DNA of 64,000 bases from Candidatus Electrothrix communis (GTDB lineage: Bacteria > Desulfobacterota > Desulfobulbia > Desulfobulbales > Desulfobulbaceae), in NCBI GenBank assembly GCA_030644725.1, contig CP130629.1, positions 2,334,795 to 2,398,794 of the forward strand, written 5' to 3'. Below are positions 1 to 64,000 of the stretch, in pieces. The position numbers and the translations under genes are program-made. Each line of letters starts with the position of its first letter. Positions within the stretch are counted from its first letter, which is position 1. Below the pieces are notes generated by a model. The model was not told where the DNA came from and searched no databases. It was given only the letters and a program-made list of their open reading frames with translations.

Positions 1-136
1 AGGTTAAGCTGTTACTCCCCAACCGCTTAATCCGACATTCAAAAAATAAAAATGAAGGGTAAATGCTGTTACGATAAGGAGGTGGTACTGAAGGCGCTAT
101 GATCAAGTAAGATTGAAGTAAAAACTTTTCTTTATT

Positions 137-142
137 CGGAGG
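137..142 (+). promoter_or_regulatory. Ribosome binding site of the pentahaem cytochrome
   Basis: A GGAGG-type Shine-Dalgarno sequence lies about 9 bases before the ATG at 152. It fixes the start that yields a clean signal peptide. Confidence 0.7.
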
Positions 143-151
143 AAAACAAGT

Positions 152-1462
152 ATGAAAGCAGTAACTATGCTGTTTCGAACATGCTTGATACTCGGATGTA
201 TCATGCTGTTCACCCAACCTCTTGCGGCCGCAGAAAAAAGCAAAAAAGCCGACAAGAATCCCCACACCATTGCCACAAAAGAGGCTAAAACCATTGACGA
301 ACTCGTCGAAATGTTGGACGAGAAAAAATGTGGTTCATGCCACCCCGAAATCTACAAAGAGTGGGAAAAGTCCTGGCATGCCAAGTCTGTTACCTCTCCT
401 GGTGCCTTAAAAGGTATTCATAATTTCTTCGCCATCGGTCTTCCGAAGGAATGGAAAAAACCGATAACCAAGGCCGAAGTACTCAAATGTTATGACTGCC
501 ATGCCCCGGTGATCAACTATGCTTCTGAAGAGTTAGCCGTAGAGATAGCCGAGATGGTCATTACAGCCCATAAGGAAAAAGACAAACCGTCTGGCGAAAA
601 GGCCAAGAAAGAGCTGTCAAAACTGAATGTCGGCTGTGTTTCCTGTCATAACCTGAAGGCGATTTCTGTTGCCCGTGGTCTACGCGGAGACCCCAAGAAG
701 GGTGCCATCTACGGCCCCACCGGAGCCAACAGCGGCGGTGCTCATGAAACCATCGAGACCGTTGACATCACCCGTTCGGTCATGTGTATGCAATGTCACG
801 GCAAGTATACAGCACCGGACGGGGAGACCATCCAGTGTAACACGCTTTCCGGCAGCTTCCAGAACGCCTACCAAAACAACGGCGGCACCGAAACTTGTCA
901 GGACTGCCATATGGAAAAGGGCGGCAAGAACGGCAAGAAAAGCCATCTCTTCCCAGGCGGTCATGACCTGGATATGGTGAAAAAAGGGCTCGGACTAAAA
1001 GTCAATTTTGCTCAATATCGTCACCTGCCTGGTAAAATCAAAGGCGTGAAAAACGATAAGGCCTGGATACCCAGTGCGATAGTAACAGCCTTTGTCGAGA
1101 ACAAGGCGGGACATCGTATCCCGGACGGCTGACTGTGGTCAGGCAAAGTGGTCCTGGAAGTGACCGCACGAAATCTTGAAGAAAAAGACCCGAAAAAACA
1201 AGTACTCTATTCTGCACAAAAAACCTGGTTCGAGATCGGCGTTGATATGGACAGGGATATGCGCTACGGCGCTTGGCAGATCAAAGAAATCATTGATCTG
1301 ACCCTGCCCCCGAGCCAGACCCAGAAAGTAGAGCACCTTATGCACTTTGATTCAGATACCGAAGAGGTTGAGATCGAAGTTAAGCTGTTGTATTACATCA
1401 GCGGCGGAAAAGGTGATGTCATCTTTACCGAAAAGAAACAGTTCACCTATGAAATTGACTGA
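152..1462 (+). CDS. Periplasmic pentahaem c-type cytochrome, probable selenoprotein (in-frame TGA at 1130-1132)
   Basis: An exported multihaem cytochrome likely to carry electrons in the periplasm. The N-terminus is a signal peptide (about residues 1-26, ending AAA-E). Five CXXCH haem motifs are visible: CGSCH, CYDCH, CVSCH, CMQCH and CQDCH. The frame opened at 152 meets TGA at codon 327, directly after GHRIPDG, and continues without interruption for 109 more codons to the TGA at 1460. The downstream part is coding in character (KVVLEVTARN and a beta-rich end KKQFTYEID). Frame is kept across the TGA, so this is not an indel. Read through as selenocysteine, the product has 436 residues. From memory, and not checked, a Geobacter pentahaem cytochrome (ExtKL) is a selenoprotein of similar build. 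Alternatives are a nonsense mutation or a Cys/Trp codon misread. No sel genes lie in the window. Confidence 0.75.
1130..1168 (+). promoter_or_regulatory. Candidate bacterial SECIS element after the in-frame TGA
   Basis: Immediately after the TGA (1130-1132), bases 1134-1141 (TGTGGTCA) pair with 1161-1168 (TGACCGCA) to give an 8-bp stem with one G-U pair and a 19-nt loop. The loop contains GGTC, a feature also present in the E. coli fdhF SECIS loop. Bacterial SECIS elements sit just downstream of the UGA inside the coding region, as here. The lower stem is seen directly; SelB recognition is inference. Confidence 0.5.
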
Positions 1463-1536
1463 TTCTTTTGTTCATCTAGTCTACTGTTGACCTGATGAAC
1501 AGGCATTTCGGGAGGTCGCGTTTTATGACCTCCTCA

Positions 1537-1575
1537 AAGGGCAAGACGATATATTCGCCTTGCCCTTGTTTTTTT
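1537..1575 (+). terminator. Rho-independent terminator downstream of the cytochrome
   Basis: An inverted repeat (AAGGGCAAG ... CTTGCCCTT) with a short AT loop is followed by a run of T residues at 1569-1575. A second smaller hairpin (GGAGGTC/GACCTCC) lies just before it. It closes the cytochrome transcript. Confidence 0.8.
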
Positions 1576-1657
1576 GGGAAGCGAAAGAACTCTCCGCCCC
1601 GCCACCATCAATCACTTCGGTAACCGGATTCAACAGGGACCCTGCTCAGCATACTTC

Positions 1658-2623
1658 TCAAGCCCCTTCCTTTTCATCCCAGAGATTCGCCACAGTGCAG
1701 GGACCATCTTCCAAGGCCCAAAAGGCTCCGCTGACATAGCGACGCTGCCGATCAAGATCCGTAATATCGACCATATCCTCAGGGCTGAGCCCCAGAAAAG
1801 CGGCAGAAAGATTTTCCTGCAACCGAGCCGGATTGATTGATTTAGGAATAACCGCCGTTTCCCGCTCCACGGCCCAATTGATCAGGACTTGAGCCGAGGT
1901 ACAACCATGCAGCTCAGCTATCCGGCGAACCACAGCTTCCTCCAGCAGCACAGGTTCATCATTTTCCTTCAGAGCAGGCGGTCTGTCCGGCGAGCCCAAA
2001 GGAGAATACGCTGTCATATGCACCTTATTCTTACGACAAAAATCCAACATCTCCGGCTGCTGCAAATAAGGATGCAACTCAATCTGGTTCATTTCGGGCC
2101 GCACGCGAGCGACCTCCAGCAAGGCTTTGAGTTTTGGCACACTGAAGTTGCTCACCCCTATATGACGACAGAGCTTCTTATCCAGCACCGCTTCCATACC
2201 TTTCCAGGTCTGCGAAAGCGGTAATTCCTCAAGGGAAAACATATCCGCGCCGGTATTAGGAAAAAGACAGCCTTTCTTATGGGCTACGGGCCAGTGAATC
2301 AGATAGAGATCAAGATAGTCTGTCTGTAAATCCGCAAGGGTCTTTTCCAAGGCAGGCTGCACATCATCAGGTGCATGGCAATCATTCCAGAGCTTAGAGG
2401 TTATCCAAAGCTCTTCTCTGGACACAACACCTTCGCTGATGGATTCAGCCAGGGCCTTGCCGACTTCGGCTTCATTACCGTAGATAGGCGCACAATCAAT
2501 ATGGCGATACCCCAACTTCAGGGCCTCCTTGACCGCCCTGTACACATCGCCGGGCTCGGACTTCCAGGTCCCTAATCCCAGGATGGGCATTCGGTCACCA
2601 TTATCAAACTCCAGACTCTTCAT
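1658..2623 (-). CDS. Aldo/keto reductase
   Basis: NAD(P)H-dependent reductase of the AKR superfamily, cytosolic, 321 residues, the normal family length. The AKR tetrad is visible near the N-terminus: Asp and Tyr in HIDCAPIYGNE, Lys in ITSKLWN and His in LYLIHWP. C-terminal elements include IGVSNFS, NQIELHPYLQQ and the cofactor region VIPKSINPARLQEN. I chose the ATG that follows an AAGGAG-type site rather than an upstream TTG. The substrate cannot be told; a small aldehyde or ketone is the usual case. It lies downstream of oleC on the same strand, but a dispersed palindrome sits between them, so co-transcription is uncertain. Confidence 0.9.
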   Translation of the reverse strand: MKSLEFDNGDRMPILGLGTWKSEPGDVYRAVKEALKLGYRHIDCAPIYGNEAEVGKALAESISEGVVSREELWITSKLWNDCHAPDDVQPALEKTLADLQTDYLDLYLIHWPVAHKKGCLFPNTGADMFSLEELPLSQTWKGMEAVLDKKLCRHIGVSNFSVPKLKALLEVARVRPEMNQIELHPYLQQPEMLDFCRKNKVHMTAYSPLGSPDRPPALKENDEPVLLEEAVVRRIAELHGCTSAQVLINWAVERETAVIPKSINPARLQENLSAAFLGLSPEDMVDITDLDRQRRYVSGAFWALEDGPCTVANLWDEKEGA

Positions 2624-2699
2624 CGCGTTTTCTCCTTTTTCGCTAGTGGGATATAGAAAGAGCAAGAACCTAGAAATTCATCAAAAACCGTCACCCTCC

Positions 2700-2725
2700 G
2701 GGCAAACACAGGGATTTGCCCCTAC
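2700..2725. repeat. Dispersed palindrome, family B (GTAGGGGC type)
   Basis: GGGCAAA (2700-2706) pairs with TTTGCCC (2715-2721), followed by CTAC. The outer GTAGGGGC signature (here on the minus strand) recurs inside hrpA and near 57.2 kb. Confidence 0.6.
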
Positions 2726-2812
2726 GATGCCCGGCATAAGGACCAAGGTATTCTTGTTGAATTCCCTACTGAATGAACACTGATACACGGAACCTCCGCG
2801 CTTATGTTACGC

Positions 2813-4453
2813 TCAAAGCCCTTGGCGGCATTCCATCCGCTGCTGGGCCCAAACAGCCAGCTTCTCTCTGAATATCTTGGCGTTATGACGGATATCCACC
2901 GGAAAGACAGCAAAAATCATAAAGGTCTCAATACTGTTCGTCAAGGGATTGGCGCGGGCTAACTGCTGCAACTCGGCACAAAGGCGCTTTTCATCTTTTG
3001 GCTTTTTCGCATACAGCTCAACCGTCAGAGCAGGTTGCTGCTTTCCCGGTTCCCCTAAACCGACCAGAGCGGAACGGAACACCTCGGGATGCTCGTTAAA
3101 GATGGCCTCACAGCAGATAGTGTACATGGGCCCCTTCTCCGTTAAGACCCGATGGGCCTTACGACCGCAGAACCAGAGCCGTCCCTGTTCATCCTGATAG
3201 CCCATATCTCCCATACGATGCCAAAGCCCATCCTGATCCGGGATCTTGGCCATGCGGGTTTCTTGCTCGTTATGATCATAGGCCTGGGTCACCACCGGTC
3301 CCTTGACCACAATCTCGCCGATACTGCCCTTTGGCAATACCTCAACTTCGTTCCAGGAAGACAACGGCCCATCAATGGGTTGAATAATCTCAACACGCAT
3401 TCCCGGCAAAGGTCGACCCACACAGGTGCCCTTGCCGATACGGGTCTGATCCCAAGTCTCCTCAAGGATTTCCCGCCCAGTGATGGAGGTGGAGGGCAGG
3501 CTTTCGGTGGCACCGTAGGGCGTATAGACTTCTCCATCCTCCGGCATAATGCGCTGCATCCGCTCAATCAACTCACCCGAAACCGGGGCTCCGGCCATGA
3601 GGACCTTGCGTACCGGCAGGGTGATATGCTGATCAATGCAGTAGCGACTGACTACATTCCAGATTGCTGGTGAACCAAAGGAATAAGTCACCTGCTTGTC
3701 CTGGATAGAACGGATGAACTTGGCTGGATCGACCTCTGCGGGACGGGTGGGATCCATATCCGGGATCACCGCAGCAGCACCAAGGGCGGTGGCAAAAAGG
3801 GCGAACAGGGGAAAGCCGGGCTGATCCACGTCCTCTGGCCCGATGCCGTAATAATCACGGATCTGTTGGAGCTGATGATAAAAAATGCCGTGGGTGTACT
3901 GGACGCCCTTGGGCGGACCAGTGGAACCGGTGGTAAAGATGATGGCGGCCAACTCGTCTTTTTCAGTATTTACGGCTGTGAATTCTGGACTGGCCTTGCG
4001 GGCTGCTCCTTTCATGGAAAGGCCGCAGAGGCCCAACGGATTCAGACCAACGCAGAAACGCCGCTCCACCGTGACAAAGGGTTGGCGAAACAGGCGAGCA
4101 AAGAGATGGACCTGGGGAATGGCGATCAGCACCTTAGGCTGGACAGAGCCGATGCAACGGAGCAGGTTCTTATAGCCCATGCCGGGGTCAATAAGAATCA
4201 CCACAGCACCCAGCTGAAACAGGGCATAGGTCAGGCAGATGAACTCCATTGACGGGCGCACCATGAGCATGACTCGGTCACCGCGCTGAACCCCACGTTT
4301 TTGCAGGGCATTGGCAGAGCGGTTGCTATTGGCCAACACTTCCTGAAAGGTCCATTGTTGATATGTGCCGTTCTTGCCGGTGACTAAGGCGACGGCGTCT
4401 TTCCGTTCCGCAGCGGCCTTGTGTAGGGCTGCGCCTATGTTGCAGTTGTTCAT
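2813..4453 (-). CDS. oleC: OleC-type AMP-dependent ligase (beta-lactone synthetase)
   Basis: Member of the acyl-adenylating superfamily, 546 residues. The ATP-binding P-loop (FTTGSTGPPKGVQYTH) is near residue 180, followed by the OleC-like stretch GFPLFALFATALGAAAVIPDMDP, by PYGATESLP and by GDMGYQDEQGRLWFCGRKAHR near the C-terminus. In known Ole pathways OleC adenylates the 2-alkyl-3-hydroxyalkanoic acid and closes a beta-lactone. OleA and OleB partners lie 25 kb away (30.5 and 28.9 kb); no OleD reductase is seen. The ATG at 4453 has only a weak ribosome site. An ordinary fatty acyl-CoA ligase is the alternative, but the aligned motifs and the presence of oleA/oleB favour OleC. Confidence 0.85.
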   Translation of the reverse strand: MNNCNIGAALHKAAAERKDAVALVTGKNGTYQQWTFQEVLANSNRSANALQKRGVQRGDRVMLMVRPSMEFICLTYALFQLGAVVILIDPGMGYKNLLRCIGSVQPKVLIAIPQVHLFARLFRQPFVTVERRFCVGLNPLGLCGLSMKGAARKASPEFTAVNTEKDELAAIIFTTGSTGPPKGVQYTHGIFYHQLQQIRDYYGIGPEDVDQPGFPLFALFATALGAAAVIPDMDPTRPAEVDPAKFIRSIQDKQVTYSFGSPAIWNVVSRYCIDQHITLPVRKVLMAGAPVSGELIERMQRIMPEDGEVYTPYGATESLPSTSITGREILEETWDQTRIGKGTCVGRPLPGMRVEIIQPIDGPLSSWNEVEVLPKGSIGEIVVKGPVVTQAYDHNEQETRMAKIPDQDGLWHRMGDMGYQDEQGRLWFCGRKAHRVLTEKGPMYTICCEAIFNEHPEVFRSALVGLGEPGKQQPALTVELYAKKPKDEKRLCAELQQLARANPLTNSIETFMIFAVFPVDIRHNAKIFREKLAVWAQQRMECRQGL

Positions 4454-4499
4454 AAAAAAAGCGGATATGAGTTTGGGTTAACATACTGCCCTTCAGCGT

Positions 4500-5561
4500 T
4501 CATTTTTTCTTTTCGTTTTCAGCTTGTTGTACCAGAAGGTCAAAATCGGATGTATACAGACGATCTTGGATGATCCGGTACTTTTCAAACTCACTTTCGG
4601 CATGGGCCTTGGCGATTTCTGCGGTGACCTTGCCTGCGTCCTGCAATATTTCCCGATCGGTTGCGGCGATGAAGCGGTTTAGGCGGGTTTCCCAATCCTG
4701 CATGGTCATGGGTATTTTGCGCAGTGCCATATCTTCAGCCACATCAAGATAGGCTGTCACCAGTCGCCGTAATTGCGCCATCTCGTGTGCAGTCAAGTAA
4801 TTCTTGGCCACGGAAACATCAAACTTCTGTATTTTCCCTTGAGGCGCATCCTTCCAGGTGGTCAACCCCATATTTTGCTTTTCTGCATCAGCGCGGTTGT
4901 AGACAACTTCCGCTGCGGTCTGTCCATGAATCGCCCAATGCAGCTTATTTTGCACGGTGGCAAAAAAACGCTTAGTGGCCTGTGCCGTCACATCGTAATC
5001 AATTGAGGTCGCATAGATATCGGTGATCTTTTGATAGAACTTTCGCTCGGAAAGGCGAATTTCCCGAATGCGCTCCAGCTGTTCTTCAAAGTATTGGTCA
5101 CTCAGGATGGAACCGCCACTCTTAAGGCGTTCATCATCCATTGTATAGCCCTTGATGGTAAATTCCTTAATCACCGTTGTTGCCCACTTACGAAACTGTA
5201 CAGCACGTTCGGAATTGACCTTGTAGCCAACAGCAATAATGGCGGCCAGATTATAGTGTTTGGTATTGTAGTTCTTGCCATCAGTGGCAGTTATCCGAAA
5301 ATTTTGGATAACTGAATTTTCTTCCAACTCACTATCATTAAATATTTTTTTCAGATGGTAATTGATGGTTCGCACATCTGCATCGTAAAGTACAGCCAGC
5401 ATTTTCTGCGTCAACCAAATACTTTCATCCACATAAACAGCCTCCACACCGCCTTCGCCGGTGGCTGCAATAAAAGTCAGGTACTCGGCAGTCGAAGAAC
5501 GAACGATGGATACTTCTTTTTTGCTGGTTTTCTGTTTGTTACGGCCAGTCATACTGCACAT
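4500..5561 (-). CDS. rhuM: RhuM-family protein
   Basis: About 353 residues, resembling RhuM proteins (first described on a Salmonella pathogenicity island, common in accessory DNA). Visible family features are a helix-turn-helix-like start (VDESIWLTQKMLAVLYDADVRTINYHLKKIF), the central block ITATDGKNYNTKHYNLAAIIAVGYKVNSERAVQFRKWA and the C-terminal Fic-associated half. Molecular function is not established; DNA binding is inferred from the N-terminus. The longer frame begins at a TTG (5606) with no ribosome site, so the ATG at 5561 (or 5552) is preferred. It lies alone, 46 bases upstream of oleC and on the same strand. Confidence 0.8.
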   Translation of the reverse strand: MCSMTGRNKQKTSKKEVSIVRSSTAEYLTFIAATGEGGVEAVYVDESIWLTQKMLAVLYDADVRTINYHLKKIFNDSELEENSVIQNFRITATDGKNYNTKHYNLAAIIAVGYKVNSERAVQFRKWATTVIKEFTIKGYTMDDERLKSGGSILSDQYFEEQLERIREIRLSERKFYQKITDIYATSIDYDVTAQATKRFFATVQNKLHWAIHGQTAAEVVYNRADAEKQNMGLTTWKDAPQGKIQKFDVSVAKNYLTAHEMAQLRRLVTAYLDVAEDMALRKIPMTMQDWETRLNRFIAATDREILQDAGKVTAEIAKAHAESEFEKYRIIQDRLYTSDFDLLVQQAENEKKK

Positions 5562-5660
5562 ACCTGGTTGGATTTTTTCTTCGGCAACGCTGCTCCGATA
5601 TTGCAAGTATTCATGAGTCTGCTGTGCTTGTAAAAGCGGTAATGATTACTTTAAGACGTT

Positions 5661-6305
5661 TCAAGACGCGGAAAATTTCATCAAGATCAGCTCAAAGGAA
5701 AGCTGCTCTATTTTTCGCCTGAGATTCAACCGGGCCTGCTGTTCGTATTTCTCCGAAAAATACGAAGTATTGTATATTTCCGCTCGCTCAAGAAAGCTGT
5801 TCAGAACATCTGCACGCCCTTGTCGGAATTGTTCGTGTGAAACCCAAGAGTACTCGCGGCGAATATCAGTATCGTATTGCTCAAAAACATGAGGCTGCGC
5901 ACCCAATATGTTGAGATCAATATCTGCCATGAGGGCGGCATCGGTATCATGGGGATCATGGGTTTGCGTGACCATGATCAGCCGGGCTATCCGGTCGATG
6001 ACTGCTTGTCTGACCTTGGATGCTCCAAGAAACGTGATCGCCCATTCCGCGCTTTGCTCTTCGTTATCTTCCCTGCGCGTGTCGTAGACTGCATCGTGAA
6101 ACCAGAGCGCGACCTCAATCTCCGCCGGACGAGTCGCTTGATGGTGAACGGTCTGCAAATAGGTCAGGCAATCAGCAATATGTTTATCCGTATGATAGTA
6201 GCGGCCCGACTCAGTATAGACTTGTTTTAGTTTGTCGAAAATTGAAAAAGAGGGCTGTGCTCCTATTTTGGTTAAGCTGCGGGTAAGGTTATCTTGGTGG
6301 AACAT
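5661..6305 (-). CDS. HD-superfamily metal-dependent phosphohydrolase (COG4339-like)
   Basis: A 214-residue cytosolic protein with an HD-type metal site: YYHTDKHI (about residue 37), ALWFHDAVYD (about residue 70) and a later MADIDLNILG Asp. Members of this family often carry a misleading glutamate-receptor name in databases. The substrate is unknown; nucleotide or phosphate-ester hydrolysis is inferred from the fold. It is 55 bases upstream of the rhuM-like gene. The same strand just upstream (6305-6430) can be read as a short open stretch ending in MNKIGVDVYAVLR that has no start, possibly a gene remnant cut by a palindromic repeat. Confidence 0.75.
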   Translation of the reverse strand: MFHQDNLTRSLTKIGAQPSFSIFDKLKQVYTESGRYYHTDKHIADCLTYLQTVHHQATRPAEIEVALWFHDAVYDTRREDNEEQSAEWAITFLGASKVRQAVIDRIARLIMVTQTHDPHDTDAALMADIDLNILGAQPHVFEQYDTDIRREYSWVSHEQFRQGRADVLNSFLERAEIYNTSYFSEKYEQQARLNLRRKIEQLSFELILMKFSAS

Positions 6306-6465
6306 GGTAGGCTACCTGAGTACAGCGTATACATCAACACCAATCTTATTCATAGCAGTAGCGGCCTTATGTGATTTAACGGAGTACGGTCCCTTATTAC
6401 GTGCGATAGCGCAGGCGGAAGGTGTCAGGGGGCACCGATACCTGACGCACGACGACATATTGCTG

Positions 6466-6498
6466 GGGGCAAATAGGGGTCAGCCTCCTATTTGCCCC
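6466..6498. repeat. Dispersed palindrome, family A (AATAGGGG...CCTATT type)
   Basis: A perfect 12-bp inverted repeat (GGGGCAAATAGG / CCTATTTGCCCC) with a 9-base loop. It sits in the 525-base gap between the HD gene and the IS91 transposase; a smaller GTCAGG/CCTGAC hairpin is next to it. The remainder of this gap holds no gene I can support, and part of it must be the end of the IS91 element. Confidence 0.75.
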
Positions 6499-6831
6499 TC
6501 CTCGCGTTTTAAATACTATTTCATCTTATATAACGAATAAGGTTAGATTGTGCGAGCGCAGCGAGCCACAATCTGAACCGTTTGTTGGACAAGCCCGGCA
6601 TTATATAGAAAACATCTTTTTTGGCTGAAGGCTGCCTAGTCAGACAGATGGACCGGAAGGCTGTTTTGGAACCGAGAATTTGATCTTTGAAATTGATTTT
6701 CCCTATGCATAAAGCTGTAGTCGGTGAAAAATAGTATTTTTTAAGTACAGGTATCCAGCGCCGGTTGAACCGGTTTTTTCGAAAGCTGGCGATGTCGCTT
6801 CAGGGTTACATAACCATGCACACCTCCATTT

Positions 6832-7919
6832 TTATGCGATGCAAACAGCTGGCCGGAGAGGAGGCGGCTTCCTCACCCTAGTCCGAATGATTTTCATTTC
6901 CGCCCCGCAGTTCGGGCAGATGATAGCAGCTTTTTTGGGTTGCTCAGCACTGAATAATGTAAACGGGTTGACCCTAAGCACCAGTTGGAGAAATCGGATG
7001 AGCTTTTTGCTGCACGGATGCAGAAAACCGTAACAGCGTGCCCTGCGAAACCCTTTGGGCAAGACGTGCAGCATGAGCAGAGAGAGGAATTCTTCTCCGG
7101 TCACCTCCCTGGACCTGTATTTGCCGGTTTTGGCGTGAAGATACCTGAAGGTAACCATGCCGTTTTCGCACTTCAGGATATCCTTTTCCTGAATTACGCC
7201 CCGGTAGAGATATTTGCCGAGATAGATGATCGCCTTGTCTCCGTTGCCGACGCTCTTGCAGTCGACAACCCACTTTTCCGGGCAATCCTTTGGCAGTTTC
7301 AGGCCTTGCTCAACTATGGCCGTAAGCATCTTTGCCCGAAAAACCTTTGCCAAGGCCTTGTGGTTAAAGAGGTATTCAGCCCCCTTTTTATGCCACAACC
7401 CTGTTTTTTGTTGATGCTTGCTCCGGGCATGACCACATGGATGTGGGGGTGATGATCAAGATTTCTTGCATGGGTATGGAGGATAGCGGTAAATCCCGCT
7501 TCTCCGCCGAGTTTTTTGTCATTTGCAGTAAAGGTTTTCAGAGTCTCTTTGACCGAAGCGAACATCTGTGAATAAACGATTTTCTGATTTCTCCAGGCAA
7601 GATCCCTGAGTTGAGCAGGCAGGGTAAAGGTAACCAGAAAATAGGGAGCCGGCAGCCGCTTGTTCAGTTGCTTTTCGATCCAGTTGCTGCTTTCATGGTT
7701 CTGACAGTGCGGACAGTTTCTATGGCCGCAGGAATGAGGAATATAGATTTCTGTTCCGCATTCATGGTTCGCACACCGCGCAAGCATCTGCAGGCTGTGT
7801 TCCGTCCTGCACTTGGCCATGGCCCACAGCGCTTTTTTGTGGCTGGGCAGAACGAAAGCCTGATATTGCGCTAAAAACTGTTCCTTGAATCGATTAATAA
7901 TCGTGGAGAGCAAAATCAT
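6832..7919 (-). pseudogene. IS91-family transposase, one apparent frameshift
   Basis: Rolling-circle (HUH) transposase with an N-terminal zinc-binding domain (CxxxxC...CGHRNCPHCQNHE), the HUH motif in HHPHIHVVMPG and a C-terminal half with GKYLYRGVIQ, including the probable catalytic Tyr region. The start used is the ATG at 7919, overlapping the recombinase stop. The frame changes at 7404-7409, a run of six bases; adding one base restores INKKTGLWHKKGAEYLF and a continuous 362-residue protein. The break is therefore probably a homopolymer error, although real inactivation is possible. Confidence 0.85.
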
Positions 7920-8824
7920 TTGACGCCCTCCCAAGTGATATCAAAGGTATCGGTCAGGGAGTTGACGGCCTGACGGGCGTTGCTGTTGGTGACAGCGGTA
8001 AGATGGGTATATCGGGATGTGGTCAGGATGCTGACATGACCGAGTATCTGTTGGAGTTCAACAAGGTCAACCCCGGCTTCCAACATATGGGTGGCATAAC
8101 TGTGGCGCAGGGAATGGCATGAGATTTTTTTATGTTGAGCTGTCCAACCACAGCCTTCATGGCAGCTTGAATACCTCCTCGATTTAAAGGCGTTTCAACC
8201 AAGTGGACGTTTTTCAGTCCCCGTTTCCTGTTTGGAAAGAGGAATTTGGGGTGCTGGTGAACGGACCAGAAATTTCTTAGAATCTGAAGGGTTTTTTCAG
8301 GCAAAGGAACCAGCCTGTCCTTGTTGCCTTTGGCGTCGCGAATGTGGACCCGCATATTGCTGGCGTCAATGTCGCTTGTTTTCAGGGCAATGCCCTCGCC
8401 GAGGCGCAGCCCCAGTGAGTAGGCTGTGAAAAAAAGACCTTGTAGCTCAGTTTGCCGGTGGCGGCAACCAGTTGATGGAGCTGCTCGACCGTGAGAATAT
8501 CTGGAATCCTTGAAACCTTGGGCGGTTTGATCAGGGGATATCCTCCCAGGTTCTGTTCAGCACCCTGGAATAAAAGAACTTCAGCCCATACAGGTCGAGC
8601 TTGACTGCGCTCCATGAGCGACAATCCAAAAGTTCGTTAAAGTAATCAAGGAGCTGGTCGGATGTGAGATTGTCGATTTGACACTCGAAATAATTGCCGA
8701 TTCGCCTGATCGACCGTGAATAGGCATCAATGGTCTTTGGTTGTAAGCCGTTAAGTTTCAGATGTTTGATATGTTTTTGATAAAGCAGATTGAAGTGTGG
8801 ATCGCTTGGCATCGTGCAGTTCAT
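7916..8824 (-). pseudogene. Tyrosine recombinase/integrase of the IS91 element, three apparent frameshifts
   Basis: XerD-like recombinase with an N-terminal SAM-like domain (LKLNGLQPKTIDAYSRSIRR), a catalytic Arg in GLRLGEG and the C-terminal box [15 protein letters not shown]...[14 protein letters not shown]. Three single-base losses interrupt it: G run 8534-8537, A run 8429-8435 and T run 8125-8131. Each sits in a homopolymer and each is repaired by one added base, giving 303 residues. The restored stop overlaps the transposase start, which supports the repair. Such recombinases accompany a subset of IS91 transposases. Confidence 0.85.
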
Positions 8825-8840
8825 TGTAACCTCCTCTGTG

Positions 8841-8890
8841 TAATAATAGGATAATGGCAGTGCACTTGCATTGCCGTTATACTATTATTG
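8841..8890. repeat. Long imperfect palindrome at the recombinase end of the IS91 element
   Basis: Bases 8841-8865 and 8866-8890 form a 25-bp hairpin with 20 Watson-Crick matches; three of the five mismatches are G-T. It is 17 bases upstream of the recombinase start and 17 bases from the end of the next gene. It could be the terminal hairpin of the element or a hairpin shutting off transcription from the neighbour. Confidence 0.7.
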
Positions 8891-8906
8891 CAAAAGATAT
8901 AGGCTG

Positions 8907-9866
8907 CTACAAGATATTCACCGCAGAGGTGGATGTACGGGGTTTGTCTGCCGCGTAGCGGCTTCGTCCAACAATACGTTCAGTGACAAACCTAAAGGTG
9001 TCTTTCACATTTTTCCCATTTGCTATAGGCATAAAATATCCAGACACGCTACCCTCCACCAGTTTCTTCTCCACCCGTATAATTTCATTCAGCTTTTCAA
9101 AAATTTTACTTGCCATTTTTTCCGCAGAAGATGGCATAAAACGTCCTGATTTGCTTGTCGCCATCACATCAAGGGCGATGAAATCTCTTTCAACGCTTTT
9201 CAATTCATCCTTTATTTCTTTAGAAACCAGCGTGTCGTCCGCATCCATCAGTTCTTTGAATATGCTTTCGATCTCTTCCACCATCTTCCTAACTTCTTCA
9301 TCGTATTGAGGACCTGCAACGCCCCAGGACTTTGTAATATATTCAGCCGCCAACCGTTGGGATTCCATACCCAGCTTAGCCAGCAAAACTACATCATTTT
9401 CACCTTTAATGCCGGTGTCCTTGACCAAATCCTCAGCGACTTCTTCACAGCGAAAAGTGAATTTTTCAACCGCCTCGTGCAGATCGTGCATTTTTGTCTT
9501 GTCAGGTTTCTTCTGAAATTCAGGCTTGATCTCATACCATGATTTTTCAATCTCAACGATTTCAGCAGTCAATTTTTTATTCATTTTATGATTTTCGATA
9601 TTTTTAAATTCTTTATCCATCTGTTCAAGATTATCTTCAAGATCTTTCGCAGGATCGTGATACTCCACGTCCATACCGACCAAAACGTAGTCTTTTAAAA
9701 TACGGTTGGCCTGCATGCAGATATCAGCCATGTTATGAACATCTTGCGCTGAAGCGTTCGCTGATGCTTCGGAACATACAAACAGCATGAGAATGGCTGC
9801 CGATGCCAGTAGGTATTTGGCAGGCAGATGAAAGAGTTTCTTTCTGGTGTGCTTCTTCTGATTCAT
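8907..9866 (-). CDS. Exported PilJ/NarX-like sensor-domain protein
   Basis: About 319 residues starting MNQKKHTRKK after a GAGGAAAC ribosome site; the frame is open further upstream but without a better start. A signal peptide ends near SEASANA. The body is alpha-helical and charged, with the layout of the soluble PilJ-like proteins at 32.0 and 33.0 kb (DICMQANRILKDYVLVG, later LGMESQRLAAEYITKSWG) but more divergent. No kinase, HAMP or methyl-accepting module follows, so it is probably a free periplasmic protein. The last residues (SRYAADKPRTSTSAVNIL) lie next to the IS91 end and may be replaced sequence. Function unknown. Confidence 0.65.
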   Translation of the reverse strand: MNQKKHTRKKLFHLPAKYLLASAAILMLFVCSEASANASAQDVHNMADICMQANRILKDYVLVGMDVEYHDPAKDLEDNLEQMDKEFKNIENHKMNKKLTAEIVEIEKSWYEIKPEFQKKPDKTKMHDLHEAVEKFTFRCEEVAEDLVKDTGIKGENDVVLLAKLGMESQRLAAEYITKSWGVAGPQYDEEVRKMVEEIESIFKELMDADDTLVSKEIKDELKSVERDFIALDVMATSKSGRFMPSSAEKMASKIFEKLNEIIRVEKKLVEGSVSGYFMPIANGKNVKDTFRFVTERIVGRSRYAADKPRTSTSAVNIL

Positions 9867-9971
9867 TGTTTCCTCTCGATTTAATGAGTATTTATTATGG
9901 AAAGGCTTGACCTGTTCCATGGGGTGACGTTGTCTCTCTTTGAGAGAACAGGGTGCTCTTGTTGCGCAGCA

Positions 9972-10643
9972 TTAAACAGGGATCTTCCCCTTTAATTTCA
10001 TAGAATTATTAATTTCCAATTCAATACATAGCGAAGCATACGCATCATTTGCAGCATATTCAAGTTGATGTTCCTGAAGCGGGAATGCGGCCCAGTTTGA
10101 AGTTTGAGCACTTTTTGTTAAACGCTGCTTAAAGACCATTGCGACAGCTGCCTTGATACCGATTCGTTGTTTCAATCCAAAATACCCCTTCAACTTTACA
10201 GACAAGTCTTTTGTATTTAACAAGTTGATACCAAACTTCCCTTGCAGGATTTTTTCATCACCAGCAAGACCAAAACCAACTTTCTTTATCTGAGGGTCAC
10301 TCAATATTTTATCTAATGCTGCAATGATGGGCAAAAATCTCGTCGGAAACAAAAAAGCCTTTGATTCATTCGAGAGTTGAATAAGATGAGGGCCTTTACT
10401 CACTTCTCCTTTACGGAAACATGGCTTACTTTCCGTATCAAACCCGAGGCATGGCGCCTCTTTGAGTTCTTTTATTGCTTTTTCCGCACCTTCTCTATCT
10501 TGGACAACAACAATATTATCAAGACTGATACCTCTGAATAACGGTAACTCCCTCATCTGCTCTTTGGTTGGACGCTTCAAATACCTTTCTCCCCTTTTCG
10601 CAACTCCGTTGATGCGTTCACAGCTACTTCCCTTACTCGCCAT
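9972..10643 (-). CDS. DEDD-type 3'-5' exonuclease (RNase D / WRN-like)
   Basis: A single exonuclease domain of 223 residues. Exo I is CLGFDTESKP (Asp-Glu), Exo II is KVGFGLAGDEKIL, and the Exo III region is HQLEYAANDAYASLCIE (DEDDy Tyr). It lacks the HRDC domain of full RNase D, so it resembles the stand-alone WRN-type nucleases. The start ATG lies within the last codons of the preceding gene (11-base overlap), so translation is probably coupled. Substrate (RNA or DNA) is not predictable from the sequence. Confidence 0.85.
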   Translation of the reverse strand: MASKGSSCERINGVAKRGERYLKRPTKEQMRELPLFRGISLDNIVVVQDREGAEKAIKELKEAPCLGFDTESKPCFRKGEVSKGPHLIQLSNESKAFLFPTRFLPIIAALDKILSDPQIKKVGFGLAGDEKILQGKFGINLLNTKDLSVKLKGYFGLKQRIGIKAAVAMVFKQRLTKSAQTSNWAAFPLQEHQLEYAANDAYASLCIELEINNSMKLKGKIPV

Positions 10644-10944
10644 TCAGCGAAGCCCGCTTACGAATATAATCCGAAACAACGTCTTTTGCATACGCAAGAA
10701 CCTGTTGCGGCGACTCATCAGGCTCGCAAAAATCAGGGGTTTCTATGATATCCGTTACCATCTCTTCCCACCACGAGGCAGAGAGCACCTGCTCCACACC
10801 TTCGGCATGTAATCCCGCACCAAGCATGTCTTCTGCGGTTGGAGGAAGAAAGGCAATAGCGACGGGACGTTCGTTCTCTTTGGAACCTAAACGCACTCTC
10901 TCTCTGAGAAAGGCCATAATAGCTCGGAGTTCATCAGGGGACAT
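10633..10944 (-). CDS. Small conserved-looking protein of unknown function
   Basis: 103 residues, acidic, without signal peptide or membrane segment. It contains EGVEQVLSASWWEEM, a peptide that reappears at the front of the GNAT frame at 15.8 kb with 54 of 57 bases identical. It overlaps the exonuclease gene by 11 bases, suggesting a two-gene unit. I do not recognise the family. Confidence 0.6.
   Translation of the reverse strand: MSPDELRAIMAFLRERVRLGSKENERPVAIAFLPPTAEDMLGAGLHAEGVEQVLSASWWEEMVTDIIETPDFCEPDESPQQVLAYAKDVVSDYIRKRASLNGE
10763..10819. repeat. 57-base block repeated at 15767-15823
   Basis: Only three differences in 57 bases between the two places. A second match of 20 identical bases (10959-10978 and 15822-15841) lies further upstream; in the second copy the two matching blocks are adjacent, as if 139 bases between them had been deleted. 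Confidence 0.8.
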
Positions 10945-11031
10945 ATTGCACCATTAATCAGTATTATTCTTGTTCAAGGACTTCTACGAGTTCACCCCTC
11001 GACTGGTTTCCTCTTGATTTATTTCATCTCA

Positions 11032-11217
11032 TTATCCTTTCACTCTTCCGACGTCTCCACTTTCCAACCGAACCTTGATACCATGCGGATGAAATGAGGA
11101 ATTGGTCAATATATCTTTGACAACCCCTTCTGTGAGACGACCGGATCTTTGGTCTTTCTTCAGAACAATCTTAACTGCTAAACCCGGCTTAATATCTGAA
11201 CGATTTCTACCATCCAT
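11032..11217 (-). CDS. ywbE: YwbE-family protein
   Basis: A 61-residue protein matching the small YwbE (DUF2196) family over its whole length: MDGRNRSDIKPGLAVKIVLKKD, then RLTEGVVKDILTNSSFHPHGIKVRL and GDVGRVK. The ATG at 11217 follows a GAAGGAAAAGAAG purine-rich site; the frame is open upstream but that part is not typical of the family. Function unknown; the fold suggests a small nucleic-acid or protein binding domain (inference). Confidence 0.8.
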   Translation of the reverse strand: MDGRNRSDIKPGLAVKIVLKKDQRSGRLTEGVVKDILTNSSFHPHGIKVRLESGDVGRVKG

Positions 11218-11354
11218 CTTCTTTTCCTTCACTTTCTTGGCCCCTCGCTGGTTCAAGCGGGTCAGCCAAAATTGAATTTTCCGACAATGAGATAACTCAT
11301 GGCGATGAATCTGCCTGACCAAGCAGACTTTTAAACGGGTACAACTTCCTTTTT

Positions 11355-12425
11355 TTACAGAGCGTGTCGAAGTTTATAGGCCGCAGCCTCCGGGCTGATT
11401 GTATTCACAAAAAGACCGGAACCCAACTCAAATCCGTTCGGGATGGTCGTTCGGGGGCATATCTCTATATGCCAGTGGAAACAATCTGCACATTCGTTAC
11501 TGTCTTTTACATGGGGCACTGAATGGAGAAAGTAATTGTATTGTATTTCACCGACAACCGCTTTAAGGCGAAGCATGGTGCGCTGAAGAACAGAGGCCAA
11601 ATCATCAAGATCATCATCCGAGATCTCAATGAAATTGCTTTGGTGTTTTTTGGGAAGGATGTGGACTTCCCATTCATAACGGCTGGCATACGGCTTAATG
11701 GCAACAAATTTTTCACTCTGCTCTATGACATATTGTGCGGCTTCATAGCCTTGGTTTATCCCCCCTGATTTACGATCATAACTTGTTGTTTCAAGGGATA
11801 ACGCCTCGTCAATCAGAGCACAGTAGATGCAGGTTTGGTTTTTTTGGTAAAAAGTTAGACTCCAATGAACTTCACTTTGAACATCATGCGGTATAATGGG
11901 CATGGCGACAATCTGGCTGTGGCTATGGGGAATACTTGCTCCGGCAGCTTTGCCAAAATTCTTGAAGATAAGAACATATTTGATCAGAGGGTCTGTCTCA
12001 TACAAGGTTTGCATGCGGTCCCGATAAACACCAAAAAGAAGCGCCAAGTGCTGTTCGCTCATCTGATGGAGAATAATTCCATGGTTTGGGTGGTCGATGA
12101 CGACCTCATGGTATCCATATCCGGCAATGGCCTGCTGTCCCCCGGATGGCAATCCTGGGACAATTGGCTCGTCGTCTAACATCGGGTAAAGATTTTCGAC
12201 TATTCTGATATCCCATTTTCCGGTGGCGGGGACCTGAAGCGATGCAGGAGGGGTTTGGTTTTCATTGCCGTGGCAGAATGGGCACGTTTCCACATGCTCA
12301 CGCACGTCTCTTGATATAGGAGTTTCCTTCTTTCGCGGTCGTTTTCCTCGTGCTGTAGAAATCAGTACAGATTTTGTCGGCACTATCAGATCGATACGAA
12401 TTTCTCGTATATCTTTATCATCCAT
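11355..12425 (-). CDS. galT: Galactose-1-phosphate uridylyltransferase-like nucleotidyltransferase
   Basis: HIT-superfamily enzyme of 356 residues. The N-terminal zinc motif is CPFCHGNE, the active-site motif is SIPHSHSQIVAMP (GalT uses His-Pro-His), and the second domain carries IYCALIDEAL and WEVHILPKKHQSNF. In the Leloir pathway GalT exchanges UDP between glucose and galactose. Here the motif is HSHSQ rather than HPHSQ, and no galK or galE is nearby, so an ADP-sugar or other hexose-1-phosphate transferase is a fair alternative. It probably stands alone, 137 bases upstream of ywbE. Confidence 0.8.
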   Translation of the reverse strand: MDDKDIREIRIDLIVPTKSVLISTARGKRPRKKETPISRDVREHVETCPFCHGNENQTPPASLQVPATGKWDIRIVENLYPMLDDEPIVPGLPSGGQQAIAGYGYHEVVIDHPNHGIILHQMSEQHLALLFGVYRDRMQTLYETDPLIKYVLIFKNFGKAAGASIPHSHSQIVAMPIIPHDVQSEVHWSLTFYQKNQTCIYCALIDEALSLETTSYDRKSGGINQGYEAAQYVIEQSEKFVAIKPYASRYEWEVHILPKKHQSNFIEISDDDLDDLASVLQRTMLRLKAVVGEIQYNYFLHSVPHVKDSNECADCFHWHIEICPRTTIPNGFELGSGLFVNTISPEAAAYKLRHAL

Positions 12426-12582
12426 TGAATGGCCCTGTGCTTATATTTTGGAATAACTACAGGTTATATATAATGTTATTTTGTATATCTTTATACCGTG
12501 GAGGTAACCGGCGAGCTTCAGCGAGTCTGCTTTTATGGATTTGTTAGACTTAAATCATATATTATACCTGTCAGTTAGAGTA

Positions 12583-12599
12583 AATAGGGGGCACCTATT
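12583..12599. repeat. Dispersed palindrome, family A
   Basis: AATAGG / CCTATT arms around a five-base loop, directly at the 3' end of the AT-rich membrane gene. Related copies lie at 6.47, 14.17, 15.10 and probably 63.93 kb. Confidence 0.5.
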
Positions 12600-12618
12600 A
12601 TTCCACGGGTTAGCACAT

Positions 12619-14119
12619 TTATTTTTTTAATTGCGGCAACTTATACCCATTAGATGTTGAATAAAAAATTGAACTTGAATTTTGTTTTGGAATTTCAATA
12701 ACGCTATTTGTTTTTTCACTAAAGATGAAATATGAATTACTTGTTCGCAGTAAAAGGTAGCCTGATATCTTATCACTTGATTGTCCAATATTCTTATAAT
12801 CATTAACTAACTCTATCTGCACCCCTCCACCAAAACGGATAGCTCTTAAAAATTTTGCATAATAGCTCGGGACAAGAAGCATGTAACATATCGATATTGA
12901 AAAACATGTAGTTAAAAATATGGATAACCACCATACAAGGTTTGGTCTCCAGCTAAGAATAATAGGTAATATATAGAATAGATTAATAATAGCTAATAGA
13001 TATAATTCGTTTCTGATATTTATGGTGATGCCATCAGCGAGAGCTGTCTTAATTAAAAGGTAAAGTGGAATAGAGTTAACCAGTATAAACAATGAAATGA
13101 AAAAAATATAAATTTTCGTGCGCTTATATTTCTATAAAATATTATTATAAAATCTTTAAGTGTCTTTGAAATTTTCTTCCACACCTTATAAGGTGCCAAC
13201 AATTCATTTTTATTATGAGGTGATTTTTTTTCTTTATATTGTAAAAAGCCTTTATATAGAATGAAAAACGCTACCGCCTCTTTTTCCTTACCTTTTTCAT
13301 CAAAAATGTGGTGATTCTTTGTTTTTTGAATATGGGCAAAAAAATCCTGGTATCTATCTGAAAATTCATTCATTATTTCTTCAATGTTTTCATCTATTTC
13401 GTCGATTCCTTGGTTATCATTTAAAATTTGAGGTGGAGTTAAATTGATATCTTGACCATCAGTTTCCTTTATATTTTTACGACTTATCTTTTTTAAAATT
13501 TCCTTTATTTTGGTTCCTATTTCAGTTCGTTTTGATATGCTAGTAAAGAGCTGTTTTCTTAAACTAATAAATTCCTCAAACAAGTTATAGAGTTCTTGTA
13601 TTTCAGGTTCAATTGAATTAATGTTTTTTTCTAACCCTGGAACTTCTTTCTTTTGTGAAATTTCAAGATATTTATTACATAGCAAATAAAAATCTTTGAC
13701 CTTTAAAATACTTTGTTCAGAATTATTTCGTAAAAATTTATCAAAAATTCTAAACCTTATTACAAAATAAATAAACCCATCGTAAATCGAAAACAATAAT
13801 AAATTGGAATAAAAAAAGCATACACTATATAGCTAAAAAAATAATAACTTATAAGAAATAATATCCCGCTACAAAACAAGACAAAAAAGCTTAAACTTGA
13901 TACTAAAACAGAGATATATGGCACACCTTCAGTTGGAATTCTGATACCAAAGGAATAAGAATAATAATATGTTGCATATTCACTCAATAAACCTATAAAT
14001 GTCGCCCCACCTAATGCACTTAACATGCTACTTAAAAGAAGTTTTAAACCAATCGAAAGTTTTGCTTTATCTTTTAAAAAAGAGAAGTAATTTTTCATCG
14101 AATTAGCAATCGAATTCAT
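12619..14119 (-). pseudogene. Large AT-rich multi-pass membrane protein, two apparent frameshifts
   Basis: Three overlapping frames (12619-13092, 13053-13796, 13760-14119) join into one 500-residue protein if one base is added to the runs at 13790-13793 and 13100-13106. The joined protein has N-terminal membrane segments (KLLLSSMLSALGGATFIGLL; SFFVLFCSGILFLISYYFF), a charged, mostly helical cytosolic middle of about 200 residues, two or three C-terminal membrane segments (YLLAIINLFYILPIILSW; WLSIFLTTCFSISICYML) and a short soluble tail. No family is recognised. It is strongly AT-rich, unlike the flanking genes, which suggests transfer. It lies 70 bases downstream of the SLATT-type gene and on the same strand; the two may form a system. 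Confidence 0.6.
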
Positions 14120-14163
14120 TTATTTCTTTATAAATATTATGCTAGGAGTTAACAAGAAAAAAA

Positions 14164-14185
14164 GGGGGGCAGACCCCTATTATTC
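14164..14185. repeat. Dispersed palindrome, family A
   Basis: GGGG-CAGA-CCCC followed by TATTATT, located between the SLATT-type gene and the membrane gene. Confidence 0.5.
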
Positions 14186-14189
14186 ACTA

Positions 14190-14666
14190 CTACTTATTAT
14201 TATCTGGGAGCTTAGTAGTTGCTAAATCTTGTCCGATGTCAGACATTATTTTGTTTTTTGTTTCGAAATAATCATAAATTATATTTTCGAGTTTATCTGT
14301 TTCTGATGTTAATATTCTTTGAAGTTTTAAATCCAATTCAAATTTCCAGTCATGAAGCAAAATAAGTTTGTGCGCTAGATATGCATATCGCTCAGATGGT
14401 TTAATTGTTGAATTAATAACTGCCAACACAGCCAATATTAAACTTAGAATGCCTAATCCCATATTTGAGCCTTCTGTAACTTTACCTGAAAGGAAGGCTA
14501 TAACTGCGGATAATACTGGAATGACAACATTCAGTGTATACCCCAGAGTTCGATATATTTTTTTTTCACTTTTAGCATGAGATTCATGATAATCACAGCG
14601 AACCACAAGATTTGTGTAAATTTTTTTTAGAAAATCATTAGGTAATTTTTCATGTATATCTTCCAT
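14190..14666 (-). CDS. SLATT-domain-like two-pass membrane protein
   Basis: 158 residues with a short cytosolic N-terminus, two adjacent membrane segments (TLGYTLNVVIPVLSAVIAFL and MGLGILSLILAVLAVINSTI), then KPSERYAYLAHKLILLHDW and a helical C-terminal tail. This is the layout of SLATT proteins, predicted membrane effectors of nucleotide-sensing and other defence systems. Usual partner genes (SMODS nucleotidyltransferase, SLOG, reverse transcriptase) are not seen; instead a large membrane protein follows. AT-rich. The assignment rests on pattern, not on a profile search. Confidence 0.6.
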   Translation of the reverse strand: MEDIHEKLPNDFLKKIYTNLVVRCDYHESHAKSEKKIYRTLGYTLNVVIPVLSAVIAFLSGKVTEGSNMGLGILSLILAVLAVINSTIKPSERYAYLAHKLILLHDWKFELDLKLQRILTSETDKLENIIYDYFETKNKIMSDIGQDLATTKLPDNNK

Positions 14667-15010
14667 TCATAATCTCCTTTAAGGGAACTCAGCGTTTACC
14701 GAACCATTGATTATCAGGCGGTCTGCTTGGGAGGATGATATTGATAATATCAGGAACATCTCCCTTGATAATCCATTATCAGGCAGTCGTCTAATCAGAC
14801 GTTCCATTTTTCATGGAAACATACAACCATTCAAAATATAAAAAGTAAATAATAAAAGTAGTTAGAAGGTGAAAATACAACCATCTCGGTATCACAGAGT
14901 AAAATCGGACAGCGCAGTGACGGGGTATAGCGAGGAGCGACGCGGGTCAGAAGACGCCTGGTGATTATTGATCATCACCAATCTAAGAATGAGCATTGAA
15001 TAGCTACTTA

Positions 15011-15093
15011 TTATTATTCAAGAACGGATACAATCGCTTCACAACAACTCCGCTTGATTATTTCACTCGAATCTTCGTTAAAATCCTGTATAA
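15011..15093. repeat. Direct repeat, left copy, beside the GNAT gene
   Basis: About 85 bases closely similar to 15825-15911 in the same orientation (shared TTCAAGAACG, ACAATCGCTTCACAA and CGCTTGATTATTTCACTCG). The two copies bracket the GNAT gene. Confidence 0.8.
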
Positions 15094-15095
15094 AG

Positions 15096-15118
15096 TAATA
15101 AGGGGCAGGCCCTTATTA
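15096..15118. repeat. Dispersed palindrome, family A
   Basis: A perfect 9-bp inverted repeat TAATAAGGG / CCCTTATTA with a five-base loop, between the left direct repeat and the GNAT stop. Confidence 0.7.
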
Positions 15119-15156
15119 ACGCTGAGAATCTATTAGGCTGCGGCACCTCGCAACCA

Positions 15157-15765
15157 TCACAGCGTCTTTGTCATGCGCACGAACACCGTTGGCAACAATC
15201 TGGACCTTGGCCACTGCGAGAACTCGACCATCCCGCAACGCGCGTACAGCTTGCTTGCGCCCGTGTTCTTGGCGCCGACATCCAGGCAAAGACGAGCTGA
15301 TCCGCTAGCCGATGCACGGTCTTCAAAATCCTTCATCAGAAGCGAACCAATTCCCGCGCCTCGGAGATTCGGCTCGACGGCGATACCCTGGAGATAAAAG
15401 TCGTCTTCGGCAACGGTTTCCAGGATCCGCCAAAGCGGCCAAAGAAGTGTGCGCACACACCTCATTCGAAAGGCACTGCGACCGGCGGCATGCTTCAGGG
15501 GTTCTTCAGAGAAGCCCCGATGCTGCATGCCTGTGTATGCCGATGTCATGCCAATAACCACGCCCTCGCGCTCGGCAAACATCACATGCTCGTACGAAAG
15601 CGTGTGTTCGCGCTCGGGAAAGGCACTGGCAATAATGTTCTCTGCGTTTGGCCCGAGCATGAAGCCGAAGAACCCCTCGGCGGCTTGATTCATGTAGCGT
15701 GCGAAGAGGAGCCCTTCGCCAAACTCCGGTCTAGCGGCCCGTAGCCGTGTTGTGTCTCGCTTCAT
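15157..15765 (-). CDS. GNAT-family N-acetyltransferase
   Basis: About 202 residues. The acetyl-CoA site is visible as YLQGIAVEPNLRGAGIGSLLMKDFEDRA (the R/Q-x-x-G-x-G/A type loop), followed by LCLDVGAKNTGASKLYARCGM, typical of GNAT motif B. The acceptor is unknown. The frame is open to 15861, but residues upstream of the chosen ATG are encoded by a 57-base block copied from the unknown gene at 10.8 kb plus its upstream 20 bases; that block supplies GGTGGGAAGAA as a ribosome site. The gene lies between two 85-base direct repeats, so it may have arrived as a cassette. Confidence 0.8.
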   Translation of the reverse strand: MKRDTTRLRAARPEFGEGLLFARYMNQAAEGFFGFMLGPNAENIIASAFPEREHTLSYEHVMFAEREGVVIGMTSAYTGMQHRGFSEEPLKHAAGRSAFRMRCVRTLLWPLWRILETVAEDDFYLQGIAVEPNLRGAGIGSLLMKDFEDRASASGSARLCLDVGAKNTGASKLYARCGMVEFSQWPRSRLLPTVFVRMTKTL

Positions 15766-15824
15766 TTCTTCCCACCACGAGGCGGAGAGCACCTGCTCCA
15801 CACCTTCAGCATTTAATCCCGCAG

Positions 15825-15911
15825 TATTATTCTTGTTCAAGAACGAAGACAATCGCTTCACAAAAGCTCCGCTTGATTATTTCACTCGAATCTTCGTTAA
15901 AACTCTGTATA
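15825..15911. repeat. Direct repeat, right copy, upstream of the GNAT gene
   Basis: Matches 15011-15093. It is followed at 15902-15920 by a perfect inverted repeat, ACTCTGTAT-A-ATACAGAGT, a possible operator or recombination site. Confidence 0.75.
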
Positions 15912-16009
15912 ATACAGAGTGACATTTATTTATCTATAAAACATATAACGTTATATTTTTACTCTTAATTATACTTACATTTATACTAACAAAAAGGCAC
16001 CCTTTAATA

Positions 16010-17131
16010 ATGAAAGAATTTCTCACCTTCAAATCAGGCAAATTTTATTTTAACGAAGAATATGACGCTTCTCAAATTGACAATCTGCTGGTCAGGGCGA
16101 CAGTACTCAACGAAACGATTGTCGATCTGCCCATTTTACCTGAATTGGCTTCCCGTATAGAGCCGGAGATTATGTACAGCTCTATCGCCGGTACAGCCGC
16201 TATCGAGGGAAACCCTATAACAAGAGAAGATGTACAAAAGATCGCTCAAGGCGAAGAAATTGAAATCTACACGAAAAAAGACCAGCAAGAAATCAAGAAT
16301 CTCATAAAAGCCTATAATTTTCTCGCAACCATTGGGCCGTTACAGGAACCTTTTCTTGTGACTGAAAAAATTATCTGTGAACTCCATGAAATTATAACCA
16401 GTGATATCCCCGATGAAAACAATATACGGGGTACATACAGGAATGGTATCGTCCATGTCGGCGATAAACTTCATGGAGGTATCTACACCCCACCAAAAAT
16501 CCTTGCGGACATCAAAAATCTCATGCGGGAATTTACAGAATGGATAAACAGCGATGAACTTGTACAATGCAACCCCTTTATCAGGGCGTCGCTCGCTCAT
16601 TATTACTTTGCCACCATTCATCCCTTTTGGGACGGTAACGGCAGGACGGCAAGGCTGTTGGAAGCTCTCCTCCTCCAGGCTGCAAACATAAAATATGCCC
16701 CTCGCGAGCTCTCCAATTATTATTATAGAAATGTCGACGAATACTATATTGCCTTTTCAAAAAGTATCAAATTAAAGAAAAACGCGACGCCCTTTCTCAA
16801 GTTTTGCCTGGAAGCCTCTGTGGAAAGTCTGGAACGGATACAAGAGACGATTATTTGCTTTATAAGAGAGTGTACCCTCAGGGACTTCTACAGATTCGAA
16901 AGGAAGGAAAGAAGGCTGACATCACGGCAATTTGAGTTATTAGATCTCCTGCTCGACAATCCCATCAGTTTTTCGCTGAAAGATGTCCATGAACGCAAAC
17001 CATTCTCCATCTTGTACAGCAACGTGACAACCCAGACAGCACGACGTGATATCAAAAAATTACTCGCTCAAAAACTGATCACCCCTGCCGGAGATAATAC
17101 ATATTCAATAAATTTTAGAATATTAGGCTGA
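16010..17131 (+). CDS. Fic-family AMP-transferase with C-terminal winged helix
   Basis: A 373-residue Fic protein. The active-site motif HPFWDGNGRTAR (about residue 205) has the conserved His, Asp and Arg residues. An N-terminal inhibitory helix, SSIAGTAAIEGNP (about residue 62), carries the Glu expected of class II Fic proteins. A winged-helix-like domain follows (SRQFELLDLLLDN ... TARRDIKKLLAQKLI). Known Fic proteins attach AMP or other moieties to target hydroxyls. It stands alone with no small antitoxin upstream, consistent with intramolecular inhibition. The ribosome site is weak. Confidence 0.9.
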   Translation: MKEFLTFKSGKFYFNEEYDASQIDNLLVRATVLNETIVDLPILPELASRIEPEIMYSSIAGTAAIEGNPITREDVQKIAQGEEIEIYTKKDQQEIKNLIKAYNFLATIGPLQEPFLVTEKIICELHEIITSDIPDENNIRGTYRNGIVHVGDKLHGGIYTPPKILADIKNLMREFTEWINSDELVQCNPFIRASLAHYYFATIHPFWDGNGRTARLLEALLLQAANIKYAPRELSNYYYRNVDEYYIAFSKSIKLKKNATPFLKFCLEASVESLERIQETIICFIRECTLRDFYRFERKERRLTSRQFELLDLLLDNPISFSLKDVHERKPFSILYSNVTTQTARRDIKKLLAQKLITPAGDNTYSINFRILG

Positions 17132-17158
17132 TTCAACGTTTTCAGCGGACACCTCTTG

Positions 17159-18448
17159 CTAACCCGGAACATCCAGTCGCGGTGCTTTCCGCAACAACGC
17201 CAGATACCACTGCACAGCACCGCTGAACCTCTTGATGAGAACAGCCTCATCACTCCATCTCACCCCGAGCAGGTCCGCCACCTCCTGCGTATCCCGATAA
17301 AATCGAGGTCGAATCCTAACGAGTTGAATTTTGTCTCCATCATCTTGTTGCAAGACGATAACGGGAGAGAGTATCCCCCTGATCAGTTCACAGGCTGACG
17401 GTTCAATCCCGGTATTGACAACCTTTTTACTGAAAAAGAGATACGATCGAGAGGAGAACACCAAAAAACCGTCTTGCAAAGCAAGTTTCCCATAGGTCAA
17501 CGGCGGTGTTCGGGCCAAATAACAGCTGGAAAAGCACTTGATCCCATCTGACGGCAGAGAACCACCTCTGCTCCGCAAAAGCTTGTAAAACACCAGATCA
17601 TGCGACATGACCGTGCCGAAAACGACCAGCCGCAAGGTTTTCGGAAAAAGGTAGACCGCAAAGGCAATGACGACGCCTGCCAAAAGCGCCCCCATGTAGG
17701 TCCCGGATAAGCCGATGATCAGCAGCACCAGAGCATTCTTTGCCGCAGCCAAGAGGGCATCGCCGATGGAAAACGGGCAGAGCAAGATAAGCACGTTAAA
17801 CGCCTGGGAGAGAACCCAGACCACTATAAATATCAGGGTGGCGGTGATTGATGTCATGGTCATCAGGAGCAGGTCAACACCGGTATTCAGTGCCGCGTCT
17901 GCGGAACCAGCCGCGATAGCGACCGGAAAAAGGGCATCGCAAACCTGCTGAGACAGGTGCTGTACTTGTTGGAATTCACCCTGGGTCACAGAGGTAAGCA
18001 AAACCGGCAGCGCGATGAGCGCACTGGTGTTTTTCTCAAACAGGATTTCAACGGCATCCAAAGGAGACTTCAACAGCTTGGGGAAGGCTGCGCCAAAGGT
18101 GTCTTTTAAAAAGATCATCCCCAACACAACAGCTAACAGCCCCCAGAATTTCGGGGAGAGATGCCAAGGCAAGGCAGCGCGGGCCTGCTCAGGAGCAGAA
18201 AAATAGGAATACGCTCCCAAGGCGGACATGCATAAAATAGGATTCAGGGCCAGTCCGGTGAGTTGCGCGATTTCCTGGGACAACATCTCCGCGTTAAAGG
18301 TGACCTGCTTATAACTCATCGGTGCTGGAGCCGGTCCCGGTGTCGATCCCGGCGTAGGTTCCGGAGACTGTCCCGACGTATCAGCGAAAACGAAAGACGA
18401 GCTGAAGAGCAGGACAATGAAGAAGAAGAATATTTTTTTGACCAGCAT
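17159..18448 (-). CDS. Polytopic membrane protein with Pro-rich N-terminus (last gene of the radical SAM operon)
   Basis: About 429 residues: a signal peptide (ending FVFADT), a Pro/Gly-rich linker (PEPTPGSTPGPAPAPMS), then at least six hydrophobic segments (for example FWGLLAVVLGMIFLKDTFG, TATLIFIVVWVLSQAFNVLIL, LVLLIIGLSGTYMGALLAG) and a C-terminal cytosolic region of about 130 residues. The start is the ATG at 18448 after GGGGGTG. It is 112 bases downstream of the GIDE-like gene on the same strand. I do not recognise the family; a channel, transporter or membrane partner for the modified peptide is conceivable only from context. Confidence 0.65.
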   Translation of the reverse strand: MLVKKIFFFFIVLLFSSSFVFADTSGQSPEPTPGSTPGPAPAPMSYKQVTFNAEMLSQEIAQLTGLALNPILCMSALGAYSYFSAPEQARAALPWHLSPKFWGLLAVVLGMIFLKDTFGAAFPKLLKSPLDAVEILFEKNTSALIALPVLLTSVTQGEFQQVQHLSQQVCDALFPVAIAAGSADAALNTGVDLLLMTMTSITATLIFIVVWVLSQAFNVLILLCPFSIGDALLAAAKNALVLLIIGLSGTYMGALLAGVVIAFAVYLFPKTLRLVVFGTVMSHDLVFYKLLRSRGGSLPSDGIKCFSSCYLARTPPLTYGKLALQDGFLVFSSRSYLFFSKKVVNTGIEPSACELIRGILSPVIVLQQDDGDKIQLVRIRPRFYRDTQEVADLLGVRWSDEAVLIKRFSGAVQWYLALLRKAPRLDVPG

Positions 18449-18560
18449 TGTCACACCCCCGTTGACGTATTAAGCAAAACGTTCCAGCCTGAAAATCCTT
18501 AAATCCAGCTCGGTTTTTTTAAAACAATATCATGTTATTACACTCAGAAAGCAAAAAACC

Positions 18561-19406
18561 TTATCCAGCTTTCACAATAAAAAAATAGAACAGAAGCAAC
18601 GCATTGATAATCAGCGCAGCAATATGTATCTGTTTGAGCACAGCATCCGTTTTCGCTCGCTTAATAATGGACGCCACTAACTGTACAGGTGCTCCCTGCC
18701 GCTCCTTCAGCACCACAAAAGAAGGAAACTTCAAGCGTCCGGTCGGTTTGATAAATAGACGGCCATCCGCCTCTCGAACCAGCTTCCCCTGTGCCGTTAA
18801 CATGTCGCCGCTGCGGGCAAAATTCTCCGACACATGATATTTCTTATATTTTGCCTGATCCTGCCCCCGTGCCTTTTCCGGGCATCGGGCCGAGCTCTTA
18901 TCGTTCTTGCGCAGCTGCAGCCAACTCTTAGTAAAATCCGCCGCCTTGATATGCACCCGATCATACTTACCCACGAGTTCAAATTCATCGGCAGATTGCT
19001 CCCAATATAACGGCTTCAACTGGGTTTCCATACCTTTGGCCGGTTTTTTCCTCTTGGTTTCCCATTCTGCCACGATGCTTGCCGAGTAAAAGGCGCATTC
19101 TCTGCCGCTATGAGGAAGAACAGCTCTATTTTCTCCTGCCATCTTGCCCTGAAAGCGTACATAGCAGTCGATTTTCCCAGGGTTGAAACGATCCGGCCTT
19201 TGAGCCATTCTTGCCCTTGCCAGGTAAGCTGACATTTTGGCAAATTCCTCCCATACGAAAAAGAGCAGGACCAAGGAAAGAGCAACGGATACCCCCTGGG
19301 TCATGATACGATCTGAAGAATGGGGGCCAGGCCTCACCGCAACGGCAATACATTGCACGAAACATGTCAGGAAAATGCACAGAATAATTCTGCCAATGAC
19401 AGCCAT
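18561..19406 (-). CDS. GIDE-like membrane-anchored protein
   Basis: 281 residues with membrane segments near the N-terminus (IILCIFLTCFVQCIAVAV; VSVALSLVLLFFVWEEF) and at the C-terminus (IAALIINALLLFYFFIV). The region between resembles the GIDE domain of eukaryotic mitochondrial MUL1-type ubiquitin ligases (GREC-FYSASI, DFTKSW, then LTAQGKLVREADGRLFIKP), but no RING finger is present. Bacterial GIDE-domain proteins have no known role. The ribosome site is AGGGAGGAAGA. The gene starts 20 bases after the Asn-rich protein, so it is part of the same operon. The family call is moderate. Confidence 0.6.
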   Translation of the reverse strand: MAVIGRIILCIFLTCFVQCIAVAVRPGPHSSDRIMTQGVSVALSLVLLFFVWEEFAKMSAYLARARMAQRPDRFNPGKIDCYVRFQGKMAGENRAVLPHSGRECAFYSASIVAEWETKRKKPAKGMETQLKPLYWEQSADEFELVGKYDRVHIKAADFTKSWLQLRKNDKSSARCPEKARGQDQAKYKKYHVSENFARSGDMLTAQGKLVREADGRLFIKPTGRLKFPSFVVLKERQGAPVQLVASIIKRAKTDAVLKQIHIAALIINALLLFYFFIVKAG

Positions 19407-19426
19407 TTGATTCTTCCTCCCTGTTT

Positions 19427-19846
19427 TCAGCCGTTATTGCCGTTGTTACCGTTATTATTATTATTATTATTGTTGTTGTTATTATTATTGTTATTGTTCG
19501 CACTACCGCCCCCACCTCCCCAGAAGACAGCCACATCATCTGTGCCAGATTCCGGCCCCAGATAGTACTGCGCCTCAAGCTGGGTTATCCGTTCGCCATC
19601 AAAGCGCAAGTAATCAGCACCACCACTGCTCCGTACCGCTTTAACTTCGCTCAGACCAGCAACGGTAAAGAGGTAGAGCGAGTTGTCGCGAAACAGAACA
19701 TAGGGATATGCTGCTCTGTTCTTGTCAAAATGACCCTGAATAATTTTCTGGGCCCGTTCGGGGTTCTTAATACCGGTATTTTTCAGATACAAATCCAGCT
19801 TTTTCTCCCTCCGAGAGCCGGTTATCCGGTCCGCTTGGCTGCTCAT
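19427..19846 (-). CDS. Small protein with C-terminal Gly5 / Asn16 tail, candidate RiPP precursor
   Basis: 139 residues. The first about 115 residues form a folded-looking leader (KKLDLYLKNTGIKNPERAQKI, YVLFRDNSLYLFTVAGL). The end is a Trp, five Gly, Ser-Ala, sixteen Asn, then GNNGNNG. Asn codons mix AAT and AAC, so the tail is not a pure trinucleotide expansion. The ATG at 19846 is two bases after the stop of the radical SAM gene and its GGAGG site lies inside that gene, so the two are translationally coupled. A low-complexity tail directly behind a SPASM enzyme is the usual arrangement of a RiPP substrate. That it is modified is inference. Confidence 0.7.
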   Translation of the reverse strand: MSSQADRITGSRREKKLDLYLKNTGIKNPERAQKIIQGHFDKNRAAYPYVLFRDNSLYLFTVAGLSEVKAVRSSGGADYLRFDGERITQLEAQYYLGPESGTDDVAVFWGGGGGSANNNNNNNNNNNNNNNNGNNGNNG

Positions 19847-19848
19847 CT

Positions 19849-21642
19849 TTATGTCCTCCGATGCCAAAAGAATTCAATGTTTTGAAAAGGCAGGTTGATT
19901 GCCTGGATATGATAGAACGCATTCTTCCGATGCTTGGCATAATGATACTCGCGCAATGCCTTGGTTGTGAAGAATACATTATTTTTCACCCCATCCAGAT
20001 AGAACGGAGCATGCTCAGCTACTACCGATGAAATATCCAGCAAGAGATAGCTATCCTCCTTATGAGAAGACGCAACAACAGCATTACGATATAAGGAGTA
20101 ATCAAAAATATGCTCCTGCTTGGTACGCTGTTCGTCGCCGTACACCACGGTGGTATCCCGTAGGAGCATCAAGTAGAGGTAATTATTAATGGGATCATTG
20201 CAGGCTAGGTCAAAGATATCCTCCCGCACCCTCAAGATAATTTCGGATTCTGCATCAAATACCTCTATATCACCAGCATTTTTCAGGATGGCTGAACGCA
20301 GCTGATATTCCACTCCATCAACCCGGAGAAAGAAAATATCGTCGCTGTACAGGGCCTGGAGGTTCTTATCACGAGCAATGATCTCCCTCAGTCGATTGGA
20401 CTCCAGAGCCAGCTCCGGGGTGATAAATCGCTCCTTTTCTGGATACACCTCCTCCATCCTTTGCAGGTTATTCTGGAGGAAGAACTGCTTGGCATACTGC
20501 GGAATCTGCTCCGGTGCCAAGGGCGGATAGCGGTCCGGATTATCCCGGTACATTTCTTTCTGTAACAGGCAGGTATAGCTTCTCTTTAAGCCAGCTTCCT
20601 GGCGGACAAAGGTACAGCCCAGGTTGCAATACGGCATATACGCACACTCCGCACATGCATCATCAATCTCCAAACGATTTTCATTGCGCTCAATGGTGGC
20701 CCAACCGTTCTTGATGATGGATTCGATGCCCTCTTCAAAGATATTACCGTAATAATACTGCTCCGATGACTGCCCCCGTGGACAAGAGTAGACCTTGCCG
20801 TCCACCTGAAGGAGAAAGAATTTGCCGCCGCAATTTAGCGAAGAACAACAGAAATCTGGGGTGAACTCCTTGAACCACTCTGTCTTCAGGGCATTCTCCA
20901 AGGGCGTACGGAGGAAGGCCCGCTGCACTGCATGATAAAACTCCACCTGCTCGGTCTCGCTGAGCATTCTTGTACCGACAGCCTGATTCTTGAACTTCCG
21001 TTGATTTTTCTCCGAATCAAAACCAAACATCACATTAAAGCGGCTCATGTCCAGCCCAATCTCATAATGGAGGTACTTGATAGCCTCGATGAACTCATCG
21101 ACTGCCTCAAGATGGGCCTTAGTAACGACGCAGGATATCTTTTTATTATAGGGATAGGAGGCCAAGGCCTTGAGGTTATCCAGGGTCTGATCCAAGGTAC
21201 AGCGACCGTTCTTATCTCGGCGAAACTCCCCATGCAGGCGCAGGGGAAGATCCACACTGCCGCTGATGGAGACCTGATGTTTGACAAGAACATCCCAATG
21301 TCTCTGGAAATGAAGAAGATTTGTCTTGATATGTAGCGGATTAACCCGAAATCCTTGGGTCTTGATCTGCTCGCCATAGAGCCCATAATAGCGACCAGCT
21401 GTCGTAAAGAGCTGATCCAGCAACTCGCTGGACAGGGTAGTGACCTCACCCCCGTGAAAGGAGAGATTGAACGGCAAATACCCTGTTTCCAATAAGCGAG
21501 CCAAAGCCGTATCCAGGGTATGGAGGATCTTATCCGGTTCCGGCTTATTTTCGGTCAGATCGCCCAGGTAGCAGTATTTGCAACTCATATTGCAATACTT
21601 TGTCGGCACGTAGAGCAGATGGACAGCTTTTTTTAGCTCCAT
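19849..21642 (-). CDS. Radical SAM/SPASM peptide-modifying enzyme
   Basis: 597 residues. The radical SAM cluster motif CNMSCKYC is at residues 17-24. A SPASM region near residues 270-375 has Cys in CCSSLNCGG, VYSCPRG, DDACAECAYMPYCNLGC and YTCLLQ, enough for auxiliary iron-sulfur clusters. The last about 210 residues form an extra domain (for example FFLRVDGVEYQLRSAIL, EHAPFYLDGVKNNVFFTT) that I do not recognise. SPASM enzymes install crosslinks, epimerisations or other changes on peptides. It leads a four-gene operon with an Asn-tailed substrate candidate and two membrane proteins. Confidence 0.85.
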   Translation of the reverse strand: MELKKAVHLLYVPTKYCNMSCKYCYLGDLTENKPEPDKILHTLDTALARLLETGYLPFNLSFHGGEVTTLSSELLDQLFTTAGRYYGLYGEQIKTQGFRVNPLHIKTNLLHFQRHWDVLVKHQVSISGSVDLPLRLHGEFRRDKNGRCTLDQTLDNLKALASYPYNKKISCVVTKAHLEAVDEFIEAIKYLHYEIGLDMSRFNVMFGFDSEKNQRKFKNQAVGTRMLSETEQVEFYHAVQRAFLRTPLENALKTEWFKEFTPDFCCSSLNCGGKFFLLQVDGKVYSCPRGQSSEQYYYGNIFEEGIESIIKNGWATIERNENRLEIDDACAECAYMPYCNLGCTFVRQEAGLKRSYTCLLQKEMYRDNPDRYPPLAPEQIPQYAKQFFLQNNLQRMEEVYPEKERFITPELALESNRLREIIARDKNLQALYSDDIFFLRVDGVEYQLRSAILKNAGDIEVFDAESEIILRVREDIFDLACNDPINNYLYLMLLRDTTVVYGDEQRTKQEHIFDYSLYRNAVVASSHKEDSYLLLDISSVVAEHAPFYLDGVKNNVFFTTKALREYHYAKHRKNAFYHIQAINLPFQNIEFFWHRRT

Positions 21643-21959
21643 AATCGGTAGTCCTAGACAATAAAAAAACTGTTAAAATAATAATACCCTTACGACTTGA
21701 GGGGAAATGCGATATCGGGTCTCAAGAATCGATAAAACACCGATGGAGATTTTGAACAGGCAAAAGCAGGAAAAAGCAAGAAAAAAATTGGACGGAGTTG
21801 CTGTTCGATCTGATCGAGGAGAGAGCTCCTCGATTTTTTTCAACGACGGTTTGAATAATACAACTGCGGTTCCCGCACTTCAGTCAGGAGCCGTTCATAT
21901 CGACTGCTATGAAACAGCTCCGGTGATATGCCGGTGCGCCTTGGGAGCGGCGACCCGCA

Positions 21960-23090
21960 TCAACTCTCTGTCTTGGCCTCGGCAAGTTGAGCTATCCTGA
22001 TCTGATCTTTCTTTTTAAAACCGTACTCAACTAGGCGCTTGATGTCCCGCCACATAGTTTCACTGCCCATAATAGCGACAACAATGGTGTCATCGCCCCG
22101 TTGAAACTGTCCCACGTAGGTCTGGCGAGCTTTATTGGTATAGCCGGTCTTGCCAGCCAGAGCCCCATCCACCTGCCAAAGCGCCCTGTTATGGTTGCGC
22201 AGAAGTTTACCGTACGAGGTTTTGACCTTGGTCCGCTTCATGCGACCAGCAAATTCCTTATCCTGCATGGCATGACGAAATATCTGGGCGAGATCACGGG
22301 CTGTGGACTGCTGGCCCTTGGCTGTCAGGCCGGAGGCTGTGCGGCAGATGGTGTTTTTTGCTCCCCAGAGCCGAGCATGAAGGGTCATTAACTTGGCAAA
22401 ATCAGCTTCACTACCAGCAATTTTTTCCGCCAGAGCAACACTGGCATCGTTTGCCGAAGCCAGAAGAACGGCGTTGATCAGGTCATTGGCCTTATATTTT
22501 TTTCTGGTGCTTAAATACACTTTGGATCTCGGCATCTTCTCCGCATGTCGGCTGACCTTCACCTTTTCATTGTTCTTCAGGCGTTTTATGGCAATCATGC
22601 CGGTAAGTACCTTAATAGTTGATGCCGGTTGACGGGGGTTATCTGGAGCCTTGGCAAAGATGGTCTCGCCTGTTTCAGCATCAAGGATAAAAACACTCTT
22701 TGAGGTGATATGTTTGTTGATGCCAGCGAGTTGGATTCTTTTGCTTTTTCTCGTGCTCTTGCTCTGCCTCTTACTTGTGATGGTGCTCTTGGTGGTTGTG
22801 GAGCAGGAAATCTTCGCAACTCTTTCTTTGACAGAGGAAATATTTCCTTTGCTCCCGAGGATCACGGGCGTGTCCGATGAGGTATCCGCTGAACAGGTTA
22901 CTTTGGTAACGGTCTTGCTAGGAGCTAGAGAAGAAAGTTGTGGCAGCGTCTTGGCTTGCGGAGATTTTTTGGCAGTCTTGCTTAAAACAGGTAGAGCTGC
23001 TGCCTGTGCTTGCAGATGCAGGTGGCCGGAAGACAGGGTAAATACACACGGTGCCAAGAGCGTGATAAATAAAAAAGAGCATCGGTTCAT
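21960..23090 (-). CDS. dacA: D-alanyl-D-alanine carboxypeptidase (PBP5/6 type, peptidase S11)
   Basis: 376 residues with a signal peptide and a Ser/Lys-rich linker of about 100 residues before the catalytic domain. All three penicillin-binding motifs are present: SxxK in PASTIKVLTG, SxN in LLASANDASVA and KTG in LAGKTGYTN. The protein trims the terminal D-Ala of peptidoglycan pentapeptides in the periplasm. No C-terminal amphipathic anchor is obvious, so it may be soluble or held through its basic linker. It is divergent from the next gene across a 280-base gap that shows no further feature. Confidence 0.9.
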   Translation of the reverse strand: MNRCSFLFITLLAPCVFTLSSGHLHLQAQAAALPVLSKTAKKSPQAKTLPQLSSLAPSKTVTKVTCSADTSSDTPVILGSKGNISSVKERVAKISCSTTTKSTITSKRQSKSTRKSKRIQLAGINKHITSKSVFILDAETGETIFAKAPDNPRQPASTIKVLTGMIAIKRLKNNEKVKVSRHAEKMPRSKVYLSTRKKYKANDLINAVLLASANDASVALAEKIAGSEADFAKLMTLHARLWGAKNTICRTASGLTAKGQQSTARDLAQIFRHAMQDKEFAGRMKRTKVKTSYGKLLRNHNRALWQVDGALAGKTGYTNKARQTYVGQFQRGDDTIVVAIMGSETMWRDIKRLVEYGFKKKDQIRIAQLAEAKTES

Positions 23091-23370
23091 AAAAATTATC
23101 CTTTTTATATCTCAGGTTCGTGGAGAATCGATGAAACAGAGTCATGAGAAGGGATTGGCGTCTGCTTGCAGAAAACCTCTCTGTTTTCGCATTGAAAACT
23201 ACAAAATTATTATAACTGATAAGGATTGACTTTGCATCTTTTTAGGGTAAAAATATTCATTCAATGAATTGGCGTGACGCATCATTTATAAGCACCGTCT
23301 TTTTTGTGTTTCAAACATTCTCTATCGCGATATTCCTCCCCCTGAACATCGGATTTTTTAACTCGAACTT

Positions 23371-25104
23371 ATGAAAAAAACACTTTTTTTGGTTTGTTGC
23401 CTCTGCATCGTCGGAGTTCTTGCGTATTTCCTCTCCCGTCCTGCTCCTTCAGAGCCTGAACAAAATTATTATGCTTATTTTTTGCCTGAGGATACTGTGG
23501 CCCTGTTGAGTCTTCATGACATGGCGGGCTTGTCAAAAACATTTCCAGCTACACCCTTGGGTCGATTCTTGGCCAAGCCGGTCATGCATGAGATGCTGGG
23601 AGAATTTGGGGCCACGGAAGAGGATCTGGAACAATATTATGCTTTCTATAATGCTGTTGCCGATATTATGACAAGCCCGGTGTTTCGTCAGGTCTTTGGT
23701 GATGATGCAGTCATCGCCTTATGCCCGCCGGATCCAGAAGGGTTACGAGACAACCCGGAGCAGGAATTAAAAAAGAGCCTCTTGGCTTTCGGGACCTCAT
23801 CCACAGCTGGACCGATCAGCAGGCTTGCTCGCCTGGTGATGTGGAAGGATATGACGAATGCAAAAATAGCTGGTTTGGGGCTGACCCGGATCAGGCTAGA
23901 TGATAATGAGGCGCTCTACGGATATAGTGACCAGGGGATTATTATGCTGGCCTATGATCCCGAGAGGATTGTCAGCGCGGTTCAGCGGAAAGCGACCGGG
24001 GAAAACCTGCGAAATTCTCAGCCCTTTACTACAACAGAGACCTTTTGGCAAGAGGCGGGACAGGGACATGTCTATGCCCGTTCCTATCTCAATGCGATGC
24101 GGCTGCAGGAGCTTGTCAGCGTTTTTGCTCAACAGAAGGTTCAGGATATGGCAAAAGCAGCGACGAAAGAGCTGGCAGGGGTGAAGAGCATAAGCAGCCT
24201 TATCGTCCAAACCCAAGGCGAGCTTCGCATACGGATGAAAGGAGAAATTAACCCTGAGTTGCTGCCTAATGAGGTCCAGGCCGGAGAGGCATTATCAGGT
24301 CATGAAGATTTTTCTTCACCCTTATTGCAAGCAAACACCCTGCTGCATTATCGGCTTGCTCATTTTGATAAAGCGTTTTTTCGTCAATTTCTGACCTCGG
24401 CCAAGACGGAACAGCAGTACCGCGAGCTGGAGAAGACCATTCGAGATGAGGTAGGTTTTTCCTTGGATAAGTTTTTGGAGGCTACGGGTCCACGGGCCGG
24501 GATATCTGTCCATAAAATAGTCAATGCGGGCATGTTCCCCCTACCGAAAACGGTTTTGGCCATCCAGGTCCAGAACAGGCAGGCTGTGGGATGGGCATTG
24601 AGGAAATTACGTGATACCCTCAAAAAACAGGGCTTCGCCAATGAGCACCAGGAAAAGGTTCAAGGCCATCGCCTCTACTATTGGACCATCATGCCTAATG
24701 AGGCCACTCATCTGGCCATCGCCCTGACCGACACTATGTTGTATATCGCCAATGGAGAAAGCCAATTGCGTACCGTACTCGAAGGGAAGCAGCAGCCCGA
24801 GATCTTGGCAGATCAAATCAAGGAGTTGAGGGGGACAGCCGGGACCTGTGTAGCTACTGCCAATTTAGGCGCATTTCTTCTTCGACCGGCCCAGTTGGCT
24901 GCTCAGGTCGAACCCGTTGCAGATTGGTTGATAGATATGTTATGGGCGAGCAAAACCGGCTCTGGTAAAAAAATACAGGAAGAGCTGCTTGCTCTCATGC
25001 GTTCTTTTAACCTTATTACTGCCTGTAGCGATCTTGTGGAAACACATATCAAGGGGGAGGTTATTTTCAAAACACTGCCCGCCGGGGACGAAAAGAAGAA
25101 ATAA
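23371..25104 (+). CDS. DUF3352-like membrane-anchored protein
   Basis: 577 residues with an N-terminal membrane anchor (LFLVCCLCIVGVLAYFL) and a large periplasmic body. The start YYAYFLPEDTVALLSLHDMAGL and repeats of similar beta-alpha units (LYYWTIMPNEATHLAIALTDTMLYIANGES) resemble proteins of the DUF3352 type. No enzymatic motif is seen and function is unknown. The MFS gene follows 77 bases downstream and may be co-transcribed. Confidence 0.65.
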   Translation: MKKTLFLVCCLCIVGVLAYFLSRPAPSEPEQNYYAYFLPEDTVALLSLHDMAGLSKTFPATPLGRFLAKPVMHEMLGEFGATEEDLEQYYAFYNAVADIMTSPVFRQVFGDDAVIALCPPDPEGLRDNPEQELKKSLLAFGTSSTAGPISRLARLVMWKDMTNAKIAGLGLTRIRLDDNEALYGYSDQGIIMLAYDPERIVSAVQRKATGENLRNSQPFTTTETFWQEAGQGHVYARSYLNAMRLQELVSVFAQQKVQDMAKAATKELAGVKSISSLIVQTQGELRIRMKGEINPELLPNEVQAGEALSGHEDFSSPLLQANTLLHYRLAHFDKAFFRQFLTSAKTEQQYRELEKTIRDEVGFSLDKFLEATGPRAGISVHKIVNAGMFPLPKTVLAIQVQNRQAVGWALRKLRDTLKKQGFANEHQEKVQGHRLYYWTIMPNEATHLAIALTDTMLYIANGESQLRTVLEGKQQPEILADQIKELRGTAGTCVATANLGAFLLRPAQLAAQVEPVADWLIDMLWASKTGSGKKIQEELLALMRSFNLITACSDLVETHIKGEVIFKTLPAGDEKKK

Positions 25105-25181
25105 CCAGCTCAGAATAAACGCATGCATCCTGGACACAGGAGGATGCGGAGCAACGAGCTGCTTACCATAAAAGAGAGGAG

Positions 25182-26543
25182 ATGGGGATGAGGAAGCTGG
25201 ACAAACAGGTATGGGGCTGGGCCCTGTACGACTGGGCGAATTCCGCCTTTGCAACAACGGTGATGGCGGGGTTTTTTCCGATTTTTTTCAAACAGTACTG
25301 GAGCTACGGCGCAGATGTCAATACGAGCACAGCTCAGCTCGGTTTTGCCAATGCCATCGCAAGCCTGATTGTTGCTGCAATGGCACCGCTGCTGGGTGCT
25401 ATCGCTGACAGGGGAAGCGCCAAGAAAAGTTTGTTGCTGCTCTTTGCCTATCTCGGGGTCTTGATGACGGCCTCCTTGTTTTTTGTCCAACAAGGCCAAT
25501 GGCTCTGGGCGGTTTTTATTTACTCGCTGGGGATTATCGGTTTTTCTGGAGCCAATATTTTTTATGATTCCCTGTTGCCCAGCGTGTCGGAGAAAGACAA
25601 TATTGATTACATCTCCAGCCTTGGCTTTTCTCTAGGCTACCTGGGCGGGGGTCTGCTTTTTCTGGTCAATGTCCTGATGACCTTGTACCCAGAAGCGTTT
25701 GGACTTGCCAATGCCAGCGAGGCGGTGCGCTGGTCTTTTCTGACCGTGGCCCTCTGGTGGGGAGGCTTCTCCCTGTTCATCCTCTTCTGGGTTGAGGAGG
25801 AAAAAAAAGTTATTAAGAAACGCTCGATGTTGGAGATTATCAGGGAAGGAGGCCAGCAGTTTATCGAGACATTTCAGGAAATCCGTCATTTAAAAACCGT
25901 TTTTCTCTTTCTCCTGGCCTATTGGTTCTATATCGACGGAGTGGACACCATTGTCCGCATGGCTGTAGATTATGGTCTGTCATTGGGGCTTGCTTCCAAC
26001 GACCTCATTATCGCTCTCTTGATTGTCCAGTTTGTCGGTTTTCCAGCCGCACTTTTGTTCGGTAAGCTGGGAGAGTCCTGGGGGGTGCGTAAATCCATCT
26101 TTCTGGGAATCGGGATCTATATGCTGATCACCCTGTGGGGTGTCATGATGGAGAGTAAGCATGAGTTTTACATCCTGGCCGGGGCCATCGGCTTAGCCCA
26201 GGGAGGGATTCAGGCCCTGAGCCGTTCTTTTTATTCACGCCTTATTCCTGCGGATAAACCTGCTGAGTACTATGGTTTTTATAATATGCTGGGGAAATTT
26301 GCCGCCATCCTCGGGCCTGCTTTGATGGGGATTGTTGGTCTCATTGTTCGGCGGATGCTTATGCCACCTACCCCCACAGCAGAACAGATCGAAACGGTAG
26401 GGAGAATAGCCTCACGCTGGGGCATTGGATCGCTTCTCTTGCTATTTATCATCGGTGGTGTCTTGTTGTATTTTGTTGATGAAGAGAAGGGGAAGGAGGA
26501 GGCTGCTCGCCTGGCTGGAAGAGAGCTCGTAGTGGACGAATAG
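25182..26543 (+). CDS. MFS transporter, UMF1/Atg22-like
   Basis: 453 residues with about twelve membrane segments. The N-terminal signature WALYDWANSAFATTVMAGFFPIFFKQYW is typical of the UMF1 family, as are LGAIADRGSAKK and GFSGANIFYDSLLP. The family includes yeast vacuolar Atg22 amino-acid effluxers; bacterial substrates are unknown. The ATG at 25182 follows an AGAGAGGAG ribosome site. Confidence 0.9.
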   Translation: MGMRKLDKQVWGWALYDWANSAFATTVMAGFFPIFFKQYWSYGADVNTSTAQLGFANAIASLIVAAMAPLLGAIADRGSAKKSLLLLFAYLGVLMTASLFFVQQGQWLWAVFIYSLGIIGFSGANIFYDSLLPSVSEKDNIDYISSLGFSLGYLGGGLLFLVNVLMTLYPEAFGLANASEAVRWSFLTVALWWGGFSLFILFWVEEEKKVIKKRSMLEIIREGGQQFIETFQEIRHLKTVFLFLLAYWFYIDGVDTIVRMAVDYGLSLGLASNDLIIALLIVQFVGFPAALLFGKLGESWGVRKSIFLGIGIYMLITLWGVMMESKHEFYILAGAIGLAQGGIQALSRSFYSRLIPADKPAEYYGFYNMLGKFAAILGPALMGIVGLIVRRMLMPPTPTAEQIETVGRIASRWGIGSLLLLFIIGGVLLYFVDEEKGKEEAARLAGRELVVDE

Positions 26544-26646
26544 GAAGGAATGGATACTCTGATCGAGGGGAGAGGAAGACAAGGCCACTTGAGCTGCCTT
26601 ATGTATTTTCTCTCACCTCAGTCTTTATTTTTGTCAGTAAGCGGAG

Positions 26647-27540
26647 TTAGAAAGAGTATCCAACTTTCAGCAGGCACGCCCAAGAGCTTTCGACTTCATG
26701 CTCGCTCATTTCTTCTTCATCCTGAGCGAAAAAGGTCAGCTGCCGCTCAAAGTAATGACGCACACCAATACTGAAAAGCAGCTTATCTAAGGGCTGGTAT
26801 TCCAGATGCAGGCCGGGAAGCAGATCTTCGATTTTGATGTAACCCTCAGCTGCAACGGCGTTATCTTCGGCAAGTTGGTATATGCGATTCTCCCAGAGGA
26901 TATCAAGTTTTAGAGCGAGCTGATCGGTCAATCCATAACGCAAAATTGTCTCCGGGAAACCAAGAACACCGTACAGACCCTTTTTCTGCTTCATATTCCA
27001 AGCCAGACCGAGTACTGGGTAGATCGTAGTATCTGCTGAATGATAGAGGACACCGGCACCGCCGTAGAGGCTAAGCCTCGGTGTTATCGTGTAGAAGGTG
27101 ATGACCTGCGGGTTATAGGTGATCGCTTCTACTGAAGGATTATCCTCAAAATCTATCAAGGCCGTGCCCTTGGCCCAGACGCTCCACTGCTTGCCGAATT
27201 CTCGATAATATTGCAGCCCAGGTGCAAGTTGGGTGAGCTCTGAAAAGGGCTCTGTGGCTCCAAGGAAAGTATGCTCGCCCCAATCATACATCCGATGATC
27301 CATATCTATGAAAAGGAATTGCCATTCTATACCAGCGGCAATCTCTGTATAGCCCATTGAAGCACCATTTCCGTCAACATCGGCTTGTTCCACTTGCTTC
27401 ACTGAAAAGCTTGTTGAAATTTCGGCAGAACTGCTGCTTTCATCGCTTGAAGTTTCGGCTTGGGCTAATGGGCTTTGGCTTAACGTTAACGTCAATATCG
27501 CTATTATCAAAATAATACCTACTGGATAACGCATCTTCAT
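26647..27540 (-). CDS. Outer-membrane beta-barrel protein of unknown function
   Basis: 297 residues with a signal peptide ending SPLAQAET, alternating beta-strand patterns and a C-terminal aromatic residue (LLKVGYSF), the usual signature of outer-membrane proteins. A Ser-rich stretch follows the signal. It is 24 bases downstream of zupT and is the last gene of the oleA operon. No porin or receptor family is recognised. Confidence 0.75.
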   Translation of the reverse strand: MKMRYPVGIILIIAILTLTLSQSPLAQAETSSDESSSSAEISTSFSVKQVEQADVDGNGASMGYTEIAAGIEWQFLFIDMDHRMYDWGEHTFLGATEPFSELTQLAPGLQYYREFGKQWSVWAKGTALIDFEDNPSVEAITYNPQVITFYTITPRLSLYGGAGVLYHSADTTIYPVLGLAWNMKQKKGLYGVLGFPETILRYGLTDQLALKLDILWENRIYQLAEDNAVAAEGYIKIEDLLPGLHLEYQPLDKLLFSIGVRHYFERQLTFFAQDEEEMSEHEVESSWACLLKVGYSF

Positions 27541-27564
27541 CCTCCTTTAAAGTCTTTCAAAAAC

Positions 27565-28464
27565 CTACCTCATCAACAACAAACTCAACGCCATCACCAC
27601 CATACCCGCAAGCAACCCGAACAAACTATCATGCCCCTTGCCATAGGCCCTACTGGTAGGCAGCAGCTCATCCAGACTGATATAGACCATAATACCGGCC
27701 ACTCCACCAAAGAGAATCCCCATCACCTCTGAAGGAATACCCCCACCGTCCGCTCCCACAAAAATACGCAGGCCCAGATAGGCGACAACTGCACCCACAG
27801 GCTCAGCCAGTCCGCTGAGTACCGAATACCAGAATGCCTTTGCCCGGTTACCGGTAGCATAGTAGATCGGCACAGAAACACTCACTCCTTCCGGAATATT
27901 ATGGAGGGCAACAGCAACGGCAATAGCCACCCCCACTTTAGGATCTTCCAAGGCTGCCAGGAAGGTAGCCAGTCCTTCAGGAAAATTATGGATAGCAATG
28001 GCCAGGGCCGTAAACATCCCCATCCGATGCAGCTTATGATTGTGAACATGGCATTCGCCGGTCTGCCCCGCCGCCTGCAAGGGAGGTGTATCGCCACCCT
28101 CCTCGGAAGAGAGGGTATGGGCATCCTTAAGCACGTTCAGCTCTGACTTTGCATGGATTTCATGAGGATTCTCTGCTGAGGGGATCAGGTTGTCAATCAG
28201 CCCGATAAGGAGGATTCCGCCAAAGAACGAGCCTGCATTAACCCAATGACCTAAAGGGTCCCCGTAGCGTGCTACCAGGGCCTCGGTACCTTTGACAAAT
28301 ATCTCGACAAAGGATACATAGAGCATCACCCCTGCGGAAAAACCCGTGGCGATGGAAAGAAAACGGTAATCGGTTCTCTTCGCCAGGAAGGCAATGGCAG
28401 AGCCGATACCGGTGGCCATACCCGCAAAAACCGTCAGCCCAAGGGCTACCCAGACATCGTTCAT
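27565..28464 (-). CDS. zupT: ZIP-family zinc transporter
   Basis: 299 residues with eight membrane segments. The metal-binding helices carry [14 protein letters not shown] and [18 protein letters not shown], the paired His-Asn-x-Pro-Glu-Gly motifs of ZupT. A His-rich cytosolic loop ([11 protein letters not shown]) lies between them. It imports zinc and possibly iron or other divalent metals. It starts 6 bases after dgkA ends, so it is part of the oleA operon. Confidence 0.9.
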
Positions 28465-28470
28465 AATGTA

Positions 28471-28881
28471 TCAATCAGGAAAAACAACGGGGGAGCAGCC
28501 GGTATATTGCAGAACATGCATGGCTTCGAGGACGAGAACAACACACCAGACCAGAATACTGACACCCGCAGCAGCAGCGGAGATATCCTTAATAATAGCT
28601 ATCTTCTCATTCTGATGGGGCTCCAAAAAATCACAAAGCGCCTCAATAGTAGTGTTGAACATTTCTGAAGCCAGCATAAAGCCCGTAGCCATGAGGACCA
28701 CCCCGAAGTCCAGCCATTGACGATAGTAAAAGCAGCCAGCCAAGGTCACGATAGACAAGAAAAGCTTATAGGCGACCGCAAAATCATAGAGGACAGCGTA
28801 ACGCAAGCCGGAAAAGGCTACACTGATCTTGCGAATCGGTCGGAAGCCCTGCTCCCCGGTGCCGAGAAACTTATTCCGCAT
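28471..28881 (-). CDS. dgkA: Diacylglycerol/undecaprenol kinase
   Basis: 136 residues, a small integral-membrane kinase with three membrane segments. The family signature SEMFNTTIEALCDFLEPHQNEKIAIIKDISAAAAG includes the Glu and Asn of the active site and the Lys-Asp pair. It phosphorylates diacylglycerol or undecaprenol, recycling lipids. It lies in an operon with hydrocarbon-biosynthesis genes, 43 bases after oleB. Confidence 0.9.
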   Translation of the reverse strand: MRNKFLGTGEQGFRPIRKISVAFSGLRYAVLYDFAVAYKLFLSIVTLAGCFYYRQWLDFGVVLMATGFMLASEMFNTTIEALCDFLEPHQNEKIAIIKDISAAAAGVSILVWCVVLVLEAMHVLQYTGCSPVVFPD

Positions 28882-28924
28882 TTTTTCGGATCAACACGGA
28901 AGGAGACAGGAAGGATTTATGTGC

Positions 28925-29791
28925 TCAACCATGACAGCGAGCAAGAAAGGGCTGAAGCTGCTGCAACACCTGGGGCAAGGCATCTTCCAACACGTAATGA
29001 CCAGCCTCAGGGAAATAATGGCATTGTGCGGTGGAAAAACGTTGTCGCCACTCAGTATAGAAATGATCATTAAAGCAGAAATCTTTTCCTCCCCAACAGA
29101 TGAGCATCGGTTTATCGCGAAGCTGGTCAAGAGAAGCCTCAACCCGGCTCAGGGCCTCCCAGGAGGGATGGCTGGCCTGCAAGGGGATATCCTGGACAAA
29201 ACCATGGACCGCCACCCGATTGGCCCAGCTCTCATAGGGCGCAAGAAATCCCTCTTTGACCTCGGGCCGCATTTTCCTGCTCACCGCCATAAAGGTGGCA
29301 GGCAGGGCAAAACCGTTCAGGCCCCGTACCAGCAGAGTACCAAGCAGGGGCCAGCGGCAAACCGCGATCCGCAGGGGAATACGACTGGAGCGAAAGGCCG
29401 CAGTATTGAGCACCACCAACCCGGCCACCCGCTCAGGATGTTGTCCGGCCCAGCCCAGCCCGATAGCCCCGCCCCAATCATGCACCACCAGAACGCAGCG
29501 TTCAATGCCTTGGCTGTCAAGCAGGGCCGTGAAATTGTCAATGTGGTTTTGCAGACGATAGGGATAGTCCTGCGGCTTATCAGAAAAACCGCATCCCAGA
29601 TGATCCGGCACCAGACAACGGTACTTCGGCTTTAATGCTGTCACCACATTACGGTACAGATAGGACCAAGAGGGATTGCCATGAGCCATGACCACGGTCT
29701 GGCCGTCGCCTTCGTCAAGATAGGAAAGCTGATGCCCGTCAGCTGTATGGAAGGTCTTCGGGATAAAAGGATATTCAGCAAGGGAGGTCAT
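28925..29791 (-). CDS. oleB: OleB-type alpha/beta hydrolase (beta-lactone decarboxylase)
   Basis: 288 residues of the haloalkane-dehalogenase-like fold. The oxyanion region is AHGNPSWSYLYRN, the nucleophile Asp lies in VVHDWGGAIGLGWA, a second acid follows CWGGKDFCF, and the general base His is in AGHYVLEDA. In Ole pathways OleB splits CO2 from the beta-lactone made by OleC, giving a cis-olefin. It is encoded two genes after oleA, which makes OleB much more likely than a true dehalogenase. Confidence 0.9.
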   Translation of the reverse strand: MTSLAEYPFIPKTFHTADGHQLSYLDEGDGQTVVMAHGNPSWSYLYRNVVTALKPKYRCLVPDHLGCGFSDKPQDYPYRLQNHIDNFTALLDSQGIERCVLVVHDWGGAIGLGWAGQHPERVAGLVVLNTAAFRSSRIPLRIAVCRWPLLGTLLVRGLNGFALPATFMAVSRKMRPEVKEGFLAPYESWANRVAVHGFVQDIPLQASHPSWEALSRVEASLDQLRDKPMLICWGGKDFCFNDHFYTEWRQRFSTAQCHYFPEAGHYVLEDALPQVLQQLQPFLARCHG

Positions 29792-29814
29792 TAATATTTT
29801 CTTATCGGCGATAG

Positions 29815-30429
29815 TTAAGGATACACACGTTGACTGAGCACAAGCTTGAAGCGCATCTGGAAAGGATAGTGCGGCTGGTCTGTGTTTTCAGCAGCATGCC
29901 TGTTGACTTCCGCATGCCAGGCAAAGGTACCGTCCCGGCGCGAGCCAGCCTCTGCCCAGGGACTCCAGGTATCAAGCTGACTGATATCCGGTGGTGGGAA
30001 AGGAAACTTCTCAAAAACATCTTTCACGGTCACTGCACCATCTTTTTTCCAACACACAGTCGCACCGAGAGAGGTTTTCCCCTTGGCTGCATATTTCGAT
30101 ATATGGGTCATCTCGCGCCAGACCAGAAAATCTCCGTGCCGCTCACGCTCTGCCGGATTAAACGAGGCTGAGCCGACGCTTATCGGTGTAAAATTGCTGG
30201 CCTCTAATCCGGAAACAGCTCCGGGTGCCGCAGCAGGAGGCGGTGTTACCAATCGGTCGGCATTGACTCGTAATTCAACTTGACGGTGGACATAGAGACC
30301 GCTTTCCCTATGCACAAGGACGTTATCTTGGGCGTCGATATAAAAGGGACTGCACCCGAACAGGGTACCGCTCCACAGCAGGAGGGCAGCAAATTTCTTC
30401 AACATAGTCTTCTTGCTTTTATGGTTCAT
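29815..30429 (-). CDS. Putative lipoprotein of unknown function between oleA and oleB
   Basis: 204 residues starting with a basic segment, a hydrophobic stretch and a lipobox (LLLWSGTLFGC), so the mature protein would begin at Cys26. The body has no motif I recognise; WREMTHISKYAAKGKTSLGATVCWKKDG is the most distinctive stretch. It lies 61 bases after oleA and 23 before oleB on the same strand, suggesting a role in placing or handling the hydrocarbon product in the envelope (inference). Confidence 0.7.
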   Translation of the reverse strand: MNHKSKKTMLKKFAALLLWSGTLFGCSPFYIDAQDNVLVHRESGLYVHRQVELRVNADRLVTPPPAAAPGAVSGLEASNFTPISVGSASFNPAERERHGDFLVWREMTHISKYAAKGKTSLGATVCWKKDGAVTVKDVFEKFPFPPPDISQLDTWSPWAEAGSRRDGTFAWHAEVNRHAAENTDQPHYPFQMRFKLVLSQRVYP

Positions 30430-30490
30430 TGCCGCATAAAAAATCGTCTTCCAAGTAACAAAAGAGGCGAATCAATGTATTACATCCATA

Positions 30491-31528
30491 TCACCACTCA
30501 ACTCCCAGCATCACCGAGTTTATCCCGGAACCGATCCCCAGTAAAGCTCCCCGCTGCCCTTCTTTGAGCTTTCCTTTTTCGATCCCCATTGCCATTGTGA
30601 TGGGTGCAGACACCGAACCCACATTACCCAGCACCGGCAGGGTCTCAAAGTTACGCTCAGGATCTAACTCAAGGGTGGAAAAAAGCTTGCGGGCATGGGC
30701 CTGCCCCACCTGATGACAGAAGAACCGATCAATCTTCTCCTTATCCCAGCCTGTTTCTTTTTGGAAATCCTGCCAGCAGAATTCCGCTGTTTCAACTCCT
30801 TTTTCCAGCAGCACTTCGGAATCCGTGGTCATCAGGGTACCCTGTGTCTCCTGCTGCTGACCACCATGACAAAGGTCGCTATGACGAGTATTGGCCCTCC
30901 AGGAGCCGCCGACCAAGCGATGGCCGGTATCTTTGACCTTCTTGGAGCCCATAACCAAAGCAACCGCACCTGAGCCAATGGTCAAAGAGGCAAAGGCAGG
31001 TTTGATGGTCTTACGAGTCAGGGTTTCATCTGCTTGTAATTTTTCAATGGTGGAGCACACCAGATCCTCGGCTGTCTCAGAGGCCACAATGAGTCCGTAG
31101 CGAACCTGGCCTAGCTCAATCATATTAGCCAACATGAGCATACCATTGAGAAACCCAAGGCAGGCATTGGAAATATCGAATATCTGGCAACGACTCCCTA
31201 AACCGAGACCGTGATGGACAAAAGAGGCTGTGGCAGGCTCCATCATATCCCGACTCACCGAGGTGAACACCATAAAATCAATATCAGAGGCTGTGAGTCC
31301 CGAGGCAAGCAGGGCCTTGCGTCCGGCAAGAATAGCCCCCTCACTGGGTAACGTTTCTGGATTCCAAAATCGCCGACTGCGGATACCGCTCATCAGCTCA
31401 AGACGACCTTCTGGAAGCTTCAGTCGTCTGTAGACTGACGAGAGCTGCTGCTCAAGATCAGCCGAGGTCACTATATTGGGCGGCAATTCATAGCCAAAAC
31501 TGTGAAGGCAGACACGGGAATATTTCAT
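30491..31528 (-). CDS. oleA: OleA-type acyl-CoA condensing enzyme
   Basis: 345-residue thiolase-superfamily enzyme of the KAS III type. The catalytic triad is visible: Cys in ISNACLGFLNG, His in FCHQVGQAH and Asn in LGNVGSVSAP. The first steps of Ole biosynthesis are head-to-head Claisen condensations of two acyl-CoAs; OleA does this. FabH is the alternative, but the motifs around the Cys and the oleB neighbour favour OleA. It is the first gene of a six-gene minus-strand run reaching 26647. Confidence 0.9.
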   Translation of the reverse strand: MKYSRVCLHSFGYELPPNIVTSADLEQQLSSVYRRLKLPEGRLELMSGIRSRRFWNPETLPSEGAILAGRKALLASGLTASDIDFMVFTSVSRDMMEPATASFVHHGLGLGSRCQIFDISNACLGFLNGMLMLANMIELGQVRYGLIVASETAEDLVCSTIEKLQADETLTRKTIKPAFASLTIGSGAVALVMGSKKVKDTGHRLVGGSWRANTRHSDLCHGGQQQETQGTLMTTDSEVLLEKGVETAEFCWQDFQKETGWDKEKIDRFFCHQVGQAHARKLFSTLELDPERNFETLPVLGNVGSVSAPITMAMGIEKGKLKEGQRGALLGIGSGINSVMLGVEW

Positions 31529-32004
31529 AGGTACTGTTCTCTATATCTTTTTTTTTGTCTCGTTTTTTTCCTGATTATCTTAGGACAGTCAGTCTTCCAA
31601 CCTATACTATATTACGTCCACAACGGCAACCTCCCTGCGCTCTCTTCCGCATTCTGCAACCTTTTCCAGATAAACATTAAGGCCAGGTAAAAAGTCATAC
31701 TTCGCATTTCCAATAACAATAATTCAATGGGTTACAATAAGGAAAATGGATAATAGGAACTTTTTACAAAACTAGCAAACACGCGACAGGCAAGACGAAT
31801 TACCGGGAAACATTTTCCTCATTCAACGGGTTTATCAATAGAAAAAAAAGGGCTTTTAGGAAGAACGGAGACAAGAACAGGAAAAAGCAGGAAAGACGTA
31901 ACGCAGCCTGTTTCCTCTCCCCAGCACTGAGCGGGCTGGGGAGGAAACGCAAACGACTTGTACAGAGGAAGATTCAGAGAGACGAAAAGAAATATGCTAC
32001 ACAC
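31529..32004. other. Non-coding gap with hairpin 31910-31948
   Basis: A 476-base gap. A strong hairpin (GTTTCCTCTCCCCAGC pairing with GCTGGGGAGGAAAC) lies downstream of the PilJ-like gene and may end its transcript, although no T-run follows. Nothing else is supported. Confidence 0.55.
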
Positions 32005-32802
32005 CTATTTGGCGGTAGCAATCTTTTCTACATAGAGACTAGTAATTCGATCGGAAAACTTAGTAATTTCATCGGTCGCTGTCAGTACCATGAGCGACAA
32101 ACCACCTTCCCGAACCTTGAGAAAATACGGTGAAATTCGTTCCCACTCTTTTTTGATTTTAGCGAGCAGAGAATTTATTTCCCGATTATTACGCTCTTCA
32201 CTTATAAGTTTTTTCAGCCCTGATTCAAATTCTTCAACAGCATTGTTCAATTTATGAACAGTGTTCTCATCCCGAAATCCGGCCTGATAGGCAATATAAA
32301 ACTTTGAGACCCGCTGAGAGAGCATACGCTGTTTACCGGAAACATTAATAATATGATCAATATGATCACCGGATTGATCTTCAAGATTGAGAACAACTGA
32401 ATGACAAGCTTTTAGCAGAGTATCACTTAACTCCAAAACGCGAGTCGCGTTCTCCTGATTATACGGTTTATTGACCAAGTCACTGTATTCGGAAAAGTTA
32501 TCCTCAACAAAAGAGAGCAGGTCCTTGGTTTCAGCGTCCTCAACATTTTCCTTCAGGACGGCGTGATTCTTTTTGAATCGATCAATAGCCATATCCATCT
32601 GCAATTTCGTCTCTTTTACAGAAACATCGTTACCCAGATAGAAATAGGCTTTAGCTATCCTCTGTGACAACATGCGTTGCATCCCCGATCTGTTCATCAA
32701 CTCAGGCATATTTTCGGTTGCCTCTGCCCGTATGTATGAGGGAAAAGCAAGCGTAATAAAAACCGTCAACAACGCGAAAATACGAAGCGAATAAAAAAAC
32801 AT
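32005..32802 (-). CDS. Exported PilJ-domain protein, copy 1
   Basis: 265 residues with a signal peptide (ending IRAEAT). The mature part is a four-helix sensor domain of the PilJ/NarX-like type, containing two internal repeats of the signature: NRSGMQRMLSQRIAKAYF (about residue 37) and SGKQRMLSQRVSKFYI (about residue 155). In nitrate sensors the matching motif forms the ligand-binding P-box. There is no second membrane segment or signalling module, so it would be a soluble periplasmic binding protein. It is about 90 percent similar to the next gene upstream, a tandem duplication. Confidence 0.8.
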   Translation of the reverse strand: MFFYSLRIFALLTVFITLAFPSYIRAEATENMPELMNRSGMQRMLSQRIAKAYFYLGNDVSVKETKLQMDMAIDRFKKNHAVLKENVEDAETKDLLSFVEDNFSEYSDLVNKPYNQENATRVLELSDTLLKACHSVVLNLEDQSGDHIDHIINVSGKQRMLSQRVSKFYIAYQAGFRDENTVHKLNNAVEEFESGLKKLISEERNNREINSLLAKIKKEWERISPYFLKVREGGLSLMVLTATDEITKFSDRITSLYVEKIATAK

Positions 32803-32949
32803 AAATTTTCCTCCAGGTGGAAATTATTGATACCTAAATTGAGCGATTCATTTTTGAAAAATCGAGCAATCTCCTGTAACTTCAAATAGTTTTACAAAAT
32901 ATTTTTTCACCCAAAAGAGTTACCGAACAATAAGGGGATCCACAGACAC

Positions 32950-33738
32950 CTATTTTGCTGCGGCCTTCTTCTCGTAAAGTAAAGTAATCTGATTCGCGAG
33001 CTTGGTGATTCCGTCGGTCGCTGTTAAAACCATGAGCGGCAGCCCGCCCTTGCGAACCTTAAGAAAATATGGAGAAATCCGCTCCCACTCTTTTTTACTT
33101 TTGGCAAGCAGAGCATTTATTTCACCATTATTACGGCTTTCACTCATCAGTTTTTTCAAGCCCGTCTCAAACTCTTCAACAGTATTGTTCAATTGATGAA
33201 CAGTGGCTTCATCCCGAAATCCGGCCTGATAGGCAATATAAAACTTTGAGACCCGCTGGGAGAGCATACGCTGCTTACCTGAAATATTAATAATATTGTC
33301 AACATGATCACCAGACTGATCTGCAAGATTGAGAACAACTGAATGACAGGCTTTCAGCAAGGTATCACTTAACTCCAAAACGCGAGTTGCATTCTCCTGA
33401 TTATACGGCTTATAGACCAAGTCACTGTATTCGGAAAAGTTATCTTCAACAAAAGAGAGCAAATCCTTGGTTTCAGCGTCCTCCACATTTGACTTCAGGA
33501 CGGCGTGGTTTTTTTTAAATCGCTCAATAGCCATATCCAGCTGCAATTTCGTTTCTTTTACAGAAACATCATTTCCGTGATAGAAATAGGCTTTGGCGAT
33601 CCGCTGTGACAACATACGTTGCATCCCCGATCGGTTAACTAATTCAGACATACTCTCGGCTGCCTGCGTATGCGGGGAAAAAGCCATCGTAATGAGGACT
33701 GTCAGCAGAGCGATAGTCCGAAGCGTAAAAATATACAT
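32950..33738 (-). CDS. Exported PilJ-domain protein, copy 2
   Basis: 262 residues, nearly the same as copy 1 in sequence and order of motifs (RSGMQRMLSQRIAKAYF, SGKQRMLSQRVSKFYI), with its own signal peptide (ending HTQAAES). The 147-base gap to copy 1 shows no clear promoter. The main differences are in the signal peptide and the last 20 residues. Function is unknown. A ribosome site GGAGGAGATT lies before the start. Confidence 0.8.
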   Translation of the reverse strand: MYIFTLRTIALLTVLITMAFSPHTQAAESMSELVNRSGMQRMLSQRIAKAYFYHGNDVSVKETKLQLDMAIERFKKNHAVLKSNVEDAETKDLLSFVEDNFSEYSDLVYKPYNQENATRVLELSDTLLKACHSVVLNLADQSGDHVDNIINISGKQRMLSQRVSKFYIAYQAGFRDEATVHQLNNTVEEFETGLKKLMSESRNNGEINALLAKSKKEWERISPYFLKVRKGGLPLMVLTATDGITKLANQITLLYEKKAAAK

Positions 33739-33905
33739 AAGAATCTCCTCCAGGTAAAAATTATGAAAGCAGCAATTATTGTGACGGCAAAAGAAACATT
33801 CAAAATTCTTTCACGAACAAGGACTACTGATAATAAACCATAAATAAAGCCGTTCCGCAAGGCAACCGGTCGAAGGAGGCGACCATCAACATAACTACAG
33901 GAGAC

Positions 33906-35063
33906 TCAGAGACGCACATACTGCTGACCCGGAAGCTGCCGGATCAAACCTCGCAGCTCAAGGCCAAGAAGCAGGCCGTGGAGCGTATTAAGCGGCAAAT
34001 CGCTTATCTCGGACAACTGCTCAATATCAATCGAGGTACTCTTAATGGACAACATCAAATCCCTTTCAGTCGCAGAAAGATCATCAGGAAGAGGATTGAG
34101 GTTTCGGGGGGCAACTGACGGGGCGGCTGATGTTTTTTTATGATCCGCGCTCAGGGGGACTTCCCCGGAGCGGGCCGACGGAGGCAATTCTGCAAGGATA
34201 TCTTCAACAGAGCGAACCAAAGCGGCACCTTGCCGCAGCAGGCCGTGCGGCCCCTCGCTCTTCGGCGAGTCGATCCTGCCCGGCACCGCAAAGACCTCCC
34301 GATTCTGTTCCAGAGCAAGCCGGGCTGTAATCAGGGCTCCGGACCGGACAGCGGCTTCTACAATCACGACCCCCAACGAAAGACCGCTGACAATACGATT
34401 ACGCGCCGGAAAGCGAAACCCCTCCGGCGGTGTACCAAGGGGATATTCACTGATCAGCAGACCTTGCTCACCTATCTGCTTATACAGAGAACCGTGTTCC
34501 CCTGGGTAGACAACATCCAGACCGCATCCGAGGACAGCTATGGTCTTGCCGCCAGCCTCAAGCGCGCCAATATGCGCCTGACCATCAATACCCTTGGCAA
34601 GCCCGCTGACTACAACAAGCCCATTCGCGACAAGTTGCCGGGCAAGTGCTGCACTGACGCTTTTACCGTAATCTGTCGGCGTGCGGGATCCGACCACTGC
34701 AACCGCCGGGACACGAAGACAATCCAGATCCCCGAAGCAGTAAAGAAGAATCGGGTAATCGTGGATATTTAGAAGAAGAGAAGGATAGAGAGGGTCATTA
34801 CAGCAGAGAAGCCGAATATTTCCGGCTCGAACGCGGGAGTATTCCTGTTCAGCCCAGGAACGGGCCTTATCCAAACAGGATGGCGTAGAAAAAAGTTCAA
34901 CCAGATTTTTGCCGACACCCGGAACTTCAGCAACCGCTTTACCAGCAGTCAATATCTTGTCCGGTGTACCGAAAGCAGCAAGCAGACATCGGGTAAGGAC
35001 GCAACCCAGTCCGGGTAAAGCAACCAGCGTCAGCCAGTCCCGGATGTCATTGCGCCCCTCCAT
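33906..35063 (-). CDS. dprA: DNA-processing protein DprA
   Basis: 385 residues: an N-terminal SAM-like part (LVALPGLGCVLTRCLLAAFG), the Rossmann-like DNA_processg domain (VAVVGSRTPTDYG, VVVSGLAKGIDGQAH, VLGCGLDVVYP, FPARNRIVSGLSLGVVIVEA) and a C-terminal winged helix (DIEQLSEISDLPLNTLHGLLLGLELRG). DprA loads RecA on incoming single-stranded DNA. It starts 15 bases after rpoD ends on the same strand. Confidence 0.95.
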   Translation of the reverse strand: MEGRNDIRDWLTLVALPGLGCVLTRCLLAAFGTPDKILTAGKAVAEVPGVGKNLVELFSTPSCLDKARSWAEQEYSRVRAGNIRLLCCNDPLYPSLLLNIHDYPILLYCFGDLDCLRVPAVAVVGSRTPTDYGKSVSAALARQLVANGLVVVSGLAKGIDGQAHIGALEAGGKTIAVLGCGLDVVYPGEHGSLYKQIGEQGLLISEYPLGTPPEGFRFPARNRIVSGLSLGVVIVEAAVRSGALITARLALEQNREVFAVPGRIDSPKSEGPHGLLRQGAALVRSVEDILAELPPSARSGEVPLSADHKKTSAAPSVAPRNLNPLPDDLSATERDLMLSIKSTSIDIEQLSEISDLPLNTLHGLLLGLELRGLIRQLPGQQYVRL

Positions 35064-35078
35064 TCGGCAGCTGCTCTA

Positions 35079-36581
35079 TTAATCAAACATAAACGGTTCT
35101 AAATACTTGCTTCGAGAAGGATGGCGCAATTTTTTAATAGCCTGAGCCTCGATCTGACGAATCCTTTCTCGGGTCACCTCAAAACGCTGTCCCACTTCCT
35201 CCAAGGTATGATCACAGCCGACCTCAATGCCGTATCGCATGCGAAGTACCTGCTCTTCCCGTTCGGTCAGCTCTCCCATCACTTTGGAAAGACAGCGCTT
35301 GAGACTTTCCGTTATAGAAAAGTCCTGCGGCCCAGGGTTGAGCTCATCAACAATAAAATCGCTGAGCATGGTATCTTCTTCTTCACCCACAGGTGCATCA
35401 AGTGAAATCGCGTCACGTGCTGTTTTCAACGCGGCATGAACATACTCCACGTCTGTATCCATCTGAGCCGCCATTTCTTCCAGACTGGGCTCTCTGCTCT
35501 CTATTCGCTGAAAATCACGCGTAAAACGGAGCATCCTGTTAATAGCTTCAATCATATGCACCGGCAACCTGATGGTCCGTCCCTGATCAGCTATACCGCG
35601 ATTAATAGACTGGCGTATCCACCAGGTGGCATAGGTAGAAAATTTATACCCCCGGTTATAATCATATTTCTCAACAGCCTTCATGAGGCCGATATTGCCC
35701 TCCTGAATCAGATCAGGAAGCAGCATTCCTCGATTGAGAAATTTCTTGGAAATAGAGATCACAAGTCGCAAATTCGCCCGAACAAGGGTCTTTTTCGCTT
35801 CCCTGACCGTCTCTTTCCCGATCCTCACTTCCTTAAAGAGCTCGTCAAAGCTCTGGTAGTCTATCCCAATGGTTTCTGCCAAATCCAGGTTGATCCGCTG
35901 CTCGTTTTCCGCTGCCGAAGCTGCACCCTCTCCTCGATGCGCAGCCAGCAGGGATTCCCTTTCCGCTTTGACACGAACCTTCCTGACTTTTTCATTAAAT
36001 TCCTCAACCGCCTTTGCCGTTGAAAGCAATTTCTTAGAACTGATCCGGTACGGTTGAAATAACTCGACAATCCGAAGACCGATTGAGCGAATTTCTTGCC
36101 ACAGCTTTTCCTCCTCGCTGTTACCTACCTTTTCTCTCAACTCTCGAAACAAATCGACCCGCTGCTGATTCAAACTATTGGCTTCCTCAATACATTCCAA
36201 AAAAGACGTTCGAACAACTTCCAGCTCTTTTTCATCGCTATCGGATATTCCATTAAGGACCGACCCGATACGCATATTGCCTCTTTCCAACCCTTCCCTG
36301 AGGCGATTCACGGTGTTAAGACCGAGAGCCAGACGAAGAACAGCACGCTGAATCCTAGCCTCCCCCTCTTCCAATTTCTGAGCCAGCTTTATCTCTTCTT
36401 CATAGCTGAGCAGATCAAGGCTGCCCATTTCGCGAAGATAGATATTCATAGGATCAGTGCTGTACACATCTCTATGATTATCCTCAATTACCTCGTCGTC
36501 TTTTCCTTGACTCTCAACAATTGACAAACCGGCTTCCTCGTTTTTATACATTTTTGAAGATTTTCCTGTCAGGTTCTTCAT
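35079..36581 (-). CDS. rpoD: Primary RNA polymerase sigma factor
   Basis: 500 residues. Region 1.2 begins at [11 protein letters not shown], region 2 shows [56 protein letters not shown], region 3 HMIEAINRM and region 4 [14 protein letters not shown] ... [30 protein letters not shown]. Region 1.1 is very short or missing and the non-conserved spacer is modest. A GGAGGAGGT ribosome site 7 bases before the ATG fixes the start. The dnaG-rpoD order is conserved in many bacteria. Confidence 0.97.
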
Positions 36582-37159
36582 GTAGATACCTCCTCCGTAT
36601 CATCAAAAAACCGAAATCGCTTAGGCAACGTCCTCTCCCCGTGGACCCACCAAGCAGCTTCTTTTCATTCCGACCCCAGACGATAGATTCTTTTCGCTAT
36701 CAAAGCATTCAACCCTTTCTATTGTTTCAGTGGTCGGCAGGTTGTAAAAAAGCTCACTACAAAATTTAGACGGGCTATATTCGCCATATGTCGCTTTGAC
36801 CCAACTTTGCCCGGTCATTACATTTTGTACAAAACTCTTCAACCTGCAAAAAACAAATCAGAACATCACACAACGCATCCAAAAACAAGCAGTACCATCA
36901 CTACTTCATCTTGCAATGTACAATTTCCTACATCCCTTGTACAGTTTTTTTTACGCAAAAAAAAGAAAATTCTACTTTTCCCCTCTCACTTTACCCTAAC
37001 AAACGACGATTCCTTCGCTGAGTAAGAAAAAAATATAACAAATTTTCAATCAATTATCAATAAAAAACATCTTACTCAGATAGAGAGCTATCCTGCAATA
37101 AAATTTTTCCATTAAGCTTACAACGTAGCACAATTCAAGGCTTGAACAATAAAATCTCA
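36582..37159. other. Non-coding gap between dnaG and rpoD
   Basis: 578 AT-rich bases with poly-A/T tracts. No gene, tRNA or strong terminator is supported; it presumably holds the rpoD promoter. Confidence 0.5.
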
Positions 37160-39109
37160 TCACGAAGCTTTCCCTTGCAGCGCAAGTATTTTCTTTCTTT
37201 GCAATTCACTGACAAGTGAGTAATTTCCCGCTTGCTCCGCAGCTAGAATTCGTTCCTGCAAATCAACCCCCTTTCTCTGCTGCTGCATATTTTTCAAAAA
37301 TATAAGCAGCTCATCACAAAGTACACGGCCCTGCTCTTCACTCTCATCTCCAAAATGCTCATCTCCGTCCTTGCTCAGCAAATCAGCGATATATTGACGT
37401 TCAGTTCCCGACGCAACAACGGAAAGTAATTGTTCTGGAGTAAAATTACCCTTCAATACAAGCTGTTCCATTGCATCGACAAGTCCCATAATTGGAGATT
37501 GACCAAGTGATGCCCTAAGCCCTCCCGTGAGCAATTCCGACAAAAACTCGGGGTACAACAATAAAAAATCCAACAACTGCCGTTGTTTTTTAGGAAGCTC
37601 ATATAAAGAGCTTGAGGAACTTACCCCCTCCTCCGAGGCCGAGGAAGAATATGTACCCCAACCCTCCTCTCTATCCAAGGGAAAATCAGGTGGTGTCCAA
37701 TCCGAACCCCAATCTGAATCCGATGGCATCTCCGGCACCACCTCTGACTCCGGGGGCCATTGCCGAGTAGGCACATGCTCTACAGGAACATCTTCGACGT
37801 GTCCGAACGCTGTTTGCTTGACCAGAAAACGGTCAGGAGAGACTCCAAGTTGCTCACCAAAATGAGATGCCATTAACTCCCGCTGATCCGCATCAGCAGC
37901 CTGCTCCATCAACTCCGCTAGGTCAGTTATAATCCGATTCTTGCCAGACAGGGTAAGGCCGTGCTCTTCTTTGAGAGCAGAAAAAACAAATTCAGCAAGG
38001 GGAGCAGCGTCTTCAATCAGCTTCTGCACTGCCGCTGCTCCTTTTTCCCGTACGAGAGTGTCCGGATCATGTCCTGTCGGCAGCAGAGCAACCCTGCCCT
38101 CCAGCTGCTCACTAAGGAAAAAGGGGATTGATCTCCGGGCCGCTCGAAGCCCGGCGGAATCGCCGTCAAAAAGAAGCACGACTTCATCACAATAGCGCCG
38201 TAACGCCTTAATATGTTCACGGGTCAACGCTGTTCCCAACGGTGCAACTACATTATCAATCCCGTGAATCGCCAAGAGCAGCAGATCAAAATTACCCTCC
38301 ACCACAACAGCACGCCGAGTAGAACGAATGGCCTGGCGGTGCTGATACAAACCAAAAAGGAGATTTCCTTTGGAAAAAACAATACTCTCAGGTGAGTTCA
38401 TATACTTGGGCTTTCCCTCCCCAAGAAGACGCCCCCCAAAGGCCACTTCACGCCCACTCATATCATAGATCGGAAAGAGGACACGATCCCGAAACCGATC
38501 ATAGTACCGACCTGGCCCTTTCTGGACGGCAAGGCCAGCCTGCTCAATAACAGCTACTGGGAAGTTCTTTTTTTGCAGACGAGAGATGAGGAATTGCCAA
38601 CCTGCGCTTTCCGGGGTTGGCGTGTAACCAAGCTGGTATTTTTCCACTGCTTCAGGCGGCACCCCCCGCTCGTGCAAATATCTTCGAGCCGCCTCGGCCT
38701 GCCCCGATGAGACAAGGGTAGCATGAAAAATACGGGCCGCTTCCTTATTTACCTGATACAGCTGCTCACGTTGCCGCACACGCTCACGCTCGGCATCGGT
38801 AAGATGAGACTCAGGAAGATCGATTTGATAACGCCGAGCTAATTCTTTGAGCGCATCAGGAAAGGTCATATGATGATACTTCATCATAAAGGAAAAAACA
38901 TCACCGGACTCATGGCAACCAAAACAATGAAAGAACTGTCGTTGGGGATTCACAGAAAAGGACGATGTCTTTTCGCCGTGAAAGGGACAAAGACCGGTGT
39001 AGCTACCCCCTGCTTTCTTCAGCCGCACATGCTCACCGACTACCTGGACAATATCCGCAACCTCGCGAACCCTGTCCTTGACCTCGTCCCAGGCTCCTTT
39101 ACTTGACAT
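37160..39109 (-). CDS. dnaG: DNA primase
   Basis: 649 residues from the ATG at 39109, which follows AAGGAAGAAG. The zinc finger has CPFHGEKTSSFSV ... FFHCFGCHESGDVF; the TOPRIM part has VVVEGNFDLLLLAIHGIDNVVAPLGTALT and VVLLFDGDSAGLRAARR. The C-terminal helicase-binding region holds a Glu/Ser-rich insertion (GWGTYSSSASEEGVSSSSSLYEL) that is not part of the core. It makes RNA primers for replication with DnaB. Confidence 0.96.
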   Translation of the reverse strand: MSSKGAWDEVKDRVREVADIVQVVGEHVRLKKAGGSYTGLCPFHGEKTSSFSVNPQRQFFHCFGCHESGDVFSFMMKYHHMTFPDALKELARRYQIDLPESHLTDAERERVRQREQLYQVNKEAARIFHATLVSSGQAEAARRYLHERGVPPEAVEKYQLGYTPTPESAGWQFLISRLQKKNFPVAVIEQAGLAVQKGPGRYYDRFRDRVLFPIYDMSGREVAFGGRLLGEGKPKYMNSPESIVFSKGNLLFGLYQHRQAIRSTRRAVVVEGNFDLLLLAIHGIDNVVAPLGTALTREHIKALRRYCDEVVLLFDGDSAGLRAARRSIPFFLSEQLEGRVALLPTGHDPDTLVREKGAAAVQKLIEDAAPLAEFVFSALKEEHGLTLSGKNRIITDLAELMEQAADADQRELMASHFGEQLGVSPDRFLVKQTAFGHVEDVPVEHVPTRQWPPESEVVPEMPSDSDWGSDWTPPDFPLDREEGWGTYSSSASEEGVSSSSSLYELPKKQRQLLDFLLLYPEFLSELLTGGLRASLGQSPIMGLVDAMEQLVLKGNFTPEQLLSVVASGTERQYIADLLSKDGDEHFGDESEEQGRVLCDELLIFLKNMQQQRKGVDLQERILAAEQAGNYSLVSELQRKKILALQGKAS

Positions 39110-39177
39110 CACTGCTTCTTCCTTGCCGATTCGGTTAACGGTGTTCTGCGTGCAGATTTCCACCCGGAAAATTGCCC

Positions 39178-39203
39178 CTCTCCTCTCCTCTCCTCTCCTC
39201 TCC
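39178..39203. repeat. Pentanucleotide tandem repeat upstream of dnaG
   Basis: About five units of CTCTC/TCCTC type (GGAGA on the dnaG strand), 70-95 bases before the dnaG start. Length change by slippage could alter promoter or leader spacing. Confidence 0.8.
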
Positions 39204-39421
39204 TTCTTGAGTATACTTTAAAAATTAATCATACCAAGGAGATCTGTCGAGATCTATTCGCAAAATTTTTCTTTTTATTGTAAAAAAATCAATGCGTCAT
39301 TCAAGGAAGGAAGAGCTAGAAAACGGTAGCAACATAACATTACATATGTTACGTGCATTGCAGACAATTACATAAAATTCATTGAGAATTCAGTATAATT
39401 CTGCATACCCCTGCTCGATTC

Positions 39422-40459
39422 TCAGGGCCGCACAACCTCTGCTTCTTCTGGAGATACAGATAAGGAAAGCGTGAGGACTGTGCTCAGGACGCCGTCAACA
39501 ACCTTGGCCATACGCTGATAGTTCAGCGTGTCCGGGGTGTCGCCCGCAGTGTGATAATTATGATTTCTTAAAAAGGCTGTGTCGGTAATCATCACGGCCG
39601 GATAACCGTGATGCCAATAATTGCGATGGTCGGAAAAATCCGCACCAAAGAGGATAGGACCTGAGTAACTTACTGTAGGCAGATCAGATGCGCCGTTGAA
39701 ACAACGCTTGACCGTCTTTGCCAAATGGCGATCCTGCCATCGCCCGACAACGGCAGCGTAGAGGCCGTCCTGAGGATAGGCCAAACGCAGCGCCCATGAG
39801 TTATACTCCTGCTGTTCTACAAAATAACCAATCATCTCCAGGCAAAGCATCGCCTTCACGGTGCGTTCCTGCTCAGCTAGGCTACGGGCATGAACAGCAC
39901 TACCCATCTGTTCTGTTCCGAAAAAAGGCCCTTCTTCCGTCCCATAGGCCACCAACTCGATATTGCCTGTGATCTCCCGCTGCCCCAGGAGCCGAGCAAG
40001 CTCCAATAAGCCAGCTGTGCCGCTGGCATTATCATCTGCTCCGGGAAAATCTCCAAACGCATCATAATGGGCTCCAACAATCACCATAGGCCCTTCCTTA
40101 GAGCCGAAGCGGGCAATGATATTCATCTGCTCTTTGTGGCCAGCAGCGGCATTTTCCGCCACATAGGGCTGAAGAGAAACCTGAGCACCGGGGACGGAAA
40201 GCCCAGTTGAGAGATAACGCACAGTGGCGGCCAATTTTTCAGGGTAATTATAGTTACGAGGAGCAAGGTCTTCAGCCAGATACTCAACATGCCAGCGTAA
40301 CCGGTCAGGATTGGCCCGAGGCCCAGTGGGGAATGGGGTTTTCACCGAGGTCGGCTGACGAACGGCCAATATTACCGGACCGCAAATCAAGACAAGAAAG
40401 GCAGCAAGAGCGGCTAGGATACGAATTCCGCTCGGCAAAAATTTCTTCATTGATTTCAT
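39422..40459 (-). CDS. M28-family metallopeptidase
   Basis: 345 residues from the ATG at 40459, four or five bases after the preceding stop; the longer frame overlaps that gene and is not preferred. An N-terminal membrane anchor or signal (IRILAALAAFLVLICGPVILAV) exports it. Zinc ligands of the M28 family are visible: VGAHYDAF, ADDNASGTAGLLEL, AYGTEEGPFFG, and a C-terminal His in NHNYHTAGDTPDTL. It is an aminopeptidase-like or glutaminyl-cyclase-like enzyme of the periplasm; the substrate is unknown. Confidence 0.88.
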   Translation of the reverse strand: MKSMKKFLPSGIRILAALAAFLVLICGPVILAVRQPTSVKTPFPTGPRANPDRLRWHVEYLAEDLAPRNYNYPEKLAATVRYLSTGLSVPGAQVSLQPYVAENAAAGHKEQMNIIARFGSKEGPMVIVGAHYDAFGDFPGADDNASGTAGLLELARLLGQREITGNIELVAYGTEEGPFFGTEQMGSAVHARSLAEQERTVKAMLCLEMIGYFVEQQEYNSWALRLAYPQDGLYAAVVGRWQDRHLAKTVKRCFNGASDLPTVSYSGPILFGADFSDHRNYWHHGYPAVMITDTAFLRNHNYHTAGDTPDTLNYQRMAKVVDGVLSTVLTLSLSVSPEEAEVVRP

Positions 40460-40464
40460 CCGAC

Positions 40465-40989
40465 CTACCCCTGCATTCCTGAGATACCAGTCCGCACCGA
40501 CTCTTCCCCGGCCAGACCAGTCAATTCCACCCAAATTTCCTCACACATTCCCGGCCTGTAAACTGCTTCTTTAAAAACCGGGTATTCCGCCTTATAGACC
40601 TTCAGAAGCCTTTCCTTCTTATCCGCGACACAGGCCCGCATATTGGCAAGCCGATCTGCTGCCTTGACCAGCAAGGCGATTTCCGTTTCACCGCAGACCC
40701 GGGCCATCTTGCTGTAGGTTTTCCCCTTGCGCTCCTTACGATCTCCTCCTGGCTCATCGGTGAGCACAGCGACACAGTCGGCGATCAATCCCCCGAATTC
40801 CTTTTTGATATCATGGAGGCTGGCATCGGTATCCTCGACAACATCGTGAAGATAGGCAATAACGACTACTGGCTCACCGTATTGTTGCACAATCTCGGCC
40901 ACAGCGTCAAGGTGAACAACATAGGGATGCTCACCGTACTTCTGCTCACCGTGGTACTTACAAGCGAACTCGCGGGCTTTCGTTTTCAT
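40465..40989 (-). CDS. Small HD-domain hydrolase, RelA/SpoT hydrolase-like
   Basis: 174 residues. The metal-binding HD motif is VIAYLHDVVEDTDAS, preceded by YGEHPYVVHLDAVAEIV, and a later Asp-containing motif is ALLVKAADRLANMRAC. This is the pattern of MESH1-type and SpoT-type (p)ppGpp hydrolase domains, without a synthetase domain. It could lower ppGpp in the cytosol; the synthetase partner is not in the window. It overlaps in expression with the M28 peptidase just downstream. Confidence 0.82.
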   Translation of the reverse strand: MKTKAREFACKYHGEQKYGEHPYVVHLDAVAEIVQQYGEPVVVIAYLHDVVEDTDASLHDIKKEFGGLIADCVAVLTDEPGGDRKERKGKTYSKMARVCGETEIALLVKAADRLANMRACVADKKERLLKVYKAEYPVFKEAVYRPGMCEEIWVELTGLAGEESVRTGISGMQG

Positions 40990-41061
40990 CTTGATAAAAC
41001 CGGAGGTGTTTCACAGCAAAAAAAAAGGAGCTCAACCAAACAGTTTCAGCCCCTTCAAAAC

Positions 41062-42249
41062 TCACGCGCCTTTAGCCTTAGCCACAGCCCGTTTAAACCC
41101 GTCCGCAGACTTGGCAATCACCTCTGCGTCCACACAAAAGGCCAACCGAATATGACCGGGAGTACCGAATCCCCGCCCCGGAACCGCCAGGATTTTTTCT
41201 TCCTGAAGCAATCTGCAAAATTCCACATCATCTGCAACAGGTGTTTTGGGAAAGAGATAAAAGGCCCCTTTGGGCATGACATACTCTAAACCTGCCTCGT
41301 CCAGCACCTCACAGAATACCTTGCGCCGTTGTTCATAAATGGAGGCATCCACGCTCTCCTCTTGCAGCTCGGCAACCGCCCGTTGCATCAGGGCCGGGGC
41401 ATTAACAAAGCCGAGGATACGGTTGGCCAGGGTCATGGCATTAATCAGGAGGTCTTTTTCATGCATCTCTGGATGAACGGCAATATAGCCAATTCGTTCG
41501 CCGGGCAGCGAGAGATCTTTGGAATAGGAAGAGACCACGATGGAGTTGGTGGTGGTCGCCATAATAGAGGGTGCTTTTGCGCCATCAAAAACGATCTTTC
41601 GATAGGGTTCATCGGAAATCAGATAAATCGTGGTGCAAAATTTTTCTCCTGCCCTATCCAGTAATGCGCCTAGAGCAGCCAGAGATTCTGCGCTGTACAT
41701 CTGGCCAGTGGGATTATTAGGACTGTTGATCAGGATAGCCTTGGTTTTCTCTGTCAGGACCTCCTCAATGGCAGCAAGATCAAGCTGAAACTCGTCGTCA
41801 GTGGGCACAATCTTGACCGCACCGCCATGGTTATCCACATAGAAATGATACTCAACAAAAAACGGGCTTAGAATAATAACCTCATCGCCAGGGTCCAGCA
41901 GGGATTTCATGACCACGTTCAGTGCGCCTGCTGCTCCGCAGGTCATAAGGACATCGCCCATGCCGATCTCCGCACCCTGCTCCTTGGATAATTGGGTCGC
42001 GACGGCCTCTCGTACATAATGGTAACCGCCATTGGGCATGTAGGCGTGCATTCCCGGAGTATCACCTTCAACCAGATCGGCCAGCACCTCGAAAAACTTC
42101 TTCGGTGGCGCGACATCCGGGTTGCCGAGACTGAAATCGAACACATTTTCCGCGCCAAATTCTGCCTTCATCTTGGCGCCTTGCTCAAACATTTTACGAA
42201 TCCAGGAAGAGTTCTCAGCAAACTCCTGCATTTTTTTTGCTACGGTCAT
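41062..42249 (-). CDS. Pyridoxal-phosphate aminotransferase, class I/II
   Basis: 395 residues, aspartate-aminotransferase fold. The PLP Lys is in SSYSKDLSLPGERIGY (about residue 230), cofactor contacts are in CGAAGALNVVMK and SPNNPTGQMY, and ISDEPYRKIVF holds the Asp and Tyr. The C-terminal Arg for the substrate carboxylate is in HIRLAFC. Substrate preference (Asp, Ala or aromatic) cannot be assigned. It runs convergent-free on the minus strand with the HD gene 72 bases downstream. Confidence 0.9.
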   Translation of the reverse strand: MTVAKKMQEFAENSSWIRKMFEQGAKMKAEFGAENVFDFSLGNPDVAPPKKFFEVLADLVEGDTPGMHAYMPNGGYHYVREAVATQLSKEQGAEIGMGDVLMTCGAAGALNVVMKSLLDPGDEVIILSPFFVEYHFYVDNHGGAVKIVPTDDEFQLDLAAIEEVLTEKTKAILINSPNNPTGQMYSAESLAALGALLDRAGEKFCTTIYLISDEPYRKIVFDGAKAPSIMATTTNSIVVSSYSKDLSLPGERIGYIAVHPEMHEKDLLINAMTLANRILGFVNAPALMQRAVAELQEESVDASIYEQRRKVFCEVLDEAGLEYVMPKGAFYLFPKTPVADDVEFCRLLQEEKILAVPGRGFGTPGHIRLAFCVDAEVIAKSADGFKRAVAKAKGA

Positions 42250-42951
42250 TCTTTCCTCTTTCTTGTACTTGATTCGAAGCGCAGGACAAATACCCTGTCA
42301 TCTTCGATAGAACTATAACCAACTCAATATGATACAGCCCTGCTGTCTACTAACAGGAAAGGCTCGCTTCTCACCGGTTTCAATAGAATATATGATATAA
42401 AAAATCAACTGATCGAACTACTACACATTATACGAAAATGCAACTATGAATTCCAAAAGACATAGAATATCAACATCGTATCTTTTTGATTATTTTATTT
42501 AAAAATTGAACAGCTCAAAGAGGACCAAAGGAGAAGAGCAAAGGGAGTACACAGATGAATGCAGATCATCGGCAATGGGGTACAACACGACTTATGAGCC
42601 ACAAACACGCAGGCCCCACGACTTACCGCTCTTGCCAGATTGCGTCACCCAACGATAGCAATCAAACATATCCAACGCCAAAAATATCATTCCAGATATC
42701 CTTAGCAAAGCATCTCCTGCTTTCCCAAATATTCCCCCTGTATTTTCCATTCAAACAGCCTCTGACAGTGACTTTTTCGGCCCCGTTATAAAAAGATTTT
42801 TTTCATCACAAGCCAACCGGGAAAATATCACAAAAAAACAAAGAGCTTTCCCTTTTCAACGTTGAAAACTATTGACTAATCACTCTTAAAGTGAGACGAT
42901 GGTATTTTATATACATGAACCAATAATTCGTTTTTGTAAGGAGAGAATATT
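42250..42951. other. Non-coding gap upstream of acs
   Basis: About 700 AT-rich bases between divergent genes. A possible -35 (TTGACT) is near 42870, but no good -10 at normal spacing was found. The start of acs is fixed by a GTAAGGAGAG ribosome site at about 42936-42945. Confidence 0.45.
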
Positions 42952-44934
42952 ATGGCTAAAAATGAAGACAAAATTGTAAGTCTATTGCAAGAAGGCGCAA
43001 CCTTTGCCCCTCCGGTTGAAGGGCAGGATCAGGCCCACGTCAAGTCAATGGACGAATACAAGGCCGCCTACCAACGATCCATGGACGATCCTGAAGGATT
43101 CTGGGCTGATCGGGCCGAAGAATTGGTCACCTGGGATAAGAAATGGGACAAAGTGTTGGAATATGATTTCGACAAACCCCAAATCGAATGGTTCAAAGGC
43201 GGAAAACTGAACATGTCCGTGAACTGTCTGGATCGCCATCTCACCAATGGTCGCCGCAACAAGGCCGCCATCATCTGGCAGGGCGAACCGGAAGAGGACG
43301 TTAAGGTCTACACCTATCAAATGCTGCACACCGAGGTCTGCCGCTTCGCCAATGTCCTCAGGAAAAAAGGCGTAAAAAAAGGTGACCGAGTCGCCATTTA
43401 CCTGCCTATGGTTCCTGAGCTGTCCATCGCCCTGCTGGCATGTTCCCGTATCGGCGCAATTCACTCGGTCGTTTTTGCCGGTTTCTCCGCTGTGGCCCTG
43501 CAAAGCCGCATTCAAGACTGCGAGGCAAAAGTACTGATTACAGCAGATGCCGTTCTCCGTTCAGGTAAGGTTATTCCACTCAAACCCAATGCAGACAGCG
43601 CCCTGAAAGAGAGCAGCTGTGTTGAAAGCTGTATCGTGGTTGAGCGGGCTGGTAACGATGTCACCATGCAGGAAGGCCGCGATTGCTGGTGGCACGAGGA
43701 AGTAGCTGCCGAGGATATCAGCAGCGAGTGCGAGCCGGAATCAATGGATGCAGAAGACATCCTGTTCATCCTGTACACCTCCGGTTCTACCGGTACCCCT
43801 AAGGGTGTTGTCCACACCACCGGCGGTTACCTGACCTATGCTATGCATACCTGCCAGTGGGTTTTTGACCTCAAAGACGATGATGTTTACTGGTGTACCG
43901 CTGATATCGGCTGGATCACTGGTCATTCCTATATTCTCTACGGACCGCTGGGTCTGGGGGCTACTTCCCTTATGTTCGAGGGTGTTCCTTCTTATCCGGG
44001 ACCGGATCGTTTCTGGAAGATTGTTGAGAAGTTCAGAGTGAACATCTTCTACACCGCCCCGACCGTTATCCGTGCTCTGATGCGGGACGGCGAAGAGCCT
44101 GTCCAGCGCCACGACCTATCCAGCCTGCGCGTTCTCGGTTCTGTGGGCGAGCCTATCAATCCTGAGGCATGGATGTGGTATCACATTAATATCGGCAAAG
44201 AGAAACTGCCTATCGTCGATACGTGGTGGCAGACCGAAACTGGCGGCATCATGATTTCACCGCTGCCCTACGCCACCACCCTCAAGCCCGGTTCAGCCAC
44301 CTACCCGCTACCCGGTATTGATGCGGCAATCTACGACGAAGACGGCAACGAGGCGGCACCCAACGAGGGTGGCCATCTGGTTATCCGTAAACCGTGGCCG
44401 GGAATGTTGCGCGGTGTCTACAAGAATCCGGAACGCTTCAAAAAGACTTATTTCAACCGCTACAAAGACACCTACGATCCAGAAGACGGTGCGCGCAAGG
44501 ATGAGGACGGCTGTTTCTGGATCATGGGTCGTTTGGACGACGTCATCAATGTATCCGGTCATCGCCTGGGGACTGCCGAGATCGAATCCGCCCTAGTTTC
44601 CCATGCCGCAGTGGCCGAGGCTGCTGTTGTCGGGATGCCGCATCCGGTCAAAGGCCAGACCATCTTTGCCTATGTCACCCTGATGGCTTCGATTGCAGAG
44701 TCTGACGAGCTGATCGCGGAACTGCGCAAGCATGTCCGGACAGAGATCGGACCCATCGCCACCCCGGAGGTGATCATGTGGGCACCAGGTCTGCCGAAAA
44801 CCCGTTCCGGCAAGATCATGCGCCGTATCCTGCGCAAGATTGCCGCCGACGACTTTGATAACTTCGGTGACACCTCCACCCTGGCTGATCCTTCAGTTGT
44901 GGACAACCTGGTTGAAGGTAGGAAGAGCATGTAA
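42952..44934 (+). CDS. acs: Acetyl-CoA synthetase
   Basis: 660 residues, the normal length of AMP-forming acetate-CoA ligase. The P-loop is [15 protein letters not shown] (about residue 270), followed by [12 protein letters not shown], the A5 motif [34 protein letters not shown] and the regulatory acetylation Lys in [16 protein letters not shown]. It activates acetate in the cytosol, either to assimilate it or to oxidise it. A bidirectional hairpin terminator follows. Confidence 0.97.
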
Positions 44935-44946
44935 TCCTCTCAAAAA

Positions 44947-44982
44947 AAATCCCGAAGGAAAGAAGTTTTTCCTTCGGGATTT
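44947..44982. terminator. Bidirectional terminator between acs and hrpA
   Basis: A perfect 15-bp inverted repeat (AAATCCCGAAGGAAA / TTTCCTTCGGGATTT) with a short loop, A-rich on the left and T-rich on the right, so it can serve both converging genes. Confidence 0.88.
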
Positions 44983-44996
44983 CCTTTTCCGCTCCC

Positions 44997-47900
44997 TCAC
45001 TCCACCCGCCGACAACTCTCCTCCACCTGCTGCCATTGCTGCTTCAGCCGTTTTTCCGAGATCGGCAGAGCCGTGCCGATTTCCGGGGCAAAGACTGATA
45101 TGCGGAATTCCTCCACCATACGGCGATACCGGGCAACCGCCTCCCGGCAGGGAGCTGCAATGCTCCCGCCTGCTTTCTGCTCCGCCTCTTTCCTCTCCAG
45201 CTGACGCAATTGTTCAGCAAAGGGCAGCACCCGTTTGGCCTTTTCCGTATCCTTGAACGGCCCATGTTCAGCCCGCTCAACCCGTTTGGCCAAGGCCTGA
45301 AGATACCGTCTTCGATCGCTGGCCTCTGCCGGAGACAGACGGGCAAGAAAATCTGAAGGAACAATGCCTTCCAAGAGACCCTCATACTCAGCAAAACGGG
45401 CCGTATCCATATTACGACTCTTGCCGGAACGTTGCCTGCTTTGGGTCAGGGCGACTTGGGTTTTGCGGCGTTCCGCCAGCAGATCCAGCACCTGATTGAG
45501 CTTTTCCCTTGCCAAGCGACTTACTCCCTGGGCTCGAAGATCAGCAAGAACCTGCTCAAAGCTGGCCTTGTCCGGCAGATCCCCGTTAATTTGGAAGAGG
45601 TCATCCAAAATACAGTTGAGCAACAGGGTCTTGGTTTCTCCGGCACCTGCCTTGATCGCTAGGGAGAGCCAGGAAGCAGTATGCCCGGCCACAGCGGCCT
45701 TGCACTCCTTGGTAATGACCTTGATTTCCTTACTGAAATGCTGACCATAAAGAAAACGAAGACCCTTCTTGTTTTCTCTGGTTGCCTGCTCAGGGTCGGC
45801 AATGTACCTTAGGCAAAGCTGCTGTTCCTGGCCTTTACTCAATGCCAGGAACAAGGCCGGATAGTAAAGGCCGGTGACCCGGTTGTGCTCGTCCCGTGCA
45901 GGCAGAGGGCGCGGAGCCTCGGCAAAATCCCATACCTGGATATTCTTTCTTTCCGGCAGGTCTTCGACCTTGGTTCCCTGCCCTCCCCGGATTGCCTGCT
46001 GCACCGAATCGCAATGCCGGGCAAGTTCATGAAAATCACGGGTGCAATACAGGGCCTTTCCCTGCTCATCGCAGAGGCGGAAACGCATGCGCAGATGGGG
46101 GGGGAGATTATCCAGTTGCCAGTCTGCCCGTGTCACCGTGACCTGAGAATGACGCAGAAGGAGACGTTCCAGGGCCGGGTACAGAGATCCCTGATAGAGA
46201 TCCAAGCTGTCCATGAGCAGAGCCGCCGTGTCCGGCAGGGGGACAAAGAGCTTGCGCAGGCGTTTAGGCAGGCCCTTGAGCAGGGCCACCACCTTTTCTT
46301 CCAGCAGACCGGGGACTATCCATTCAAACAGGTTTGGCGCTAGGGCCGGGCAACAGGAGACCGGGATATCCACAGTCACCCCGTCGTCATCCTGACCGGG
46401 ATGGAAGGCGTAATGGAGACGCAGCTCGCCTTGGGGCGTGGTCAGGGTTTTCGGGAAACGATAGAGTTCATCGCTTTCCGGTTGGCTCTGGCAAAGATCC
46501 TGTTCTGTCATCCAAAGAAAGCCGTCCCCTTGTTCACCGGGCTTGCTCTGTTTTCGCTTCATGCTCAAAAAACGGTTTAGGGTAAAGCGATCATAGACCT
46601 CACTGAGCCGCTGATCGTAAAACTCGAACAGAACCTGCTCGTCCGTCATGATGCCGCGCCTGCGCAGGCGTTCTTCCAACTCAGCCTGTTGCCGAGCCAA
46701 GGTCAGATTATGTTCAAGAAAGGGATATTTCCCGCTGAGTTCGCCAGGAATCAGGGCGTCCCGGATAAAGATCTCCCGAGCTTCCACTGCTGTTTTCTTG
46801 CTGACTCGACCGTAATTCACCCGCCGGTCCGCAGCAATGACCAGACCGAAGAGGGTGACCTTTTCCAGGGCCGTGACCTGCCCGGACTTTTTCTGCCAAT
46901 GCGGGTCTGCGTACGATCGTTTGCAGAGATCGCCGCCCAGGCGCTCCAGCCATTCCACCTCAATACTGGCGGCCATGCGGGCAAAGAGCTGTGAGGTATG
47001 GACAAAATCCGCTGCCACGATCCACTGCCCCCCCTTATTATAGAGCCCGGAACCAGGAAAGAGCACGGCCTCCCTATTGCCGCTGATCTGGTAGGTATTC
47101 TTTTCCTTGCGCAGGGCGATATTACGGAGAAAGCCTGCGGTCAGGGCCTGATGAACCAGGGCCGGTGCGGTAGGGGCAGATGTTTTGACCGAAGAATCTT
47201 TCGATTCCGGTAGGGGCACGGCGTGCCGTGCCCCTACAGCATTCTGTAAAGACGACGTTTCCATAATATAAGGAACGGATGTTTCGTCCCAGCGCGAATC
47301 GCCCATACGATTGAGAGCGCTGTCAAACTCCTTATGCTGCTTGAGGATGCGAAGAATCTGCTCGTAGATATCAAACCATTCCCGCATCCGCTGCCAGGAG
47401 CAAAAATTGACCTCGCAAAAACGACGTAATTTCCCTGCGGACGGTGTAGGGGCAGATCCCCGTGTCTGCCCTTTATTATTCCTGCGCTTCTGTCCGTTAT
47501 CTGAGGGCGATTCGGGCGAACACACAGGTTCGCCCCTACAAGCATCCCAAATGTTGACCAGGGTCAGCACATCAGAGCCAGGGTAATTAAAGGCCCGGTG
47601 AGCCTGCCGAGCTTTTTCCAATTTCTCCGGCGGCTGGACACGCGGATCCTGGATCGCCAAAGCTGCGGCAATGATCGTAGTTTCCCGAAGCACACCCAGG
47701 TCCGCGCCCTCAATGATCATCCGGGAAATACGTGGATCGAGGGGCAGACGGGCCATAATCCGGCCCCGCTGGGAGAGTTGGTGCTCGCTGTCAATGGCGC
47801 CCAGCTCTCGAAGAATACGGAAGCCGTCATTGACTGCCCTGGGTGCTGGCGGATCAATAAAGGGAAAATTACGCGGTTCGGGCAAACGGAGCCTGAGCAT

Positions 47901-49010
47901 CTGCAAGATAACCTCAGCCAGATTGGAGCGCTGGATCTCGGGCAGGGTGAATTCGTCACGGGAGAGATAATCTTCCTCACTGTACAGGCGGATGCAACGC
48001 CCCGGCCCCACCCGACCACAACGACCGGCCCGTTGATCGCAACTCGCCTTGGCAATACGGGCCACAGGGAGATGGGTGGTCCCGGCCCGTACATTATAAT
48101 GGGCAATGCGAGCGAGGCCGGTATCCACCACGCATTCTATGCCCGGCACGGTGATAGAGGTTTCTGCCACATTGGTGGCCACAATGATCTTACGTTGTGA
48201 CGAAGAGCGGAAGATGCGCCGCTGCTCCCCGCCCTGAAGTCGCCCGAACAGCGGCAGGATCAAGGCACGATCAGCCAATTCCTTGCGCAACAGACCCACA
48301 GTGTCCAGGATGTCGCGCTCCGTGGGGAGAAAGGCCAGGATATCCCCGCCGGGCCGGGCCATCAGCGTACAGATCTGGTCAGCAACCAGCCGATCGATAT
48401 CTTTAGTACTTTCATCATCCTCGTTATCCGGTGGACAATATTCAGTGGTGACCGGATAGGTGCGTCCTTCCACCTGAATAATCGGGGCATCGTGAAAATG
48501 CTTACTGAATTTCTCGGTGTCAATGGTGGCCGAGGCGATGATCAGCTTCAGGTCATGGCGGCGGGCCAACAATTGGTGGAGATAGCCGAGCAGGAAGTCG
48601 ATGTTCAGGCTGCGCTCATGGGCCTCGTCAATGATCAGGGTATCGTAGGCACGTAAGTCGCGGTCACCACCGGTCTCGGCCAGGAGAATCCCGTCGGTCA
48701 TGAACTTGATCCGGGTTGCCGGGCCGGTGCGATCCTGAAAACGAATCTTGGAACCCACCATCCGAGCCTTCCCCAGCTCCTCCTGGACCCGCTCAGTGAC
48801 CGACAGGGCGGCAATACGACGGGGCTGGGTGCAGCCGATCATGGCACCGTCCGCTGCCCGACCAGCTTCCAGACACATCTTGGGCAGCTGGGTGGTCTTT
48901 CCAGAGCCGGTATCACCAGCAATAACGATGATCTGTTGTTCCTGAATGGCCTGGACGATCTCGTCCTTGCGGGCGGTGATGGGCAGGTTGCTTGGGTAGT
49001 TGAGCTGCAT
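44997..49010 (-). CDS. hrpA: ATP-dependent RNA helicase HrpA with repeat-derived insertions
   Basis: 1337 residues, DEAH/RHA helicase. Motif I is AGDTGSGKTTQLPK, motif II IIDEAHERS, motif III IIASATIDTEKF, motif VI DQRAGRCGRVGPG; the C-terminal half matches the long HrpA-specific domain (GERLHYAF-type, FHELARHCDSVQQAI, LNRVLDLLAERRKTQ-like). Two stretches are foreign: near residues 490-524 (VCSPESPSDNGQ...GSAPTPSAG) and near 591-615 (VGARHAVPLPESKDSS). Both are encoded by GTAGGGGC palindromes that keep frame, so the gene is still open. Predicted role: RNA remodelling, for example rescue of stalled ribosomes as shown for E. coli HrpA. Confidence 0.93.
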   Translation of the reverse strand: MQLNYPSNLPITARKDEIVQAIQEQQIIVIAGDTGSGKTTQLPKMCLEAGRAADGAMIGCTQPRRIAALSVTERVQEELGKARMVGSKIRFQDRTGPATRIKFMTDGILLAETGGDRDLRAYDTLIIDEAHERSLNIDFLLGYLHQLLARRHDLKLIIASATIDTEKFSKHFHDAPIIQVEGRTYPVTTEYCPPDNEDDESTKDIDRLVADQICTLMARPGGDILAFLPTERDILDTVGLLRKELADRALILPLFGRLQGGEQRRIFRSSSQRKIIVATNVAETSITVPGIECVVDTGLARIAHYNVRAGTTHLPVARIAKASCDQRAGRCGRVGPGRCIRLYSEEDYLSRDEFTLPEIQRSNLAEVILQMLRLRLPEPRNFPFIDPPAPRAVNDGFRILRELGAIDSEHQLSQRGRIMARLPLDPRISRMIIEGADLGVLRETTIIAAALAIQDPRVQPPEKLEKARQAHRAFNYPGSDVLTLVNIWDACRGEPVCSPESPSDNGQKRRNNKGQTRGSAPTPSAGKLRRFCEVNFCSWQRMREWFDIYEQILRILKQHKEFDSALNRMGDSRWDETSVPYIMETSSLQNAVGARHAVPLPESKDSSVKTSAPTAPALVHQALTAGFLRNIALRKEKNTYQISGNREAVLFPGSGLYNKGGQWIVAADFVHTSQLFARMAASIEVEWLERLGGDLCKRSYADPHWQKKSGQVTALEKVTLFGLVIAADRRVNYGRVSKKTAVEAREIFIRDALIPGELSGKYPFLEHNLTLARQQAELEERLRRRGIMTDEQVLFEFYDQRLSEVYDRFTLNRFLSMKRKQSKPGEQGDGFLWMTEQDLCQSQPESDELYRFPKTLTTPQGELRLHYAFHPGQDDDGVTVDIPVSCCPALAPNLFEWIVPGLLEEKVVALLKGLPKRLRKLFVPLPDTAALLMDSLDLYQGSLYPALERLLLRHSQVTVTRADWQLDNLPPHLRMRFRLCDEQGKALYCTRDFHELARHCDSVQQAIRGGQGTKVEDLPERKNIQVWDFAEAPRPLPARDEHNRVTGLYYPALFLALSKGQEQQLCLRYIADPEQATRENKKGLRFLYGQHFSKEIKVITKECKAAVAGHTASWLSLAIKAGAGETKTLLLNCILDDLFQINGDLPDKASFEQVLADLRAQGVSRLAREKLNQVLDLLAERRKTQVALTQSRQRSGKSRNMDTARFAEYEGLLEGIVPSDFLARLSPAEASDRRRYLQALAKRVERAEHGPFKDTEKAKRVLPFAEQLRQLERKEAEQKAGGSIAAPCREAVARYRRMVEEFRISVFAPEIGTALPISEKRLKQQWQQVEESCRRVE
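47170..47237. repeat. Family B palindromes inside hrpA (site 2)
   Basis: GTAGGGGC begins at 47170 and again at 47210; the second forms a perfect palindrome with GTGCCGTGCCCCTAC up to 47237. The sequence is translated as part of HrpA. Confidence 0.8.
47446..47539. repeat. Family B palindromes inside hrpA (site 1)
   Basis: Two copies in opposite orientation, 47446-47471 and 47514-47539, bounded by GTAGGGGC and GCCCCTAC. They interrupt the region between the helicase core and the C-terminal domain of HrpA without breaking its frame. Confidence 0.8.
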
Positions 49011-49200
49011 GGGAAAGAGTGCGTTGCGTCCAGTTGATTTGACAGAGAAACGGTTCCGATTGTCACTTTACCCGATTCTCATCAAGGATGCAAAAGGGGG
49101 TTGGGTGGGGAGAAAAAAAGATCATGGCAACCGTCCACAATGGCGACCTTAAGCCAACGCCCTCACGGAAGCACCTGCTTATTGGCAATCAGGTGGGTAA

Positions 49201-49923
49201 TTACAGATCACCCAAAAACTCCCGTATCTCCTCATCCGTAGGTACAGAAACATTAGTAACCAGATACTCCTGCCGAAAAAATTTCTCCACCCGATTAAGC
49301 CGGTCAATACTCTCTTCAATCACCTTCCCCACCGCAACATCTATCGGCACAAGCACCTGCATGTAAAGACAAGCCGGTCGAAACTGCGCCTGCTCAACAA
49401 CCGAGCGATGCTCCTGACAGACCTTGTCCAGCCCCTCCCCTATCTCTCGCTGCTTTTCTTCTGCCGGAGCCTCTCCCCGAAAAACAAGCACGAAGACATA
49501 GCGCAACCGTTCTCCATCCCCGCCCAAGCCGGTTGAGATCAGGCCAACAGGCACATCAAGCAAGTCCGACTCTAGACGCATCCGGCATTCATACAAGGCA
49601 ATCCTGCTCCACTCAGCAAGGGCGGAATCAGGCCGGGCGCAGTATTGCCGCAGAAGCTGATAGGCTTCTGCCGTGCCCCAGCTGGCAAGCTGCGCCAGAA
49701 TGATCTTTTTTTCAGAGATCGGCATGGTACTGTCCAACAGCTCTTTCCCTTGACGAACCAGGATTGTGTAGTCAGGCTGAGGATCAATCCATTCCTGCTC
49801 AGTCATAAACTGCTCGTACAGTTCCTGATCAATTTCTTTATCCGTGACAATGAACTGGTCAGGAAGTATTTCAGAAAAGTCAATCGCCCCTTCCCCATTA
49901 TCGGAAAAATCTGGATCTTTCAT
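49201..49923 (-). CDS. Protein of unknown function
   Basis: 240 residues from the ATG at 49923, preceded by GAGGAGAG; the frame is open to 49962 but without a better start. Acidic and cytosolic-looking. The middle is helical (KKIILAQLASWGTAEAYQLLRQYCARP), the C-terminal half has beta-alpha pattern (LRYVFVLVFRGEAPAE). No family or motif recognised. It stands 190 bases from hrpA, on the same strand. Confidence 0.65.
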   Translation of the reverse strand: MKDPDFSDNGEGAIDFSEILPDQFIVTDKEIDQELYEQFMTEQEWIDPQPDYTILVRQGKELLDSTMPISEKKIILAQLASWGTAEAYQLLRQYCARPDSALAEWSRIALYECRMRLESDLLDVPVGLISTGLGGDGERLRYVFVLVFRGEAPAEEKQREIGEGLDKVCQEHRSVVEQAQFRPACLYMQVLVPIDVAVGKVIEESIDRLNRVEKFFRQEYLVTNVSVPTDEEIREFLGDL

Positions 49924-49960
49924 TTCTCTCTCCTCTACGTGAAAGTATTCGCCCTTTGCC

Positions 49961-50302
49961 ATGCCTTCGGGAAACCGGGCCGCTGTGTTTTACTGCTCCT
50001 TCTATGGCAACAGCACGAAAAACCTACCCATCGAAGCCTTGGAGCTGTATCGGACCGCACTTCGCTTAGACGAAAATAACACTGATCGAAAAGCCCTTGC
50101 CGGAGCCAGAAGAGCTGCGCAAAAAAAATACAACAAAGCGGCTCCCCTGCCCCAGCGCAGCATAGACGCTCTCGGTGATTTTTTCCCCAACAGGCATCCC
50201 GAAGATAACGATCAAAAGAAAGAACAGGGCAACACGGAAAGACACCGTGAGTTACTGGAAAGTTACGAATCAAAGAAGGGCGCTCACCGGGAAAAACGGT
50301 GA
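49961..50302 (+). other. Possible remnant of a TPR-type protein
   Basis: A 113-codon open frame whose front contains ALELYRTALRLDENNTDRKALAGARRA, similar to one TPR unit. There is no ribosome site and the start overlaps the divergent gene, so I treat it as a degenerate fragment or chance frame. The following 390 bases up to the tRNAs show nothing supported. Confidence 0.25.
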
Positions 50303-50691
50303 CCGTTGCTGTTAGATTATCATTCCATATCGTTGCAATACACAGAATAATTTAGGCAACGGAAGAAAATCTTTGAAAAAGGCAACTGAAGGAAACCAGA
50401 CACCGGGTTAAGGTCATTGAGTATTATTTCAAGTAAACGGCGTCTGGCCCCTTCAGTCGTCTTACTTTAGAGATTTACCATACAGTAAAATTTTGTCAAT
50501 ATTTTTTATGAGTTCAAACTATATTACGGTTTCTCTTTCGCAGCAAGATCAGACTATGCCAAATGGAGCACGCGCCTACTGGCGGAGCTGATTGTCAAAC
50601 TATTTTTGGAGAAAAAGCCCACCAAGGAAACAGGAAACCCGACAAACAAAAAAAGGGACTTACCATTTTCATGGTAAGTCCCTCGAATTAC

Positions 50692-50768
50692 TGGCGGGGC
50701 CGACGAGACTCGAACTCGCGACCTCCGGCGTGACAGGCCGGCATTCTAACCAACTGAACTACGACCCC
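50692..50768 (-). tRNA. tRNA-Asp (GUC)
   Basis: 77 bases including an encoded CCA. The acceptor stem GGGGTCG pairs with CGGCCCC, the anticodon stem-loop is CCGGC-CTGTCAC-GCCGG, and the T-loop GTTCGAG is intact. Confidence 0.95.
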
Positions 50769-50777
50769 TTAGTAATT

Positions 50778-50853
50778 TGGTGGGCGAAACAGGGCTCGAA
50801 CCTGTGACCCTCGGCTTGTAAGGCCGATGCTCTCCCAGCTGAGCTATTCGCCC
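50778..50853 (-). tRNA. tRNA-Val (UAC)
   Basis: 76 bases with CCA. The acceptor GGGCGAA pairs with TTCGCCC and the anticodon loop is CTTACAA. It lies 9 bases upstream of tRNA-Asp and is presumably transcribed with it. Confidence 0.95.
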
Positions 50854-50985
50854 CAAATCGTTGAGCCATTTATATCATTTCTTACCTTTCCCGTCAAGTA
50901 TAAAAATGCATTTAAAATGCCCAAAAACACAAAATGACCTTTTATCAAAAAGATAAAACATTCTTTTTAATACTGAACGCAACAG

Positions 50986-53388
50986 TTATTGCTGTACCGT
51001 TGTATTATGGGCTGACAACGCGACATTTTTCAAGATACTTTCCAGCGAGACGTCTTTGAAAAGCTGCTCTCCTTTAGGCAGAATCAAGGCCCTGATCAAC
51101 ACCTCATCAACATGGTCAACAAAGGTAATATCAAGACTCTCTCGGATTCTCGCAGGGACCTCTTCCAGATCCCTTCTATTTTCACCAGGAAGGAGAATAT
51201 GGGTAATATTTCCTCGCTTGGCGGCCAGTAATTTTTCTGTCAGGCCGCCAATGGGTAGAACTCTGCCGCGCAGGGTAATTTCACCTGTCATGGCCAGATG
51301 ACGATCAACAGGGTATTTCAGCAGTGCAGAAACAATGGAGGTGGCCATAGTAATTCCGGCAGAAGGTCCGTCCTTAGGGATTGCTCCTTCCGGAACATGA
51401 ACATGGATATCCAATTGCTGATAAAAATCCGTATCCAACCCCAGCCGCATGGAACGAGAACGGACATAGGACAGAGCAGCCTGTGCCGACTCCTGCATGA
51501 CATCCCCCAGCTTGCCGGTCACTGTCATCTTGCCGGTACCGGGCATCAACACCGACTCAATCTGTAACAGCTCGCCACCGACCTCTGTCCAGGCCAGGCC
51601 GGTTACCAAGCCAATGGCGTGCCGCGCTTCGGCCAGCCCGAATCTGTACTTGGGCACCCCGAGATACTCGCCCACAGACTGATCCGAGAGCTGGTATTTT
51701 CGAGTGGGTTCCTTCTTTTTTAAACGATCACGAGCGATCTTGCGACAGACAGCAGCAAGGGTTCGTTCCAGGTTACGGACGCCAGCTTCACGGGTGTAGC
51801 GTCGGACGATCTCCAGCACGGCCTCCTTGGTAAATTGAATATCATCCTCTGCAAAGCCGTTCAGCCCCAACTGTTTAGGAGCAAGAAATCGCTCAGCAAT
51901 CTCCAATTTATCCTCTTCCGTATAACCGTTCAGGCGGATGATCTCCATTCTATCCTGCAAAGGCAGCGGAATACCGTGTAGATTATTGGCTGTGGCGATA
52001 AAAAACACCTCGGATAAATCATAATCAAGATCAAGATAATGATCATTAAAGGCGTAATTCTGCTCCGGGTCCAGCACCTCCAGCAGCGCAGATGAGGGAT
52101 CGCCGCGAAAATCAACGCTCATTTTGTCCACTTCATCAAGGCAGAAAACCGGATTGATCACCTCTGCCTTTTGCATGGCATGGATAATCTTGCCGGGCAT
52201 GGCTCCGATATAGGTTCGCCGATGCCCTCGAATTTCGGCTTCATCCCGTACCCCGCCCAGAGATAGGCGAACAAACTTGCGGTTCATGGCCCTGGCAATG
52301 GATTTACAAACAGAGGTCTTTCCCACGCCAGGAGGACCAACCAAACACAAGATCGGCCCCTTGAGCTTCTCCACCTGCGTCTGCACGGCAAGATATTCGA
52401 GAATGCGCTCTTTCGGCTTTTTCAGTCCATAATGATCCTGATTGAGGATATCCTCAGCCTCATCAATATCAATGGAAACCTCTTCTTTCTCCACCCAAGG
52501 CAGGCTGATAATCGTCTCAAGATAATTACGGACCACAGTGGTTTCCGCAGACATCGGCGGCATGGCCCGAAGTTTGCTTAACTCTCTGTCTGCTTTTTCC
52601 TGCACCGACTCAGGAAGCTCCTTTTCCTTCAAGGTCTCCTGGAGCTCATCAAGATCATCTCCACCGTGCCCTATCTCGGTCTGAATTTCTTTGACCTTCT
52701 CGTTGAGATAATAATGGCGCTGGCTCTCGTTCATCTTTTTCTTGACCCGGATATCAATGCTCTTTTCAAGCTCGTGCTGCTCCAACTCCCGGTACAGGAT
52801 CTCCAACACCCGACGGATACGATCCGGCAGATCAAGAATTTCGAGAATATCCTGTTTTTCCTCGGTCCCAAGGCGCAAATGCGAGCAGATCAAATCAACC
52901 CGCAGGCCGGGATTTTCCAAGGCAGCAACCGACTTGAGCACCTCAGGTGGAATATTTTTCACAATCTTGGCGTAGCGCTCAAAGACCTGTTTTAGCTCAC
53001 GACTGTACACGGGCAGCTCAATGCTCTCGGTATGCTGATCCTCTGCATACCTCACATCGGCGTGAAAAAATTCCTCGTCTTCACTATATGCCTCCACGAT
53101 TGCTCTACGTTTGCCCTCAATCAGAGCCTTGACGGTGCCGTCAGGCAGGCGCAACAGCTGCATGACAGAGGCAAGCACGCCGCACTGGTATAAATGATCT
53201 GGCCTGGGCTCTTCAACGCTGGCATCCTTTTGGGTGACCAAAAAAATCAACGAGCGCTCCTTCATGGCATATTCCAAGGCACGGGCAGATTTTTTTCGAC
53301 CCACAACCAATGGAGCAACCATACTGGGAAAAATAACTACATCCCTCAGGGGCATGACTGGATATTGTGTTACATCGGAATCAAACAT
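50986..53388 (-). CDS. lon: ATP-dependent protease Lon
   Basis: 800 residues from the ATG at 53388. N-terminal LON substrate domain ([22 protein letters not shown]), AAA+ domain with Walker [11 protein letters not shown] and Walker [11 protein letters not shown], and a C-terminal protease domain with the Ser-Lys dyad: Ser in [12 protein letters not shown] and Lys in [13 protein letters not shown]. It degrades damaged and regulatory proteins in the cytosol. It lies 200 bases downstream of clpX in the usual tig-clpP-clpX-lon order. No good ribosome site is seen. Confidence 0.96.
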
Positions 53389-53588
53389 AATTAAAGGCAA
53401 CCAAGGAAGGGCAGGAGAGAAAAGAGGTGCAAAAAAGTGCAAAGGGGAGAAGTGGCCTTCTCCCCGTCATATTCGCACCCGGTTACAGGTCAGTTTTTTT
53501 ATATGAAAGTATCGTCGCCCCCTTTGGAGTCGCTCGGTTAACTATCATATTTTTTGCTCTCCCTCCCCAGAGGGGAGGAATGGGTATT

Positions 53589-54860
53589 TTAGGCGGTTTT
53601 CTTCTCTTCCGCATCATAGAGAATAACAGGATACTCGCCGTCAGCGATGACCTGTTCGTTAATCACACATTCAACAGCATCTTCATCGGAAGGAAGCTCA
53701 TACATCACATCAAGCATGGCTGTTTCCATGACCGAACGTAAGCCGCGTGCTCCCGAATTACGGGACATTGCCTTGCGGGCCGCCTCGTTCAGCGCACCTT
53801 CAGTAAAGCGAAGCGTAACGCCTTCCAACTCAAACAGCTTCATGTACTGCTTGGTCAAGGCATTTTTCGGTTCCTTAAGGATGCGCACCAGATCCTCTTC
53901 CGCCAGCTCCTTCATCGGGGCGATAACCGGCAAGCGCCCCAACAGCTCAGGAATCAAACCGAACTTCAGCAGATCTTCCGGCTGCACCTCGGTCAATAAT
54001 TCGCCCACGCTCTTTTCCGGACCTGTTTCAATATTGGCTCCAAAACCGATGGCCTTGGTTCCAGCGCGGCGCTTAATCACTCGATCCAGCCCGACAAAGG
54101 CACCGCCGACAATAAAGAGAATATTGGTGGTATCTATCTTAATCAAATCCTGCTGGGGATGCTTTCGTCCACCCTTGGGAGGAATGGAAGCTACTGTACC
54201 TTCAATGATCTTGAGCAGAGCCTGCTGCACGCCCTCCCCAGAGACATCGCGGGTCAGCGAGGCGGAATCAGATTTACGGGCGATCTTGTCGATCTCATCA
54301 ATATAGACAATCCCGTGCTGAGCCCGTTCAATATCATCATCCGCAGCTTGCAGCAGATTCACCAAAATATTTTCAGTATCGTCACCGACATATCCTGCTT
54401 CGGTCAATGTCGTGGCGTCGGCGATGGTAAAGGGCACATTAAGCACTCTGGCCAGAGTTTGAGCCAGCAGAGTCTTACCGCTCCCGGTGGGACCAATGAG
54501 GATGATATTGGATTTCTGAATCTCCACATCGTCAAGGATTCCTTCTGGGCGTTTTTCTGTCCTCTTGTAATGGTTATGCACAGCCACGGATAATACACGC
54601 TTGGCAAAATCCTGACCGATCACATAATCATCCAGATGCGCATGAATTTCCTTGGGTTTCAGCGCAGCAGGAGAAGGAGCCTCAACAACCTCGCCCTCCC
54701 CTTCGCTCTGCTCTTTGACCATACCGTTACAAAGTTCTATACATTTATCACAGATATAGACATCCGGACCGGCGATCAGGTTTTCCACCTCTCCCTGCGC
54801 CCGGCCACAGAAGGAACAGGTACAGACCTCGGCAGAGTCGCCTGAAACTTCGTCACTCAT
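53589..54860 (-). CDS. clpX: Clp protease ATP-binding subunit ClpX
   Basis: 423 residues. The N-terminal zinc finger is CSFCGRAQ ... CDKCIELC, Walker A is GPTGSGKT, Walker B is [10 protein letters not shown], and the pore and ClpP-binding loops occur at GYVGDD and IGFGA. It unfolds substrates and feeds them to ClpP. Its ATG overlaps the clpP stop by one base, so translation is coupled. Confidence 0.97.
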
Positions 54861-55462
54861 TACGCATCCTCCTTGGTATCCTCACGGCGTACCAGCACCT
54901 TGTCGATCAGACCGTATTTTACAGCCTCATCGGCGCTCATAAAATTATCCCGCTCTGTGTCCTTTTCAATCTTCTTCACCGAGTTGCCAGTATGCTGGGA
55001 CAACAGTCTGTTCAGATCGCTCCGCATCCGCAGAATCTCTTTAGCGTGGATATCGATATCCGTGGCCTGCCCCTGAAACCCACCCAGCGGCTGATGGATC
55101 ATGATCCGAGAATTCGGCAAAGCAAAGCGTTTTCCCTCTGCCCCGGCGGCCAGCAAAAAAGCTCCCATAGATGCAGCCTGTCCCATACAGAGAGTTGCCA
55201 CATCGCAGTTGATATACTGCATGGTGTCATAAATGGCCATACCGGCCGTCACCACGCCGCCCGGCGAATTAATATAAAAAGTGATATCCTTCTCAGGATC
55301 ATCGGCCTCAAGAAAAAGGAGCTGAGCCACAATCACACTGGCAACGTCATCGTTCACGGGTGTACCGAGAAAAACAATCCGTTCCCTGAGCAGGCGCGAA
55401 TAAATATCAAAAGCCCGCTCACCTCGCGGACTTTGTTCAACAACCATTGGAACTAGGTTCAT
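54860..55462 (-). CDS. clpP: Clp protease proteolytic subunit ClpP
   Basis: 200 residues, serine peptidase S14. The catalytic Ser is in [14 protein letters not shown], His in [10 protein letters not shown] and Asp in [12 protein letters not shown]. It forms the tetradecameric chamber with ClpX. A terminator-like hairpin separates it from tig. Confidence 0.97.
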
Positions 55463-55480
55463 AATCTCTCCTCCTCAAAA

Positions 55481-55511
55481 CAAAAACCGGACAGAACGGA
55501 ATCCTGTCCGG
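55481..55511 (-). terminator. Hairpin terminator between tig and clpP
   Basis: CCGGACAG (55487-55494) pairs with CTGTCCGG (55504-55511). On the minus strand the stem is followed by TTTTTG and TTTT, so tig transcripts can end here or be attenuated before clpP. Confidence 0.8.
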
Positions 55512-55558
55512 CTGCCTTGTAATAAATACGCCCTTCAGATTGACCAAGAAGGAGCTTG

Positions 55559-56898
55559 TTACGCGTCCTGGGTTGCCTCTTCTCCGGCCTCTCCAGCCTC
55601 TTCGGCTCCTGCCGCAACTTCGACAAGACTTGCAGAATTTCGCAGGAAGTTAAGGATCTTCTCGTTCAGCAGCTCCGCCATAAAAGGCATCAGCTCTTCA
55701 CGCTTTTTGAAGTAGCCTTTCACATTCTCAACAGTCATATTATACTCATCAGCAATGCGACTGTAGCCCTGCTCAAGATCTTCATCCGTCAGGGTGATTT
55801 CTTCAAGCTCTGCAACTTTTTTCAGGAGAAAATCGCCTCGAACTCGTTTTTCAGCCGCTTCACGGTGATGCTCAACCAGTTGCTCTTTGTTGATTCCGGC
55901 AGACTCCAAAGTCTGGCCTGCCCGCTTCAGATTTTCCTCAGTCTGCTTGATCATCTCCTGAATCTCAAAAGCAACCGTTCTTTGAGGAATAGGAAATTCA
56001 TTCATCTCAAGCAGCTTCTGCATAATGCGATCATTCAAATCACCCTCAAGGGCTGATTCCTTCTCTTCTTTCAGCTCCGAAGAGGTAGCGGCCTGCAAGT
56101 CAGCAAAAGTTTCATATTTCTCATCAATATCTTTGGCAAACTCATCATCCAGTTCAGGCTTGATTCGCTCTTTGATGTCTTTGACATCCACCTTGAACTC
56201 AATGGTCTTACCGGCCATAACCGGGTTCTGGAAATCAGCGGGGAAGTCGCTCTCGTAAAGAATGGTCTCACCTTTTTTGACGCCGACCAGTCGTTCTTCA
56301 AAATCTTCCCCTAAATAACCGGTTCCCATATCAACGGAAAAATTCTCGTTGCGCACTTCTTTCAGGGCTTTTTCTTCATGGAATCCCTGAAAATCAATGG
56401 TCACGATATCGTCCATAGCGATCCCATGATCGTCTTCCGCAGAACGAAGGACGGCCTTGCTCCGTTGAAGTTCCGCAATCTTTTTCTCCACCTCGGCATC
56501 GGTGACATCGCTGTTGGGCTTTTCAATCTCCAGCCCCTTATATTGCTGGAGCTCAAACTCAGGTTTTACCTCCACCATAGCAACATAGGTAAAGCTGCCG
56601 TCATCGGCGAATGTGGTCTCCCGAATTTCGGGATGCACAATGACGTCGATTTTCTTTTCTTCGATCGCATCAAAATAGGTATCCTGCACCAATTTTTCTG
56701 CAACTTCCGGCTCAACCCGATCTTTATAACTCTTCTTCAGGATAGACATCGGTGCCTTGCCCCGACGGAAGCCTTTGAGTGCAACTTCTTTTTCAGCTCG
56801 TTATATTTTTTATCAAGCTCCTTACCCACATCCTCCGCAGGCAGGGTAACAGTTACCTTCCGGGCCAGCTCGCTTACTTCTTCAATCGCAACATCCAT
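55559..56898 (-). pseudogene. tig: Trigger factor, one apparent frameshift
   Basis: Ribosome-bound chaperone and peptidyl-prolyl isomerase. The frame from the ATG at 56898 encodes the ribosome-binding domain (MDVAIEEVSELARKVTVTLPA) up to ELKK, where a run of five bases at 56789-56793 shifts it; adding one base restores EVALKGFRRGKAP and joins the remaining 396 residues (FKBP-like part VTIDFQGF ... LGEDFEERLVG and the helical C-terminus). The signature GFRRGKAP lies directly after the break. The whole repaired protein has 446 residues, the normal length. A homopolymer error is the likely cause. Confidence 0.9.
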
Positions 56899-57056
56899 CG
56901 ACTCAAGTTCCTTTTATCCTTTTTGCCTGCATCGGGCAGATTTATTCGTTCCCGGCCGGGAGCCTCTGTAACGTCCACAGCTCTCTTGCCATCACTCTTA
57001 TCCATTAACACTCAGATCAAAACAAATTATAATCACTATTATCTATAAATAAATTA

Positions 57057-57142
57057 TGGTGCGAAAGGGGGGAGTCGAACCCCCATGCACGAAGTGCGCT
57101 GGATCCTAAATCCAGTGCGTCTACCAATTCCGCCACTCTCGC
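57057..57142 (-). tRNA. tRNA-Leu (UAG)
   Basis: 86 bases with CCA and a long variable arm. The acceptor GCGAGAG pairs with CTTTCGC, and the anticodon loop ATTTAGG gives UAG. Confidence 0.95.
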
Positions 57143-57209
57143 ACGCATCAAACCTATAGTAATAATCAATGCAACGCTCTTCGTCAAGGGAGGGTTGTGC
57201 AAAAAAATA

Positions 57210-57234
57210 GGGACGTTTCGCGAAACGCCCCTAC
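57210..57234. repeat. Dispersed palindrome, family B
   Basis: GGGACGTTTCG / CGAAACGCCCC followed by CTAC, in the gap between tRNA-Leu and the collagen-like gene. The rest of that gap shows no gene. Confidence 0.65.
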
Positions 57235-57414
57235 AGAACCAACTGCGTACCTTTCTCCTGCAAACCTAAAAACGAAAGTGGACAGTCATTTTTCAGATTG
57301 TCTGATTTCGTTGCACTCAATCAAGGCCTACAGAACTGCGCTATAAAAAAATTCGACCGCACGCTACGCGATGCGGTCGTAAAGTGACAAAGATGATAAA
57401 TATATCAAAGAGTC

Positions 57415-58710
57415 TTAATCCTTGAGACAACGGACAGAGAAGCCGCCTGCGCGGAAGTGGGTGTTCACGGCGGCGTAGCCGCTAACGAAGTGCAAGAAGC
57501 GGGCGGCGGAACCGTCGACCGTACTGCTCCAGTAGTAGCCGGGGATGCCTGGCTTGTTGAGTATACCGTCGCTGTAGGAGCGATACCCCCCCACAACAAG
57601 CTTCAGGGGTGAATCGAAAAGAGCACTTCCGGTGGCTCCATATTGATCGATCTCCGCCTGCCACTCCGTTTCTGTTGGTAATCGGAAACCGGTGGGACAG
57701 GGGTTGTTAATGCCATCAAGGCCCTGCCACATATTGTTGTTTTGCCCGTCTCGCCAGTCCCAATTAGGGCCTCCTCCACCAGGCACAGCGATGAATTCAT
57801 CATGACCCGGAACATCTGTTGGGCTGAGCGTGGTAGTTGTCTGCGGGGTTGGATCATGATGAGACCGTTTCTCATGCCCGTCCGTCAGACGGCCCCACTG
57901 ATATAAATCGCCGTAGGCTGCTGTGTCGGTCAAAGATGTGGCCACCTGACGGGCCCCCAGATTGCGGTCCATCCACACTTGGCCGGTACCGGAGGTTACG
58001 GTGGGCACTTCGGATGTGAACGAAACCCACTTCGTGCCGTTGCAGCCCTCAAAATCACTGCCGCTCCAGCGTATTTTGCCCGCACCCGCCGCATCGCACG
58101 TATCCGTCGTGCTATGCATCTTAATTTCTCCATCCACATCTAACTTCGCACCCGGAGTCGCGGCACCGGCCCCAATGCCCACATCCACTGTCGCGGTCAC
58201 TTTACCGGTTCCGTCTGTCCATGAGCTGGTGCCCGCAGGGCTGGGATCACCTTTGTCGCCCTTTACGCCAGGTGTTCCTGAATCACCTTGATCACCCTTT
58301 ACACCGGTCGCACCCTGAACACCTTGCTCACCAGTATCACCTTTCGCACCGGTCGCTCCCTGAACTCCCTGCTCACCGGCATCACCCGTGCCCCCCTTCA
58401 CCGCCATAAGGCTCCAGTGATCTGGGTCATCTGAAGGGATCAACGCCAGTGACGACTCATGATCCTTCACGCAAATGTAACTGCTGCCATCGAACAGCAT
58501 CCCATCCCCGATTGCGTACTGAAAATTCTCCTCGCCGCGCCACGCGCCGGTCCAGAAAATAGACGCCCCGACATAAGTTTTACTACCCAGCGGAATCACC
58601 ACCACCTTCTCAGCCCGCACCGTCGGGGCGGCCAACACCAGGGAAGCCAGACATAGGGCCGTGACCATACTCTTTTTTTCATTTCTTCCAAATCCGTCCG
58701 CTGTTCTCAT
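57415..58710 (-). CDS. Secreted collagen-like protein with Fib_succ_major C-terminal domain
   Basis: 431 residues. A signal peptide (ending PTVRAEK), a short beta region, then about 55 residues of Gly-X-Y repeats (GEQGVQGATGAKGDTGEQG type), a linker with DVGIGAGAATPGAKLDVDGEI and a C-terminal domain of the Fibrobacter succinogenes major paralogous type (VWMDRNLGARQVA, YQWGR, CPTGFRLPTETEW, YYWSSTV, FSVRCLKD). Such proteins are usually exposed at the cell surface. The start is fixed by AAGGAG eight bases before the ATG at 58710. The role is inferred as adhesion or a surface layer, not shown. Confidence 0.85.
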   Translation of the reverse strand: MRTADGFGRNEKKSMVTALCLASLVLAAPTVRAEKVVVIPLGSKTYVGASIFWTGAWRGEENFQYAIGDGMLFDGSSYICVKDHESSLALIPSDDPDHWSLMAVKGGTGDAGEQGVQGATGAKGDTGEQGVQGATGVKGDQGDSGTPGVKGDKGDPSPAGTSSWTDGTGKVTATVDVGIGAGAATPGAKLDVDGEIKMHSTTDTCDAAGAGKIRWSGSDFEGCNGTKWVSFTSEVPTVTSGTGQVWMDRNLGARQVATSLTDTAAYGDLYQWGRLTDGHEKRSHHDPTPQTTTTLSPTDVPGHDEFIAVPGGGGPNWDWRDGQNNNMWQGLDGINNPCPTGFRLPTETEWQAEIDQYGATGSALFDSPLKLVVGGYRSYSDGILNKPGIPGYYWSSTVDGSAARFLHFVSGYAAVNTHFRAGGFSVRCLKD

Positions 58711-59438
58711 TTTGTTTTCTCCTTATTTTTTTCTGAATCGATCCAACCCTACGCCACGCCGCTTGTTTTAAAATTGACGTTCTTCCCCGCTACGAATTAC
58801 ATATTTTTAAGAACTTGGCATGAAGTCTCTCCTGGATTAAAGTAATCAAATTTACAACCTCCTTTTTTGGGCTATATACTATATGTATCCTCTCAAAAAC
58901 TCAGGAATTTTCCGCTAGCGTAATCCTTCTAATGTATAAATTCAATCACTTCCGATACAGAAAATGTCGTCAAACATGCTTTACCCTAGATTTTGGAAAG
59001 ATAGTTAAAGTATACCCACTCAATCTTGAGCAATAATAAATTAAAATATTAGCTAGATACAATCTAAACTATACGGAATTAGTGCTGACTTATCAGCTCG
59101 GGATTAATTTTCACCTCTACTTGCACCACACTGTAACACCTGCGCAAACAATAATGACTATACCACCATGCCCCAAAGGGGCTCTATATCAGCTCGGGGT
59201 AACACCCCGAGTCGCAAGACGAGGAGGCTCATTTACTCTACGTAACTAGCAATAAAAAACTTGCTACTCTTGACGTAATACGACAAAGAGGTGTATAATT
59301 AGATCTGAAAAAATATATCCTTTTTTATTAAATAATTAACTAATTTTTCTTCCTCTCATCTGGCTGTCTGAAAAAATATATCCTTCTTACAGCACCAACT
59401 GGTGAATCCCAACTGACAGTTTTTCCCTCAGAACAAAA
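58711..59438. other. Non-coding gap with small repeats
   Basis: About 730 AT-rich bases. A perfect hairpin (CTCGGGGT-AAC-ACCCCGAG) lies near 59192-59210, and TATCAGCTCGGG occurs twice (about 59092 and 59188). No gene is supported. Confidence 0.5.
59304..59385. repeat. 19-base direct repeat upstream of the periplasmic repeat protein
   Basis: TCTGAAAAAATATATCCTT at 59304-59322 and 59367-59385, spaced 63 bases start to start. This is about six helical turns, a possible regulator-binding pair. Confidence 0.7.
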
Positions 59439-60059
59439 ATGAAAAAAAATCTCGTTTTATCCCTGCTCCTGCTCTTATCATTTTCCCAAATGACAACAAC
59501 AGCATACGGAGAAATCGTCAGCAAAATTATTGATTGGTCAAAGAAAAAAACGTGGTCACTCACATCGGTTCCTCGTGATTTTGCTGCCTCTTTTGACAAA
59601 AAGAAAATATTCATCCTGGAAGAGGACAACAAGGTCCGTGTTTATGCAAATACCTATAACGGCAACCGACTGGGCATAATCGATGTTCCTCCGACGACCG
59701 TTGCTATCGACATCGCCCCACGCGGAGGAATGCTCTACCTCATTGATAGCGACAAAACCTACACAGCGATAGAGATCACCTATAAGAAAAAAGACGACTC
59801 CATCGTGGACTGGGTAGTGAAACACACTTGGAAAACCGAAGCCCGCCCCATCGACATCGCCCAGTCGTTTGATAAAAAATACGCTTTTATCCTGGAGAGC
59901 GACAGTAAAGTGCATATTTACTCTCTCACCGGTGAAAGACAAAAAGTATTTTCTGTTTCCCCGGGTACGCTTGCCATTACCGTTCCGTCCAGAAAAAGGA
60001 CCCTCTGTCTTATTGATCGCAACGCAAGGTATAAATCCGTACAGCTCCGACTACCGTAA
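59439..60059 (+). CDS. Periplasmic beta-propeller-like repeat protein
   Basis: 206 residues with a signal peptide (ending AYGEI). The mature part has two similar units: VPRDFAASFDKKKIFILEEDNKVRVYA...VAIDIAPRGGMLYLIDSDKTYTAIEI and RPIDIAQSFDKKYAFILESDSKVHIYS...LAITVPSRKRTLCLIDRNARYKSVQL. The units resemble blades of a short beta-propeller. The same unit heads the DsbA-fusion gene just downstream. No enzymatic motif. The 374-base gap to the next gene shows no further feature. Confidence 0.65.
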   Translation: MKKNLVLSLLLLLSFSQMTTTAYGEIVSKIIDWSKKKTWSLTSVPRDFAASFDKKKIFILEEDNKVRVYANTYNGNRLGIIDVPPTTVAIDIAPRGGMLYLIDSDKTYTAIEITYKKKDDSIVDWVVKHTWKTEARPIDIAQSFDKKYAFILESDSKVHIYSLTGERQKVFSVSPGTLAITVPSRKRTLCLIDRNARYKSVQLRLP

Positions 60060-60433
60060 TCCTGCAACCCCTTATAAATCCACACATATTAACAACAAGA
60101 ATTGCGCCACCAAGAAGGAAAGGATGCTCATCTTCTCGACTTTGACGTAAAAAACGGAAAACTCCTGAAAAAGCAAGTGCCTTGCTTGCATAATATTTTT
60201 CCGGAGAGTATATTACGCAAACGACTCTGTCCAACAGATGCAGTAAGCTAAAAAATCGGCTTTATCGACTGAACGCAGACGAAATGCCGCATGCACCTGT
60301 TGACGACCTTCCGGGCTGCCGCAATCAGTCGTTTATCGACCCTGTTTATCGTTCCAAAAAGAACGAGAGCCCCAGTCCCGACGAAACGCACCGAATCTAA
60401 CTACCTAATCAACCAAAAAATAAAGGAGAAAAG

Positions 60434-61296
60434 ATGAAGAAAACCTTAACATTATGTACTCTACTACTCTTATCATCAAGCCAAGTTCTGGCTGAGGATA
60501 CGCCTGCCAAATCCAGCACCACCCTGATCACCTCCCCCCTGTCCACGTGGCGGATGAATGTTACGCCGGTTGACTTTGCCCAGTCATTGGATAACAAATT
60601 GGTTTTTGTCCTAGGCGACGACAGCAAGGTACATATATACGCCTCTGCTGACGGTGCTGAACTGGGGTCTGTCCCTGTTGCGAAAGAAACCGTTGCCATT
60701 GATATTGCTCCTCGCGGCGAGATGCTCTTCCTGGTGGACAGCAATAAGAAGTATACCGCTCTGGATATCTCCTTTGCCCAGGATATCGACACAGCCGGTT
60801 CTCCGTTTATCGGCAAAGAGGGCGCGCCGATCAGTCTGGTTGTCTTCTCTGATTTTCAATGCCCGTTCTGCAGCAAAGTTCAACCGCTGCTGGATGAGAT
60901 CCTGAAAAAAAATCCTGAAAAACTCAAAATCGTTTTCAAACATCTTCCGCTCCAAATGCATAAGCAGGCCAAACCCGCTGCACTGGCCTCTATCGCAGCC
61001 CATGAGCAGGGAAAATTCTGGCAGATGCATGATGCGCTCTTTGCTGTCACGCCTAAAAAACTGAACAAAGAAACCATTGAGAAGGCGGCCAAGGATATCG
61101 GCCTGGACATGGAGAAATTCCAAAAGATCTAGCCAGCCCATCTGTTCAGGCAAAACTGAAAAAAGATATGGTTGATGCGGGTAAAGCCGGTGTCGGCGGA
61201 ACCCCCACCCTCTTCATCAACGGACGCCAGGTCAAAGGTCGGGGAGCCAATGTTCTCCAAGAGATGATCGACCAGGAATTGGCCCCTAAAAAATAA
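60434..61296 (+). pseudogene. Fusion of a repeat unit to a DsbA-like thiol oxidoreductase, one apparent frameshift
   Basis: A signal peptide (ending QVLAED), one blade-like unit (TPVDFAQSLDNKLVFVLGDDSKVHIYA...AIDIAPRGEMLFLVDSNKKYTAL), then a DsbA/thioredoxin_4 domain with the active site CPFC in FSDFQCPFCSKVQPLL. The frame is lost at 61122-61125, a run of four bases; adding one base restores QKDLASPSVQAKLKKD and the cis-Pro loop GVGGTPTLFING, giving 287 residues. The product would be a periplasmic disulfide enzyme. Neighbours suggest that the repeat module was shared between two adjacent genes by duplication. Confidence 0.75.
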
Positions 61297-61317
61297 ACAA
61301 AACAAGACTCTAAAGCT

Positions 61318-62298
61318 TTGCGTACTTCCCAAAAGCTCACCGGAGAAACCGAGCAGAACCTGAACTTTGACGACTATGCTGTTGCTCAGGTTCTGTTCGG
61401 CATGCATAATCATAACCTGAAGACTGTTGAACAGGTCGTCGGGGTGCAGATTTATGATCGGGGTAATACCCTGAACATCACCGGCAAAGGGCATGCTGTC
61501 CAGTTGGCCACATCCTTGCTCACTCAACTCTATGACCTTGTTCGAAAAGGCTATCCTGTCTTCAGTCAGGACATCGTCTTTGGGATTAAAATCCTGGAAT
61601 CTTCTCCATCAGCCTCTTTGGCAGAAATCTTTTTGGACAGGGTCTGCATCACTGCCCAGAAAAGAATTATTTCTCCCAAAAGTGTCCATCAGAAAAACTA
61701 TATCGAGGCTATCCGCACAAACGATATTGTTTTCGGGATTGGTCCGGCCGGAACCGGCAAGACCTATCTGGCCGTGGCTATGGCGGTCTCGGCCTTGGCT
61801 TCGGAATTGGTCCAGCGTATTATCCTCACTCGTCCGGCTGTGGAGGCTGGCGAAAAACTCGGCTTTCTGCCCGGCGATCTGGCCCAGAAGGTTGATCCCT
61901 ATCTCCGCCCTCTGACCGATGCACTGAACGATATGATGGGCAGTGAAAAGGTTGCTGATCTGATCGAACAGGGAGTAATTGAGATTGCGCCCCTGGCCTT
62001 TATGCGGGGCAGAACCCTGAATAACGGCTTTGTGATTTTGGATGAGGCGCAAAACACCACCAGCGAGCAGATGAAGATGTTCCTGACCCGAATCGGCTTT
62101 GATGCCAAGGCGGTGATCACCGGAGACATCACCCAGGTTGACCTGCCCGGCAAGCAGGCCTCAGGGCTGGTAGAGGCAAGTCAGCTCCTCAAGGGAATCG
62201 ACGGTATTGGGTTCTCTCATTTTGACCATAATGATGTTGTCCGCCATCCCTTGGTGCAGAAAATCATTCAGGCATATGACGGGCAGGCAAAGAAGTAA
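61318..62298 (+). CDS. phoH: PhoH-family ATPase
   Basis: 326 residues. Walker A is GIGPAGTGKTYLAVAMA and Walker B is NGFVILDEAQNTT, with LTRPAVEAGEKLGFLPGDL between, all typical of PhoH/YbeZ proteins. The family is linked to ribosome and RNA metabolism. The first possible start is TTG at 61318 without a clear ribosome site, in frame 21 bases after the DsbA gene stop. An ATG within GMHNHN (61402 or so) would lose the conserved N-terminal domain, so TTG is preferred. Confidence 0.88.
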   Translation: MRTSQKLTGETEQNLNFDDYAVAQVLFGMHNHNLKTVEQVVGVQIYDRGNTLNITGKGHAVQLATSLLTQLYDLVRKGYPVFSQDIVFGIKILESSPSASLAEIFLDRVCITAQKRIISPKSVHQKNYIEAIRTNDIVFGIGPAGTGKTYLAVAMAVSALASELVQRIILTRPAVEAGEKLGFLPGDLAQKVDPYLRPLTDALNDMMGSEKVADLIEQGVIEIAPLAFMRGRTLNNGFVILDEAQNTTSEQMKMFLTRIGFDAKAVITGDITQVDLPGKQASGLVEASQLLKGIDGIGFSHFDHNDVVRHPLVQKIIQAYDGQAKK

Positions 62299-62482
62299 TC
62301 AAGCTCTGCTGGTCACCCTCGGTGCCTGCTTTCCTCGCTCTTCCTGCCCCTGCCCTCCTCCCTTTTCTATCTACCTTCCCTATTATATATCTATTACAGC
62401 CCCCTCCTTGACAAGGAGTATCTCGTTGTAACACGGTGTGGATAGCTTGTTATTTCCCTTTCCATAAAGGCCGGAAAGCTGT

Positions 62483-62504
62483 ATTGTACAATTATAAGTA
62501 CAAT
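62483..62504. promoter_or_regulatory. Operator-like inverted repeat of the YefM/YoeB pair
   Basis: ATTGTAC-N8-GTACAAT, containing TGTACA at 62485-62490. YefM antitoxins are known to bind palindromes with a TGTACA core at their own promoter, so this fits autoregulation. Confidence 0.6.
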
Positions 62505-62533
62505 TCAGTAACCAATAAAAGGGGGAAGAACGT

Positions 62534-62794
62534 ATGGATTCGATAAATTACAGTGAACTGCGGGCAAATCTCAAGACAACAATGGACCGCGTCAGCAAGA
62601 ACCATGAGCCTGTTATCATTACGCGCTAAAATCGCAGCAATTTAGTTTTGCTTTCTTATGAAGATTACTCGGCAATCGAAGAAACAGCGTATCTACTTCG
62701 CTCACCAAAAAATGCCAAAAGACTCCGCGAAGGCATTACAAGTTTCAATGAAGGAAATGGACTGGAACGAGAGCTCATTGAGGTTGATGAATGA
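62534..62794 (+). pseudogene. yefM: YefM-type antitoxin interrupted by an in-frame TAA
   Basis: The frame reads MDSINYSELRANLKTTMDRV ... HEPVIITR, then TAA at 62627-62629, then NRSNLVLLSYEDY...EETAYLLRSPKNAKRL, the usual YefM continuation. Most family members have Gln (CAA) here, so a C to T change would explain it. The full length would be 86 residues. It overlaps yoeB by four bases. Not a homopolymer event. Confidence 0.75.
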
Positions 62795-63044
62795 AGATCA
62801 TCTTTCATCCGAACGCCTGGGAGGATTATTTGTACTGGCAGAAAGAAAACAAGAAGATCTTAAAAAAATCAATACGCTGATAAAAGACATACAAAGAACA
62901 CCGCAGAGCGGATTGGGTAAGCCAGAGCCTCTCAAATTTGATTTTTCCGGCTTCTGGAGTCGCCGGATTGACCACGAACATCGTCTTGTTTATCGCGTAG
63001 AAGAACAGGAACTGCATATTCTTTCCTGTCGGCTGCATTATTAA
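62791..63044 (+). pseudogene. yoeB: YoeB-type toxin, one apparent frameshift
   Basis: An mRNA interferase of the YoeB/Txe family: MKIIFHPNAWEDYLYWQKEN then, after a run of seven A (62862-62868), KINTLIKDIQRTPQSG...GKPEPLKFDFSGFWSRRIDHEHRLVYRV and the terminal HILSCRLHY. One added base gives the normal 84 residues. The catalytic Glu, Arg and His regions are kept. It cleaves mRNA at the ribosomal A site in known members. Confidence 0.75.
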
Positions 63045-63082
63045 ATCTTTGAGTTCCCTTCTCCACACCAACTCACGAAGCT

Positions 63083-63859
63083 ATGAAAACCATCCTCGAA
63101 ATAAACAATCTGCGCAAGACCTTTGCCGATTTCACAGCAGTTAACGGTATCAACCTGGAAGTTAAGGCCGGGGAAATTTTCGGTTTCCTGGGACCCAACG
63201 GGGCAGGCAAAACCACTACCATCAAGATTTTGGCAGGCCTCCTCCAACCGGATAGCGGAAGCGTGACCATCAACGGTAATTCTCTAGCAGAGCAGCCTCT
63301 TATCTGCAAGCAGGATACCGGCTATGTCCCGGATCGCCCCTGGCTTTTTGAGAAGCTCACCGGCGGGGAATATCTCAAATTTGTGGCCAGCCTCTATAAT
63401 CTTCCCGAAGAGCAATTTAATGCCACCGCCCCGAAATATCTGGATATGTTCGATCTCGGCAAATGGGAGGATCATCTCATTGAAAGCTACTCGCACGGGA
63501 TGCGTCAGAAGCTGATCATGACCTCGGTCTTCATGCTCAATCAGCCTCTACTCATTATTGATGAGCCCATGGTCGGCCTGGACCCCAAATCCGCTCGTAT
63601 TGTCAAGGAGTTATTTAAGAGAAAAGCAGAAGAAGGGAGCACTATTTTTCTCTCCACCCATTCCTTGGAAATCGCGGAAGAACTCTGTCATCGTATCGCC
63701 ATCATCACCAACGGCACCTTGCATATCATTGGGACAATGGAGGAACTCCGGAAAAAGGCGGGGAGAGAAAATCAGGATATTGATCTTGAAGAAATCTTTT
63801 TGGAGCTTACCGGGGCTTGGGAGATGCAGCAGGTTATTGCGGCGCTTAAGGAAGAGTGA
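63083..63859 (+). CDS. ABC transporter ATP-binding protein
   Basis: 258 residues. Walker A GPNGAGKTTT, signature YSHGMRQKL, Walker B LLIIDEPMVGLD, H-loop STHSLE. It looks like an ABC-2 type exporter ATPase (CcmA/YhaQ kind); the permease would lie beyond the window. The remaining 140 bases hold a family A-like palindrome remnant (63931-63945). Confidence 0.9.
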   Translation: MKTILEINNLRKTFADFTAVNGINLEVKAGEIFGFLGPNGAGKTTTIKILAGLLQPDSGSVTINGNSLAEQPLICKQDTGYVPDRPWLFEKLTGGEYLKFVASLYNLPEEQFNATAPKYLDMFDLGKWEDHLIESYSHGMRQKLIMTSVFMLNQPLLIIDEPMVGLDPKSARIVKELFKRKAEEGSTIFLSTHSLEIAEELCHRIAIITNGTLHIIGTMEELRKKAGRENQDIDLEEIFLELTGAWEMQQVIAALKEE

Positions 63860-64000
63860 AATGGGGTAGAGACGTATCCGGTCTTTACATATAGCATCTC
63901 TATGTAACTTTTTTCTTGAGTAATTTAACAGGGCACGCCCCTATTATTATTTCGAAGAGGAATCGCGAAGGTATGTTGCGAGAGCACGACAGGAAAAAAT

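Follow-up and report, generated by a model that had tools for sequence, protein, structure and literature searches.

The window, a 64,000-nucleotide stretch of the Candidatus Electrothrix communis genome (contig CP130629.1), carries on its plus strand a gene that can be assigned with high confidence to the ExtKL/MccSep family of pentahaem cytochromes, with a selenocysteine at residue 327. The frame from 152 to 1462 codes for 436 residues, contains exactly one internal TGA (1130-1132, residue 327) and terminates at a further TGA (1460-1462), so that the sequence-only reading was exact in describing a single in-frame TGA that splits a 436-residue frame behind five CXXCH motifs.

Organization of the gene and family assignment

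The features of the gene are the following, all on the plus strand:

138-142, plus strand: probable ribosome binding site GGAGG, 9 nt 5' of the ATG (from the sequence)
152-1462, plus strand: gene for an ExtKL/MccSep-type pentahaem c-type cytochrome selenoprotein, with the TGA read as Sec (NF040886 match)
152-232, plus strand: probable signal peptide spanning residues 1-27 (the N-terminus is hydrophobic and runs up to AAA)
329-343, plus strand: haem motif 1, CGSCH, residues 60-64 (motif scan and homologue alignment, as for motifs 2-5)
377-379, plus strand: His76, candidate haem ligand (conserved; ligand role putative)
488-502, plus strand: haem motif 2, CYDCH, residues 113-117
635-649, plus strand: haem motif 3, CVSCH, residues 162-166
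785-799, plus strand: haem motif 4, CMQCH, residues 212-216
836-838, plus strand: Cys229, outside the haem motifs (kept in 71/71 homologues)
896-910, plus strand: haem motif 5, CQDCH, residues 249-253
944-946, plus strand: His265, candidate haem ligand (conserved; ligand role putative)
1112-1114, plus strand: His321 of the GHRIPDGU motif, candidate haem ligand (kept in 71/71; ligand role putative)
1130-1132, plus strand: TGA for selenocysteine 327 (homologue column, alignment to PDB MccSep)
1145-1168, plus strand: SECIS-type element, a codon-frozen stretch with a conserved hairpin (codon entropy, pairing counts, RNAalifold)
1537-1575, plus strand: probable intrinsic terminator, with a T run behind the inverted repeat AAGGGCAAG...CTTGCCCTT (read by eye)

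The protein matches the NCBIfam model NF040886, "multiheme c-type cytochrome (seleno)protein ExtKL", over residues 20-428 with E = 2.1e-126 and 421.9 bits, above the curated cut-off of 250 bits, and this bears out the likeness to Geobacter ExtKL that had been put forward; the Pfam matches are to general cytochrome models only. All five CXXCH motifs (starting at residues 60, 113, 162, 212, and 249) lie N-terminal of the TGA. In an alignment of 71 homologues, each covering most of the protein, the positions that are invariant or nearly so outside the haem motifs include His76, Tyr187, Cys229, His265, His321, Pro324, Asp325, and residue 327, which is Sec or Cys. The putative signal peptide makes export of the cytochrome to the periplasm probable.

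Decoding of the in-frame TGA as selenocysteine

The in-frame TGA almost certainly encodes selenocysteine, as had been proposed, since independent lines of sequence evidence agree, namely the homologue column, the SECIS-type element, the sel genes of the genome, and a non-standard residue at the equivalent column of the deposited protein MccSep. Specifically, when the suggested alignment of homologues was made, the column of residue 327 held TGA in 67 of 75 distinct homologues, a Cys codon (TGC/TGT) in 7, and Val (GTT) in the remaining one (L054), which has no internal TGA; the homologues extend to Nitrospirae and Thermodesulfatator. In MccSep, the residue aligned to the TGA is X (non-standard) in the wild type and A in the U325A mutant. 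Both halves of the frame had been described as likely to be coding, and Ka/Ks against three Electrothrix-group genes, at 0.06-0.14 on the 5' side of the TGA and 0.04-0.17 on the 3' side, confirms purifying selection on both sides of it. As a separate observation, one contig of another genome (G027, C12:96118-98740) carries two tandem copies of the homologue without an internal TGA.

The search for the selenocysteine genes, which had also been recommended, located all four components in the same genome: a tRNA-Sec at C1:4076592-4076685 (74.8 bits; anticodon tca by ARAGORN) and the genes for SelB at 1802525, SelA at 2461425, and SelD at 1791388. The SelD frame (C1:1791388-1792317; L074) has one TGA of its own near the N-terminus and reads RTCGUAAKIGPTDL across it, suggesting that SelD is probably itself a selenoprotein. 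Moreover, another SelD-like gene, this one with no internal TGA, lies at C1:1480453-1481394 in two pieces (L075, L076) that together score 255.9 bits, above the selD cut-off.

Decoding of UGA would need SelB, tRNA-Sec, and a short SECIS hairpin with its loop about 21-29 nt 3' of the UGA, and such hairpin-dependent decoding is strongly supported by sequence comparison. The conserved hairpin pairs GTGGTC (1148-1153) with GACCGC (1162-1167) around the loop CTGGAAGT (1154-1161) and lies about 15 nt downstream of the TGA. Among 35 diverse TGA genes, 91% of the cells in this helix are paired, three of its pairs carry changes at both positions, and none of 500 shuffles paired as well, whereas only 40% of cells are paired among the 7 Cys genes; judged from these alignments, the hairpin is kept in TGA genes and lost in Cys genes. 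The RNAalifold consensus of the 35 diverse sequences is the same helix, RNAalifold returned no structure on 64 sequences, and the support for the hairpin rests on the pair counts and on the contrast with the Cys genes. In addition, the codons 3' of the TGA are frozen in TGA genes only: the normalised codon entropy of conserved residues at +5 to +12 after the TGA is 0.11 versus 0.78 elsewhere in 19 close homologues and 0.32 versus 0.89 in all 67 TGA homologues, and no value as low as that of +5 to +12 appeared in 20,000 random draws of conserved columns. A single sequence that forms the hairpin is weak evidence by itself, because among 20,000 synonymous recodings that preserve the peptide, 9% make all six pairs (only about 3% fold as stably).

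The SECIS element had originally been placed in an 8-bp hairpin directly after the TGA. That helix (1134-1141/1161-1168, with GGTC in the loop) does exist in the sequence and is the minimum-energy fold of 1130-1175, the interval for which folding had been suggested, but its folding is no more stable than that of shuffled sequence (z -0.78), and it is paired in 50% of homologue cells and 48% in Cys homologues. It was therefore rejected as a conserved element, the conserved pairing being that of 1148-1153/1162-1167, while the broader expectation of a SECIS-type element 3' of the TGA, conserved together with it, holds.

Were the TGA a genuine stop, a 326-residue pentahaem cytochrome would be followed by a separate small gene (e.g. 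from the GTG at 1148 to 1462), which is exactly the pair of genes that standard ORF calling yields, and a two-gene structure was likewise given in the original Geobacter annotation and reported for an Electrothrix strain (PMC11976967). This reading is very improbable, as the stretch from the TGA to the GTG is conserved at the residue level, a start codon is absent from the GTG site in many homologues, the 7 homologues with a Cys codon read straight through, the freezing of the post-TGA codons is confined to TGA genes, and the relative MccSep is deposited as one selenoprotein chain; a separate downstream gene is rejected on this homologue comparison. A sequencing error or a pseudogene, which would look alike if there were one in-frame stop in one assembly, is the least credible reading and is refuted by the purifying selection on the two sides of the TGA and by its recurrence at this place in independent assemblies, which come from several Electrothrix genomes and from many genera.

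Distribution and significance in cable bacteria

The homologue of Candidatus Electrothrix aarhusensis is 89% identical to the window protein, and for most of about 11 kb the contig that carries it runs collinear with the window, with 82-88% identity at the DNA level. A homologue in a genome placed in the window's own genus shows the same identity and the same sequence around the TGA (L082 against L010), which together identify the window as DNA of a Candidatus Electrothrix cable bacterium. The gene is present in 4 of 8 Electrothrix genomes and selA in all 8, including two single-contig genomes that have selA yet lack the selenocytochrome gene. At the family level, matches above the cut-off occur in 33 of 74 genomes.

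Upstream of the gene lie a glycosyltransferase gene and gyrB, and downstream of it genes for an aldo/keto reductase and an AMP-forming ligase, all with names recognised from the sequence. Elsewhere in the window, an ORF at 4500-5606 on the minus strand is RhuM-like by eye and the E. aarhusensis contig has no sequence matching this region (window about 4453-5589), which is a probable insertion. At 6832-8824 (minus strand), a decayed mobile element consists of ORFs that look by eye like IS91-type transposases, next to fragments of a tyrosine recombinase. Lastly, genes for tRNA-Asp, tRNA-Val, and tRNA-Leu are found at 50692-50853 and 57057-57142, both on the minus strand.

A 2025 paper in EMBO Reports (PMC11976967) described, for an Electrothrix strain, a structural homologue of ExtKL with a "two-gene structure"; its text makes no mention of selenocysteine or selenoprotein, and a literature search combining cable bacteria and selenocysteine turned up a single paper, which was unrelated. 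One selenoprotein gene probably explains this published two-gene homologue, which amounts to a probable correction of the annotation. With the window gene, cable bacteria have a multihaem cytochrome that depends on selenium. In practical terms, peptides spanning residue 327 will be missed in proteomics, and a heterologous host that does not decode this UGA would lose the C-terminal domain.

Predicted fold and possible role of the selenocysteine

In the predicted model (pLDDT 79, pTM 0.75), the haem domain is helical and is followed by an Ig-like C-terminal beta domain, with the Sec in a turn between two strands of the beta domain, six residues after an invariant His. The model superposes on the pentahaem cytochrome c552 of Thermochromatium tepidum (PDB 5ze8) with Z 23.6 and rmsd 3.2 over 309 residues that span both domains, indicating the same fold over both, at about 20% identity. 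T. tepidum c552 differs in having Ala at the Sec/Cys column, and this residue together with the Val of L054 indicates that the fold works without Sec.

The N-terminal part carries five covalently bound haems. In the proposed mechanism, the haem chain would pass electrons to or from the selenol/selenolate of the Sec, which would be the group that reacts with a small substrate; a sulfur species or a chalcogen oxyanion, e.g. selenite, is a plausible one. Such a catalytic role is somewhat favoured, by analogy with Geobacter ExtKL, which is a candidate for selenite reduction in a cluster that the study of ExtI ties to selenite/tellurite reduction (PMC5877670).

Alternatively, and competing only with the catalytic part of this explanation, the protein may be an electron-conducting cytochrome of the periplasm in which the Sec is structural or takes part in electron transfer, by ligating a haem or by forming a selenenylsulfide with Cys229. 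This is a less likely but serious option. In its favour, Cys229 and residue 327 (Sec/Cys) are both invariant in the 71 homologues, and a likeness to archaeal cytochrome nanowires has been proposed for the pentahaem cytochromes of cable bacteria (PMC11976967). Against it, T. tepidum c552 appears to retain a Cys at the Cys229 position although it has Ala at the Sec column, so that the two do not always occur together, and selenocysteine is costly and usually catalytic. It is a distinctly improbable extension that the selenocytochrome belongs to the periplasmic conducting apparatus or feeds it, its selenolate acting as a redox switch that is haem-bound, directly haem-wired, or bridged to Cys229, and the patchy distribution of the gene relative to selA argues against an essential part of the conducting fibres.

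Comparison with known systems

In the PDB, the relative named "Multiheme cytochrome c selenoprotein (MccSep)" is represented by entries 9wt8, 9wt9 (U325A), 9wta, 9wtb, and 9wtc; it gives a full-length profile match to the Electrothrix protein (E about 1e-113), and the single-sequence similarity is moderate (131 bits). A literature search for a paper on MccSep found none, and Foldseek and VIA-align searches with the predicted model did not list these entries, which are probably newer than the structure library. Among cable bacteria, the small pentahaem cytochromes (sPHC; PMC11976967) come from the same organism group and are the reported structural homologue of ExtKL; the sPHC is presumably this very gene.

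The ExtKL of Geobacter sulfurreducens (GSU2937-GSU2936) likewise has five CXXCH motifs, then one TGA, then a C-terminal domain. It sits in the extHIJKLMNOPQS cluster (PMC5877670), whereas the Electrothrix gene does not: no porin (ExtI) or other cytochrome ORF was recognised within about 10 kb on either side, and cable bacteria are likewise described as being without the ext cluster setting (PMC11976967). The cluster is a genomic setting and not a requirement of the NF040886 model. Geobacter GSU2937 and GSU2936 were predicted as a selenoprotein in 2007 (PMC1914089), ExtKL is treated as a selenoprotein in PMC5877670 and PMC6148476, and the family is included in a 2026 review of prokaryotic selenoproteins (PMC13188914). 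The ExtKL selenoprotein family is thus already known, and the Electrothrix gene is a clear further member of it and no new kind of system.
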